A stretch of 64,000 nt of DNA. Source: an alpha proteobacterium SCGC AAA028-C07 (GTDB lineage: Bacteria > Pseudomonadota > Alphaproteobacteria > Pelagibacterales > Pelagibacteraceae). Where the stretch lies: assembly GCA_000419465.1 (NCBI GenBank), contig ATTB01000003.1, positions 1 to 64,000 of the forward strand, written 5' to 3'. A program made the position numbers and the translations under genes. The notes beneath the pieces were generated by a model. The model saw only the letters and a list, made by a program, of their open reading frames with translations, was not told where the DNA came from and did no database searches. Position 1 is the stretch's first letter. The number at the start of each line of letters is the position of its first letter. Positions 1-64,000 of this stretch are shown here, in pieces.

Positions 1-1
1 T

Positions 2-148
2 TTGCATTTAAAATTAGGTTTAGGTGAGATTATTGAGGATTATATTCAGGATGAACGTTTGAAAGGAGTTTTAAATAAAATTACAATGTTATACTCGGCT
101 ATACTTCCCATCGTTGGCATTGTATCATTAATAATAATTATTTTATGA
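2..148 (+). CDS. sdhD: Succinate dehydrogenase membrane anchor subunit, C-terminal part (truncated by window start)
   Basis: Open frame [48 protein letters not shown] with a hydrophobic C-terminal TM segment; its TGA overlaps the sdhA ATG (ATGA). Confidence 0.75.
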
Positions 149-1926
149 ACACTTATCCAATTATTGATCACGAATATGATGTTATTGTTGTAGGAGCTGG
201 TGGTTCAGGATTAAGAGCGGCCGTTGGTTTAGCTGAAGCTGGACTTAAGACAGCCTGTATTTCGAAAGTATTTCCAACAAGAAGTCACACTGCTGCAGCA
301 CAAGGCGGAATCTCTGCTGCATTAGGAAACATGTCAGAGGATGATTGGCGTTGGCATATGTATGACACGGTAAAAGGTGCGGATTGGTTAGGAGATCAAG
401 ATGCCATTGAATATTTATGTAAAGAAGCTCCAAGAGCAGTTATTGAGCTTGAAAAATACGGAGTTCCTTTTAGCAGAACTGAAGAGGGAAAAATTTACCA
501 AAGACCATTTGGAGGAATGACCGCTAATTATGGAAATGGTATTGCTCAAAGAACTTGCGCTGCTGCAGACAGAACGGGACATGCAATTCTTCACACCCTT
601 TATGGTCAAGCTCTTAAAAAAAATACAGAATTTTTTATAGAATATTTTGCATTAGATTTATTAATGCATAATGGAAAATGTCAGGGAGTTACTGCTTGGA
701 ATCTACAAGACGGAACTATTCATCGCTTTAGAGCTAATATGACAATTTTAGCAACAGGTGGTTATGGAAGAGCATATTTTTCAGCAACATCAGCGCATAC
801 TTGCACAGGTGATGGAAACGCGATGGTTTTAAGAGCGGGTTTACCATTACAAGATATGGAATTTATTCAATTTCATCCAACAGGAATTTATGGAGCCGGA
901 TGTTTAATTACTGAAGGTTCACGAGGAGAAGGTGGATTTTTAGTTAATTCCGAAGGCGAAAGATTTATGGAACGATATGCGCCTTCAGCAAAAGATCTTG
1001 CATCAAGAGATGTGGTTTCAAGATCTATGACAATTGAAATTAATGAAGGTAGAGGAGTTGGTAAAAATAAAGATCATATTTATCTTCATCTAAATCATTT
1101 AGATCCAAAAGTTTTACATGAAAGACTTCCTGGAATTTCTGAATCTGCAAAAATTTTTGCTGGCGTAGATGTAACAAAGGAACCAATACCAGTTGTTCCA
1201 ACCGTTCATTACAATATGGGAGGAATTCCTACTAATTATTACGGTGAAGTAATATCGAAAACTGAAAATGGAAAAGATGTAATTATGCCTGGCTTAATGG
1301 CAGTTGGAGAAGCAGCTTGCGTTTCAGTTCATGGAGCCAATAGATTAGGATCTAATTCGTTAATTGATCTTGTAGTATTCGGCAGAGCAGCAGCTATGAG
1401 AGCTGCAACAATAGTAAAACCAAATTCTAAACATGAAGTAATTCCTGAAAGTGAAACACAAAAATCAATTTCAAGATTTGATAAATTGAGAAATTCAAAC
1501 GGAGGAACACCCACTTCTGTACTTAGAGATAAAATGCAAAGAACAATGCAAAAAAATTGCGCAGTATTTAGAGATGCAAAAATTTTAAAAGAGGGAATGG
1601 AAGAAATTAGAAAACCATGGCTGGGAATGGATGACATTTCAGTTTCAGATAAATCTTTAATCTTTAATACAGATTTAATTGAAACTTTAGAGTTTGATAA
1701 TTTAATAAGACAATCTCTTGTTACAATGGCATCTGCTGAAAATAGAAAAGAAAGTAGAGGCGCACATTCTAGAGAAGACTTTAAAGATAGAAATGATGAG
1801 AATTGGATGAAACATACACTAGCTTGGCAAGATGGTGAGAAAGTAAAAATAGATTACAGAAATGTACATAATTTTACTTTAACTAATGAAGTGCAATATT
1901 TTCCACCGAAAGCGAGAGTATATTAA
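145..1926 (+). CDS. sdhA: Succinate dehydrogenase flavoprotein subunit
   Basis: 593 aa; FAD motif [40 protein letters not shown]. Confidence 0.98.
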
Positions 1927-2717
1927 TGGTTCAATTTGCATTACCAAAAGATTCAAAAGTTGTTGAAGGAAAATATTTTAAAGACAATACTAATGGAAAA
2001 AATTTAAAGAAAGTTAAAATTTATCGATGGGATCCTGAGACAAAACAAAACCCAAGACTAGACACTTATGAAGTTAACATGGATGAGTGTGGGCCAATGG
2101 TTCTCGATGTTCTTATTAAGATTAAAAACGAAATTGATACTACATTAACTTTTAGAAGATCTTGTAGAGAAGGTGTTTGTGGTTCGTGTGCTATGAATAT
2201 TGACGGTGTTAACGGACTTGCTTGCACAAAATCAGCAGTAGATATTAAAGATGAAATAAAAGTTTATCCCCTTCCTCATATGCCAGTGATTAAAGACTTG
2301 GTTCCAAATTTAAATCAACTTTATAAACAATATCAATCCATCGAGCCCTGGTTACAGGTTGAGAAAAAAAGCGAGGTGGGTGATAAAGAAATATATCAGT
2401 CAAAACAAGATAGAGAAAAATTAGATGGGCTTTACGAATGTATTATGTGTGCATGCTGCTCAACATCTTGTCCAAGCTATTGGTGGAATGGTGAAAAATA
2501 TTTAGGACCAGCTGTTTTATTGCAGGCTTATAGATGGATTATTGATAGCAGAGACGAAGAGAGAGTAAAAAGATTAAAAAAAGTTGCAGATGAGCTTAAA
2601 CTTTTTAGATGTCATACAATCATGAACTGTACTAACGCCTGTCCAAAAGGATTGAATCCAGCAAAAGCAATCGGTTCAATAAAAAAAATGTTAGTTCAAC
2701 ATAGTAAAGATCTATAA
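1926..2717 (+). CDS. sdhB: Succinate dehydrogenase iron-sulfur subunit
   Basis: [22 protein letters not shown] 2Fe-2S motif plus [17 protein letters not shown] and [11 protein letters not shown] clusters. Confidence 0.98.
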
Positions 2718-2734
2718 TTTTTTAACTTCATTAT

Positions 2735-2761
2735 TTGACAGCTTAATTCTGTCCCTATATT
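2735..2761 (+). promoter_or_regulatory. Possible sigma70-type promoter upstream of mmsA
   Basis: TTGACA (2735-2740), 15-bp spacer, TATATT (2756-2761); spacer is short. Confidence 0.35.
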
Positions 2762-2776
2762 TTCCTATTAATTCAA

Positions 2777-5264
<2,488 letters not shown>

Positions 5265-5270
5265 TTTTTC

Positions 5271-6431
5271 ATGAATATTCACGAACATCAGGCAAAAGAC
5301 TTAATAAAGAAATTTGGCGCACCAGTTTCAAAGGGTGTTGTTATTTTTAACTTAAATGAAATTGATGAAAAAATTAAACAGCTAAATAGCAAAATGTATG
5401 TGGTTAAAGCCCAAATACACGCTGGAGGAAGAGGAAAAGCTGGAGGTGTAAAATTAGTTAAAAACATCGATGAATTAAAGCAAAAATGCAAAGATTTACT
5501 TGGAAAAGTTCTTGTTACACATCAAACAGGACCCCAAGGAAGAGAAGTAAAAAGACTCTATATAGAAGAAGCTTCAGACATTAAAAAAGAATTTTATTTA
5601 TCATGCTTAGTAGATAGAGCGTCTTCAAAAATTGCTTTTATTTCTAGTGCAGAAGGAGGAATGGATGTTGAAGAAGTTGCAGACAAAACTCCTGAAAAAA
5701 TTATTACAACGCGTGTTTCTTTATCAGCAAAATTAAAAGATGAAGATTTAGAATCAATTGTAAAACCTTATAATTTGAGTGGAGATCAAAAAAATCAGGC
5801 AAAGAAAGTTGCTCAGGCTTTATATGATACTTTGGTTAATACTGATGGAAGCTTAATTGAAATCAATCCATTAATTCTTACAACGGAAGACCAAATTAAG
5901 TGTCTGGATGCAAAAATAAGTTTTGATGACAACGCTCTTTTTAGACATCCAGAAATTAAAGAGCTTAGAGATTTGAATGAAGAAGATCCAATGGAAATTG
6001 AAGCTAGCAAGTATGAACTAGCTTATATCAAATTAGATGGAAAAATTGGTTGTATGGTTAATGGTGCCGGTCTTGCAATGGCAACAATGGATATCATAAA
6101 ACTTTATGGTTCAGAACCAGCAAACTTCTTGGACGTAGGTGGTGGAGCTACAAAAGAAAAAGTATCTGCTGCGTTTAAAATTATTTTATCAGACAAAAAT
6201 GTTGAAGGAATTTTAATAAATATTTTTGGAGGAATTATGCGTTGCGATATTATTGCCCAAGGAGTTGTTGAGGCTGCAAAAGAGGTTGATCTTAAAGTTC
6301 CTCTAGTTGTTAGATTAGCAGGAACAAAAGTTGATGAAGGTAAAGAAATTTTAAAAAAATCTGGTTTAACAATTATTTCTGCAGATAATTTATCAGATGC
6401 AGCAAAGAAAATTGTAGAGGCTACATCTTAA
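5271..6431 (+). CDS. sucC: Succinyl-CoA synthetase beta subunit
   Basis: [52 protein letters not shown]. Confidence 0.98.
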
Positions 6432-6432
6432 T

Positions 6433-7308
6433 ATGTCTGTTTTAGTAAATAAAAAAACAAAGGTTATTTGCCAGGGTTTTACAGGAAAACATGGAACATT
6501 TCATTCAGAGCAAGCGCTTGCATATGGAACAAATTTAGTTGGAGGAATTACTCCTAAAAAAGGTGGACAAACTCATTTAGGACTTCCAGTTTTTAATACA
6601 GTTGCTGAAGCAGTAGACAAGATAAAGCCTGATGCAACTATGATTTATGTTCCGGCAGCATATGCAGCGGCAGCTATTATTGAAGCACTAGATAGTGAAA
6701 TACCCTTAATTGTTTGCATTACAGAAGGCATTCCAGTTTTAGATATGGTTAGAGTTAAAGAAAAATTAATGAAGTCTAAAAGCAGATTAATAGGACCTAA
6801 TTGTCCAGGAATTATTACACCAGATGAATGTAAAATTGGAATTATGCCAGGGCATATTCATAAGAAAGGATCAGTTGGAATCGTATCGAGATCAGGAACA
6901 TTAACGTATGAGGCCGTTGCGCAAACTACAGCATTGGGATTAGGACAATCGACATGTATTGGAATCGGTGGTGATCCTATTAACGGAACTAACTTTATTG
7001 ATTGTTTAGATTTATTTTTAAAAGACGATGAAACCAAATCAATTATTATGATAGGCGAAATTGGTGGGAGCGCAGAGGAAGAAGGCGCTGAATTTATTAA
7101 GTCTTCAAAAATTAAAAAACCAGTGGTTGGATTTATTGCTGGAGTAACAGCCCCTCCAGGAAGAAGAATGGGGCATGCAGGAGCTATTATTTCTGGTGGA
7201 AAAGGACTTGCTAAAGACAAGATAGAAACAATGAAATCTTGTGGCATAACAGTTGCAAATTCGCCAGCAGATATTGGTAAAACTTTATTTGACAAACTTA
7301 AGACTTAA
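6433..7308 (+). CDS. sucD: Succinyl-CoA synthetase alpha subunit
   Basis: [53 protein letters not shown]. Confidence 0.98.
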
Positions 7309-7333
7309 TATTTTATTACGAATATAAAATTAT

Positions 7334-10276
7334 ATGTCGTCACAAGAAAATAATATTATTTTTCAAAAAACATCTTTTTTATCAGGAACAAACTCTTCTT
7401 ATATTGAGAAACTTTACGCTAAATACGTAGAAAATCCCGCAAGCATTCCAGATAGTTGGAGACAATTTTTTGAGGGTCTAGGCGATCAAAAAGATAACAT
7501 TATCGAAAATCAAGGACCAAGCTGGGCTCCATCAAATATTAAATATATTGCGAATGGAGATTTGGATGTTTATGAGAAATACCTTCCCAAAAATTTAAAT
7601 GAAAATTCAATTAAAGAAAAAATTGTAGAAAAAAATAAAAATTTATCAAACAATGAAAGAGTAGATGTCGAAAGATCTACTATTGATTCTATTAGAGCTA
7701 TTATGATGATCAGAGCCTACAGGATTAGAGGCCATCTAATTGCTGATTTAGATCCGTTACAACTTCAAGAAAAACATCATCACACTGAACTTAATCCAGA
7801 AACTTACGGTTTTAAAAAAGAAGATAGAAATAGAAAAATATTTTTAGATAAAGTTCTCGGATTTGAATATGCGACGGTTAATGAAATATTAGAAATTCTA
7901 CTAAAAACTTATTGTTCAAAAATTGGAATAGAGTTTATGCATATGTCAGATCCAGAAGAAAAAAGCTGGATCCAAGAAAGAATTGAAGGAAAAGGAAAAG
8001 AAGCAAACTTTACTTCTGAAGGAAAGAAAGCAATTTTTAAAAAGTTAGTAGAAGCAGAGGGATTTGAAAATTATTGTCATACTAAGTTTGTTGGAACAAA
8101 AAGATTCGGTCTAGATGGATGTGAATCTTTAATTCCTGCACTTGAACAGATAATAAAAGTTGGAGGAAGTTCAGGAGTAAAAGAAGTTAAAATTGGAATG
8201 CCTCATAGAGGTAGATTAAATATTCTTGCAAACGTTATTCAAAAACCTTTTAAAAAAATATTTAAAGAATTTTCCGGAAATCCAGGTCCAGATACAGCGG
8301 GTGTTTCGGGTGATGTTAAATATCATTTAGGAGCATCAGCAGATAGAGATTTTAACGGTAACAATGTTCATGTAAGTTTAACTGCAAACCCTTCACATCT
8401 TGAAGCTGTAAATCCTGTAGTGTTAGGACAAACGAGAGCTAAACAATTTTTTCATAATGATCCACAAAGAGTAAAAGTAATCCCTGTTCTTTTACACGGA
8501 GATGCAGCGTTTGCAGGACAGGGAATTGTTGCAGAATGTTTTGCTATGTCTGGCTTGAAAGGACATAATACCGGAGGCACAATTCATATTATTGTTAATA
8601 ATCAAATTGGTTTTACTACAAGCCCGTCCTTTGCAAGATCTTCACCTTATCCATCTGAAGTAGCCAAAATGGTTCAAGCTCCAATATTCCATGTTAACGG
8701 GGATGATGCAGAATCTGTTGTTTATTGTGCAAGAATTGCAACGGAATATAGACAAAAATTTAAACGAGATGTTGTTATAGATATTATTTGTTACCGAAGA
8801 TTTGGTCACAATGAGGGAGATGAGCCTTCTTTTACTCAGCCTCTAATGTACAAAAAAATTAAATCCCAAGCTACAACCCTAACAATTTATGGAAACCAAC
8901 TTATTCAAGAAGGTGTTTTAAGAAAGGATGAGTTTCAAGGGGAAAAAGATAATTTTAAAAATTTTTTAGATACAGAATTTGAAACATCAAAGAGCTACAT
9001 TCCAAACCAAATAGACTGGTTTACAGGAAGCTGGTCGAAATTTACAACTGAAATTGGATCTGACCGTAGAGGTGTAACAGGTGTTGATTTAGATTTAATT
9101 CATCAAGCTGGAGAAAAAATTTGTAAACTTCCTGAAAATTTAAATTTTCATTCAACAATTAAAAGACTTTTTGAAGCAAAGAAAAAAATGTTTGAAACAG
9201 GAAAAGGCTTTGATTGGGCGACAGCCGAGAGTTTAGCTTTTGGAACTTTATTATTAGAAGGTTACCCAGTAAGATTTGTAGGACAAGATTCATCAAGAGG
9301 AACTTTCAGTCAAAGACATGCTGGTGTACTTGATCAAGATACAGGAGAAAAATATTACCCTTTAAAAAATCTTAGCTTAAATCAAGGGCAGTTTGAAATT
9401 ATTGACAGCTTCCTTTCAGAGTTTGGTGTCTTAGGATTTGAATATGGATATTCATTATCTTCACCAGAAACTCTAGTTTTATGGGAAGCACAATTTGGCG
9501 ATTTTGCAAATGGAGCTCAAATTATAATTGATCAGTTTATTACTTCAGGAGAAAAAAAATGGACACGCGCAAGCGGTTTAGTAATGCTTCTTCCACATGG
9601 TTATGAAGGACAAGGACCAGAACATTCTTCAGCACGTATTGAAAGATATTTACAATCTTGTGCTCAAGAAAATTTACAAGTAGTCAATTGCACTACACCT
9701 GCAAATTATTTTCATTTATTAAGAAGACAAATTCATAGAACGTTTAGAAAGCCACTTATAGTATTCTCGCCAAAATCTTTATTGAGACATAAAAAATGCG
9801 TTTCTGAAATTGAAGATTTTTTACCAGAAAACTCTTTTCATAGAATATTACCAGACCATGCAGATTTTCCAGAATATAATTTAATTAAATTAGCAAAAGA
9901 TGAAGAAATCAAACGCGTAGTTCTTTGTTCTGGAAAAGTCTATTTTGATATTTCTGAAAAGAGAGAAATTATAAGAAATCCTAAAGTTCAACTATTAAGA
10001 ATTGAACAACTATATCCATTCCCAGTAAAAAAATTAGCTAGTTTTTTAAAAAGATTTAAAAATGCTGATGAATTTATTTGGTGTCAGGAAGAGCCAGAAA
10101 ATATGGGCGCTTGGAGTTTTGTTGAAAAATATATCAATTGGACACTAAATTCGATTGGCGCCAAATCTAAAAAAGTACAGTATGTTGGCAGAAAACCTTC
10201 AGCTTCAACGGCTACCGGATATTTGAAAAAACATGTACAACAGCAGGACGAAATAATATCAAAAGTACTTTTATAG
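7334..10276 (+). CDS. sucA: 2-oxoglutarate dehydrogenase E1
   Basis: 980 aa; [40 protein letters not shown]. Confidence 0.98.
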
Positions 10277-10280
10277 AATA

Positions 10281-11456
10281 ATGGCAAAAGATTTAGTAGT
10301 ACCAACACTAGGCGAGTCAGTAACGGAAGCTACAGTTTCGAAGTGGCTTAAACAGGTTGGTGATCCAGTAAAAGCAGATGAGCCAGTTGTTGAATTAGAA
10401 ACAGACAAAGTTAGCGTGGCTGTTCCTTCTCCTGAGACAGGCGTTTTGTCTGAAATTAAAATTCAAGCAGGAACTACAGTTAATGTTGGAGCAGTTTTAG
10501 GAACCGTAGGAGCGGGAACTGCAAACGTAGCTAAAAAAGAACCTGTTAAAGCACCGGAACCAGTAAGACCAAAAATAGTACAAGTTCCCACAAGTAAAAA
10601 AGAAATATTGTCACCTGCAGTGAAAAGAATAGTTGAAGAAAAAAGAATTGATATTAGCACAATAAGTGGATCAGGGAGAGACGGAAGAATTTTAAAAGGA
10701 GATTTATTAGAATCTATGGGTTTACCTTCTGCTCCTTCTACAACAAGAGCAGCTAAGGGTGATGAAGAGCGAGTTAAAATGACTCGACTAAGATCAACTA
10801 TCGCCAAAAGATTAAAAGAAGCCCAAAATAATGCAGCGATGCTTACGACATTCAATGAAATTGATATGTCGAGAATTATCGAAATGAGAGCTGAATACAA
10901 AGATGGTTTTCAAAAAAGATACGGTGTTAAATTAGGATTTATGTCATTTTTTGTAAGATCTTGTGTGGAAGCTTTAAAAGCTTTTCCAGTTATTAATGCA
11001 GAAATTCAACAAGATGAAATTGTTTATAAAAATTATTACAATATCGGTGTCGCTGTCGGAACAGAGAAAGGATTGGTTGTTCCAGTAGTTAGAGACGCAG
11101 ATGAATTATCTTTAGCAGATATTGAAAAACAAATTATTGCCTTAGGCGAAAAAGCAAAAACAGGGCAATTGTCTATAGATGAACTTCAAGGTGGAACTTT
11201 TACAATTACAAATGGTGGAATTTATGGTTCGATGTTATCAACACCAATACTAAATCCTCCACAATCAGGAGTATTAGGAATGCACAATATTGTTCAGCGA
11301 GCAGTTGTTGTTGAAGGAAAAGTTGAAGTTAGACCCATTATGTATCTAGCTTTATCTTATGATCACAGAATTATTGATGGAAAAGATGCTGTGTCATTTT
11401 TAGTTAGAGTTAAAGAATATTTAGAAGACCCAAGAAGACTTTTTTTAAATTTATAA
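10281..11456 (+). CDS. sucB: 2-oxoglutarate dehydrogenase E2 (dihydrolipoamide succinyltransferase)
   Basis: Lipoyl motif [15 protein letters not shown]; catalytic [18 protein letters not shown]. Confidence 0.97.
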
Positions 11457-11459
11457 TTC

Positions 11460-12857
11460 ATGCAAGAGTTTGATTTTTTAGTTATAGGTGGAGGGCCAGG
11501 TGGATATGTTGGAGCAATTAGAGCTGCTCAACTAGGATTAAAAACTGCATGTATTGAATCAAGAGGAACATTAGGCGGCACCTGTCTTAATATTGGATGT
11601 ATACCATCGAAAGCTTTATTGCATTCATCAGATCTTTATAAAAAAGCAAAAACTGAATTTAAAAATATAGGAATCAATATTAATGAACCATCATTAGATC
11701 TTGCAAAAATGATGAGTCACAAAGCAAAAGGTGTAGAAGGACTTACTAAGGGAATAGAGTTTTTATTTAAAAAAAATAAGGTTACTTACATTAAAGGTTT
11801 TGGATCTTTTAAAGATAAAAATACAATTTCAGTTAGCGATCAGTCTAATAATCAAAAAGATTATAAATTTAAAAATGCAATTATAGCAACAGGTTCGGTT
11901 CCAATTTCTCTTCCAAATATAGAAATTGATGAAAAAATAGTAGTTTCTTCAACAGGCGCATTAAATTTGTCATCTGTTCCAAAAAAACTTGTTGTTATTG
12001 GAGCCGGTTACATTGGACTAGAAATGGGTTCTGTTTGGCTAAGATTAGGAGCAGAAGTTCAAGTTGTAGAATACTTAGACCACATAACTCCAGGCATGGA
12101 CAGAGAAGTGTCGGACGCTTTCTTAAAAATATTACAAAAACAAGGAATGCAATTTAATCTATCAACAAAAGTAATTGGTGTTAAAAAAAATAAAAATGGT
12201 GCAACAGTTACAGTCGAGAAGAACGGCGCTAAAAGCGACATTGATTGTGATATTGTGCTAATGTCAGTTGGAAGAAAACCTAATACCACAGGATTAAATC
12301 TTGAAAAAATTGGAGTAAAGTTAGACTCAAAAGGAAGAGTTGAAACAGATCATAAATACAAAACTAATTTAGATAACATTTACGCAATCGGGGATGTAAT
12401 TGTTGGCCCAATGTTAGCACACAAGGCTGAAGAAGAAGGAATTGCTATTGCAGAGTTACTTAGTGGAAAGTATGGACATGTAAATTACGATGTTATCCCT
12501 GGTGTTGTTTATACTTCTCCCGAAGTTGCTTCAGTTGGAAAAACAGAAGAGCAGTTAAAAGAGCAAAAAATATCTTATAAAGTTGGCAAATTTCCTTTCG
12601 CAGCAAATGCTAGAGCAAAAATTAATGATGAGGGAGATGGGTTTGTTAAAATTTTAGCTGATGAAAAAACAGATAAAGTCCTAGGCGTACATATGATCGG
12701 ACCCGATGTGGGTAATATGATCGCAGAAATTGCTTTGGCCATGGAGTTTGGTGCAAGCGCTGAAGATATAGCAAGAACATGTCATGCCCATCCCACTTAC
12801 GCTGAAGCAATTAAAGAAGCTGCTTTAGCAGTTGATAAAAGAGCTATTCACTTTTAA
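11460..12857 (+). CDS. lpd: Dihydrolipoamide dehydrogenase E3
   Basis: GGTCLNIGCIPSKALLHSS redox-active motif; FAD/NAD GxGxxG motifs. Confidence 0.98.
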   Translation: MQEFDFLVIGGGPGGYVGAIRAAQLGLKTACIESRGTLGGTCLNIGCIPSKALLHSSDLYKKAKTEFKNIGININEPSLDLAKMMSHKAKGVEGLTKGIEFLFKKNKVTYIKGFGSFKDKNTISVSDQSNNQKDYKFKNAIIATGSVPISLPNIEIDEKIVVSSTGALNLSSVPKKLVVIGAGYIGLEMGSVWLRLGAEVQVVEYLDHITPGMDREVSDAFLKILQKQGMQFNLSTKVIGVKKNKNGATVTVEKNGAKSDIDCDIVLMSVGRKPNTTGLNLEKIGVKLDSKGRVETDHKYKTNLDNIYAIGDVIVGPMLAHKAEEEGIAIAELLSGKYGHVNYDVIPGVVYTSPEVASVGKTEEQLKEQKISYKVGKFPFAANARAKINDEGDGFVKILADEKTDKVLGVHMIGPDVGNMIAEIALAMEFGASAEDIARTCHAHPTYAEAIKEAALAVDKRAIHF

Positions 12858-13513
12858 GTTAAAATCTTCATTCCTGATTTTTTCCAATCAGCAGTAAAAA
12901 TGTCCACACCTTTGTCTGTAAGATGATGTTTGTGAAGTTCTTTAAAAATTTTAACAGGAACTGTGGCAACATCAGAACCGATAGCCGCAACAGCATTAAA
13001 ATGTTCAACAGACCTAATGGATGCAGACAAAATTTTTGTTTTTATATTTTTGTAGTTATTAAAAATTTTTTTAATATCTTCTATAAGCTGAATTCCATTT
13101 TCTCCAATATCATCTAATCTTCCAATAAAAGGGGAAACATAAGTTGCTCCAGCCTTCGCAGCAAGCAAAGCCTGTGATGTAGAAAAACATAAGGTAACGT
13201 TTACTTTAACTTTTTTTGCAGAAAGAATACTGCACGCCTGCAAACCATTCCAAGTTAATGGAACTTTAATTACAATATTTTTTGCGATTTTTCTCAGAAC
13301 GTCTGCCTCTTTTAACATTGAAGGAAGATCTGGAGCAGTTACTTCAGCGCTTACCGGCCCCTTTATTTCGCTACAAATTTCTTTTAATAAAATTTTAAAA
13401 TTAGTATTTGCGCTTGCAAGTAGAGAGGGGTTTGTTGTGATGCCATCTACTAAATTAGCTTTGTTTAATCCTCTAATTTCTTTAATATCTGACGAGTCTA
13501 GAAAAATTTCCAT
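12854..13513 (-). CDS. tal: Transaldolase (small, TalB/FSA-like subfamily)
   Basis: 219 aa; MEIFLDSSDIKEIRGL, GITTNPSLLA, NVTLCFSTSQALLAAKAGATYVSPFIGRLDD. Confidence 0.93.
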   Translation of the reverse strand: MEIFLDSSDIKEIRGLNKANLVDGITTNPSLLASANTNFKILLKEICSEIKGPVSAEVTAPDLPSMLKEADVLRKIAKNIVIKVPLTWNGLQACSILSAKKVKVNVTLCFSTSQALLAAKAGATYVSPFIGRLDDIGENGIQLIEDIKKIFNNYKNIKTKILSASIRSVEHFNAVAAIGSDVATVPVKIFKELHKHHLTDKGVDIFTADWKKSGMKILT

Positions 13514-13567
13514 GGATTTAGATTATAAAATTTATAGTAAGAAATAAACAATTAATAGAATTTTTTG

Positions 13568-15538
13568 ATGACTTTAGATGTATTGCTACCGTTAAAATTT
13601 GATCATCCTTTTACATATAATGTCCCAAAAGATATTAATGTGAGAGTTGGGGACTTTGTTTTGGTTCCCTTTCAAAACAAAGATATTATAGGTGTCGTTT
13701 GGGGCAAGAGCGGTCCCATTAAGAGCTCAATTAAAATTAAAGATATTAAAAAGAAATTTGATTTTGCTTCTTTATCTAAAGATACTTTAATTTTTTTAGA
13801 AAAATTTTCTCGATATAACTTAGTTGATTTAGGTATTGCTTTAAAACTATTTATTTTTAAAAAGGCATTTTCAGAAGTATCTAAAAAAAAGAAATTAGAA
13901 GAGTCCTTTGAAGAATATTCATTAAAGAAGAAAATCAGTTTTGATGCGAGTCAGAAGAAAGCTATTAAAATTTTAGATGATCAAATTTCTTTTGATAAAT
14001 TTTCAACAGTTTTATTACATGGAATTACTGGATCAGGAAAAACATTAATATATTTTAAAAAAATACAAGATTTTTTGGAAAAAGGTTATCAGGTTTTGGT
14101 CCTACTCCCGGAGATTGCATTAACAAATCAAATCAAAGAAAGATTTAAAGAGTATTTTGGCAATTACCCAGCATTGTGGCACTCAGATATTTCTGAAAAA
14201 AATAAAAGATTAATTTGGCATGGAATTGCTAGTCATAAAATTAATTTAGTTTTAGGAGCTAGATCATCTTTATTCCTTCCTTTTAAAAAATTAGGTTTAA
14301 TTATTATAGATGAGGAGCATGACCAATCTTACAAGCAAGAAGATCAAGTAATTTATAATGCTAGAGACATGGCTGTATTAATGGCCTCTGTAAAAAAAAT
14401 ATCAGTTATTTTAGTTTCAGCAACACCATCTCTAGAAACTTACTACAATACAGTTAATAAGAAATTTTCTTATATTAGTTTAGATAAAAGATATGGTGAT
14501 GCTGAATTACCAGAAGTTAAATTTGTAGACTTAAAAAAAAATCCTCCTCTTAAATCTAAATTTATCTCGCCTTCTATTATTCCAGAACTTAAAAATATTT
14601 TAGATAAGGGAAATCAAATTTTATTTTTTTTAAATCGAAGAGGTTACTCAACATTCGTTATTTGCTCAAAGTGTGGATATCGCTTTAATTGTCCTCATTG
14701 CTCAGTTTCATTAATTTATCACAAAGAAAGTAATAAATTAATTTGTCACTATTGTGATCACGAAGCCTCGTTAGAAAGAAAATGTAAAGAGGGAGATAAT
14801 TGTAAACTTTCTTTTTATGGTCTAGGTGTTGAAAAAATATTTGAGGAAGTTAAAGAAATTTTTCCTGATAAAAAAATTGAATTATTTTCGAGTGATTTTA
14901 TTCATAACGATGATAGTACAAAAAAGATTTTTGAGAGTATTCAGGATGGAAAAATTAATATCATTGTGGGAACCCAGTTAATCTCTAAAGGTTTTCATTT
15001 TCCAAAGTTAAATTGTATCGTTATCGTCAATTCTGATGTGAATTTTTTGGGAAATGACATTCGCAGTTCAGAAAAAACTTATCAACTAATGAATCAGCTT
15101 AGCGGTAGAGCTGGAAGGGAGGTTAAAAATTCAACAGTATATCTTCAAACTTTTGAACCAGAAAACCAAACACTAAAATCAATATGTGATCATAATATTT
15201 TAGCTTTTTATGAAAATGAAATTAGTTTTAGAGAAAGATCTAATCTGCCCCCGTTCACAAAGCTTATTGCTTTTATTGTCTCAGGAAAAAATAGATTTGA
15301 TGTTGATGAATGTGCAAGAATTTTAAAAAATAAAATTCCAAAAATGAAAGATGCTTTATTGTTGGGTCCTGTCAGCGCCTCTATTTCGCTTATTAAGGGA
15401 AAATACCGTTCTAGGTTATTATTAAAATATCCTCAAGAAGCATTCCCACAAAAGTTTTTAAAAGATTGGTTAAAAACTATTAAAATTAAAAAAAATATTT
15501 CACTCACTGTGGATGTTGATCCAATAAACTTTAAATAA
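13568..15538 (+). CDS. priA: Primosomal protein N' (replication restart helicase)
   Basis: GITGSGKTLIYF Walker A, DEEHDQSYKQ, zinc-binding Cys cluster CSKCGYRFNCPHCSVSL. Track start 13565 is TTG; an ATG follows at 13568. Confidence 0.96.
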   Translation: MTLDVLLPLKFDHPFTYNVPKDINVRVGDFVLVPFQNKDIIGVVWGKSGPIKSSIKIKDIKKKFDFASLSKDTLIFLEKFSRYNLVDLGIALKLFIFKKAFSEVSKKKKLEESFEEYSLKKKISFDASQKKAIKILDDQISFDKFSTVLLHGITGSGKTLIYFKKIQDFLEKGYQVLVLLPEIALTNQIKERFKEYFGNYPALWHSDISEKNKRLIWHGIASHKINLVLGARSSLFLPFKKLGLIIIDEEHDQSYKQEDQVIYNARDMAVLMASVKKISVILVSATPSLETYYNTVNKKFSYISLDKRYGDAELPEVKFVDLKKNPPLKSKFISPSIIPELKNILDKGNQILFFLNRRGYSTFVICSKCGYRFNCPHCSVSLIYHKESNKLICHYCDHEASLERKCKEGDNCKLSFYGLGVEKIFEEVKEIFPDKKIELFSSDFIHNDDSTKKIFESIQDGKINIIVGTQLISKGFHFPKLNCIVIVNSDVNFLGNDIRSSEKTYQLMNQLSGRAGREVKNSTVYLQTFEPENQTLKSICDHNILAFYENEISFRERSNLPPFTKLIAFIVSGKNRFDVDECARILKNKIPKMKDALLLGPVSASISLIKGKYRSRLLLKYPQEAFPQKFLKDWLKTIKIKKNISLTVDVDPINFK

Positions 15539-15572
15539 TTTTAAAAAAGTACAAAATATCACACTTGATTAG

Positions 15573-15578
15573 TATAAT
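15573..15578 (+). promoter_or_regulatory. Candidate -10 element for the atp operon
   Basis: TATAAT about 50 bp upstream of atpH; no good -35 visible. Confidence 0.3.
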
Positions 15579-15629
15579 TTTGCATGTTACGAGACCTTTT
15601 TTCTTTTAAAGTTAACAGTAAAGAAATCT

Positions 15630-16160
15630 ATGAAAACTTTTAGTGAAACTCAAAGATATGCTAAAGCAGTATATAGACTAGCTTACGAAGCCAAAAGCTT
15701 AGACGTTCTTGAAAAAGATTTTTTGAAGTTAAAAGAAATATTAGATCAAAGTTCTGATTTAAAAAAATTTATTAAGAATCCAACATACAAATATTCAGTT
15801 ATTAATAATGTTATTGATGCTTTGGCTAAGCATTTTTCTTTTTCAGATTTATTCTCAAGATTTTTAAAAGTGCTAAATAAAAATAGAAGATTTTTCTTTT
15901 TAGAGAAAATAGTAAATAATTTTTTTGATTTATTATTAAACGAAAGGGGAGAAATTTTAGCAACACTTAAATTATCTCATACGATCTCAGATAGTGAGAA
16001 AGCTGACATAGCAAAAAAATTAGACGATATTTTGAAGAAGAAAATCAACATTTCTTTTTCAGTGGATCCATCTTTATTAGTTGGTTCAATTCTTCAAATC
16101 AGTAGTACAATGATTGATACTTCTGCTAAAACAAGATTAAATAATTTATTAAATAAATAA
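15630..16160 (+). CDS. atpH: ATP synthase F1 delta subunit
   Basis: OSCP/delta-like ([24 protein letters not shown]); first gene of the F1 operon. Confidence 0.93.
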
Positions 16161-16162
16161 GT

Positions 16163-17697
16163 ATGAAAATTAATCCTTCAGAAATTACTAACATTTTAAA
16201 AGACCAAATAAAAAATTTTGGAACTGAAGTTGAGGTTTCAGAAGTTGGACAGGTTTTGACAGTGGGAGATGGTATAGCCAGAGTTTACGGATTAGATAAT
16301 GTGCAAGCCGGAGAGATGGTTCAATTCTCCGAGGGTACAAAAGGTATGGCTCTAAACCTTGAAACGGAAAATGTTGGAGTAGTTATTTTCGGAGATGACT
16401 CAAAAATCAAAGAAGGAGATATAGTAAAGAGAACAGGGTCAATTGTTGATGTTGCAGTTGGAAAATCTTTATTAGGTCGAGTGGTTGATGGACTCGGTAA
16501 CCCAATAGATGGAAAAGGTCCGATTGATAAAAATGCAGAAAGAAAAAGAGTTGAAATTAAAGCGCCAGGTATTATTCCAAGAAAATCAGTGAATGAGCCG
16601 ATGCAAACAGGATTAAAGGCTATTGATAGTTTAATTCCTGTTGGAAGAGGACAGAGAGAATTAATTATTGGAGATAGACAAACTGGAAAAACAGCTATTG
16701 CTATTGATACAATTATAAATCAAAAAGAAATTAATAAGTCTAATGATGAAAGTAAAAAACTTTACTGTATTTATGTAGCCATTGGACAAAAAAGATCAAG
16801 CGTTGCTCAAATCGTAAAAACATTAGAAGAAGCTGGAGCAATGGAATATACGATTGTTGTTGCGGCAACAGCATCTGACCCAGCACCATTACAATTTTTA
16901 GCTCCATATACTGGATGTACAATGGGAGAATATTTTAGAGACAATGGAATGCACGCTCTTATTGTTTATGATGATTTATCAAAACAGGCTGTTGCTTATA
17001 GACAGATGTCACTGCTTTTACGTAGACCCCCAGGACGAGAAGCCTTCCCTGGAGACGTATTTTATCTTCATAGTAGATTACTAGAGAGGGCTGCAAAATT
17101 GAATGATAAGCATGGTGGAGGATCTCTTACAGCCTTACCAATCATTGAAACACAAGCCAGCGACGTTTCTGCTTATATTCCAACAAACGTTATTTCTATT
17201 ACTGATGGACAAATATTCTTAGAAACAGAACTTTTTTATAAAGGAGTTAGACCTGCTGTTAACGTGGGTATATCGGTTTCTAGGGTTGGATCTGCAGCAC
17301 AGATTAAAGCAATGAAACAAGTTTCTGGTTCAATCAAACTTGAACTTGCTCAGTATCGTGAAATGGCAGCGTTTGCTCAGTTTGGATCTGACTTAGATCT
17401 TTCTACTCAAAAATTATTAAATCGTGGATCAAAATTAACTGAATTATTAAAACAAGATCAGTACTCACCTTTAAAGGTAGAAGAACAAGTAGTATCAATT
17501 TTTTCAGGTGTAAGAGGTTTCTTAGATGATGTTGAACTTAACCAGATCAAATCCTTTGAAAAGAAACTTTTATCAAAAATAAAATCAGAAGCTCCTGATA
17601 TTTTAAATAATATTAAATCTTCAGGAAAAATTGACGAATCTAATGAAGAAAAGTTAAAAACATTTATTACCGACTTTAAGAGAGGTTTTCAAAAATA

Positions 17698-17698
<1 letters not shown>
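16163..17698 (+). CDS. atpA: ATP synthase F1 alpha subunit
   Basis: [16 protein letters not shown]-loop; [15 protein letters not shown]. Confidence 0.99.
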
Positions 17699-20014
<2,316 letters not shown>

Positions 20015-20019
20015 TTTAA

Positions 20020-20412
20020 ATGGCAGATAATATTCATTTAGAAATCGTAACTCCAAAGCAAGTAGCTTATTCAAAAGCAGTTGATAGCGTTGTTATTTCA
20101 GGAATAGAAGGAGATATGGAAATATTTAAAGATCATATTTCCTTAATCACTTTTCTTAAAGCAGGAAAAATTATTGCAAAGGCTGGAAGTAATGCAGATA
20201 CTTTCTTTTCTACAGGTGGGACTGTAGAATTTTCTAATAATAAATTAAGTATTTTGTTAGATAATTTTTTTAATAGTTCAGAGTTTCAAAGTGAAGAATT
20301 AACCAAATTAAAACAGAACGCAGAAAAAAAGTTAAGCAATAAAGAAATTTCAGACGAAGAAATTTATCTTAACAATCAGATTATTGATCAGATTAATAAT
20401 TTAAAAGCTTAA
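20020..20412 (+). CDS. atpC: ATP synthase F1 epsilon subunit
   Basis: MADNIHLEIVTPKQVAYSKAVDSVVISGIEGDM; last gene of atpHAGDC. Confidence 0.94.
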   Translation: MADNIHLEIVTPKQVAYSKAVDSVVISGIEGDMEIFKDHISLITFLKAGKIIAKAGSNADTFFSTGGTVEFSNNKLSILLDNFFNSSEFQSEELTKLKQNAEKKLSNKEISDEEIYLNNQIIDQINNLKA

Positions 20413-20876
20413 AAGTACTTTTTAAATTCTTCTATAACTTCTTGATAAAGCTTCTTTTTAAAAGGAACTATTAATTTAGGCAGCTCCAAAGGCTCAGCCC
20501 AACGCCAATCATAAAACTCCGCTTTTTTTTGTTTGATATTAATCTCTTCATGATCTCCTAAAAATTTTGCAAGAAACCAAGTTTGTTTTTGTCCTTTATA
20601 TTTTCCGTCCCATATTTTTCCAAGAAGCTCATTAGGTAAATCATAAATAAATTCTTTCTCTGATTTTTTTATAATTTCAATTGATGTGATTCCTGTTTCT
20701 TCTTTAAGTTCCCTTTTAGCAGCGCTGACAACATCTTCCTTTTGATCAACCCCACCTTGAGGCATTTGCCATGCCTTAGTACTATCAATTCTTTTTCCGA
20801 TAAAAACTTTAGTTTCTTGATTAAGAAGCATTATCCCAACACCTTTTCTATAAGGAAGATTGCTTAAATCTTTCAT
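20409..20876 (-). CDS. rppH: RNA pyrophosphohydrolase (Nudix)
   Basis: Nudix box GGVDQKEDVVSAAKRELKEETGI; LPYRKGVGIMLLN and WQMPQGG. Confidence 0.95.
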   Translation of the reverse strand: MKDLSNLPYRKGVGIMLLNQETKVFIGKRIDSTKAWQMPQGGVDQKEDVVSAAKRELKEETGITSIEIIKKSEKEFIYDLPNELLGKIWDGKYKGQKQTWFLAKFLGDHEEINIKQKKAEFYDWRWAEPLELPKLIVPFKKKLYQEVIEEFKKYF

Positions 20877-22018
20877 GACGCTTTTAAAAGCTTAAGTGCG
20901 TAAATTAATTGATTGTCGTTTGTAGGATCGTTTATTTTAAAATTATCTTTCTGTTGCTCTACTTTGATATCTGGTTGAACGCCAACTTCTTCAATTGTTT
21001 CACCGCTTGGTAGATAATATTTAGCTGTTGTTAATCTTAGTCCGCCACCATTAGATAAAGGCATAATAGACTGAACAGACCCTTTACCAAAAGATTTTTC
21101 ACCAATAACGATTGCTCGCTTATGATCTTTTAAAGCTCCAGCAACTATTTCAGATGCAGAAGCTGAACCTTTGTTAATAAGTACAATTAGTGGTTTTCCA
21201 TTAATTTCATCCCCTTTTTTGGAATTATAAACTTTTATATCTTTGGGATCCCTTCCTTTTGTAGAAACAATTTCTCCGCTATCTAAAAAAGCATCTGATA
21301 TTTTAATTGCTTGTGAAAGAAGCCCGCCCGGATTATTTCTTAGGTCTAAAACATAACCAGTTATATTTGGTTTGCTTTTGCTTATTTCTCTAACCTTATC
21401 TATTAATTCATCACCACTTTTTTCATTAAAGGATCTTAATCTTAAATAACCAATATTTTCTTTAATTTCAGAAACAACAGATTTAGTTTTAATTGTTTCT
21501 CTAACTATTTTGACAATTATTGGGTCATCGACATCTATTCTTCTAATAGTTAATGTGATTGGAGTTCCGCTTTTGCCACGCATAGTATTTACAGCCTCAT
21601 CCAATGTTAAACCCTTAACCTGCTTGTTATCTAATTTAATAATATAATCTCCCGACCTTATTCCAGCCCTATCGGCAGGCGTATCATCAATTGGAGATAT
21701 CACTTTTACCAGTCCAGCTTCCATTGTAACTTCAATACCAAGACCACCAAATTCACCCTTAGTTTCAGTGTTCATGCTCTTGAATGTTTTAGGACTCATG
21801 TAAGAAGAATAGGGATCTAACGATTGAAGCATTCCGTTAATTGCTCCATCAATTACTTCACCTTCATCAATTTGTTTAAAATACTCTTTATTTATTGTTT
21901 CAAGAATGTCTCCAAACAAATCTAATTTTTCATAAAGAACATCTTTTTTTTGTGAAAAAGCGTTTTGCGAAAATATATTTAAAAATAAAAATGTAAGTAA
22001 TAAGTAAATTTTTTTCAT
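20873..22018 (-). CDS. ctpA: Carboxy-terminal processing protease (S41, PDZ)
   Basis: Signal peptide; PDZ region GGLGIEVTMEAGLVKVISPIDDTPADRAGIRSGD; catalytic SASASEIVAGAL. Confidence 0.94.
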   Translation of the reverse strand: MKKIYLLLTFLFLNIFSQNAFSQKKDVLYEKLDLFGDILETINKEYFKQIDEGEVIDGAINGMLQSLDPYSSYMSPKTFKSMNTETKGEFGGLGIEVTMEAGLVKVISPIDDTPADRAGIRSGDYIIKLDNKQVKGLTLDEAVNTMRGKSGTPITLTIRRIDVDDPIIVKIVRETIKTKSVVSEIKENIGYLRLRSFNEKSGDELIDKVREISKSKPNITGYVLDLRNNPGGLLSQAIKISDAFLDSGEIVSTKGRDPKDIKVYNSKKGDEINGKPLIVLINKGSASASEIVAGALKDHKRAIVIGEKSFGKGSVQSIMPLSNGGGLRLTTAKYYLPSGETIEEVGVQPDIKVEQQKDNFKINDPTNDNQLIYALKLLKAS

Positions 22019-22020
22019 TA

Positions 22021-22464
22021 TTATTGTCTATGATAGGGATGGTTTACCATAATTGTAGCACATCTGTAAATTTGTTCGGTAAGTATTACTCTAGTCAGAG
22101 AGTGGGTAAAAGTAAGTTTGCTAAGACATATTTCTTCAAAGCTTTCCTTATTTAGGTTTTTTTTAAAACCCTCAGGCTCTCCAATAATAAATAATGTTTC
22201 TTTAATAGATGAGATAATTAGTTTTTTTAATTTTTTGCAAAAGTTCTCAGTATTAAGATCTTGTCCGCTTTCACTAAGAAATATAATTTTTTTTTCTTTC
22301 TTATTTTTAATTATATTCTCAAGCTCTTTTTTTGAAATATGTTCAATTACAAAATTAGTGATACCGCTATTTTTTAAACTTTTGAGCCTGCCTTCATACC
22401 TTTTGCACAGCTCATTTTCTTCATCTTTGTTTAATCTTCCTAAACAAAGGATTTTAATTTTCAT
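22021..22464 (-). CDS. rlmH: 23S rRNA (pseudouridine1915-N3)-methyltransferase
   Basis: Start placed at internal Met (MKIKILCLGRLNKDEE), giving a 1-nt TAATG overlap with rsfS; the track ORF starts at 22503. GEPEGF and SLTRVILTEQIYRCATIMVNHPYHR. Confidence 0.94.
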   Translation of the reverse strand: MKIKILCLGRLNKDEENELCKRYEGRLKSLKNSGITNFVIEHISKKELENIIKNKKEKKIIFLSESGQDLNTENFCKKLKKLIISSIKETLFIIGEPEGFKKNLNKESFEEICLSKLTFTHSLTRVILTEQIYRCATIMVNHPYHRQ

Positions 22465-22820
22465 TAAACAAAAATTTTTTGATTTGGAATAATATCGGCC
22501 CACATTTTTTCCAACTCATAGTTTTTTCTTTGTTCGTGGTGAAAAATGTGAACAATAACGTCAATTGCATCAATTAGCTTCCAGTTATCACTATCTCTAC
22601 CCTCAACTTTGCAACCCTTAATTCCCATTTTTTTTAATTCTTCAATTGTATTTTCAGAGACAGACTGAATGTGCCTAGAAGATGTTCCGCTAGCGACAAT
22701 CATATAGTCAGCAATAGAACTTTTGTTTGCAAGATCAATAGTTACGATATCTTTTGCTTTATTATCATCAAGAATTTTAATTATTTCTTTTAGAAGGACT
22801 TCTTTTTTTTTAATTTGCAT
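22464..22820 (-). CDS. rsfS: Ribosome silencing factor
   Basis: DYMIVASGTSSRHIQSVSE, WKLIDAIDVIVHIFHHEQRKNYELEKMW. Confidence 0.96.
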   Translation of the reverse strand: MQIKKKEVLLKEIIKILDDNKAKDIVTIDLANKSSIADYMIVASGTSSRHIQSVSENTIEELKKMGIKGCKVEGRDSDNWKLIDAIDVIVHIFHHEQRKNYELEKMWADIIPNQKIFV

Positions 22821-23373
22821 TAATTGTTTTTTTTATTTTTGATGATGAAACATTCATACCTTTTGTGCTTAAAAAATACCATCTATGTTGTTTGTCTTTT
22901 GAAACTAAATTTAAAGATTTGTATTTTTCGAGCTTTTTTGCGGCTATAGAATTTAATGATTTCATTGAGAATTCAGGTCTATTCATCACAATGATGGATA
23001 GTTTATTTAAAATCTCATTATATTTTTTCCATTGATTAAATTTAACAAAACTATCAGCGCCCATAATAAAATAATATTTATGATCCGCAGATTTGTTAAT
23101 TATGTAGTTTATATTATCAAATAAGAAATTTGATCCTGTTTCTTCTTCAGTATACTGAACTTTAATTATGTTTTTATTTTTTTTTATAAAATTATTGCAT
23201 AATTTTATCCTATTAGAAATATCATTTGCTGAATTACTTTTTTTTAAAGGATTTTTTTTTGTAACAAGCCATATAACTTTGTTTAATTGAAATCTTTTAA
23301 TTGCCTCCAATGAAATATTTAAATGCCCGATATGAGGAGGGTCAAAAGTTCCGCCAAGAATGCCAATTTTCAT
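22810..23373 (-). CDS. nadD: Nicotinate-nucleotide adenylyltransferase
   Basis: GILGGTFDPPHIGHLNI; STKGMNVSSSKIK. Confidence 0.95.
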   Translation of the reverse strand: MKIGILGGTFDPPHIGHLNISLEAIKRFQLNKVIWLVTKKNPLKKSNSANDISNRIKLCNNFIKKNKNIIKVQYTEEETGSNFLFDNINYIINKSADHKYYFIMGADSFVKFNQWKKYNEILNKLSIIVMNRPEFSMKSLNSIAAKKLEKYKSLNLVSKDKQHRWYFLSTKGMNVSSSKIKKTINAN

Positions 23374-23391
23374 TATAATTTAATAAAAAGA

Positions 23392-24654
23392 TTAAGGTCT
23401 AATTTGTCCATTACCTTTTACTAGATATTTATAAGTTACTAGTTGCCCAAGTCCAACTGGTCCTCGAGGATGTAATTTATTTGTGGATATTCCAACTTCT
23501 GCTCCAAAACCAAACTCATTTCCGTCCGCAAATTGAGTGGACGCATTATGCAAAACTATTGCGCTGTTAACTTTAGATAAGAATAACAAAGCTTTTTTTT
23601 TATTATTAGTAACAATACTATCGGTGTGGCGAGTTCCATATTTATTAATATGTGCAATCGCATCATCTACCCCATTTACAATCTTCACTGAGATTGCAGA
23701 GTCTAGGTATTCTGTTTTCCAATCCTGTTCTGTTGCTAGAGAAATATTAGAGTTCGTATAATTTTTTTTGGTAATTTTATCACCAATAATTTTACATCCG
23801 CTAATACTCAATAATTGTAATATTGGTTTTAAATGAGTTTTTACACAAGCCTTATCAATCAATAAAGTTTCAGCAGCACCGCACACGCTAGTATTTCTCA
23901 TTTTAGCGTTGAGTGTAATTTTTTTTGCCATGTTTAAATCTGCATGCCTATCAATATAGATATGACACAACCCCTCCAGATGACCAATGGTTGGAACATT
24001 GGACATTGTTTGAACTTTCTTGACCAAGTTTTTCCCTCCTCTTGGAATAATAACGTCAATAAACCTTTCCATTTTTGAAAGCATATAATCAACTAATTTT
24101 CTATTTGTGTTGTTAATTAATTGAACACAATTTTCGTTAATACTATTTTTTTTTAAGGATTTTCTGAAATATTCAGAAATAATTTTATTTGTCTGAATAG
24201 CTTCGCTTCCTCCTCTCAAAATAACTGCATTCCCAGATTTAAAACATAGAGTTGCAACATCTGACGTAACATTTGGTCTAGATTCATATATTACTCCAAT
24301 AACACCAATAGGAACTGTGTACTTATTAATTATCATTCCATTAGGCCTTTTCCATTTTGATATTATTTTTTTTGTTGGGTCTTTTAGTTTAATAACTTCC
24401 TGAACAGACTTAATAATGTGATTAATTTTATTGTCATTTAGAATTAGTCGATCAATTAAATTCTGGCTAAGACCTTTCTTATTTGCTTTTGAAACATCGA
24501 TCTTATTTGCTTTTAAGATCTTCTTTTTATCTGATTTCAAATTTTTATAAAAATCTGTAAGAACTTTATTTTTTTTCTTTTCGTTTAAAAGCAATAGATC
24601 TTTTGATGCGTTTAAAGCATCTAAACCTATTTTATCTAAATAACTATTGCTCAT
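23392..24654 (-). CDS. proA: Glutamate-5-semialdehyde dehydrogenase
   Basis: VIYESRPNVTSDVATLCFKSGNAVILRGGSEA; FGFGAEVGISTNKLHPRGPVGLGQLV. Confidence 0.97.
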   Translation of the reverse strand: MSNSYLDKIGLDALNASKDLLLLNEKKKNKVLTDFYKNLKSDKKKILKANKIDVSKANKKGLSQNLIDRLILNDNKINHIIKSVQEVIKLKDPTKKIISKWKRPNGMIINKYTVPIGVIGVIYESRPNVTSDVATLCFKSGNAVILRGGSEAIQTNKIISEYFRKSLKKNSINENCVQLINNTNRKLVDYMLSKMERFIDVIIPRGGKNLVKKVQTMSNVPTIGHLEGLCHIYIDRHADLNMAKKITLNAKMRNTSVCGAAETLLIDKACVKTHLKPILQLLSISGCKIIGDKITKKNYTNSNISLATEQDWKTEYLDSAISVKIVNGVDDAIAHINKYGTRHTDSIVTNNKKKALLFLSKVNSAIVLHNASTQFADGNEFGFGAEVGISTNKLHPRGPVGLGQLVTYKYLVKGNGQIRP

Positions 24655-24658
24655 AAAT

Positions 24659-25771
24659 TTACTCGGCTTGATAAACTAAATTGTCTATATGAACCATTTC
24701 TCCTCGGCTAACATAACCTAGTATTTCTTTAATTTTATCAGTTTTAAATCCAATAATTTTTTTAGCATCCAAACTAGAGTAAGCGCTAATACCTGTTGCT
24801 ATACGTTTGTTTTTTGAATTTATAATATAAATAGCATCACCGCGATTAAAATTTCCTTCAACAGCAGTTACTCCTATTGGTAAAAGACTTTTTCCATTTT
24901 TTAATGCTTTTTCAGCCCCCTCATCAATCATAATTGAACCTTTGGTTGCAATTGAATTTAGGATCCATTGTTTTTTTGCATTCAAGGATGATGATTGAGA
25001 TTCAAATAATGTATAATTTTTATTTTTAATAATATTTTTTATAGGATTATTAATCATTCCGCTTGTTAAAATCATATCGCAACCAGACTGCATACAAATT
25101 TTTGCAGCTTTAATTTTAGTTATCATCCCGCCAGTTCCATAAGAACTGATACTTTCAGAAGCAAGCGCCTCTATAGATTTGTCAATGACTGTTACTTTTT
25201 TAATTATTTTTGCATTCTTATTTTTTTTTGGATCAGCAGAATAAAGTCCATCTATATCTGAAAGCATGATTAGACAATCGGCATTACATATTTGAGCAAC
25301 TCTTGCTGCCAGTCTATCATTATCTCCATATCTTATTTCTGAAGTCGCAACCGTATCGTTCTCATTTACAATTGGTATTACAGACATTTTTAATAAGTTA
25401 TTAATTGTCTCTTTAGCATTTAAAGATCTTCTTCTTTCTTCTGTGTCTTCTAAAGTAAGTAATATTTGAGAAATTTTGATCTTTTTCTTTTCAAATGCTT
25501 TTTTAAAAAGATTAATTAATTCAATTTGCCCAATAGCTGCTATTGCCTGAAATTGGCTTAATTTCGTATTTTTTTTATTTATTTTTAATAAATCACAGCC
25601 AAGAGCGATTGCTCCTGAAGAAACAATAATAATTTGTTTTTTTTTTTGCATTAAAAAAATAATATCTTCTATTAATTTATTAAACCAATTTTTTTTTATT
25701 TTGTTTTTTCCATCGACAATAAGACTAGACCCTATTTTTATTACAATAGTTTTATATTTTAAAATATCCAT
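24659..25771 (-). CDS. proB: Glutamate 5-kinase
   Basis: VIKIGSSLIVDG, SSGAIALG, FGDNDRLAA-like GDNDRLAARVA; C-terminal PUA domain. Confidence 0.96.
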   Translation of the reverse strand: MDILKYKTIVIKIGSSLIVDGKNKIKKNWFNKLIEDIIFLMQKKKQIIIVSSGAIALGCDLLKINKKNTKLSQFQAIAAIGQIELINLFKKAFEKKKIKISQILLTLEDTEERRRSLNAKETINNLLKMSVIPIVNENDTVATSEIRYGDNDRLAARVAQICNADCLIMLSDIDGLYSADPKKNKNAKIIKKVTVIDKSIEALASESISSYGTGGMITKIKAAKICMQSGCDMILTSGMINNPIKNIIKNKNYTLFESQSSSLNAKKQWILNSIATKGSIMIDEGAEKALKNGKSLLPIGVTAVEGNFNRGDAIYIINSKNKRIATGISAYSSLDAKKIIGFKTDKIKEILGYVSRGEMVHIDNLVYQAE

Positions 25772-26749
<978 letters not shown>

Positions 26750-26762
26750 TTATTGATTATTA

Positions 26763-26790
26763 ATAAAAATCGCAGTTTAAAAATAAACTG
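26763..26790 (-). terminator. Intrinsic terminator-like hairpin downstream of rpmA
   Basis: On minus strand CAGTTTA-TTTT-TAAACTG then CGATTTTTATT (perfect 7-bp stem plus T-rich tail). Confidence 0.6.
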
Positions 26791-26793
26791 AGT

Positions 26794-27048
26794 TTATTGA
26801 GGGATTACTGAAATGTAAGTTCTTCCGAGTTTTTTCGTCTCGAATTTTACTACGCCGTTTACTTTAGAAAAAATAGTATGATCTTTACCCATACCAACAT
26901 TATTTCCTGGGAACATTTTTGTTCCTCTTTGTCTCATAATAATATTTCCAGCTATTACGGCTTGACCGCCAAACTTTTTAACGCCTAGTCGCCTTCCAGC
27001 ACTATCACGTCCGTTTTTCGTCGATCCACCAGCTTTTTTTGTTGCCAT
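26794..27048 (-). CDS. rpmA: 50S ribosomal protein L27
   Basis: [29 protein letters not shown]. Confidence 0.98.
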
Positions 27049-27058
27049 GATTTATTAT

Positions 27059-27451
27059 CTATTTTTTTGCTGTTGCTTTAGCTTCAGCTTTTTTTTCTAC
27101 AGTTGTATTTTTTGCTTCAGCTAAAAGTTTTCCACTTTTACCATAAATCTTTAAAATTTTCACTATTGAAACATGCTGTCTATGTCCACGTTTTCTTCTT
27201 GAATTTTGTCTTCTTCTTTTTTTAAAGATAATAACTTTGTCATTTCTTGCTTGTTTTAAAAGTTCCGCCTCAACATATGCTCCATCGATCATTGGAGAAC
27301 CTATTTCAGTCGTTGTATTGTCTGTTGTCAAAAGAACTTCTTTAAATTCAAATTTTTTACCAGCCTCATCATCAAGCTTTTCAACTCTAATAGTGTCGTT
27401 AGCTGACACTTTATATTGTTTACCGCCGGTTTTGATTACTGCAAAAGTCAT
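27059..27451 (-). CDS. rplU: 50S ribosomal protein L21
   Basis: MTFAVIKTGGKQYKV; KKRRRQNSRRKRGHRQ. Confidence 0.97.
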   Translation of the reverse strand: MTFAVIKTGGKQYKVSANDTIRVEKLDDEAGKKFEFKEVLLTTDNTTTEIGSPMIDGAYVEAELLKQARNDKVIIFKKRRRQNSRRKRGHRQHVSIVKILKIYGKSGKLLAEAKNTTVEKKAEAKATAKK

Positions 27452-27475
27452 ATGTAATTTCTTTTAGGTCTGGGC

Positions 27476-27503
27476 AATATATATAGCCACCTTAGCTTGT
27501 CAA
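27476..27503 (-). promoter_or_regulatory. sigma70-type promoter for rplU-rpmA
   Basis: Minus strand TTGACA (27498-27503), 16-bp spacer, TATATT (27476-27481), just upstream of rplU. Confidence 0.6.
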
Positions 27504-27533
27504 GATTGTGATTATGCCCAAGTGTATTGGTTT

Positions 27534-28295
27534 TTAGAAGTTATTTTTTAGATCTCTAATCTTCTTGAAAAAGTCGACTTCATTTAAATCTTCAAATCCT
27601 ATGCTTTTTTTAAATTCCAAATTATCAAATTTTAGAAAGATATTTAATCTCATTTCATCACTTAAAATAGAAGGCATGCTAGATAATTTATTTTTAATGT
27701 TACCGCTTATTAGATTAAATTTTTCTGTTAATTGAGAATTATCTTTATCTATTTCCATACAAAATTTTAGATTATTAATTGTATATTCGTGTCCACAGAA
27801 TATTTTTGTTTCAGGAGGCAGCGATCTAATTTTTTTTAAAGAATTTATCATCTCTAAATAAGAGCCTTCAAATAATCTTCCGCTTCCAAAAGAAAACAAA
27901 GTGTCTCCTGTAAAAACAGCCTCTTCATTTTTAAAATAATAAAAAATATGACCGGATGTATGACCAGGAACATGTTCTACCAAAACATCAGAGCCTTCAA
28001 AATTCCAAATTTGTTTATCATTTAAAAGTATATCAATTCCTGGAATTCTATTTTTGTCTTTTTCAAAACCTAATATTTGCGAATTAAATTTTTTCTTTAG
28101 TTCTAGATTGCCACCTATATGATCCGCATGGTGGTGGGTATTTAAAATATATTTTAGATTTAAATTTTTTTTTTTTAAAAAATTTGTAACAGGTTCTGAT
28201 TCTGAGGGATCAACAACGCATGCATTTTTAGTTTTTTTATTTTCAATTATATAAGCATAATTATCTTTTAGACACGGAATAATATGAATATCCAT
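27534..28295 (-). CDS. gloB: Hydroxyacylglutathione hydrolase (glyoxalase II)
   Basis: THHHADHIGG metallo-beta-lactamase motif; GHTSGHI, FTGDTLFSFGSGRLFEG. Confidence 0.95.
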   Translation of the reverse strand: MDIHIIPCLKDNYAYIIENKKTKNACVVDPSESEPVTNFLKKKNLNLKYILNTHHHADHIGGNLELKKKFNSQILGFEKDKNRIPGIDILLNDKQIWNFEGSDVLVEHVPGHTSGHIFYYFKNEEAVFTGDTLFSFGSGRLFEGSYLEMINSLKKIRSLPPETKIFCGHEYTINNLKFCMEIDKDNSQLTEKFNLISGNIKNKLSSMPSILSDEMRLNIFLKFDNLEFKKSIGFEDLNEVDFFKKIRDLKNNF

Positions 28296-28308
28296 AATTA
28301 AAAAATAA

Positions 28309-28911
28309 TTAGTTTTTTTTACTAATTAAAAAAACACCAAATTCAGAATAAAGATTTTTTATTTCCAAATTTAAATTTGTAATTACCGAAGATCTGTCTT
28401 GGGTTACCGCGATTGATTTTATTATGTTAATTTTGTCAGAATGACATAAATCAAAAAAATCTTTAATAGTGCACATATGTAAATTAGGTGTATCGTGCCA
28501 TGTATTAGGTAATGTTTTTGTAACTGGCATTCTTCCCTTAAGTAGCAAGCTAAATCTAACTTTCCAGTATCCAAAATTAGGAATTGAAACAATTGCGTTT
28601 TTTCCTATTCTTAAAAGCTCATGTAAAACTTTTCTAGGTTTGTAAAAAGCTTGTAGAGTTTGTGTTAGAATTACATAATCAAAAGATTGATCTGGATAAT
28701 TGACCAAATCCTTTTCGGCATCACCTTCAACAACAGAAAGGCCTTTGCTTAGACTTTCCTTAACTTTTTCGTGATCGATTTCAATGCCTCTAGCATCAAT
28801 TTTTTTTTCTTTTTTTAAGTGAAGAAGAATACTTCCATCACCACAACCTACATCGAGAACTTTTGAAAATGGTTTTATAAAATCTATTACTATTTTTGAC
28901 TCTAATTTCAT
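28309..28911 (-). CDS. metW: MetW-family methionine biosynthesis protein
   Basis: 200 aa; VLDVGCGDGSILLHL, DYVILTQTLQAFYKPRKVLHELLRIG, SIPNFGYWKVR. Confidence 0.93.
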   Translation of the reverse strand: MKLESKIVIDFIKPFSKVLDVGCGDGSILLHLKKEKKIDARGIEIDHEKVKESLSKGLSVVEGDAEKDLVNYPDQSFDYVILTQTLQAFYKPRKVLHELLRIGKNAIVSIPNFGYWKVRFSLLLKGRMPVTKTLPNTWHDTPNLHMCTIKDFFDLCHSDKINIIKSIAVTQDRSSVITNLNLEIKNLYSEFGVFLISKKN

Positions 28912-28918
28912 TTAAATT

Positions 28919-28943
28919 AAAAAACACTTTGAAGTGATTTTTA
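28919..28943 (-). terminator. Short hairpin with T-tract between the SAM-II aptamer and metW (possible expression platform)
   Basis: Minus strand AAAAATCACTTCAAAGTGTTTTTT: CACT/AGTG core flanked by A-run/T-run; weak stem. Confidence 0.4.
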
Positions 28944-28990
28944 CCTCTTTAGCTGTTTATATGCGCTCGCAATTCGGTAAATCAGCGCAA
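28943..28990 (-). promoter_or_regulatory. SAM-II riboswitch aptamer upstream of metW
   Basis: Minus strand TTGCGCTGATTTACCGAATTGCGAGCGCATATAAACAGCTAAAGAGGT matches the remembered SAM-II pattern (CGC-UGAUUUA-CC-..UUGC-..-GCGC-..-AGCUAAA-AGG), including the P1 stem TGCGC/GCGCA and the pseudoknot core. Confidence 0.9.
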
Positions 28991-28994
28991 ATGA

Positions 28995-29023
28995 TTTTTA
29001 TCTTAGGCATAATTTATTGTCAA
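28995..29023 (-). promoter_or_regulatory. Promoter driving the SAM-II riboswitch/metW
   Basis: Minus strand TTGACA (29018-29023), 17-bp spacer, TAAAAA (28995-29000), ending just before the aptamer. Confidence 0.6.
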
Positions 29024-29152
29024 TTTATTCGCTTTTATTGAGTGTCTTGTTGTTGTTTTTAAAAATTTTATAAGATTTATTTTTATAAATAGTATCAACC
29101 ATAATAGCATTGTGTTAATTAAAAAATAAAATCAGCAAAAGTTTATAAAAAT

Positions 29153-30232
29153 ATGGCTCTAAGATTTAAAAATTTTAATAATTTAAAATATGTAGGTGGA
29201 TTATCACAGATAAAAAATATTAAAGATCCAATAAAACTTTCTGCCAATGAATCTGCTTTAGGACCTTCAAAAAAAGCTATCAATGCTTTTATCAAAAACA
29301 GCAAAAAATTATCTAGGTATCCAGATGGAAACTCAAATATTTTAATTCAGTCGATATCAAAAAATTTACGATTAAATCCCAATAATATTATTATTGGCAA
29401 TGGTTCTGATGAAATTATCAGCTTAGCTTGTCAATTATTTTTAAAACCAAATGATGAAGTTATTGTTACCGAGTATAGTTTTTTAATGTACAGGATTTAT
29501 ACTAAAATCCACGGTGGCAAAGTTATTGTGGCACCAGAAGATGATTTTAAGGCAAATATAGATGGAATATTAGCGAAGGTAACTTCTAAAACTAAAATCG
29601 TTTTTTTGGCTAATCCAAACAATCCAACAGGAACATATTTAGATAAAAATGAAATGTTATTACTTAGAAAAAAATTACGTAGTAATATTTTATTAGTAGT
29701 TGATGACGCTTACTTTGAATTTGTTATTAACAAAGATTATGTATCTGGGTTAGATTTATTTAGAGGCCACAGCAATGTTCTGGTTACTAGATCTTTTTCT
29801 AAAATATATGGACTTGCTAGTTTAAGACTTGGTTGGGGCTACGGTCCAAAAAATATCATTTCTGCGATGAAGCTTATTAAACCGCCTTTTAATGTTAATT
29901 CAGCTGCACAAGTAGCTGGTGTAGAGGCTCTCAATGACAAAAATTGGTTAAAAAAGAATATAGAACACAATAGTAAGTGGGCTGACATTTTTTTTGAAAA
30001 TTTTGTAAATTTAGGAATTTTAACAAATGTACCTGTAGCAAATTTTTTCTTAATGCGTTTTGATAATAAAGAAATAACAGCGGATAAAGTTTACGATAAA
30101 TTTATTAAATCTAGGATTATATTGAGAAAAATGAAGGGTTATGGGTTATCTAATTCACTAAGAGTGACCATTGGAAATAATAAAGAAAATAACTTATTTT
30201 TAAAAACTCTGAATAAAATTTTTGATGTTTAA
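29153..30232 (+). CDS. hisC: Histidinol-phosphate / aromatic aminotransferase
   Basis: Class I/II PLP enzyme: SANESALGPS, ANPNNPTGTY, VTRSFSKIYGLASLRLGWGYG; next to tyrA. Confidence 0.9.
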   Translation: MALRFKNFNNLKYVGGLSQIKNIKDPIKLSANESALGPSKKAINAFIKNSKKLSRYPDGNSNILIQSISKNLRLNPNNIIIGNGSDEIISLACQLFLKPNDEVIVTEYSFLMYRIYTKIHGGKVIVAPEDDFKANIDGILAKVTSKTKIVFLANPNNPTGTYLDKNEMLLLRKKLRSNILLVVDDAYFEFVINKDYVSGLDLFRGHSNVLVTRSFSKIYGLASLRLGWGYGPKNIISAMKLIKPPFNVNSAAQVAGVEALNDKNWLKKNIEHNSKWADIFFENFVNLGILTNVPVANFFLMRFDNKEITADKVYDKFIKSRIILRKMKGYGLSNSLRVTIGNNKENNLFLKTLNKIFDV

Positions 30233-31127
30233 TAAAATAACAATAATTGGATTAGGCTTAATTGGATCTTCGATTGCAAGGGCCATTAAAAAAAATCATT
30301 TATGCAAAAATTTAGTTGCTCACGATAAGTCTAAGAGAGTTTTAAAAAAAATATTAAAACTAAAAATAACCAACCATATAGAACCAAATTTAAAAAAAAG
30401 CGTTCAAGATTCTGATTTAGTAATTATTTGCACTCCATTAGGAACTTATAAGAATATAGTTTCTGTAATTAAAAACTACTTAAAAAATACTTGTATTTTA
30501 ACTGATGTTGGTTCGGCAAAAATTTTTGTAACTAATACGGTTAATAAATTAATTAATAAAAATACTATATGGATTCCTGCTCATCCTGTCGCTGGCACAG
30601 AACAGAGTGGCCCAGAAGCTGGTTTTGCTGATTTATTTAAAAATAGATGGTGCATCATTACGCCAATAAATAAAAAAAATCCTAACTCTTTAAAAAAATT
30701 AAATAATTTCTGGAAAAAAATTGGCAGTAAAGTTCAATATATGACAGCTGAACATCATGATAAGGTTATGGCAATTACGAGTCATATTCCTCATTTAATA
30801 GCTTATAATATTGTAGGTACAGCGGCTAATCTTGAGAAAGATACCAAATCAGAAGTGATTAAATATAGCGCCAGCGGATTTAGAGATTTTACTAGAATTG
30901 CATCTTCAGATCCTACTATGTGGAGAGATATTGCTCTTAATAACCGAAAACAGATTCTTCATATGTTAGAAAAATTTAATTTAGATTTAAGTAATTTAAA
31001 AAGCGCAATTATAAAAAAAGATGCAAATAAATTATTTAAACTTTTTTCTAAAACTAGAAAAATTAGACAAGCTATAGTGAAAGCCGGTCAGGATATTAAC
31101 AGTCCTAATTTTGGTAGGAAGAATTAA
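30225..31127 (+). CDS. tyrA: Prephenate/arogenate dehydrogenase
   Basis: IIGLGLIGSSIARAIKK, HPVAGTEQSGPEAG. Track start 30222 is TTG directly before an ATG at 30225. Confidence 0.94.
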   Translation: MFNKITIIGLGLIGSSIARAIKKNHLCKNLVAHDKSKRVLKKILKLKITNHIEPNLKKSVQDSDLVIICTPLGTYKNIVSVIKNYLKNTCILTDVGSAKIFVTNTVNKLINKNTIWIPAHPVAGTEQSGPEAGFADLFKNRWCIITPINKKNPNSLKKLNNFWKKIGSKVQYMTAEHHDKVMAITSHIPHLIAYNIVGTAANLEKDTKSEVIKYSASGFRDFTRIASSDPTMWRDIALNNRKQILHMLEKFNLDLSNLKSAIIKKDANKLFKLFSKTRKIRQAIVKAGQDINSPNFGRKN

Positions 31128-31813
31128 TCGTAAATTTCTTTTTCGAGTTTATTCATGAAATCATTCATGTTTAAACCTGGCTTAATTGGTTTTTTAAATT
31201 CAATACAGATTTCACCCGGAAATCTCATAAAACTGTCTCTAGGCCACACATCACCAGTATTTAATTTAACAGGTATACAAGCAACATTTGCTTTTTCATA
31301 AATTCTAGAAACCCCCTTTTTTAGAGGAGCTCTTTCATTATTTTTAATTCTCGTTCCTTGTGGAAAAATAATTAAAGGAGATGTCTCTTTGTTAATAGTT
31401 TCGGCAGTTTTTTCTAAAAAAATAAGATGATCTTTAGTAACCTTCTCTCTATGAGTTCCTATAAATCCTAATTTTTTTATGCACCATCCATAAAATGGAA
31501 TTTTAAATAATTCAGCTTTAACAATAAAAATAGGAGCATTAAGCACTGCGTTAAAAACAAAAGTTTCACAAATCGATTGATGCGCAGAGGCTATAAAAAA
31601 TTTTCTATCTTTTGGTATGTTCTCCAATCCTTTAAATATTATTTTTGTATTAATAATAAATCTTACGCAAAAGATGATATAAAAGCCCAACATACGAGCT
31701 AACCATTGCATTGCTGCCTTTGGCATTACGAGAGTTGGTAAAGCTAATAATGTTGAGAAAAAAGAGCCACAATAAGTTGCAAAATTAAATACCAGAGATC
31801 TTAAAAAGTGCAT
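31124..31813 (-). CDS. 1-acyl-sn-glycerol-3-phosphate acyltransferase-like protein
   Basis: PlsC features: SAHQSICET (HX4-type), IIFPQGTRIKNNERAPLKKG. Confidence 0.88.
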   Translation of the reverse strand: MHFLRSLVFNFATYCGSFFSTLLALPTLVMPKAAMQWLARMLGFYIIFCVRFIINTKIIFKGLENIPKDRKFFIASAHQSICETFVFNAVLNAPIFIVKAELFKIPFYGWCIKKLGFIGTHREKVTKDHLIFLEKTAETINKETSPLIIFPQGTRIKNNERAPLKKGVSRIYEKANVACIPVKLNTGDVWPRDSFMRFPGEICIEFKKPIKPGLNMNDFMNKLEKEIYD

Positions 31814-33049
31814 TTAATTAATCAAAGATTCCAATTTTTGCCTTTGTTTTATTATTTTATATTTATTTTTATTAATTAAAATTTCTGCAGAATAAGGTCT
31901 TGTATTGTAATTTGAAGCTAGAGATCTTCCATACGCTCCAATATTATCAATACAAACGTAATCACCCTCATTAAGTTTTTGATATTTATTATAAGAAATA
32001 AATGTATCTGAGCTTTCACATACCGGACCAACAAATTCAGTATTTTTCTTAACAATAGAGTTATTTTTTAGCAGGGGGTAAATTTGATGTTTAGCACCAT
32101 ATAGAGCTGGTCTGATTAGATCATTCATCGCGGCATCGATAACTATAAATTTTTTCCCTGGTGCATCTTTTGGGTAAATAACTTTAGATATCAATACTCC
32201 AGTATTGCCACAAATAGATCTTCCTGGTTCAAATATAATCTCAACATTATTCGTTTTTTTAAATTTAAGAACAAGATTTGAGTATTCTTTTAGATTAAAT
32301 TTTTTATCACTATTTGAATATGGGATACCGGTTCCACCACCTAAATCGATATATTTTAAATTTATTCCAATTAGGTTAATTTTTTTATTAAAGTTTGAGA
32401 GCGCATTTAAAACTTTTTTGAAAGGATTAATGTCCATAATTTGAGAACCAATATGAACGCTAATTGCTTCAAATTTTATATACTCATAATGATATTGATT
32501 GTTAAATATTTCCAAACAAACATTCATTGAAATGCCAAATTTGTTATCTTTTTTTCCCGTAGATATTTTTTTATTAGTTTTGGCTGAGATATTAGGATTA
32601 ATTCGGATTCCTACTGAGACAATTTTATTATTTTTTTTTGCAATTTTGTTAATAGCTCTTATTTCAGCCTCCGACTCTGCGTTGATCAAGAGAATTTCCT
32701 TTTTAATTGCAAAATCTAATTCTTCTTCTGTCTTACCAACTCCGGAAAAAACTATTTTTTTAGGAGAAATACCTGCTTTAAGAGCAATTTTTAATTCACC
32801 AATTGAAACAACGTCTGCCCCAGAGCCTAGTTTTTTTAATTCAGAAATAAGTTTTAAATTTGAATTTGATTTTACCGAAAAGCAAATCAGTGGATTAATT
32901 TTTATAAAAGACTTCTTAAAATTATTAAAATTAAATCTTAGCTGACTTAGAGAATAAAGATAAAATGGAGTTTTAACTCTTGTTGTTACTTTCGATATAG
33001 CAATATTTTCAAAAAATAATTTTTTATTTTTGAATTTTAGAAAATTCAT
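31814..33049 (-). CDS. lysA: Diaminopimelate decarboxylase
   Basis: CFSVKSNSNLKLISELKKLGSGADVVSIGEL; FEPGRSICGNTGVL; CESSDTF. Confidence 0.96.
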   Translation of the reverse strand: MNFLKFKNKKLFFENIAISKVTTRVKTPFYLYSLSQLRFNFNNFKKSFIKINPLICFSVKSNSNLKLISELKKLGSGADVVSIGELKIALKAGISPKKIVFSGVGKTEEELDFAIKKEILLINAESEAEIRAINKIAKKNNKIVSVGIRINPNISAKTNKKISTGKKDNKFGISMNVCLEIFNNQYHYEYIKFEAISVHIGSQIMDINPFKKVLNALSNFNKKINLIGINLKYIDLGGGTGIPYSNSDKKFNLKEYSNLVLKFKKTNNVEIIFEPGRSICGNTGVLISKVIYPKDAPGKKFIVIDAAMNDLIRPALYGAKHQIYPLLKNNSIVKKNTEFVGPVCESSDTFISYNKYQKLNEGDYVCIDNIGAYGRSLASNYNTRPYSAEILINKNKYKIIKQRQKLESLIN

Positions 33050-33189
33050 TAAATGATTTTGATATCAATTTTAGATTCTAAAGATTGTTTTTCAAAATTA
33101 TTATTAGAAGATTGGTAAACAGGATTATTTTTTACACCGCAAGATGTAGTTAAAAATAATATTGATAACGCTAATAATATTCTAATCAT
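33049..33189 (-). CDS. Small lipoprotein, LptM (YifL)-like
   Basis: 46 aa, below the track cutoff: MIRILLALSILFLTTSCGVKNNPVYQSSNNNFEKQSLESKIDIKII*; lipobox LTTSC-G; sits between argH and lysA with a TAATG overlap to lysA. Confidence 0.8.
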   Translation of the reverse strand: MIRILLALSILFLTTSCGVKNNPVYQSSNNNFEKQSLESKIDIKII

Positions 33190-34574
33190 TTAAACTCTTT
33201 TTGATATTTTTTTATCATTTTATTAACATTAAACGGTGATGTTCCGCCATAAGATTTTTTTGAATTAACTGAATTTTTCAAATCAAACATTTTTAAAACA
33301 TCTTTTTCTACGCTTTTTTCAACTTTTTTTATCGTTAAAAAATCTAACTCATCAAGTGTTTGATTATTTTTTTCAGCTATATTTACAAGAGTTGCAGATT
33401 TTTTATGCGCTTCTCTAAATGACATTCCTTTTTTTACTAAATAATCAGCAAAATCTGTTGCAGTAGTAAAACCTAATTTTGCAGCAGCCAGCATTTTAAT
33501 TTTATTTGGCTTCATTCCATCCACTAGTTCTGTAGCAAGTTGGATGTTTAATAAAAGAGTATCGTATGAATCGAATACACTCTCCTTGTCTTCTTGCATG
33601 TCCTTAAAGTAGGCAAGTGGTAAGCCTTTCATGGTAGTTAACATAGAAGTTAATTGTCCAAATATTCTTCCAGTTTTACCTCTTATTAGTTCTGCAGAAT
33701 CCGGATTCTTTTTTTGAGGCATGATTGAAGATCCCGTTAACAAACTATCTTCGAGAGTGATCAAATTTACAAGGTCCGAATTCCAAATAATAATTTCTTC
33801 AGCAAGTCTTGAAAGATGTACTGAGCACAAAGAGGCTATAAATAAGAATTCAATAGCAAAATCTCTGTCAGAAACTGAATCAATAGAATTGTCAGTAGGT
33901 TTTTTAAATCCAAGTTTTTTTGAAGTAAAGTGTCTATCAATATTGTATGAGGTTCCAGCAAGAGCCGCAGAACCTAATGGATTTTCATTAATATTTTCTA
34001 AGAAATTTTTAATTCTTTTTTTATCTCTTTTGAACATTTCTACGTACGCCAATAAATAATGTGAAAACAGCACCGGCTGAGCATTTTTAAGATGCGTAAA
34101 TCCAGGCATAATTACATCAATATTTTTTTTAGCTTTATTTAAAAAACTGTTGATGAGTATAGTTAAATTTTTATCAATAATGTTTGCAGATTTTTTTACC
34201 CAAAGTTTAAAATCTGTTACCACCTGATCATTTCTCGATCTTGCTGTATGAAGAAATCCAGCGTGATCTCCTATAATCTCAAATAATCTTTTTTCAATAT
34301 TAAGATGAATGTCTTCATATTCTTTTTTAAATTCAAATTTATTTTTTTGTATTTCTATTTTAATTTTTTTTAATCCAGAAATAATTTTTTTGGCAGATTC
34401 ACTATTAATAATTTTCTGCTTCGATAACATTTCGCAATGAGCAATAGATGCGTCAATATCTTCATTGAAAAGTCTTTTATCTATATCGATCGAAGAATTA
34501 ATCGATTGCAAAAGTTTTGATGTAGGCTTTTTAACTCTTGTGCCCCACACTTTATTTTTATTTCCTTTAGTCAT
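33186..34574 (-). CDS. argH: Argininosuccinate lyase
   Basis: GSSIMPQKKNPDSAELIRGKTGR signature. Confidence 0.98.
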   Translation of the reverse strand: MTKGNKNKVWGTRVKKPTSKLLQSINSSIDIDKRLFNEDIDASIAHCEMLSKQKIINSESAKKIISGLKKIKIEIQKNKFEFKKEYEDIHLNIEKRLFEIIGDHAGFLHTARSRNDQVVTDFKLWVKKSANIIDKNLTILINSFLNKAKKNIDVIMPGFTHLKNAQPVLFSHYLLAYVEMFKRDKKRIKNFLENINENPLGSAALAGTSYNIDRHFTSKKLGFKKPTDNSIDSVSDRDFAIEFLFIASLCSVHLSRLAEEIIIWNSDLVNLITLEDSLLTGSSIMPQKKNPDSAELIRGKTGRIFGQLTSMLTTMKGLPLAYFKDMQEDKESVFDSYDTLLLNIQLATELVDGMKPNKIKMLAAAKLGFTTATDFADYLVKKGMSFREAHKKSATLVNIAEKNNQTLDELDFLTIKKVEKSVEKDVLKMFDLKNSVNSKKSYGGTSPFNVNKMIKKYQKEFK

Positions 34575-34601
34575 ATTTTTAATAATATATAAAACTAAAC
34601 T

Positions 34602-35147
34602 ATGTTTTTTTTACGTAATTCTTTTAAATTTTTAGTTTATTTAACTAGTTTATTATTATTTATTACTAATCACTCTTTATCACAACCCATTAAAGATCTT
34701 CCCTTCAAGAACATAGTTGTGCATGAGGTGCCAAAAGAAATTATTGGTGAAGAATTTATAGATTTCTCTGGTAAAAAATTAAAGTTTAATAAATTTGATC
34801 ATCCAATAAATTTAATTAATTTTTGGTCTACCTGGTGCGTACCTTGTAAAGAAGAAATGCCCTCCATTGATAAATTGGTTGATCTTGTGGGCAAAGATAA
34901 AATAAAAATATTTGCTATTAACCTTGAAAAAATAAATAAGAAAAAAACTGATAAATTTTTTACTGATTTAAAAATTAAGAATTTTTCTACTTATTATGAT
35001 CCAGAGTACGTTTTGGCTAACAAAATTGGATTGAGAGGCTTGCCAACAACTCTAATTGTCGATCGTAACGGTAAAGAAATAGCAAGAGTTATAGGCTCCA
35101 TTAATTTTGCAGATGAAAAATTTATTATTTGGCTAAAAAATCTTTAG
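34602..35147 (+). CDS. TlpA/ResA-like thiol:disulfide interchange protein
   Basis: Signal sequence; NFWSTWCVPCKEEMPSIDKL (WCxxC). Confidence 0.92.
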   Translation: MFFLRNSFKFLVYLTSLLLFITNHSLSQPIKDLPFKNIVVHEVPKEIIGEEFIDFSGKKLKFNKFDHPINLINFWSTWCVPCKEEMPSIDKLVDLVGKDKIKIFAINLEKINKKKTDKFFTDLKIKNFSTYYDPEYVLANKIGLRGLPTTLIVDRNGKEIARVIGSINFADEKFIIWLKNL

Positions 35148-35149
35148 GC

Positions 35150-35350
35150 TTATTTTTTATGAAAATAAAACAAAGTCATTAAAACAACTATAGCAATAAA
35201 TTGAGCAACAACTCTTAACTGCATTAGTTTGTTACTTTTTCTTTTATCATCAATATTGCTTCCAAGAAAAAATGACTTTAATCCCCGGATAAGAATTACG
35301 GTAACAACGATCAATGCAACTATTGCAATAATTCTACTTAAATCTGACAT
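35150..35350 (-). CDS. Twin-transmembrane HIG1-domain-like protein
   Basis: 66 aa, two TM helices around DDKRKSNKLMQLRVVAQFIAIVVLM; RxxxQ pattern as in the HIG1 family. Confidence 0.65.
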   Translation of the reverse strand: MSDLSRIIAIVALIVVTVILIRGLKSFFLGSNIDDKRKSNKLMQLRVVAQFIAIVVLMTLFYFHKK

Positions 35351-35400
35351 TGAGAAATAATTATCATAAAATGATTAAAATTATATAAAATAAAATACTA

Positions 35401-36066
35401 ATGAAATTAATCGAAGAAAATATATTTTTAAAGGCAACCTCTTTGCCGCAAACTTCCTCTAAGGCAAATTATTTAATAGTATTTTGTCATGGATATGGTG
35501 CTGATGGAAAAGATTTAATAAATATTGGAAATTATTGGCAAAGATTTTTGCCAGATTTTTATTTTACCTCACCTAATGCACCAAATATTTGTTCAGTAAA
35601 CCCTGGTGGATTTGAATGGTTTGATCTTATGAGTCATGACGTTAAAAAAATTAATTTAGAATTACAAAATTCAATATTAAAATTAACAGAGTTTATTGAT
35701 GCAAAACTCAAAGAATTAAATTTGGACTATTCAAAGTTATTCTTAGTAGGCTTTAGCCAAGGAACGATGATGTCTATACACTATGCGTTAACAATCTCTA
35801 ATAAGGTTGCAGGGGTAGTTGGTTATTCAGGAAAGATCTATGATCCCATCTTTTTAGAGCAAAATATTAAATCCAAACCTTCGATTTTTTTAATGCACGG
35901 AGATGATGATAATATTGTTCCGTTAGAAGAAATGATGGAGGCAAAAAATTTTTTATTACAAAATAAATTTAATTTAAAAACTAAAATTTTTAAAGGTTGT
36001 GGTCATTCTATTCCTGTAGAAGGATTAAGTTTAGGTCTAGAATTTATTAACATCAATAAAAAATAA
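35401..36066 (+). CDS. Phospholipase/carboxylesterase family alpha/beta hydrolase
   Basis: FCHGYGADGKDL, LVGFSQGTMMS, HGDDDNIVPL. Confidence 0.9.
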   Translation: MKLIEENIFLKATSLPQTSSKANYLIVFCHGYGADGKDLINIGNYWQRFLPDFYFTSPNAPNICSVNPGGFEWFDLMSHDVKKINLELQNSILKLTEFIDAKLKELNLDYSKLFLVGFSQGTMMSIHYALTISNKVAGVVGYSGKIYDPIFLEQNIKSKPSIFLMHGDDDNIVPLEEMMEAKNFLLQNKFNLKTKIFKGCGHSIPVEGLSLGLEFININKK

Positions 36067-36110
36067 ATATTTTGATTATAAATAAAACTGATATATCAAT
36101 TATATATTAA

Positions 36111-36680
36111 ATGATTATTACAGAATCTAATTCAGTGCCGTTGGATAAATGTCCAGCTCTTGTATTGAATGCAGATTATAGACCTTTGAGTTATTACCCT
36201 TTGTCCTTGTGGTGTTGGCAAGATGCCGTTCGTGATGTTTTTTTAGATAGAGTGACGATAGTTTCAGAATATGATCGAGAAATTAGAAGTCCCTCTTTTT
36301 CTATGAGATTACCAAGCGTAATATCATTAAAGAAATACATAAAACCTTCGGAGTTTCCAAATTTTACAAGATTTAATGTTTTTTTAAGAGATAGATTTTC
36401 TTGTCAGTATTGTGGAGATCATAAAAATTTAACTTTTGATCATGTAATACCAAGATCTAGAGGGGGAATTACTTGCTGGGAGAATGTAGTATCTGCTTGT
36501 TGCACGTGTAACGTAAGAAAGGGTGGCAAACTCCCCCATGTTAGTGGAATGATTCCAAAAACAAAACCATCTCGACCAACGGTAGAAGAATTGCATGACA
36601 ATGGAAAATTTTTTCCACCAAATTTTTTACATCAGAGCTGGTTAGATTATTTATATTGGGATGTTAAGCTTGAAAGCTAA
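36111..36680 (+). CDS. HNH endonuclease family protein
   Basis: CQYCGDHKNLTFDHVIPRSRGGITCWENVVSACCTCNVRKG. Confidence 0.92.
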   Translation: MIITESNSVPLDKCPALVLNADYRPLSYYPLSLWCWQDAVRDVFLDRVTIVSEYDREIRSPSFSMRLPSVISLKKYIKPSEFPNFTRFNVFLRDRFSCQYCGDHKNLTFDHVIPRSRGGITCWENVVSACCTCNVRKGGKLPHVSGMIPKTKPSRPTVEELHDNGKFFPPNFLHQSWLDYLYWDVKLES

Positions 36681-37216
36681 TATTTTTTCGAAATAGCTAT
36701 AGCTAATTTAGAACTATTTTTTATTACGATATCTAAAATAGAATATAAGCCATCATTTTTAGCCCCTAAACTTTCAGCGGTATTTTTATGTTCAAGTTCC
36801 TCTTCTCTGAATTTAATAAATTTTTCTTTTAATTCTTTTTCTTCTTTATAGTCTTTAGATAAAATATCTATCTGCTCTCCATAATGACCGCCAATAATCT
36901 CTTCAACAGCAGAGGTGCATAAAGCTGTAGCTTTTTTCCCAAGCAATGCCGTACCAAAACCAAGAGCTGTGCCGAGAACATCCCATAAGGGAAGCAAAAC
37001 TGTGGGCCTAACTTTTCTTTCAATAATTTGGTTTTCAAAAAATTCTAAATGTTCTAATTCGTGATCACGCATATCCTTAATAGTATTTTGCAATTCTGGG
37101 TCTTTATTAAAAAGTTGAAGAGCCTTTAATTGTCCCTCATATATTTTTATAGCACCACGTTCACCCGCGTGGTTGACTCTGATCATTTCAGCTATTTGCT
37201 CGTTTTTTTTGTCCAT
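36677..37216 (-). CDS. coq7: Demethoxyubiquinone hydroxylase
   Basis: RVNHAGERGAIKIYEGQ, DHELEHLEFFE, EEELEHKNTAESLGA diiron motifs. Confidence 0.94.
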   Translation of the reverse strand: MDKKNEQIAEMIRVNHAGERGAIKIYEGQLKALQLFNKDPELQNTIKDMRDHELEHLEFFENQIIERKVRPTVLLPLWDVLGTALGFGTALLGKKATALCTSAVEEIIGGHYGEQIDILSKDYKEEKELKEKFIKFREEELEHKNTAESLGAKNDGLYSILDIVIKNSSKLAIAISKKY

Positions 37217-37677
37217 GAGAATATTTTATAATATAAAACTGTAAGAATTAAAGACATAAGCATATTAATTGAAGCTAAAGATAAACCAAATAATTTAAAG
37301 TCCACTTCTTTACACGATGGGGCTAATTTACTTTGCAGTTCCTTTAAAAGAATATCTTTAGACATATTTTTACTAATTTCTGTTTTGCAGCTAGATAATT
37401 CATTAATCAATCCATATTCAATTCCTACGTGGTATCCAGCAAGAAAGAAACTTACTGTGGATGTCAAAGTTATTAAAATCATTAATTGGTTTTTCCAATT
37501 ATTCTTTAAAAAAAATAAAGCAGACAGTAATAAAATTAAATAATAGGGGTAGCGTTGATAAATACAAAGAGCGCAAGGTTGAACTTTTAAAATATGTTCA
37601 ATAATTAATGCTGAGGAAATAATAAAAAGATTGATTACAAAAATATATATAAAAAATTTATAAATTGTATTTTTCAA
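37192..37677 (-). CDS. dsbB: DsbB-family disulfide bond formation protein
   Basis: QPCALCIYQRYPYYLI; second Cys pair region and four TM helices. Confidence 0.88.
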   Translation of the reverse strand: MKNTIYKFFIYIFVINLFIISSALIIEHILKVQPCALCIYQRYPYYLILLLSALFFLKNNWKNQLMILITLTSTVSFFLAGYHVGIEYGLINELSSCKTEISKNMSKDILLKELQSKLAPSCKEVDFKLFGLSLASINMLMSLILTVLYYKIFSWTKKTSK

Positions 37678-38294
37678 GCAATAAAATATTGTGGAAATTT
37701 AACATAAAACAAATACATTCCTGCGATCACAATAGCAAAGCTTCCAACTACCCACATTACAAAAGTTGAAAACTTTTGATCAATTTGTTTTTGAATCTTA
37801 GCCCCATATTTTGAAAATAAATAAGTTAATAAGAAATATCTAGCTCCTCTCGTAAATAAAGCTGTAGCAGCAAATAAAGGAAAGCTAAAATGAACAAAAC
37901 CACTGGCAATTGCAAGTAAGTTAAATGGAAGAGGCGTAAATCCAGAGATAAATAATATGAAAGCAAAAGTTATCATTGTACTTTTTTTGTAAAAAATAGC
38001 TAAGAATTTTTTTGGATCGTCTACACCAGAAAGTTCAAATATGTGTACACCCAATCTATGAAACATAAAACTTCCTATAGCGTAGGCAACAAGAGCTCCT
38101 GCAAATGCAGCTATAGTTGCAATCGTGAAAGTTTCAAACCATCTCTTTGGTTTAGAAATTGACATTGGAATCACAATTGCATCTGAAGGAAAAGGAAAGA
38201 ATATATTCTCAAAAAAGCACCAAACAGCCAGGACATACTTTGCTAATTTGTGTCCCGCTAGCTTTATAAGTTTGTTTAATAAATTTTTTAACAT
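37674..38294 (-). CDS. DedA/YqaA-family membrane protein
   Basis: FTPLPFNLLAIASGFVHFSFPLFAATALFTRGARYFLLTYLFSKYG. Confidence 0.85.
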   Translation of the reverse strand: MLKNLLNKLIKLAGHKLAKYVLAVWCFFENIFFPFPSDAIVIPMSISKPKRWFETFTIATIAAFAGALVAYAIGSFMFHRLGVHIFELSGVDDPKKFLAIFYKKSTMITFAFILFISGFTPLPFNLLAIASGFVHFSFPLFAATALFTRGARYFLLTYLFSKYGAKIQKQIDQKFSTFVMWVVGSFAIVIAGMYLFYVKFPQYFIA

Positions 38295-38332
38295 TAACTT
38301 GTCATGTATATTTGAATTTATATAATTAAAAA

Positions 38333-38518
38333 ATGAAATTAAAATTTGATATTAAACAATTTGCAATATCTTTAGTGATTTCGCCAGTAGTTTTTTATTT
38401 GGTAATTGCTATCGCAAAGCTTTTTGGAGCATCCTATAGGATCAATCATGGAGAATCTTTTATTATCTGGTTGCTTCTTGCGATTTTAATAAAAATTAGT
38501 TTTATTAATAAGAAATAA
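38333..38518 (+). CDS. Small hypothetical membrane protein
   Basis: 61 aa with two hydrophobic segments; only the open frame supports it. Confidence 0.45.
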   Translation: MKLKFDIKQFAISLVISPVVFYLVIAIAKLFGASYRINHGESFIIWLLLAILIKISFINKK

Positions 38519-38528
38519 AATATCACTT

Positions 38529-38614
38529 GCGGAAGTGATGGAACGGTAGACATGATAGACTCAAAATCTATTGCTCGCAAGAGTGTGAGGGTTCAAATCC
38601 CTCCTTCCGCACCA
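38529..38614 (+). tRNA. tRNA-Leu(CAA), CCA encoded
   Basis: Acceptor GCGGAAG/CTTCCGC, anticodon arm ATAGA-CTCAAAA-TCTAT, long variable arm (TTGCTCGCAAGAGTGTG), T-arm GGGTTCAAATCCC, ACCA end. Confidence 0.95.
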
Positions 38615-38615
38615 A

Positions 38616-39197
38616 TTAAAAAAAATATTTTACTATAAAAAATATTATTAATAATAAGACCACACTTACTATCGACAAGATATTTAAATATTTTTCTATA
38701 AAGTTTTTTATACCTTCCCCATACTTCCATATTAAATAGCTTATTGCTAAAAACCGAATAGATCTTGATATGAAGCTACCAACAATAAATATCCAGAAAT
38801 TAAACTGAACAAAACCACTACCAATAGTTAACAGTTTGTAAGGAAGAGGAGTGAATGCATAAAAAAATACAATCCAAAACTCCATTTCTTTTGTAATTGA
38901 ATTTGTGAATGTAATAAAGGATTCTTGATATCCATATAAACTTATAACTTTTGCCCCAATAGCATCGTAAAAAAAATATCCCAAATAATATCCCAAGGCA
39001 CCACCAAGCACTGAAAATACAGTTACAAAAAAACCAATAGCCATTGCTCTGTGTCTTTTAACTAATTGGACGGGGATCATTAAAAAAACAATTGGAATTG
39101 GAAAAACGCTACTTTCAATAAAGCTTATAAAATATAAAAATTTTTCAGATTGTTTTTTAGAGCAGATGGATAAAATTTTATTATATAAAGATCTCAT
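38616..39197 (-). CDS. DedA/YqaA-family membrane protein (paralog of 37674..38294)
   Basis: FTPLPYKLLTIGSGFVQFNFWIFIVGSFISRSIRFLAISYLIWKYG. Confidence 0.85.
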   Translation of the reverse strand: MRSLYNKILSICSKKQSEKFLYFISFIESSVFPIPIVFLMIPVQLVKRHRAMAIGFFVTVFSVLGGALGYYLGYFFYDAIGAKVISLYGYQESFITFTNSITKEMEFWIVFFYAFTPLPYKLLTIGSGFVQFNFWIFIVGSFISRSIRFLAISYLIWKYGEGIKNFIEKYLNILSIVSVVLLLIIFFIVKYFF

Positions 39198-39284
39198 TTA
39201 AAAAAGCTTATATATTTTATTTTATTATTAGCATCTTAAATAACTATTGTAGAATAAATAGATTAAAAAAGTAAAATAATAGTT

Positions 39285-41018
39285 ATGCAAGTTTCATCTT
39301 TTAATAGTTTAAATGAAATATTTTTTTTACAATGTGAAAAATATCAAAAAGAAGATCATTTATTCTTTAATAATTTAAATTTAAAAAAATTTCAGACATA
39401 CACTTGGCTTGATACTAGTCATAATGTTTTAAAACTTGCAAAATTTTTAAATGAAAAAAATATTACCAAGGGAGATAGAGTATTATTAGTTTCGGAGAAT
39501 AGACCGGAATGGTTAATTGCAGATCTTGCAATATTGTTAAATTCAGCAATTACCGTTCCAAATTACACAACATACACTGTAAATGATTTCGCATTTACAA
39601 TTAATGACTGCAAGCCTTCAGGATTAATTGTCTCAAGCACTCTGTTGTTAAAGAATATTTTATTAGCAGCAAAAAAAATAAATTATAATTTTAACTTTAT
39701 AATTCTTTTAAATCAAACAAACGACGTTGTTGCAGAAAGTGTTATTAATTTTTCTACTATTATAGAAAAAAAAATTGACATTGAAGAAACAAAAATTTTT
39801 TTTAAAAAGATAAGTAAAAGTTTAACAAGAAAAGATCCCGCTTGTATTATTTATACATCAGGCACACAAGGAACACCAAAGGGTGTCGTATTATCACATG
39901 GTGGCATATTAAAAAATTGCGAAGGTGCTTTAGAATTTTTATATTTTATTAAAGAACAACAAAATACTTTTCTTACTTGGTTGCCACTGTCTCATTCTTA
40001 CGAACATACAGTTCAATTTGTTCAGTTAAGCCTAGGTGCAAAAATATTCTACTCTGAAAGTTTAGATAAATTATTAACAAATTTAAAAATTGCAAAACCA
40101 ACTATTATGACTGCAGTGCCAAGATTTTACACAAATCTCGTTAATAAAATTAAAATTAATTTACAAAATCAGAGCAGTTTAAAAAAAATCATTTTTAATA
40201 AAACATTAGAACTCGGTGAAAAAAAAGCATTATTTAAAGAAATGAGTTTTTTTGAAAAATTTATTAATTTTATATTAGATATAATTGTTAGAAAAAAAAT
40301 TAAAAATCAATTTGGTGGAAAAATAAAAGCATTTATATCTGGAGGGGGACCGTTGGATTATAATGTTGGGATATTTTTAAATTCTTTAGGTTTGCCAACA
40401 TTGCAAGGTTATGGACTAACCGAGGCTTCGCCGGTTGTTAGCTGTAACTCAATTGATAAAATTAAAATAGAAACTGTTGGAAAAATTTTTAAAGATGTGG
40501 AAGTTAAAATAGCCAACGACGGAGAGATTTTAGTTAAAGGGGAGAATGTTATGCTTGGATATTGGAATAATAAAAATGAGACTGAAAAAATCTTAAGAGA
40601 TAATTGGTTATATACAGGGGACATAGGAGAAATTGACCAAGAAGGATATTTAAAAATCACTGATAGAAAAAAAGATATTATTGTGAATGCTGGCGGAGAC
40701 AACATTGCTCCAAGTAAAATAGAAAATTTATTAGCAAATTATCCAGAAATTATTCAAAGCTATATTTATGGAGATAAAAAGAATTATTTAGTCGCTTTAA
40801 TTGTCGTTGGAAAAGAGCTTGAAGATAGAAAAAATAAAATACAGTTTATTATTGATAAAGTTAATAATGATTTAAGCATTATTGAAAAAATTAAAAAATT
40901 TATAATTATTGACGATCCATTTACTATTGAGAATGAAATGTTGACTCCGACAATGAAAATACGGAGACATCAAGTAAAAAAAGCTTTTGGAGATCAATTT
41001 GAAAAGCTTTATTTTTAA
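39285..41018 (+). CDS. Long-chain acyl-CoA synthetase (AMP-binding)
   Basis: IIYTSGTQGTPKGVVLSHGG, QGYGLTEASPVVSCN, YTGDIGEIDQEGYLKITDRKKDIIV. Confidence 0.94.
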   Translation: MQVSSFNSLNEIFFLQCEKYQKEDHLFFNNLNLKKFQTYTWLDTSHNVLKLAKFLNEKNITKGDRVLLVSENRPEWLIADLAILLNSAITVPNYTTYTVNDFAFTINDCKPSGLIVSSTLLLKNILLAAKKINYNFNFIILLNQTNDVVAESVINFSTIIEKKIDIEETKIFFKKISKSLTRKDPACIIYTSGTQGTPKGVVLSHGGILKNCEGALEFLYFIKEQQNTFLTWLPLSHSYEHTVQFVQLSLGAKIFYSESLDKLLTNLKIAKPTIMTAVPRFYTNLVNKIKINLQNQSSLKKIIFNKTLELGEKKALFKEMSFFEKFINFILDIIVRKKIKNQFGGKIKAFISGGGPLDYNVGIFLNSLGLPTLQGYGLTEASPVVSCNSIDKIKIETVGKIFKDVEVKIANDGEILVKGENVMLGYWNNKNETEKILRDNWLYTGDIGEIDQEGYLKITDRKKDIIVNAGGDNIAPSKIENLLANYPEIIQSYIYGDKKNYLVALIVVGKELEDRKNKIQFIIDKVNNDLSIIEKIKKFIIIDDPFTIENEMLTPTMKIRRHQVKKAFGDQFEKLYF

Positions 41019-41020
41019 TT

Positions 41021-41097
41021 TGGTGCACTCGAGAAGATTCGAACTTCTGACACCAAGTTTAGGAAACTTGTACTCTATCCAGCTGAGCTACGAGTGC
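41021..41097 (-). tRNA. tRNA-Arg(CCT), CCA encoded
   Basis: Minus strand GCACTCGTAGCTCAGCTGGATAGAGTACAAGTTTCCTAAACTTGGTGTCAGAAGTTCGAATCTTCTCGAGTGCACCA; loop TTCCTAA. Confidence 0.95.
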
Positions 41098-41166
41098 AAT
41101 TAAGTGAAATATAAATAATATTTATTCAAAAAAAAATATTAAAAAACTATTGTAAACCAATAAAAT

Positions 41167-41191
41167 TTGAATCAAAAAAAAATTGATTCAA
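41167..41191. repeat. Perfect 9-bp inverted repeat TTGAATCAA-A7-TTGATTCAA
   Basis: Direct reading; followed by TTTT on plus strand; terminator-like but AT-only stem. Confidence 0.6.
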
Positions 41192-41265
41192 TTTTAAAAA
41201 TTTTGTCCGCAAATAACAATTTGACTTAGTAAACGATATGTTTTTAAGTATTTATAAATGCGAAT

Positions 41266-41284
41266 CACTTAAATTATTTAAGTG
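41266..41284. repeat. Perfect 19-nt dyad CACTTAAAT-T-ATTTAAGTG in leader of the 31-aa peptide gene
   Basis: Direct reading; 15 bp before the AAAGGGAG RBS. Confidence 0.7.
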
Positions 41285-41309
41285 ACAATTAACGTAAAGG
41301 GAGAAAAAA

Positions 41310-41405
41310 ATGGCTAAAAAAAGAAAAGCAGCTAAAAAAACTTCTAAGAAAAGAAAAGCTTCTAGAAGAAAACCAGCTAAGAAAGCAAAAAAAAGAAGAA
41401 GATAG
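41310..41405 (+). CDS. 31-aa ultra-basic histone-like peptide
   Basis: Not in ORF track (<60 aa). MAKKRKAAKKTSKKRKASRRKPAKKAKKRRR*; strong RBS AAAGGGAG; own promoter-like TTGACT (41221) and intrinsic terminator. Confidence 0.75.
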   Translation: MAKKRKAAKKTSKKRKASRRKPAKKAKKRRR

Positions 41406-41422
41406 TTTTTTGAGTTTTCAAG

Positions 41423-41460
41423 AAAAACGCTCTTCAAATTTTTTGAAGGGCGTTTTTTTT
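41423..41460 (+). terminator. Strong intrinsic terminator, probably bidirectional
   Basis: AAAAACGCtCTTCAAATTTTTTGAAGgGCGTTTTTTTT; A-run on the opposite side would also serve carD on the minus strand. Confidence 0.85.
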
Positions 41461-42277
41461 ATATAGGTTCTGCAGTTACGGCCTCTTTTTTACCAAGCGC
41501 TTTATCCAATTTCTTTTTAGCATCCTCGTTAGTAAGCTGCATTCCAATCGCCACCTCTCCTAATAAACGGTCATAAGCTTTTTCAAATAATTGTCTTTCA
41601 CTGTAAGATTGATCAACTGGAATTTCACTATTTTTATTTAAATCTCTTACCACCTCTGCAATTTGATAAATTTCACCAGAGTTAATTTTTTGATCATATT
41701 CTTGAGCTCTTCTGCTCCACATGGTTCTTCTAATTTTTGGTTTTCCTTTTAAGATAGAGACTGCTTTATTAATTTGGTTTACGCTTGATATAGGTCTCAA
41801 GTTTCCCTGTTGGTTAACAGGGATTGTTAAAATTAATTTATCTTTAGTTACCTGAATTTTATAATAAGTCATTTCAATGTCAGCAATCACGCTGCTTTCA
41901 ATAGCAACGATTTGACCTACGCCATGTTTTGGATAAATAACGTGATCTTTAACTTTATAAATTTTTTTATCAGATTCTTGTTTTGTAACTTTTGTAATTA
42001 TAATTTCAGCGGCAGCATTTTGAGATGCCGTTAGAGGTTTTTGTTCCGATGTAGATTGTTGTGCAATTTTTTTTGTTTCAGGATTTTTAGGTCTGCCACG
42101 TTTTCCTTTTGGCTTAATCTCTACCGGAGGTTTTTCTTTTTTTTGAATTTCTTTTTTAGAAACTTCTTTTTTTAATGGTTTTTTCTCTAATTTAATTTTT
42201 TTATTTTTTTTAATATTTGATTCTTTTTTCTTATCTTGTGATTTTTTATTCTTCATGATTTTTTTAAGAAATTCCAT
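41459..42277 (-). CDS. carD: CarD-family transcriptional regulator with long Lys-rich N-terminal extension
   Basis: YKVKDHVIYPKHGVGQIVAIE CarD/CdnL-type domain; MWSRRAQEYDQKINSGEIYQIAEVVRDL; N-terminal ~106 aa Lys-rich. Confidence 0.9.
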   Translation of the reverse strand: MEFLKKIMKNKKSQDKKKESNIKKNKKIKLEKKPLKKEVSKKEIQKKEKPPVEIKPKGKRGRPKNPETKKIAQQSTSEQKPLTASQNAAAEIIITKVTKQESDKKIYKVKDHVIYPKHGVGQIVAIESSVIADIEMTYYKIQVTKDKLILTIPVNQQGNLRPISSVNQINKAVSILKGKPKIRRTMWSRRAQEYDQKINSGEIYQIAEVVRDLNKNSEIPVDQSYSERQLFEKAYDRLLGEVAIGMQLTNEDAKKKLDKALGKKEAVTAEPI

Positions 42278-42321
42278 GGCGCTTAATATAGCATCCGATT
42301 AGTTAATACAAGCTTACAAGA

Positions 42322-42663
42322 TTATTTATTACCTGCACCAGGTTTGTCACTAAAGTATTTTTCTAGCTTGTTAGGTATATTTTTAAATTTATCTGCATCA
42401 GGAAGTGGATCTTTTTTTTTATTAATATTAGGCCATTTTGCAGACATCTCTTTGTTTAGCACTACTAACTTCTCAGTATTTTTATTTGTGTCAGGTTCGA
42501 TAGCGTTGATAGGACACTCTGGTTCGCAAACACCACAATCAATGCATTCATCTGGATTAATAACTAACATATTCTCACCCTCATAAAAACAATCTACAGG
42601 ACAAACTTCAACACAATCAGTTAGTTTGCATTTAATACAATTGTCATTCACTACGTAAGTCAT
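42322..42663 (-). CDS. fdxA: Ferredoxin (7Fe/8Fe, FdxA type)
   Basis: [55 protein letters not shown]. Confidence 0.96.
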
Positions 42664-42731
42664 CTATGATTTTATAAGAATTAATTGTTGTTAATAATAT
42701 TATTATTATCTTTAAAAATACAGAGCATTAT

Positions 42732-45233
42732 TTAATTATTTAAAGATAAATTTTTTAGAGATGCAAAAGGGTTGTTGATATTTTTTTTAACATTATCTTT
42801 TTTAATTTTTTTCTTATCTTTGTGTTTGAAATCATAGCTAAATATATCTTTGTCTTTGGTTAGTTTTTTATAATTCATTAACTTTAATAATTTTTCAAAA
42901 TCTTCTTTTCCACATCCTAGAAGATTAAGCATTTCAGAAGATATAGCGAATTGATTGTTATTTGTTGAACTTAAGATTTTTATAAAAAGTTTTTCCAACA
43001 TATCGACTCTGATTATATAGTTCTCAAAAGTTTCAAACCCACATATTAATAAAAATTCTTTATTTTGTGTTTCAAAATTTTTTAAAAAATTTAATCCAAA
43101 ATTTGGACATTTCTCTCTTTGAGTTTTATTATTAAAACAATTCCAAAGAATTATTTTTAAGTTTACAGCTTTAGGCTTAATCATTAGGGGTTGATAGATG
43201 TGATATCTTCCAATTTTAATTCCAATTTTTTTAATATTAGCTCTTTGTTCTTTATCTAAATTTTTTAGTGAATCTTCTGCATCTAATCTTTTTAGTACTC
43301 CATGATTCTCAAATAATCTAAAACATAAAGCTCGAGCATAGCTATTTTCTAAATTAATTTTTGAAGTTTTTATTAAATCACTAAGGTGAAGATTTTTTTC
43401 TTTATCAATCCACTTTTCTAAATAATTCTTTAATTCAGTTTGCTCATCTACGTCTAGTGAGTCATCAATTAATAGTTTTATTTTTGGATTTAAATAATCT
43501 TTTCCTGGGATAATTGTTGCAATAGGATTTTCTTTCCAAAATATTTTAAAATCCTCTTTTAATTGAAGAGCTGCAGTTTCAATGTTTTCTTTAACAATAT
43601 TATTAATTCTTTTTTTTAATTCCTCTACAACTCCTTGACGAGCAGCTTTTTTCATAGACTTGATGTCTGTTTGAAGAGCTGTGCTTGAAAAATCCAAGTT
43701 AAGTCTCAAGCCTTTAATGGTGCCAATAAATTGTTTATCAATTATTACTTCATCTTTTTCTGAAATTTGAGTTTCTAATTTTGCATCCTGTTTTAAATGC
43801 TTAGAAAGAATGCTTATTCTTCTATCAATAAAACTTTTTGATAATTCTTCATGTAATTTTGCAGAAAGTTTATCTTCAATATCCTTTGTTTTAGCTATCC
43901 AATAATCACTATTTTCGACCCAATTCTTCTTATAAGAAACATATGCCCAAGTTCTTACATGCGAGATTCTGTTTGCAATCGTATCAATATTTCCAGATTC
44001 ATTATCTAGACCACTTAATTGAGCGCGCATCCATTCATTAGGTATTTTTCCTTTATCAGAAACTAAGAATTCAAAGACTTTTCTAACAATATCAATGTGT
44101 TCGTTATAAGAACTTTTTGTAAAATCTGGTATCTGACAACACTCCCATAAAATAGAGAGATTGTTATTTTTATAATCAGTTTTAATTTGATTATTTTTTA
44201 CTATTAAAGTTTTTAGTACATTTTCATCTAACAGATCTTTATTTCTTAAAAGACTGTGGTCGTAAGGTTTTTGATCAAGACTATTCAAAAGACTTTCTAT
44301 ATTTGAAAAATCTAAATTAGAATTTCTCCAGTAAATATTTATAACACTATCAAATTTATGATTCTCTAATTTATCTATTTGCTCAGGACTTAATTCGTCA
44401 CATTTTCCTGTGATACCAAAAGTTCCATCATTCATGTATCTTCCTGCACGTCCAGCAATCTGTCCTATTTCTGTTAGACGCAGATGTCTATTACGCCTTC
44501 CATCAAACTTATTAAGGTTATTAAAACTGATGTTATCAATGTCCATATTAATTCCCATTCCAATTGCATCTGTTGCAACAAGAAAATCAACATCACCAGA
44601 TTGATATAATTCAACTTGAGCGTTTCTTGTTTTAGGACTTAAAGACCCCATAACTATTGCTGCTCCACCTCTTTGTCGTCTGACAAATTCTGCAAGTGCA
44701 TAAACTTCATCAACAGAAAAAGCGATAATCGCTGTTCGACCAGGAAGCCTAGATATTTTTTTATGACCAGAATAAGAAAGTTTAGAAAATCTTTCCTTAA
44801 ATATAAACTCAACTTCTGGAACAAATTTTTGTATTATATTTTGCATAATGTTAGAGCCGAGAAACATTGTTAATTTGTCTCCTCGCATATTCAATAAGCG
44901 GTCAGTAAAGATATGACCTCTTTCATGATCAGCGCACATTTGAATTTCATCTATTGCAACAAATTCAGCACTAATATCGAGGGGCATAGATTCAACCGTA
45001 CATAAAAAATAATCTGCATAAGGAGGAATAATTTTTTCTTCTCCAGTTATTAAAGCAACTTTTTCAATGCCAACTTTTTGAATACATTTTTCATAAACTT
45101 CCCTTGCAAGTAAACGAAGTGGGAGTCCAATAATTCCGGAACCAAACTGAAGCATTCTTTCAATTGCAAAATGTGTTTTGCCGGTATTTGTTGGACCAAG
45201 AACAGCAATAATATTTTTTTCTGATAAAGACAT
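42732..45233 (-). CDS. Suv3-like DEAD/DEAH RNA helicase (alphaproteobacterial)
   Basis: LGPTNTGKTHFAIERML, DEIQMCADHERG, ATDAIGMGINMDIDNISFNNLNKFDG, GQIAGRAGR. Confidence 0.92.
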   Translation of the reverse strand: MSLSEKNIIAVLGPTNTGKTHFAIERMLQFGSGIIGLPLRLLAREVYEKCIQKVGIEKVALITGEEKIIPPYADYFLCTVESMPLDISAEFVAIDEIQMCADHERGHIFTDRLLNMRGDKLTMFLGSNIMQNIIQKFVPEVEFIFKERFSKLSYSGHKKISRLPGRTAIIAFSVDEVYALAEFVRRQRGGAAIVMGSLSPKTRNAQVELYQSGDVDFLVATDAIGMGINMDIDNISFNNLNKFDGRRNRHLRLTEIGQIAGRAGRYMNDGTFGITGKCDELSPEQIDKLENHKFDSVINIYWRNSNLDFSNIESLLNSLDQKPYDHSLLRNKDLLDENVLKTLIVKNNQIKTDYKNNNLSILWECCQIPDFTKSSYNEHIDIVRKVFEFLVSDKGKIPNEWMRAQLSGLDNESGNIDTIANRISHVRTWAYVSYKKNWVENSDYWIAKTKDIEDKLSAKLHEELSKSFIDRRISILSKHLKQDAKLETQISEKDEVIIDKQFIGTIKGLRLNLDFSSTALQTDIKSMKKAARQGVVEELKKRINNIVKENIETAALQLKEDFKIFWKENPIATIIPGKDYLNPKIKLLIDDSLDVDEQTELKNYLEKWIDKEKNLHLSDLIKTSKINLENSYARALCFRLFENHGVLKRLDAEDSLKNLDKEQRANIKKIGIKIGRYHIYQPLMIKPKAVNLKIILWNCFNNKTQREKCPNFGLNFLKNFETQNKEFLLICGFETFENYIIRVDMLEKLFIKILSSTNNNQFAISSEMLNLLGCGKEDFEKLLKLMNYKKLTKDKDIFSYDFKHKDKKKIKKDNVKKNINNPFASLKNLSLNN

Positions 45234-45247
45234 TTTTAGTATTAAAT

Positions 45248-45323
45248 TTTTTTCGAGATACTACCTGTTGTTATCAGCCAAGAACAAAGCAGGCATAAAA
45301 TATGACCGAATCACTCGAAAAAA
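45248..45323 (-). other. Candidate structured RNA/leader element upstream of the Suv3-like helicase
   Basis: 76 nt closed by perfect 10-bp stem TTTTTTCGAG/CTCGAAAAAA; inner CCTG...CAGG and TTGTT/AACAA pairings. Confidence 0.45.
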
Positions 45324-45337
45324 TGTTCTCATTTTTT
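45318..45337. terminator. Hairpin AAAAAATG-TTCT-CATTTTTT with T-tract on plus; overlaps one arm of the 45248-45323 element
   Basis: Perfect 8-bp inverted repeat; on the minus strand it follows the NlpC/P60 stop codon. Confidence 0.5.
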
Positions 45338-45350
45338 TAAATTTTTACAG

Positions 45351-46100
45351 TTATAATTTTTTAATACGCTTAACACACAATAGTGGCAATTTAGATTTTG
45401 AATATATTTTTTTAATAGTTTCTTTTATTCCCATCATAACTACTTTTTTTCTAGCCCCAAAAGCATGTACTAGTTTTTTATTGTTTAATGCAATTGCAAC
45501 ATGACCTTTCCAAAATAACAAGTCTCCTTTTCTAATATTTTTGATAGTAATTTCCTTTTTAAAAAACTTTTTTTGATCTTTAGAATCTCGCGGACTATAA
45601 ATATTATTAAATTTTAACAATTCTTGTACTAAGGCAGAGCAATCTATTCCTCTAGGACTGTTGCCGCCCCATAGATATTTTGTATTAAGATATAATTTAA
45701 TATTATCAAGAAAATGCTTTGTTTTAAAATTTATAGGTTTAGCATTATTTTTTAAAATCCATCCAAGTGTTGTTTGAATAAAATTATTTTTATTATCTAA
45801 AATAGATATTTTGGAATTAAAAAATATTTTTTTGTTTGTTTTGTATTTATTAGTTGGTTTCTTATATAGATTACAATCTTTAGAAATAATCTTGTGTGTT
45901 TTTTTTCTTTTATCTAAATGCAAATCTTTAGCATCAATAAAACCTTCATACTTGTCGTAAGCTTTATATCCTTTATAAAATTTTCCAAATTTACTTTGAG
46001 TAATAAAATTTTCTCCTAAAAGAATTTGAGTAACAATCTCAGATTTTTTATTATTTTTTTTGTAAATATTTGCGATGGGGCTTTTAACTGTAAGCAGCAT
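45351..46100 (-). CDS. SH3-NlpC/P60 family peptidase
   Basis: YLWGGNSPRGIDCSALVQELLK, KGDLLFWKGHVAIALNNKKLVHAFG; N-terminal SH3-like region. Confidence 0.9.
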   Translation of the reverse strand: MLLTVKSPIANIYKKNNKKSEIVTQILLGENFITQSKFGKFYKGYKAYDKYEGFIDAKDLHLDKRKKTHKIISKDCNLYKKPTNKYKTNKKIFFNSKISILDNKNNFIQTTLGWILKNNAKPINFKTKHFLDNIKLYLNTKYLWGGNSPRGIDCSALVQELLKFNNIYSPRDSKDQKKFFKKEITIKNIRKGDLLFWKGHVAIALNNKKLVHAFGARKKVVMMGIKETIKKIYSKSKLPLLCVKRIKKL

Positions 46101-46169
46101 ATTCTTATAGATCCTTTGGAATAATAACAGATATTTCCGTTATAAATAAAATATATTTTTTAGATTAAA

Positions 46170-46523
46170 TTATTTTTTAGGAGCTGGATCTTTTTTTTGT
46201 TCAGCTTGTTTCTTTTTAGCGTCTGCTTCTAATTTTTTTAATTTAGCAATTGCAGCATTTTCTTCTTCCAGCGTAACAACGCCATCTTTACTTGTATCAG
46301 TATTATCAAATCTTGTTGCAGCGTCTTTTAAAGGATTTGCATAAAATTCATCTTTTGTAATTTTTCCATCATTATCTTTGTCTATGCTGCTAAATATTTT
46401 TTCTAATTCTTTTTTATTTGCATCTAAATAATCTTGTCTCTTTAATGGAAAAGGAGATTTTTGAGCAGAAACTGTATTGCAGATTAATAGTACTAAAATA
46501 GTAGATAATAATATTTTTTTCAC
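46170..46523 (-). CDS. Secreted EF-hand Ca2+-binding protein
   Basis: Two EF-hands: DKDNDGKITKDE and DTSKDGVVTLEE. A GTG at codon 14 of the track ORF (46523) gives a canonical signal peptide (M)KKILLSTILVLLICNTVSAQ; the track ORF starts at 46562. Confidence 0.8.
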   Translation of the reverse strand: MKKILLSTILVLLICNTVSAQKSPFPLKRQDYLDANKKELEKIFSSIDKDNDGKITKDEFYANPLKDAATRFDNTDTSKDGVVTLEEENAAIAKLKKLEADAKKKQAEQKKDPAPKK

Positions 46524-46558
46524 AAGCGAGATATATGCCCCAATGTTATTTCTGTAAA

Positions 46559-48034
46559 TCATTTTTTATTAATTTTAATAGTTTTGTTTATCCACATAAT
46601 TAGCAATAGAACCGGCACTCCAATGATTGCAGTAAATATGAAGAATGTTGGATAACCAAAAAGGTTTACAAAACCTCCAGCATAACCAGCGATTAGCTTA
46701 GGTAAAAATAACATTGCTGAACTAAAAAGTGCATACTGAGTTGCGGTAAATTTTATTGAAGTTAGTGCTGAAAGATAGACAATAAAAGTAGCTCCAGCAA
46801 AGCCGCTCGCAATGTTGTCAGCCGTAATAACAAAGGCTAAAATTTTAACATCTGCAGTAACAAGGGCTAGCCAAGCAAATAAGATGTTACTTAATGCCGA
46901 AATTAATGCGCCAATAAATAAAGATCTCATTACTCCTAAATGAACTGAAGCAAGGCCTCCAATAACGCCACCAACAATAGTAGCTATAGTTCCGAAGAAT
47001 TTTGAATAGGTGGCTATCTCTGAAATTGAAAAACCTTTCTCTATATAAAAAACATTAGCCATTACTCCCAAGACTACATCCGAAATTCTATACAAGCCTA
47101 TTAGAAGTAGAATTGATGTAGCTTTTGATCCGTATCTATTTAGGAAATCCAAAACAGGCTTCGCATACGCATTTTTTGCAGATTCTTTGTTAATAAATTT
47201 TATTTTGATTAAAAAAAATATAATTAAGGCAAATGTTAAGAAGCAAAAAATAATTTTAATAAATTCATTTAGAAAATTAACAATAGGATCTTTGCTATAA
47301 AATAAATCTGTAAAATATAAATAGCATAAAATAAATCCTACAAGAGAAGCTAAAAAAGCAATAAAAAATTTAATTTTTTGATTAGATTTTTTTTCAATAT
47401 TTCTTTTAATTTTTGGCTCAGAAGAATATAAAACAGTTAGGACTCCAAATAGCATAAGCAAAGCCATTATTTGGTAAACTTGTTGCCATACCTTTTGATT
47501 ATAAATTTCTGTTTCTAAAAATGATGCAATCCATAAGCTCCCAGCTCCAGCAACGATCATTGCTATGCGGTAACCAGTTAAGTACATCGAAGATAGCGCT
47601 CCTTGTAAATTTTTTGAGGCAGACTCAATTCTAAAGGCATCAAGTACTATGTCCTGAGTTGCGCTTGAGAATGCAATAAATATTGCACCAATTGCTGTGC
47701 ATAGCAGAGAAGTTTTTGGATCTGTAAAAGAAATAAAAATTAATGAAAGGATTATCATTAACTGAGACAACAGTAGCCAACTTCGTCTATGCCCTAACTT
47801 TCCTAGTATTGGTAATTTTAAATTATCAACTATAGGTGTCCAAATAAATTTAAATGAATATGCAAAACCAACCCAACTGAACAAAGTTATAGTTGCTCTA
47901 TTTACCCCAGCTTTAAATAACCAAACAGATAGTGTAGAAAAAATTAGAAGAATAGGCAGGCCAGCCGCAAAACCAAGCAACAACATTCTTAACGATGTAG
48001 GATTTAAAAGCGGACTTAAATATGAAAATCTCAT
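46559..48034 (-). CDS. AmpG-like MFS permease
   Basis: 12-TM; LGFAAGLPILLIFSTLSVWL, TQDIVLDAFRIE, NIASGFAGATFIVYLSALT as in AmpG family. Confidence 0.88.
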   Translation of the reverse strand: MRFSYLSPLLNPTSLRMLLLGFAAGLPILLIFSTLSVWLFKAGVNRATITLFSWVGFAYSFKFIWTPIVDNLKLPILGKLGHRRSWLLLSQLMIILSLIFISFTDPKTSLLCTAIGAIFIAFSSATQDIVLDAFRIESASKNLQGALSSMYLTGYRIAMIVAGAGSLWIASFLETEIYNQKVWQQVYQIMALLMLFGVLTVLYSSEPKIKRNIEKKSNQKIKFFIAFLASLVGFILCYLYFTDLFYSKDPIVNFLNEFIKIIFCFLTFALIIFFLIKIKFINKESAKNAYAKPVLDFLNRYGSKATSILLLIGLYRISDVVLGVMANVFYIEKGFSISEIATYSKFFGTIATIVGGVIGGLASVHLGVMRSLFIGALISALSNILFAWLALVTADVKILAFVITADNIASGFAGATFIVYLSALTSIKFTATQYALFSSAMLFLPKLIAGYAGGFVNLFGYPTFFIFTAIIGVPVLLLIMWINKTIKINKK

Positions 48035-48076
48035 TAGTAAATAATTTATTTTTTTTTACAGAGAATATAAAGAAAA

Positions 48077-48598
48077 CTATTTAAGCGTACTTAAATATGC
48101 AATTAGATTTGCTCTCTCTTCATCTTTTGCAATACCAGCAAAAGCCATTTTAGTTCCTTTAAGATAATCAGCGGGCTTATATAAAAACCCGTTTAGCTCT
48201 TCAACTGACCAAGCTTTACCATGAGCAGCGAGTGCAGATGAGTATTTAAACTCCGGATGCGAACCAGATTTTTTACCAACAATCCCCCACATTGGAGGAC
48301 CAATTTTCGATGCACCCCCACTTACATTAGTGTGACAAGCTGCACATTTCTTAAATGCATTTTCACCTGCTGCAACATTTGCTGTTGCTAATAAGACTTT
48401 TATATCGGCTAATTTTTCTTCTTTTTTTACTTCGCCTTTAGCAGTAGATTTTGTTTCTGCCACACCTTCAATTTTGTAACCTTGAGTCTCAGGTTTTTTT
48501 ACACGATAAATAGAATCTCCAAATTGATTTAAACCAATTACTAATAAAGCAACAACTAGTACTGCTGCAGCAATTTTATTAAATTCAAAACTGTCCAT
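48077..48598 (-). CDS. Membrane-anchored c-type cytochrome (CycM-like)
   Basis: N-terminal TM; CAACH heme motif; KYSSALAAHGKAW, KGTKMAFAGIAKDEERANLIAYLSTL. Confidence 0.92.
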   Translation of the reverse strand: MDSFEFNKIAAAVLVVALLVIGLNQFGDSIYRVKKPETQGYKIEGVAETKSTAKGEVKKEEKLADIKVLLATANVAAGENAFKKCAACHTNVSGGASKIGPPMWGIVGKKSGSHPEFKYSSALAAHGKAWSVEELNGFLYKPADYLKGTKMAFAGIAKDEERANLIAYLSTLK

Positions 48599-48673
48599 AT
48601 TCTAGTGATTTTTATAATCTAAATTGTATAACATCATAATCTTTAAAGTAAAAATTTTTTTTTAAAATCTATT

Positions 48674-48696
48674 TTATGCGTCTTACAGTCGCATAA
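48674..48696. promoter_or_regulatory. 7-bp dyad TTATGCG-N9-CGCATAA in the cytochrome c/kdsB divergent region
   Basis: Direct reading; 8 bp before the kdsB ATG. Confidence 0.5.
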
Positions 48697-48704
48697 TTTT
48701 AATT

Positions 48705-49442
48705 ATGAACAATACTGTTATTTTAATACCAAGCCATTTACGAGCAACCAGATTACCTAATAAACCTTTATTGTTAATTAATAATAAACCTATGATTGTT
48801 CATTGTTGGCAGAGAGCAATCGATAGTAAAATTGGAGAAGTGTATGTTGCAACAGCAGACGAGGAAATTGCCAAAGTTATTAAAGACGTTGGTGGGAAAA
48901 GTATTTTAACTAGTAAAGAACATAAAACAGGCTCAGATAGAATTTTTGAAGCTATAGAAAAAAATTTTTCTAAAAAACCAAATAATATTATTAATCTACA
49001 AGGTGACATGCCAAACATTGATCCTTCAGCAATAAAACTATTAGATAAATTTATGAATAATAATTCTTATCAAATAGCAACTCTTGCCACAGAACTAAAT
49101 TCTACAAAAGATTTAGAAAATAAAAATATTGTAAAAGTTGAAACTAAAAAAGAAATGCAAAGAAATAGTTTTGATAATGCATTAGATTTTTTTAGATTAA
49201 AAAATATTAATAAAGGTAATTTTTATTATCATCATGTTGGTATTTATGGTTATCAATACGAAACATTAAAAAAATTTATTTCTTTTAAAAGAAGTGATAA
49301 TGAAATTAATAGAAGCTTAGAGCAAATGCGTGCAATGGATAACGATATATCCATAAGCGTAGGTTTAACGGATTCTTATCCTTTAGGTGTCGATACTATT
49401 GAAGATTTAGAAGAAATAAGAAATATTATGAAAAATGGCTAA
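48705..49442 (+). CDS. kdsB: 3-deoxy-manno-octulosonate cytidylyltransferase
   Basis: VILIPSHLRATRLPNKPLLLINNKPMIVHCWQRA; INLQGDMPNIDP; HHVGIYGYQ. Confidence 0.95.
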   Translation: MNNTVILIPSHLRATRLPNKPLLLINNKPMIVHCWQRAIDSKIGEVYVATADEEIAKVIKDVGGKSILTSKEHKTGSDRIFEAIEKNFSKKPNNIINLQGDMPNIDPSAIKLLDKFMNNNSYQIATLATELNSTKDLENKNIVKVETKKEMQRNSFDNALDFFRLKNINKGNFYYHHVGIYGYQYETLKKFISFKRSDNEINRSLEQMRAMDNDISISVGLTDSYPLGVDTIEDLEEIRNIMKNG

Positions 49443-50271
49443 TAAAATAATTATACAAGGCGAACAGGGCGCTTATTCGCATTTAGCGGCAGTAAAGATT
49501 TTTAAAAATCCCGACATGATATGCTGCAAGACCTTTGAAGATGCTTTCGTTAAAACTAAAAGCATTAAAAATAGTAAATTATTAATTCCAATTGAAAATT
49601 CTATAGCGGGTAAAGTTGCAGATGTTCATTACTTATTATCTTCCTCTAGATTAAAAATAGAAGGAGAGCATTATCAAAAAGTTGAACACTGTTTATTAGG
49701 ATTAAAAGACGTCTCTATTAAACAAATAGAAACTGTAAGAAGCCACGCTCAGGCAATTGGGCAGTGTAAGAAAAATATTTATAAATTAAAATTACAGCCA
49801 ATTGTAGCCGCCGATACAGCCGGCTCAGCAAAATACATTTCTGAACATCAAATAGAATCCGAATCTGCTATTGCTTCAGCTCTTGCTGCAAAGATTTATG
49901 GATTGAAGATTTTAAAGAAAAATTTTGAAGATTTAAAAGGTAACGTTACAAGATTTTTAATCATGTCTGCTTCTGCAAGACCAAAGTTATATAAAAAAAA
50001 TAAGAAATATATTACTTCATGTATTTTTCGCCTAAAAAGCGTGCCATCGGCATTGCATAAGGCCTTAGGAGGCTTTGCTGAGAATAAAGTTAATCTTACA
50101 AAGCTTGAAAGTTTTTCAACTGGCAATTCTTTTAAACAGGTAAGTTTTTATCTTGATATTGAAGGGCATATTGAAAACTTAGCAGTAAAGAAAGCTCTAA
50201 CTATTTTAAAAAAACATACTGAAAAATTAGATATTTTAGGTGTTTATTTTGCCAATTCATTTAGATATTAA
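49435..50271 (+). CDS. pheA: Prephenate dehydratase
   Basis: IIQGEQGAYSHLAA, IPIENSIAGKV, DTAGSAKYISE; C-terminal ACT-like domain. Confidence 0.95.
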   Translation: MANKIIIQGEQGAYSHLAAVKIFKNPDMICCKTFEDAFVKTKSIKNSKLLIPIENSIAGKVADVHYLLSSSRLKIEGEHYQKVEHCLLGLKDVSIKQIETVRSHAQAIGQCKKNIYKLKLQPIVAADTAGSAKYISEHQIESESAIASALAAKIYGLKILKKNFEDLKGNVTRFLIMSASARPKLYKKNKKYITSCIFRLKSVPSALHKALGGFAENKVNLTKLESFSTGNSFKQVSFYLDIEGHIENLAVKKALTILKKHTEKLDILGVYFANSFRY

Positions 50272-50308
50272 AATTATTATAGCTGTCGTTTTTTTTTAAT
50301 TATCTTGT

Positions 50309-50314
50309 TATAAT
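50309..50314 (+). promoter_or_regulatory. -10 element for the 4.5S SRP RNA
   Basis: TATAAT 6 bp upstream of the RNA 5' end. Confidence 0.6.
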
Positions 50315-50319
50315 ATTTT

Positions 50320-50413
50320 GGGAGATTGGTGGCAGGTGGAGGTTACGCTAATCCGGTCAGGTCCGAAAGGAAGCAGCCGTAACGATAATTTTTCAGGTTG
50401 TCCTCAGTCTCCC
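50320..50413 (+). ncRNA. ffs: Signal recognition particle 4.5S RNA
   Basis: GGGAGATTGG...CCAGTCTCCC-type terminal pairing (GGGAGA/TCTCCC); conserved core GGTCAGGTCCGAAAGGAAGCAGCC; T6 tail at 50415-50420. Confidence 0.95.
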
Positions 50414-50420
50414 GTTTTTT

Positions 50421-52115
50421 ATGGAAAATAATCGTAAAGGTTTATCACTAAAGTATCGGCCACAAAGTTTTGATGAAGTTATAGGTCAAGACGTAATGGT
50501 GCAGATTATTAAAAATGCGATCAAGATGGATCGTATTCCTAACGCTTATTTATTGACAGGAATTAGAGGCGTTGGGAAAACGACGACTGCAAGAATAATT
50601 GCAAAAGCTATTAATTGTAAAAATTCTGAAAGCCCAGAAAAAAAGTGTGAAGGCTTTTGTCATTGTGAAGCTATAACAAATTCAAATCATATCGATGTTT
50701 TAGAAATGGATGCTGCTTCTAAAACTGGAATTGATGATATTCGAGAATTAATTGATTCTGCTAAATATTATCCTACGAGCGCCAAGTATAAAGTTTTCAT
50801 CATTGATGAAGTTCATATGTTATCAAAGCAAGCTTTCAATGGTTTGCTTAAAACTTTAGAAGAGCCACCTCCCCATCTTAAATTTATTCTAGCAACCACT
50901 GAAGTTAAAAAAATACCATTAACTATTATTTCAAGATGTCAAAGATTTGATCTTAGAAGAATTAAACTTGAGGAAATGATTTCTTTCTTAAAGAAAATTT
51001 CTGAAAAAGAAAAAGCAAAAATTAATGAAAAAGCTTTAATGTTAATTGCAAAAGCATCAGAGGGGTCAGTAAGAGACGCATTGTCTATATTAGATCAGGC
51101 AATCTCAACATTTAATATTTTAGGTGAAGAAATAATCGAAACATCAGTGAGAACAATGTTAGGCATAGCAGACCGTTCTAGAATTATTGACCTTGTGCGT
51201 TTTGTAATTGATGGAGATAAAGCAAAAGCCCTTCAAGATGCCCAAGAAATATTTGATTTAGGAGCAGATCCAAAATTAGTTTTACAAGATATGCTTGAAG
51301 TTATTTATTTAATTTCTAGAAGCAAAAGTTTTGGCAAAATTGAAAACGATCTAACAGTTTCTGAATCTGAATCGGATGTAATTTTAGCACTTTCTAAAAA
51401 TATTGATTTTTCTTATATTTCAATGATCTGGCAATTCATTCTTAAAGGGATTGAAGAATTAAGTTTTGTTCCAAACCATTTTCTTTCTTTTCAAATGTTA
51501 ATTATGAGATTAGTGCATTTAAAAGATTTACCAAGTCCAGAAGAAGTAATTGAGGATGCTTTAAACTCAGATACGCGTGCAATGTCAGAATCAACTGAGA
51601 AACAAGATGATTTTAACGAAATTAAACCTGGAACAATAATTAACAAACAAACTTCAGCAAAGACGCAAATTAAAAGCATTGTACAAGAAAAGGCAGAAGA
51701 TATTGATCGAAATCCAAAAATTTTAGAAAAAAAACAAGAAGCCGGAAAACTTGAGATAATTAATTCATTTGAAAAATTAGTAGAAATTACAAATTATAAA
51801 AAAGAAATTGAATTAAAGTTTGATTTAGAAAGAAATGTTAGAGTAGTAAAATTTGAGACTGGAAAAATTGATATTTCGTTTAACGAGAAATTATCTAAAA
51901 ATTTTGTAAGATCTTTAACTGAAAAACTTAAACTTTGGACAGGTGAAAGATGGATTATTTCTTTATCGAAAGAAACAGGTAAAAATACAATTTTTGAAAA
52001 TAAAGAAAGTTACAAAAAAAAATTATTACAAGATGCACTTGAAAGCGAAGTTTACAAAAAGATAAAAGAAAATTTTCCAGATGCGGAACTTAATGAAGTA
52101 GAGGAGATTAAGTAA
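50421..52115 (+). CDS. dnaX: DNA polymerase III gamma/tau subunit
   Basis: LSLKYRPQSFDEVIGQDVMVQ, GIRGVGKTTTARIIAKAINC, DEVHMLSKQAFNGLLKTLEEPP. Confidence 0.97.
   Translation: MENNRKGLSLKYRPQSFDEVIGQDVMVQIIKNAIKMDRIPNAYLLTGIRGVGKTTTARIIAKAINCKNSESPEKKCEGFCHCEAITNSNHIDVLEMDAASKTGIDDIRELIDSAKYYPTSAKYKVFIIDEVHMLSKQAFNGLLKTLEEPPPHLKFILATTEVKKIPLTIISRCQRFDLRRIKLEEMISFLKKISEKEKAKINEKALMLIAKASEGSVRDALSILDQAISTFNILGEEIIETSVRTMLGIADRSRIIDLVRFVIDGDKAKALQDAQEIFDLGADPKLVLQDMLEVIYLISRSKSFGKIENDLTVSESESDVILALSKNIDFSYISMIWQFILKGIEELSFVPNHFLSFQMLIMRLVHLKDLPSPEEVIEDALNSDTRAMSESTEKQDDFNEIKPGTIINKQTSAKTQIKSIVQEKAEDIDRNPKILEKKQEAGKLEIINSFEKLVEITNYKKEIELKFDLERNVRVVKFETGKIDISFNEKLSKNFVRSLTEKLKLWTGERWIISLSKETGKNTIFENKESYKKKLLQDALESEVYKKIKENFPDAELNEVEEIK
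51727..51734 (+). promoter_or_regulatory. Candidate -1 ribosomal frameshift site in dnaX (A AAA AAA)
   Basis: GAA AAA AAA CAA in frame; -1 frame reads ACA AGA AGC CGG AAA ACT TGA (stop 51752-51754), predicted 444-aa product. Confidence 0.5.
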
Positions 52116-52432
52116 TGGATTTTGGGGGTATGTTAAAAAAAGCTCAAGAGATGCAGCAAAAAATGTCTGAAGTAAAAGCTTCATTAAAGAATATTCAAGC
52201 AGAAGGTGTTGCTAGTAATGGTGCTGTGAAAGTAATTATGAATGGCGATCATGAGATGATCAAAATAGATATTGATCCAAAGTTAATGACGGAAGAAAAA
52301 GAAGTTTTAGAAGACTTAATTGTTATAGCCACTAATAACGCTAAGAAGGAAATTGAAGTTAAATCATCAGAGGAGATGTCAAAAATAACAGGTGGTTTAA
52401 AATTGCCCCCTGGATTTAAACTTCCTTTCTAG
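52115..52432 (+). CDS. YbaB/EbfC nucleoid-associated protein
   Basis: GGMLKKAQEMQQKMSEVKASL; KITGGLKLPPGFKLPF. Confidence 0.95.
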   Translation: MDFGGMLKKAQEMQQKMSEVKASLKNIQAEGVASNGAVKVIMNGDHEMIKIDIDPKLMTEEKEVLEDLIVIATNNAKKEIEVKSSEEMSKITGGLKLPPGFKLPF

Positions 52433-52434
52433 TA

Positions 52435-53043
52435 ATGAAAAATAACTCTCATCCAGATTTAGAAACACTAATGTTTCTAATTGCAAAGTTGCCAGGATTA
52501 GGACCAAAGTCTGCAAGACGTATTGCTCTTTATCTTCTTAAAAACAGAGACAATATTATGAAGCCATTGTCTGGCGCTTTAGATAAAGTTTATCAAAATG
52601 TTGCTCGTTGTAATATTTGCGGAAATTTTAAAACTAATAAAATTGAATGCAATTGTAATAATAAAAATAATTATGAACAAATTTGTGTTGTAGAAAATGT
52701 GGCGGACATGTGGGCTTTAGAAAGCACTAATGTTTATAGTGGGCAGTATCATATTTTAGGAGGAACTCTTTCAGCCATCAATGGCATAAATCCAGAAGAC
52801 CTTTTAATAGGTTCATTAGTTAACAGGATTAAGGCTAATTCAGTAAAAGAAGTTATCCTAGCAACAAGCGCTACAATCGAAGGACAAACGACAGCTCATT
52901 ATATTAAAGACAGTATTAAAAATTTAAATGTGAAAGTAACAAAATTAGCACATGGCCTGCCTGTGGGTGGGGAGATCGAATATTTGGATGATGGAACATT
53001 ATTTTCTGCATTTAAATATCGTAGTTCTTTAAATAGCGATTAG
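52435..53043 (+). CDS. recR: Recombination protein RecR
   Basis: LPGLGPKSARRIALYLL; zinc finger CNICGNFKTNKIECNC; HILGGTLSAINGI. Confidence 0.96.
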   Translation: MKNNSHPDLETLMFLIAKLPGLGPKSARRIALYLLKNRDNIMKPLSGALDKVYQNVARCNICGNFKTNKIECNCNNKNNYEQICVVENVADMWALESTNVYSGQYHILGGTLSAINGINPEDLLIGSLVNRIKANSVKEVILATSATIEGQTTAHYIKDSIKNLNVKVTKLAHGLPVGGEIEYLDDGTLFSAFKYRSSLNSD

Positions 53044-53044
53044 C

Positions 53045-53058
53045 ATCAAGCGCTTGAT
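53045..53058. repeat. 14-bp perfect palindrome ATCAAGCGCTTGAT after recR
   Basis: Direct reading, in recR/def intergenic. Confidence 0.6.
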
Positions 53059-53087
53059 TAATTAAGTAGATTTAGTATTTTTTCATT

Positions 53088-53618
53088 ATGACTATTAGGC
53101 AAATCTTAACAGAGCCAGATCCTCAATTAAGAATTAAATCAAAACCAGTTCAAAAGGTTGATGCTGAGATTAAAAACTTAATGAAAGATATGTTGGAAAC
53201 AATGTATGCAGCTCCTGGCATCGGTCTTGCAGCTGTTCAAATTGGAGTGCACAAAAGAGTCATTGTTATTGATATAGCAAAAGAACCAGAACCTAATAAT
53301 CCAATGTATTTTGTAAATCCGGAAATTGTTTGGACATCTCAAACAAAATGCACTTTTGAAGAAGGCTGCCTCTCATTGCCTAAACAATTTGCAGAAGTTG
53401 AAAGACCTGAAAAATGTCATGTAAAATATTTAGATCAAAATGGAAAAGAACAATTGTTAAAAGCAGAAGGTTTGCTTGCTACATGTATACAACATGAAAT
53501 TGATCATTTAAATGGAATTTTGTTTATTGATTATTTATCAAAATTAAAAAAATCTTTTATTTTAAAAAAACTCTCAAAAGCAAAAAAGGAAGACGTTTCA
53601 GATCATATTAATTTTTAG
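53088..53618 (+). CDS. def: Peptide deformylase
   Basis: GIGLAAVQIG, EEGCLSLP, QHEIDHLNGILF. Confidence 0.98.
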   Translation: MTIRQILTEPDPQLRIKSKPVQKVDAEIKNLMKDMLETMYAAPGIGLAAVQIGVHKRVIVIDIAKEPEPNNPMYFVNPEIVWTSQTKCTFEEGCLSLPKQFAEVERPEKCHVKYLDQNGKEQLLKAEGLLATCIQHEIDHLNGILFIDYLSKLKKSFILKKLSKAKKEDVSDHINF

Positions 53619-53625
53619 GTAATCC

Positions 53626-54546
53626 ATGTCATTAAAAATAATTTTCATGGGTACCCCAGAGTTTGCTGTTCCTGCATTAAAAGAATTACTTAAAGAAAAA
53701 TTAAATATTATTCACGTTTATACACAGCCCCCAAAAAAATCTAATAGAGGTTTAAAAATTGAAAAAACTCCAGTTCATTTAGAGGCGGAAAAAAATAATT
53801 TAAAAGTTCATCATCCAAGCTCATTAAAAAATGAAGAGGAATTGGATTTATTTAAAAAAATAAGCCCAGACTTAGTAATCGTTGTTGCTTATGGACAAAT
53901 TATTCCTGAAAATTTTTTAAATTTATCAAAGAAAGGATTTATAAACATTCATGCTTCTCTATTACCCTACTGGAGAGGTGCGGCGCCTATTCAAAGAGCA
54001 ATTATGAATGGTGATAAATTTACAGGAATCTCAATTATGAAAATTGAAAAAGGTTTAGACTCAGGACCTGTTATGCTATCTGAAAAAATAGAGATTAATG
54101 ATCAGCTAAATTACGGTTTATTAAGTGACCAGTTATCGATTTTGGGTTCAAAATTAATTATTAAAGCCATTGATCTAATAGATAAAGATAAAGCTAAGTT
54201 TTTAGACCAAGATCATACAAAAGCTACCCATGCAAAAAAAATCACGCGGGATGATGAAGAAATTAACTGGAATAATAATGCAGACAAAATTGTTCGGCAA
54301 ATTAATGCTTTAAATCCAACGCCAGGTGCTTGTTTTAAATTTGAAAATGAAAGGATTAAGATTTGGAAAGCAGAAGTTATAGATCAAAAAGGGGAAATTG
54401 GCACAACACTTAATGATAATCTTTTGATTGCCTGTAAGGACTTTGCAATTCAAGTTTTAGAAATACAAAGGCCTGGAAAAAAAATTCAAAAAGTAAAAGA
54501 ATTTTTATTAGGATATAAAATTCCAAAAGCTTCAAAATTGATTTAA
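53626..54546 (+). CDS. fmt: Methionyl-tRNA formyltransferase
   Basis: IFMGTPEFAVPAL, NIHASLLPYWRGAAPIQRAIMNGD. Confidence 0.97.
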   Translation: MSLKIIFMGTPEFAVPALKELLKEKLNIIHVYTQPPKKSNRGLKIEKTPVHLEAEKNNLKVHHPSSLKNEEELDLFKKISPDLVIVVAYGQIIPENFLNLSKKGFINIHASLLPYWRGAAPIQRAIMNGDKFTGISIMKIEKGLDSGPVMLSEKIEINDQLNYGLLSDQLSILGSKLIIKAIDLIDKDKAKFLDQDHTKATHAKKITRDDEEINWNNNADKIVRQINALNPTPGACFKFENERIKIWKAEVIDQKGEIGTTLNDNLLIACKDFAIQVLEIQRPGKKIQKVKEFLLGYKIPKASKLI

Positions 54547-55284
54547 ATGCCAAGACTGAAATGCATAGTTGAATATGACGGCACTCATTTTGTAGGCTGG
54601 CAAAGGCAATTAAATGGAAGATCAATTCAAGAAGCGATCGAACAAGCAATTGAGAAAATAGCTGAAAAAAGGATAACAATTTTTGGAGCGGGAAGAACAG
54701 ACACAGGCGTTCATGCAGTACATCAAGTTTTTCATTTTGATTTTAATAAAGATATTGATGCTAAAAAAATTACTGATGCTTTAAATTTTCATATAAAAGA
54801 CGAATCTATAAGCATTTTAAAAACTGAATTAATAAATGATGATTTTGATGCAAGACGAGATGCAAAGTTAAGAATTTATAAATATGTAATTATTAATCGA
54901 GACTCTCCATTGTCCATAGAAAAAGATAGGGCATGGCAATTAAAAATAAAACTTAATGAAACTAAAATGAATGATGCTGCGCAAATTTTAATAGGAACTC
55001 ATGATTTTACAACTTTTAGGTCAACTTCGTGTGGAGCTAAATCTCCAATAAAAACTATGGAGAAAATAAATATTTTTAGAAAAGATGATTACATTTATAG
55101 TTATTTTGAATCGCAGTCTTTTTTACAACATCAAGTTCGTTCTATGATGGGATGTATAAAGCTTGTAGGCGAAAATAAATGGGTAAAAAAAGATTTACTT
55201 GATGCATTAAATTCTAAAGATAGAGCAAAATGCGCTCCCCCAGCGCCTGCTGCTGGATTGTATTTGGAAAATATTATTTATTAA
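54547..55284 (+). CDS. truA: tRNA pseudouridine(38-40) synthase
   Basis: EYDGTHFVGWQRQ, GAGRTDTGVHAVHQVFHF. Confidence 0.97.
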   Translation: MPRLKCIVEYDGTHFVGWQRQLNGRSIQEAIEQAIEKIAEKRITIFGAGRTDTGVHAVHQVFHFDFNKDIDAKKITDALNFHIKDESISILKTELINDDFDARRDAKLRIYKYVIINRDSPLSIEKDRAWQLKIKLNETKMNDAAQILIGTHDFTTFRSTSCGAKSPIKTMEKINIFRKDDYIYSYFESQSFLQHQVRSMMGCIKLVGENKWVKKDLLDALNSKDRAKCAPPAPAAGLYLENIIY

Positions 55285-55285
55285 C

Positions 55286-56212
55286 TTAAATTTCTAACAA
55301 AGCCTCAACGTGATATTTTGCACTTTCTTGAATAGCTGCAAGATTGTAGCCACCCTCTAAGATTGAAACAATTTTGTTACCACAGACTTTTTTTGCAATT
55401 TTCATAATTTCTTTGGTTAATGTGTAATAGTCTTTAGATTCTAAATTAATGTTGGCCAAAGGATCATTTTTGTGAGCATCAAAACCAGCTGATAATAATA
55501 TAAATTCAGGCTTAAATTCATTTAATTTCTCATAAACTTTCACATAACTATTAAAAAATTCTTTAGAACCAGTTCCTGCTTTTAGAGGAATGTTTAAAAT
55601 ATTATTATATTTGCCGGTTTCATCTTCAGAACCTGTTCCTGGATAAAATGGAAATTGATGCGATGAAATGTATAAAACTTTTTTTTCATTATAAAAAATA
55701 TCTTGTGTGCCATTTCCATGATGAACATCAAAATCAATGATTGCTACTTTATTTAGTTTATATTTTTCTATTAAATAGGTTGCGCCTACGGCAATGTTGT
55801 TAAACAGGCAAAATCCCATAGCCTTTCCTTTTTCAGCATGGTGACCAGGAGGCCTGATAACGCAAAATGCATTATCAAACTTTTTATTCATTACAGTATC
55901 GATTGCATTAATAATTGATGCAACAGCATCGTAAGCTGCTTTTTTACTACCTTTAGAAACAATTGTATCTCCATCAAGAAAAGCTAAGCCTTCTTTTGGA
56001 AATGATTGATTAATTTTTTCAAAATATTTTTCTGAATGAGTAAGCTTAATATATTTTTCATCAAAAGATTCTATGCCTCTCCAGATTAATTTTGGAGTTT
56101 GTATTTTTTTTAAACCATTTATGATTGACGGAATACGCTCAGGACATTCTGGGTGACCAGGACCCGTATCATGTTGAATGGAAGAATTAGCGGTGAATAT
56201 GCAGGTTGTCAC
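55286..56212 (-). CDS. Histone deacetylase / acetoin utilization family deacetylase
   Basis: RPPGHHAEKGKAMGFCLFNN, IDFDVHHGNGTQDIF, LSAGFDAHKNDPLA. Confidence 0.94.
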   Translation of the reverse strand: MTTCIFTANSSIQHDTGPGHPECPERIPSIINGLKKIQTPKLIWRGIESFDEKYIKLTHSEKYFEKINQSFPKEGLAFLDGDTIVSKGSKKAAYDAVASIINAIDTVMNKKFDNAFCVIRPPGHHAEKGKAMGFCLFNNIAVGATYLIEKYKLNKVAIIDFDVHHGNGTQDIFYNEKKVLYISSHQFPFYPGTGSEDETGKYNNILNIPLKAGTGSKEFFNSYVKVYEKLNEFKPEFILLSAGFDAHKNDPLANINLESKDYYTLTKEIMKIAKKVCGNKIVSILEGGYNLAAIQESAKYHVEALLEI

Positions 56213-57369
56213 TTAAAGTAATTAACAAGGATATCTAAGTATATATTTTTCAATTTTTTTAGATCAGCTATTCTAGCCATCTCATCTACCTGGTGGATAG
56301 TTTTTGCGATTAAACCAAATTCAATGCAGGGAGCTATTTTTTTTATAAAACGAGCATCAGAAGTACCTCCTGTCGTTGATAGAATAGGATTAATTTTTGT
56401 GTTTTTTTTTATAACATTTTTAATCATGTAAACAGTTTTACTAGGCTTTGTTAAAAAAGCTTCGCCCGAAACATTGTATTTAATTTTGTAACTTGCTTTA
56501 GATTTTTTAGTAACAGAAGAAAAAATTTTATTTAGCTTTTTTTTAAGAGAGCTTGATGTGTGTAAATTGTTAAATCTTATATTAAAAGATGCTTTTGCTT
56601 CAGCAGGAATGACATTGTCTGCTGTATTATCAATAGTAATTTTTGTAACTTCAAGATTAGATGGTTGAAAATCTTTATTGCCTCTATCTAGTTTTAATTT
56701 TTTAATATTATTTAAAACCTCAACTATAATTGTAGAGGGATTATTATAAGTATATGAATATGCAACGTGTCCTTGGGTCCCCAAAATTGTTAAATGACCT
56801 GTTATGCTGCCTCTTCTTCCAATTTTAATCATGTCGCCAAGTCTACTTTCATTAGTTGGCTCTCCTACTATGCAGAAATCGATTTTTTCTTTTTTTTGTA
56901 TTAATTTTTTTATAACTTTTTGAGTACCATTAATTGCAATAGTTTCTTCATCACCGGTTATTAAAAAACTAATTGATCCTTTTAATTTTTTATCTTTTTT
57001 TAAAAACTCACTAACGGCAGAAATAAAACAAGCAATCGAGCCTTTCATATCGCTAACACCACGACCAATTAGTTTTTGATTTTTAATAACCCCACCAAAA
57101 GGATTAACAGTCCAAGATTTTAGATCTCCAACAGGAACAACATCTGTGTGTCCTGCAAAACAAAAGTTAGGAGAACTGTTGCCAATTTTCGCATATAAAT
57201 TTTTAATTTTTGCGGTTCCTTTTTCTTGGAACTCCATAATCTGACATTTAAAGCCTAATTTTTTTAGATTTTTTGCAACAACATTAATTGCGCCGTCATC
57301 TTTAGGTGTAACGCTCTGACATTTTACAAGATCTCTCGCTAAAGAAACTTCACTAATAGTCTTTAGCAT
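56209..57369 (-). CDS. dapE: Succinyl-diaminopimelate desuccinylase
   Basis: FAGHTDVVPVGDLKSWTVNPFGG, GRGVSDMKGSIACF, TGDEE. Confidence 0.96.
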   Translation of the reverse strand: MLKTISEVSLARDLVKCQSVTPKDDGAINVVAKNLKKLGFKCQIMEFQEKGTAKIKNLYAKIGNSSPNFCFAGHTDVVPVGDLKSWTVNPFGGVIKNQKLIGRGVSDMKGSIACFISAVSEFLKKDKKLKGSISFLITGDEETIAINGTQKVIKKLIQKKEKIDFCIVGEPTNESRLGDMIKIGRRGSITGHLTILGTQGHVAYSYTYNNPSTIIVEVLNNIKKLKLDRGNKDFQPSNLEVTKITIDNTADNVIPAEAKASFNIRFNNLHTSSSLKKKLNKIFSSVTKKSKASYKIKYNVSGEAFLTKPSKTVYMIKNVIKKNTKINPILSTTGGTSDARFIKKIAPCIEFGLIAKTIHQVDEMARIADLKKLKNIYLDILVNYFK

Positions 57370-57370
57370 A

Positions 57371-58186
57371 TCAATCTCTCAGTAATTCGTTTATTGAGGT
57401 TTTGCTTCTAGTTTTTTCATCAACAGTTTTAACAATGACCGCACAATATAAACTTGGTTTGCTTTTATCTTCGTTTGCAAGCGATCCTGAGACTACCACT
57501 GAATAAGGGGGAACTTTTCCATAAATAATTTGGTTTGTTTTTCTATCTATAATTTTTGTTGAGGCTCCAATGTAAACACCCATAGAAATTACAGAACCTT
57601 CGCCAACAATAACTCCCTCAGCCACCTCTGATCTTGCTCCAATAAAACAATTATCTTCAATGATTACTGGATTTGCTTGAAGAGGTTCTAGTACTCCACC
57701 AATTCCAACTCCTCCAGAAATATGACAATTTTTTCCAATTTGTGCACACGAACCAACCGTTGACCAAGTATCAATCATGGTTCCATCATCAACATAAGCA
57801 CCAACATTTATAAAGGATGGCATTAACACAACATTTTTTCCAATGTATGCAGATTTTCTAATCACACCATTTGGGACCGCTCTAAATCCAGCATCAATAT
57901 GTTTTTTTTCATCCCAAAGAGCTGTTTTACCATCTACTTTGTCAAACCAAGTTGCGTAAGGACCTGAAAGAATTTTATTATCTTGTATTTTAAAACTTAA
58001 AAGAATTGCTTTTTTTATCCATTGATGAGTATGCCATTCATTATTTTTTTTCTCACACACTCTAATACTGCCAGAGTCTAATTTTTCTAAAGTTTCATTA
58101 ATTGCAGAAATAATTGCTTTGTCAGAATTTTTATTAATATTATTTCTGTCTTCCCAGGCTTTTAAAATAATATTTTCTATACTCAT
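57371..58186 (-). CDS. dapD: 2,3,4,5-tetrahydropyridine-2,6-dicarboxylate N-succinyltransferase
   Basis: [50 protein letters not shown]. Confidence 0.97.
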
Positions 58187-58188
58187 GT

Positions 58189-58857
58189 TTATTTAATTAA
58201 CAAATTACACTGCTCAAGAAAATGATCTAATTCTGTTATTTTAAAGTGTACATGATCCTCATCATGGCCTTCTTTTGCCCAATTATCTTCATTTATTACC
58301 CATCCTGTTTTCATACCAAGATCATGAGCTGGTTTTAGGTTTCTTGCGATATCTTCAAAAAAAATACTTTGCTCAGGTATAATATCGTATTTTTTAATAA
58401 GCCTTTCATAAGGAGACCTTTCGGGTTTTGGAACAAAATCTGAGTCAACAATATCAAATATTGAAAAAAGATTTTCATCAAGTTGCATATTGCTAATAAC
58501 ATTATTTGCATGTTTTCTTGAGCCATTAGTAAATATAATTTTTTTCCCAGGTAAACTTTTGATTTCTTTATTTAGTTTTTCATTTTTGTTTAAAAAACTG
58601 TAATCAATATTATGTACAAACTCTAAAAAGTGATGAGGGTCAATATTGTGATTCTTGATTAAGCCATTCAAAGTTGTCCCGTGTTTTTGAAAATAATCAT
58701 TTTTAATCTTAATAGCTTCTTCATGATTAACATTTAAATGTTGAGTGATAAAACTTGCCATTAGTTTATCAATTCCTGAAAATAAATTTGTAGATGAGGG
58801 GTAAAGAGTATTATCTAAATCAAAAATCCAAAATTTTATGTCCTTTATATTATCCAT
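58189..58857 (-). CDS. HAD-superfamily pyrimidine 5'-nucleotidase-like hydrolase
   Basis: [44 protein letters not shown]. Confidence 0.9.
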
Positions 58858-59714
58858 TATTTTACTATAAGCGTTCCAGCTCCAAGATTTGAGAATAATT
58901 CAAAAAGAACAGCATGAGATTTTCTTCCATCAATAATAACTACCCCGTTTACCCCAGATTCAATAGCGCTAATGCATGTCTTAATTTTTGGAATCATTCC
59001 CCCGGTAATTGTTCCATCATCAATAAGATCTAAAGCTTGTTTTGTAGATAATTGTGATATTAAATTACCATCTTTATCATTTACCCCAGGAACATCCGTC
59101 ATTAATAAAAGTCTTTCAGCTTTTATTTGGTTTGCAATTGTTCCAGCGGCTGTATCAGCATTCACATTATAAACTTGGCCCTTATTATCCATTCCCATAG
59201 GAGCAATGACTGGAATAATTTTTTGTTTAAAAAAGTTATTTAATACTTTTGTATCAATTTTTTTTGGATCTCCAACAAATCCTAATTGTTCATCAATAGA
59301 TTTATCGATGTGTATTACGTTGTTTTTTCTAACAGTAACGGACTCTGCTTTTGCACCATAATTTATAATAGCATCTCTTAAATCTGGATTTATTTCATTT
59401 AACAAAACATCTTCCACAACTTTTATTACATTTTTATCAGTTACTCTTAATCCAGAAATAAATTTACTTTCTAAATTTTGAGATTCTAGTTTTGTTTTGA
59501 TTTGAGGACCACCGCCGTGAATAACCGCAACATCAACATCTAATTTTCTTAAAATTGCAGCATCTTGGGCAAACGCTTTTGATAAACTTAGATCAGACAT
59601 TACCTGACCACCGTATTTGAGAATTATTTTTTTATTTTTATATTTGTCTAAGTAAACGGATGCCTCTTGAATTGATGGACCAAGTTCTGGCCAAAAAGAC
59701 TTAATATCCATCAA
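58857..59714 (-). CDS. argB: Acetylglutamate kinase
   Basis: ILKYGGQVM, VIHGGGPQI, NVNADTAAGTIANQIKAERLLLMTDVPGV. Confidence 0.97.
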   Translation of the reverse strand: MMDIKSFWPELGPSIQEASVYLDKYKNKKIILKYGGQVMSDLSLSKAFAQDAAILRKLDVDVAVIHGGGPQIKTKLESQNLESKFISGLRVTDKNVIKVVEDVLLNEINPDLRDAIINYGAKAESVTVRKNNVIHIDKSIDEQLGFVGDPKKIDTKVLNNFFKQKIIPVIAPMGMDNKGQVYNVNADTAAGTIANQIKAERLLLMTDVPGVNDKDGNLISQLSTKQALDLIDDGTITGGMIPKIKTCISAIESGVNGVVIIDGRKSHAVLFELFSNLGAGTLIVK

Positions 59715-61405
59715 ACCGTTTTCACCGTAGTTTTCTTTATAATGTAATACTGTTGAGCCATTGTAAGAACGTTACTTACAGTCCAGTAAACAACTAATCC
59801 AGAAGGAAAAGTTGCTAACATAACTGTCATTATCAAAGGAAAGAATGCAAAAATTTTTGCCTGTATTGGATCTGGTGGAGTTGGGTTTAGCTTCATTTGA
59901 AAGTACATTGTAATTCCCATTAATATTGGCCACACCCCTATCATTAAAAATGAAGGAGGATTCCAAGGAATTAAACCAAATAAGTTAAAAATCGTAGTTG
60001 GATCTGCAGCTGACAAATCTTTAATCCATCCAAAAAATGGCGCATGACGCATTTCCAGAGTTACAAAAAGCATCTTGTAAACTGCAAAGAAAATTGGAAT
60101 TTGAACTAATATTGGAAGACATCCTGACAAAGGGTTTACTTTTTCTCTTTTGTACAAAGCCATCATTTCTTGCTGAGTTCTCTTCATATCATCTTTGTAG
60201 AGCTCTTTTATTCTTAACATTTCTGGCTGAAGAACTTTCATTTTCGCCATGGATTTAAAAGAATAGTTATTAAGTGGAAAAAATAGAATTCTTACAAGAA
60301 GAGTCAGAATAATAATTGCAATACCGAAATTTCCAACAATTTTAAAGATATAATCGATTACAAAGAACAAAGGTTTTGTAATAAAATAAAACCAACCCCA
60401 GTCAATTGATAAATCAAAGCGGTCAATTTTTTCTTTTTCAGTATAATTATCGATTGGGTAAACTTCTTTTGCACCGATAAATATTTTTAAAGTATTTGAA
60501 GTACTTTTTTGCGGATTTGCAATAGTTGGCTCTGATATTATAAAATTTGCCTTATAACTGTTAGCAAAGGAGTATTCACCTTTGAAAGATTTTCCGCTCT
60601 CAGGAATAATAGCAGACATCCAGTATTTATCAGTAATACCAAACCAACCACTTTTGCCAGTGTACGTTTTTTTCTCTTCTTCAATTGATGAATATGTTTC
60701 TTCTTTTAAATTTTTATCGACAACACCAATTAATCCTTCATGCAGAATATAAAAATTTTCCGTATTAGGCTTTGTATTTTTTGTTATTTGAGAGTAGTGA
60801 AATAATTCAATTGTTTTACTTTTTTCATTTCTGATTGTTTCTGTAATTTTAAATAAATATTTATCATCTACTTCAATTTTTTTAGAAAAAACAACGCCTT
60901 CTCTATTGTTCCACTCAAGAGTTACAGGAGAAGAAGGGGTTAATTTTTTACCCTCTCTAATTTGCCAAACACTATTGTTATCAGGAACTTTAATATCTGA
61001 CTTTGTAGTTGCCCAACCCGATTCTACAAAATATCCATCCTCAGATTTTTTAGGGCTAAGAACAACAATTGGTTTGCTACTTTTATCTAAGGTTTCTCGG
61101 TAGTTCTTTAATATAATATCATCGATTAGCGCTCCCCTTAAAGATATCGAGCCAGACAAATTACTATTTTCGATGAATACTCTATCACTTTCTTTTAATG
61201 CATCGCTTCTAGAAATAGCTTTTGTTGGAACTGCTTTTCCAGTTTGAGGAGTTTCTGGTTTTTGAATATTAGTTTGTGTTTCCGTCTTTCCTTGAATTTC
61301 AAGTCTCTTTCTTTGAGCCTCATCAGGATTTTCAAAATACATTGACCAACCAATCAAAATCGCAGTTGATAATAGGACAGCTATAATAACGTTTTTATTT
61401 TCCAT
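59711..61405 (-). CDS. yidC: Membrane protein insertase YidC
   Basis: MENKNVIIAVLLSTAILIGW; C-terminal YidC/Oxa1 domain PLNNYSFKSMAKMKVLQPEM, CLPILVQIPIFFAVYKML. Confidence 0.97.
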   Translation of the reverse strand: MENKNVIIAVLLSTAILIGWSMYFENPDEAQRKRLEIQGKTETQTNIQKPETPQTGKAVPTKAISRSDALKESDRVFIENSNLSGSISLRGALIDDIILKNYRETLDKSSKPIVVLSPKKSEDGYFVESGWATTKSDIKVPDNNSVWQIREGKKLTPSSPVTLEWNNREGVVFSKKIEVDDKYLFKITETIRNEKSKTIELFHYSQITKNTKPNTENFYILHEGLIGVVDKNLKEETYSSIEEEKKTYTGKSGWFGITDKYWMSAIIPESGKSFKGEYSFANSYKANFIISEPTIANPQKSTSNTLKIFIGAKEVYPIDNYTEKEKIDRFDLSIDWGWFYFITKPLFFVIDYIFKIVGNFGIAIIILTLLVRILFFPLNNYSFKSMAKMKVLQPEMLRIKELYKDDMKRTQQEMMALYKREKVNPLSGCLPILVQIPIFFAVYKMLFVTLEMRHAPFFGWIKDLSAADPTTIFNLFGLIPWNPPSFLMIGVWPILMGITMYFQMKLNPTPPDPIQAKIFAFFPLIMTVMLATFPSGLVVYWTVSNVLTMAQQYYIIKKTTVKTV

Positions 61406-61665
61406 TATTTATTTTTATTTTTTATAACAGGATCATAGCCAAATCCGCCGCCTAAAAATTTAATAGGATGACATCTTAAAATTCTAAGAATTCCTTTAAA
61501 ACATCCTTTAATAAAACCAAATTCTTTTAAACTCTGCATAAAATATTCAGAGCATGTTGGATCATAATGGCAAGCGTTAGGAAAAAAAGGAGATAGTAGA
61601 AACTTATAGATCTTAATAAATTTTGTAAGAATAAAAGAAAAAAAATTATTTATTTTTTTTATCAT
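61405..61665 (-). CDS. yidD: Membrane protein insertion efficiency factor
   Basis: YKFLLSPFFPNACHYDPTCSEYFMQSLKEFG. Confidence 0.96.
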   Translation of the reverse strand: MIKKINNFFSFILTKFIKIYKFLLSPFFPNACHYDPTCSEYFMQSLKEFGFIKGCFKGILRILRCHPIKFLGGGFGYDPVIKNKNK

Positions 61666-62018
61666 TATTTTAACGAGTTAAATTTATATCCAAGTTCTTG
61701 TACAATTTTAGTAAAATCAACATCATATATTTTTGATTTTGCAAAAACAGCATACTTATATTTATTGTTAAATGAATCAATCTCAGAAATCGCTTTACGC
61801 GCAGCCATTTTTAATCTTCTTCTAATTTTATTTCTTTTTACAGCATTTCCGAGCTTTTTAGCCGAGACAAAGCTCATATGAATTTTATTTGTTTCAGGAA
61901 TAGTATCTCTGTTAGTGTAATAAATTGTGAATAAGTCTGAACTTACTTTTTTTGCAGACAGAATTTTTTTAAATTCAAGATTGCCTCTAAGACTTTCAAA
62001 TTTTAGAGTCTTGGGCAT
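61665..62018 (-). CDS. rnpA: Ribonuclease P protein component
   Basis: VSAKKLGNAVKRNKIRRRLKMAAR. Confidence 0.96.
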   Translation of the reverse strand: MPKTLKFESLRGNLEFKKILSAKKVSSDLFTIYYTNRDTIPETNKIHMSFVSAKKLGNAVKRNKIRRRLKMAARKAISEIDSFNNKYKYAVFAKSKIYDVDFTKIVQELGYKFNSLK

Positions 62019-62021
62019 GAC

Positions 62022-62156
62022 TTAAGCAGATACAGATTTTCTTCCCTTAAATCTTCTTCGAGCAATAACTTTTCGACCACCTTTTGTCGCCATACGCGAT
62101 CTAAAACCGTGTCTTCTTTTTCTTACTATTTTACTTGGCTGAAAGGTTCTTTTCAT
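62022..62156 (-). CDS. rpmH: 50S ribosomal protein L34
   Basis: Below track cutoff: [44 protein letters not shown]. Confidence 0.98.
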
Positions 62157-62237
62157 TGTGATAATTAGAATTTGGCTATTTATAGGTAAATTGTTAAATC
62201 ATGTACAGTAAAAATTTTTATTTAATACGTTTTAAAA

Positions 62238-62954
62238 ATGACGAAATTATCAAAGCTTAAAATTATTTTAGGATTAATTTATCTTTTAATAGTGGGTTTA
62301 GTGACATTTCTGTTTTTTCATTATGAGGTTTATAATTATTTTAGTTCTGATTTCATAAAAAATGATCGGAAAGTAATTATTAATTTTATTGAACAAAATA
62401 TTTTTATCTACTCTTTTTTATTTTTTTTATTTTCTACCATTTGGTTCTTTTTACTTGGTTTTGGTTTTCCACTCATTATAGCAGCAGGTTTTATATTTGG
62501 TTCTTTTTTAGGCTCAATCCTATTACTTATGGGCTTTGCTATCGGTTCAACTGCTTTATATGTTTTTGCAAATCATTATTTTAAAGATTTAGTGCTTAAG
62601 TATTTTTCAAGCAAGTATAAAAGTTTAGACAGTCATTTTAAAAATAATGATTTTGCTTATTTATTATTTTTAAGATTAGTTCCTGGAATACCTTCGCAAG
62701 CCGGCACATTGATTCCAATATTATTTAATATGAAACTTAAAAATATATTTCTTTCAAATATTTTTGGTGTGGCACCATCAATATTTATTTCAGTAAGTTT
62801 AGTGTCAGGGATTAGTTCTAAAATTGAGGAGGGTTCACAGTTTAATTTAGATTTACTCTCGGATCCAAAAGTTTCTATACCCTTAACTGCCCTTGGTATA
62901 ATGGTTCTAGCAGTTAATTTTATAAAACAAAAATTTTTTAAGAGCAAAATTTGA
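62238..62954 (+). CDS. TVP38/TMEM64 (VTT domain) membrane protein
   Basis: FGFPLIIAAGFIFGSFLGS, LRLVPGIPSQAGTLIPILFNMKL. Confidence 0.85.
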   Translation: MTKLSKLKIILGLIYLLIVGLVTFLFFHYEVYNYFSSDFIKNDRKVIINFIEQNIFIYSFLFFLFSTIWFFLLGFGFPLIIAAGFIFGSFLGSILLLMGFAIGSTALYVFANHYFKDLVLKYFSSKYKSLDSHFKNNDFAYLLFLRLVPGIPSQAGTLIPILFNMKLKNIFLSNIFGVAPSIFISVSLVSGISSKIEEGSQFNLDLLSDPKVSIPLTALGIMVLAVNFIKQKFFKSKI

Positions 62955-63898
62955 ATAAGTTTTTTAAAAATAGTTTTTTAGAAATTAAAGATATTTGTAT
63001 TCCTTTATATAAAATATTAATTCCGTTTATTTTTATAATTAAAATTCTAGAAGAAATTGGGATAGTAAAAATTATTTCAAATTTTTTCGAACCTATAGTT
63101 CAATTATTAGGTTTACCAGCAGAGTTTGGTATAGTTTGGGTTACAGCTATTATAATTAATGTTTATGCTGCCATTGTTCTTTTTATTAATATTGTCCCAT
63201 CATTAGACTTAACAGTTGCTCAGGTTACAGTCTTAACGGTAATTATTTTAATTGCTCATAATATATTAATTGAAAGCGCCATCTCACACGCAGCTGGTGT
63301 TTCTTTCGTTTATGCTTCTATCTTGAGGATAGGAATTGCCTTTTTGGCTGGGTTTATTTTATATAGAATTTATTTCTATTTTGGATTTTTACAGGAAAAA
63401 TTTAGCTTAGTCTTAGAACAACGTGTCGTTCCAACGGATTATTATTCTTGGGTGTTAGGACAAGTTGAAAACCTAATTTATATATTTTGTATTATTTGTA
63501 TTTTAGTTTTTTCTCTAAATATTTTAAAAAAAATTGGTGTTGAAAATTTAATCAAAAGACTGCTTGCGAATCCATTAAAGCTAATGGGGATTAGTTCTAG
63601 TGCAATAAACATTATTATTGTTGGTTTAACTATTGGGCTTCAATTTGGAGGAGGATTGCTAATTAAAGAAGCAAAATCAGGATCAATTAACAAACAAAGC
63701 ATCCTGCTTTCTTTATCTTTATTAAATTTAGTTCATGCTGTCATTGAAGATAGCATCTTGATGATTATCATTGGAGGTCATATCTCCGGTGTATTATTTT
63801 TTAGAGTAATTTTTTCTTTATTAATTGTTTTTCTAATACTCTTTTTATACAAAAAATTTCACGCACTGTTTAATAAATTTGTTTTTGTTAAGATTTAA
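62951..63898 (+). CDS. Nucleoside recognition (Gate) domain membrane protein
   Basis: TTG start overlapping the upstream TGA; Gate-like IVWVTAIIINVYAAIVLFINI; multi-TM. Confidence 0.7.
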   Translation: MNKFFKNSFLEIKDICIPLYKILIPFIFIIKILEEIGIVKIISNFFEPIVQLLGLPAEFGIVWVTAIIINVYAAIVLFINIVPSLDLTVAQVTVLTVIILIAHNILIESAISHAAGVSFVYASILRIGIAFLAGFILYRIYFYFGFLQEKFSLVLEQRVVPTDYYSWVLGQVENLIYIFCIICILVFSLNILKKIGVENLIKRLLANPLKLMGISSSAINIIIVGLTIGLQFGGGLLIKEAKSGSINKQSILLSLSLLNLVHAVIEDSILMIIIGGHISGVLFFRVIFSLLIVFLILFLYKKFHALFNKFVFVKI

Positions 63899-64000
63899 AT
63901 TGAGATGCACAAAAAGTTGCAATTAATCCAGCAACTCCTAAAAACGAAAATGCAAAAATCCAATTTGTTTCTGAATTAATAGGCAGATGATTATTTGTAA
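63888..64000 (-). CDS. C-terminal fragment of a membrane protein (truncated by window end)
   Basis: Open minus frame ...TNNHLPINSETNWIFAFSFLGVAGLIATFCASQFKS*; converges with the Gate-domain gene with an 11-bp overlap. Confidence 0.4.
   Translation of the reverse strand, partial: TNNHLPINSETNWIFAFSFLGVAGLIATFCASQFKS

Follow-up and report, generated by a model that had tools for sequence, protein, structure and literature searches.

The metW gene of a freshwater SAR11 bacterium, encoded in the 64,000-nucleotide stretch of DNA analysed here (the window), stands directly behind an apparent SAM-II riboswitch, with metX absent from its side. This raises the question of how a SAM sensor came to sit on metW, and what it might still regulate there. 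The original prediction, made from the letters of this stretch, had proposed that SAM control was retained on an orphan metW, with metX lost or relocated, or with MetW doing something relevant to SAM without MetX.

A SAM-II riboswitch with its own promoter precedes metW

Judged by its sequence, the metW leader is a genuine SAM-II riboswitch equipped with a promoter, and would be expected to bind SAM. Upon re-reading the minus strand the predicted coordinates and sequences of promoter, aptamer and metW proved exact (Table 1). A covariance-model search had been proposed as a check: the RF00521 (SAM_alpha) model covers 28928-28998 of the minus strand over its full length with an E-value of 2.6e-4 (all Rfam against 301 bases), but at 26.9 bits the match lies below the gathering score of 36 bits, which is a library threshold and not a structural feature. 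Hence, the aptamer is absent from the gathering-level Rfam scan. It is the single RF00521 match across the window's genome (G000; E-value 1.7e-4), and RF01826 (SAM-V) has no match in that genome. Many SAR11 metX leaders likewise score below the RF00521 cut-off, which is consistent with short linkers and not with loss of the motif.

A clade model was built from 23 aptamers of the genus, the family and the sister family; since the window's own aptamer is among them, the 69.2 bits that it obtains are not independent evidence, and the E-values of this model are, by the tool's own statement, only rough. In the alignment of these 23 aptamers 97.8% of the P1 and P2 cells are paired, with five double-changed pairs against 2.2 in shuffles, and pairing falls to 30-52% when the partners are slid. 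P1, with its GAUUUA loop core, is 97% paired and shows double changes, and the pairs of P2 (loop CC..UUGC with the 3' strand GCUAAANAGG) are formed in 95.7-100% of cases, although its inner four pairs are invariant and so lend no covariation support. The stem and the pseudoknot that define RF00521 are thus both present, as is the expected context: a methionine-biosynthesis gene, metW, downstream, and a promoter at a conserved position close by. The promoter reads TTGACA-N17-TAAAAA, with the aptamer starting ten bases from the start of TAAAAA, and nearly all of the 35 leaders compared have TTGACA, N17 and approximately 40 nt to the aptamer GATTT. The full-length match, the covariation and the conserved promoter position together bear out the SAM-II element and promoter proposed for metW.

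The predicted neighbours, gloB downstream and a divergent hisC, were likewise confirmed in gene family and spacing. Given that gloB lies so close behind metW and that a consensus promoter precedes rplU, gloB is probably co-transcribed with metW, in a metW-gloB unit. In subclade IIIa and in G003 (loci L056, L057, L063, L070 and L035) about 700 bases lie between metW and gloB; the window is free of this insert. A search of the PDB with MetW returned distant methyltransferases only.

Table 1. Coordinates of the features at the metW locus within the window
Feature	Position	Strand	Evidence or remark
-35 element TTGACA	29018..29023	-	hexamer read directly; position kept in relatives
-10 element TAAAAA	28995..29000	-	weak consensus match; conserved position; relatives have TACAAA or similar
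SAM-II aptamer TTGCGCTGATTTACCGAATTGCGAGCGCATATAAACAGCTAAAGAGG	28944..28990	-	RF00521 match, clade model, covariation
P1 stem	28984-28989 pairs with 28962-28967	-	6/6 pairs in the window
Pseudoknot P2	loop CCG..UUGC with 3' GCUAAAGAGG	-	covariation alignment
GAGG	28944..28947	-	forms the P2 3' strand; may serve as a Shine-Dalgarno sequence
Hairpin UAAAAAUCACUUCAAAGUGUUUUUUA between aptamer and start codon	28918..28943	-	predicted fold of -5.4 kcal/mol, a stability that 1% of shuffles reach
metW, 200 aa	28309..28911 (ATG 28911-28909)	-	TIGR02081, 240.4 bits, above the equivalog cut-off of 189.5; 1.1e-71
gloB (hydroxyacylglutathione hydrolase)	27534..28295	-	TIGR03413, 282 bits; 13 bases after metW
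Likely separate rplU promoter TTGACA-N16-TATATT	27476..27503	-	11/12 consensus positions; consensus match only
hisC	29153..30232	+	TIGR01141, above cut-off; divergent neighbour, same in relatives

metX has been relocated in the freshwater genus

Outside the window's genus gene order is uniform: metW directly follows metX at all 127 metX loci examined, a count that includes some duplicates of one genome, and a SAM-II element lies at most 70 bases before the metX start at 126 of them, the remaining one being cut by a contig end. Related genera therefore keep the order SAM-II-metX-metW. Within the genus, SAM-II runs straight into metW, 31-38 bases before it and with metX absent, at 10 of 10 metW loci (two of these, L047 and L071, are one genome). 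At this locus tyrA, hisC, gloB and rplU are unchanged relative to the relatives, hisC serving as the marker of the ancestral position.

The reported absence of metX holds at the metW locus and fails for the genome as a whole. A profile search places metX of the same genome on another contig (G000:C4:71532-72590; 448 bits), where it ends a sulfur operon with the order sseA (rhodanese)-yeeE-like transporter-cysK-metX, overlaps the end of the cysK-like gene by 4 bases and faces metY; neither SAM-II nor SAM-V is found before metX at that locus. In the closed genus genome G004, metX lies at 152400 and metW at 1004762, and in neither of these genomes does metX lie immediately upstream of metW, as in a metXW operon. 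All genus-mates from which metX was recovered encode it away from metW, and no SAM-II motif directly precedes metX at nine genus loci. A second metW co-transcribed with metX, which would have spoken against the original prediction, was not seen: the genus genomes with metW have one copy each, never adjoining metX. Both proteins are thus encoded in G000 and only their adjacency is gone, and the supposition that MetW must act without MetX is not supported. The MetX homologue of G004, which we take as LSUCC0530, spans G004:C1:152400-153458, and its NCBIfam scores leave the acyl donor unsettled; LSUCC0530 (the LD12 isolate 'Ca. Fonsibacter ubiquis') has been reported to be without homoserine O-succinyltransferase (PMC6018831).

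The metX and metW trees agree with each other: for both genes the window's genus forms one clade, sister to the brackish subclade IIIa (genus g9 contains HIMB114, of this subclade). This agreement makes it most likely that a single move of metX within the genome took place in the ancestral freshwater SAR11 (LD12/Fonsibacter) lineage, with vertical inheritance thereafter. The surroundings of metX differ in G003, G006 and G011, and hence it may have moved again after the first relocation. Between the two fates that had been offered for metX, gene-order comparison decides for relocation; loss is ruled out by the gene found elsewhere in G000, and horizontal replacement by the match of the metX tree to the metW tree.

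A sample of 385 genomes from across the class contains 189 with SAM-II and 209 with metW. Where the matches listed place SAM-II and metW on one contig and strand, there were only metX-sized gaps of 1.24-1.35 kb (six genomes, compared by eye) and no SAM-II directly on metW; this is a limited negative, as the figures come from the matches listed and the filters were strict, losing weak matches including G000 itself. The literature searched yielded no description of an orphan SAM-II-metW arrangement.

Expression platform of the leader

Three expression platforms are found behind one aptamer among the SAR11 relatives. In most marine genera and in the sister family the aptamer is followed by a strong terminator carrying 8-9 U. 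The arm and loop of this terminator are complementary to the 3' strand of the aptamer, and the energy of the duplex is mostly in the range of about -9 to -12 kcal/mol. In the Pelagibacter genus g4 a U run comes straight after the aptamer, without a hairpin. In subclade III, the window included, a hairpin sits between the final GG of the aptamer and the AUG. Such variety within one family suggests that the outputs of SAM-II change readily. As regards the Pelagibacter-type metX leaders (L053, L060, L064, L068 and others), 7-8 U follow the aptamer with no hairpin, and the pseudoknot itself might serve as the terminator structure.

In the window 32 bases separate the aptamer end from the metW ATG, and the predicted fold of the hairpin leaves 6 of them unpaired before the AUG. 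Across 19 distinct subclade III leaders this gap ranges from 23 to 38 nt, and the unpaired remainder is 5-8 nt; the shuffle fractions for this geometry are mostly 0-0.03 per leader, with two at 0.06 and 0.10. A Fisher combination for the spacing gives p ~7e-21, which is not to be taken at face value, given that these leaders share ancestry and the limits of 4-9 bases were set with the data in view; the per-sequence fractions are the safer guide. The leader classes and the clade model, like the spacing limits, were defined after inspection of the sequences. To accommodate variable 3' ends, the motif used to locate aptamers was relaxed once, and the nearest in-frame ATG was taken as start codon.

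All but one of these 19 leaders contain GAGG or AAGG (the exception has AGGG), and the 3' end of the genus 16S rRNA, ...GGATTACCTCCTTTCT, retains CCUCC in its tail. The kept spacing, together with the subclade IIIa hairpins that often have no U run, tilts us somewhat towards translational control by masking of the GAGG strand, as opposed to termination. Counting against masking is that words resembling a Shine-Dalgarno sequence are not enriched before starts in the window (5 of 58 genes, versus 5-6 in control stretches), so that such words may play little part in translation in this organism.

A proposed history of the leader and its alternatives

We consider it likely that an ancestral SAM-II-metX-metW-gloB operon lost metX, and that the leader still controls metW, probably at the level of translation, which would throttle the metX step via MetW. 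According to this proposal, the ancestor of the freshwater genus would have moved metX out of the operon and in among sulfur-assimilation genes, with metW taking the start-codon position behind the leader. As expected of the SAM-II class, high SAM levels would lead to repression of the first gene behind the leader: SAM would stabilise the pseudoknot and so mask the GAGG strand, which in the unmasked state could reach a functional spacing of about 6 bases from the AUG by looping out of the intervening hairpin. A helping role of MetW in homoserine acylation has been put forward, and through MetW acting on MetX in trans SAM would then still reach the metX step. A bolder version, in which SAM feedback on homoserine acylation passes solely via MetW in trans, metX being freed from the riboswitch while its helper is gated, is one that we offer only tentatively and with considerable doubt.

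The same relocation could instead be combined with transcription attenuation, the hairpin and U run forming an intrinsic terminator that SAM binding would favour. The terminator and antiterminator that the sister family and the majority of related SAR11 genera have behind the same aptamer lend this some appeal, and the window hairpin, which contains or precedes UUUUUU, could be a weak terminator. However, the genus stem is weak, with 4 core pairs, and its U run pairs with an A run; the brackish sister genera retain the hairpin without a U run (L086, L067); and the complementarity of the aptamer 3' strand to the hairpin, on which an antiterminator would depend, is close to what shuffled sequences give in 9 of the 10 leaders of the genus. 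A terminator as the sole platform is thus disfavoured, and attenuation appears rather unlikely overall.

The leader could also be a passive relic, metW having inherited the nearest promoter and its SAM control serving no selected role; the arrangement would then amount to ordinary gene-order drift. Such an outcome follows automatically once metX is removed, and the Rfam score is reduced, but the aptamer core is intact in all 10 genus leaders, the hairpin varies in sequence and keeps its shape, and even G003 and G006, which diverge most within the genus, retain both core and hairpin, making this very improbable. We give equally little credence to the idea, raised by the original prediction, that MetW of this genus was recruited to a function that involves SAM but not MetX: metX and metW now occupy different places and seem to be under different control, but all genus genomes with metX and reasonable completeness also carry metW, and the metW tree shows no unusual branch length on the stem of the genus.

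Unless the leader is such a relic, a single relocation has provided a clean natural experiment: in a freshwater lineage of high abundance the two genes have been parted, and the SAM sensor has stayed with metW. The role of MetW is poorly established in the searchable literature, and this arrangement renders testable the idea that it is the regulated component of homoserine acylation.

Other SAM riboswitches of the genus and its relatives

The clade model finds a second SAM-II-like element in G000, before metF-metE-metZ (G000:C1:96419-96470, minus strand; L174, with genes from L050), with 34.8 bits; the Rfam model does not detect it. It has the genus core GAGUUA in place of GAUUUA, and its terminator carries the complement of GCUAAAGCG. 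Therefore metW is not the sole SAM-II target, and the notion that the genus has kept no SAM riboswitch besides the metW leader was dropped. The SAM-II regulon of the genus would comprise at least metW-gloB and metFEZ, without metX.

SAM-II and SAM-V occur in tandem at G011:C30:2778-2948, before metY, and at G048:C1:694449-694615; a pair of this kind is reported to precede bhmT in Ca. P. ubique (PMC5069961). Elsewhere in the window, the Rfam family Rp_sR47 matches 21037-21343 of the plus strand with 65.6 bits, antisense within a peptidase-like ORF (20873-22018, minus strand), and for this reason may reflect coding conservation and not an sRNA.

Comparison with known systems

SAM-II (RF00521) has been reported before metX of Ca. 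Pelagibacter (PMC2704228), and before metXW in Bradyrhizobiaceae, metW being a member of SAM_alpha regulons (PMC4239095); the latter work, with reference to Alaminos and Ramos 2001, mentions a suggested role of metW in facilitating homoserine acylation. With these alphaproteobacterial metX and metXW systems the window shares the aptamer core, the promoter just before P1, a methionine-pathway target and the inclusion of metW in the unit. It differs from them in that its unit is without metX, metW being first and directly regulated, and in its shorter linkers, which bring it below the Rfam cut-off.

Many SAM-II leaders have a terminator and antiterminator (PMC1273637), that of Sinorhizobium meliloti metZ being of the same type; the sister family and the majority of related SAR11 genera conform to this design, whereas in 9 of 10 leaders of the window's genus the antiterminator complementarity was undetected. 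The SAM-II riboswitch of S. meliloti metA, on the other hand, controls translation via a distant Shine-Dalgarno sequence (PMC9373788). In that system a proven terminator lies between two AUGs and the distance is 74 nt, whereas the window has a 32 nt gap that is nearly all predicted hairpin; the likeness between the two is that the aptamer contains a Shine-Dalgarno-like GAGG, remote from the AUG in use, with a hairpin between.
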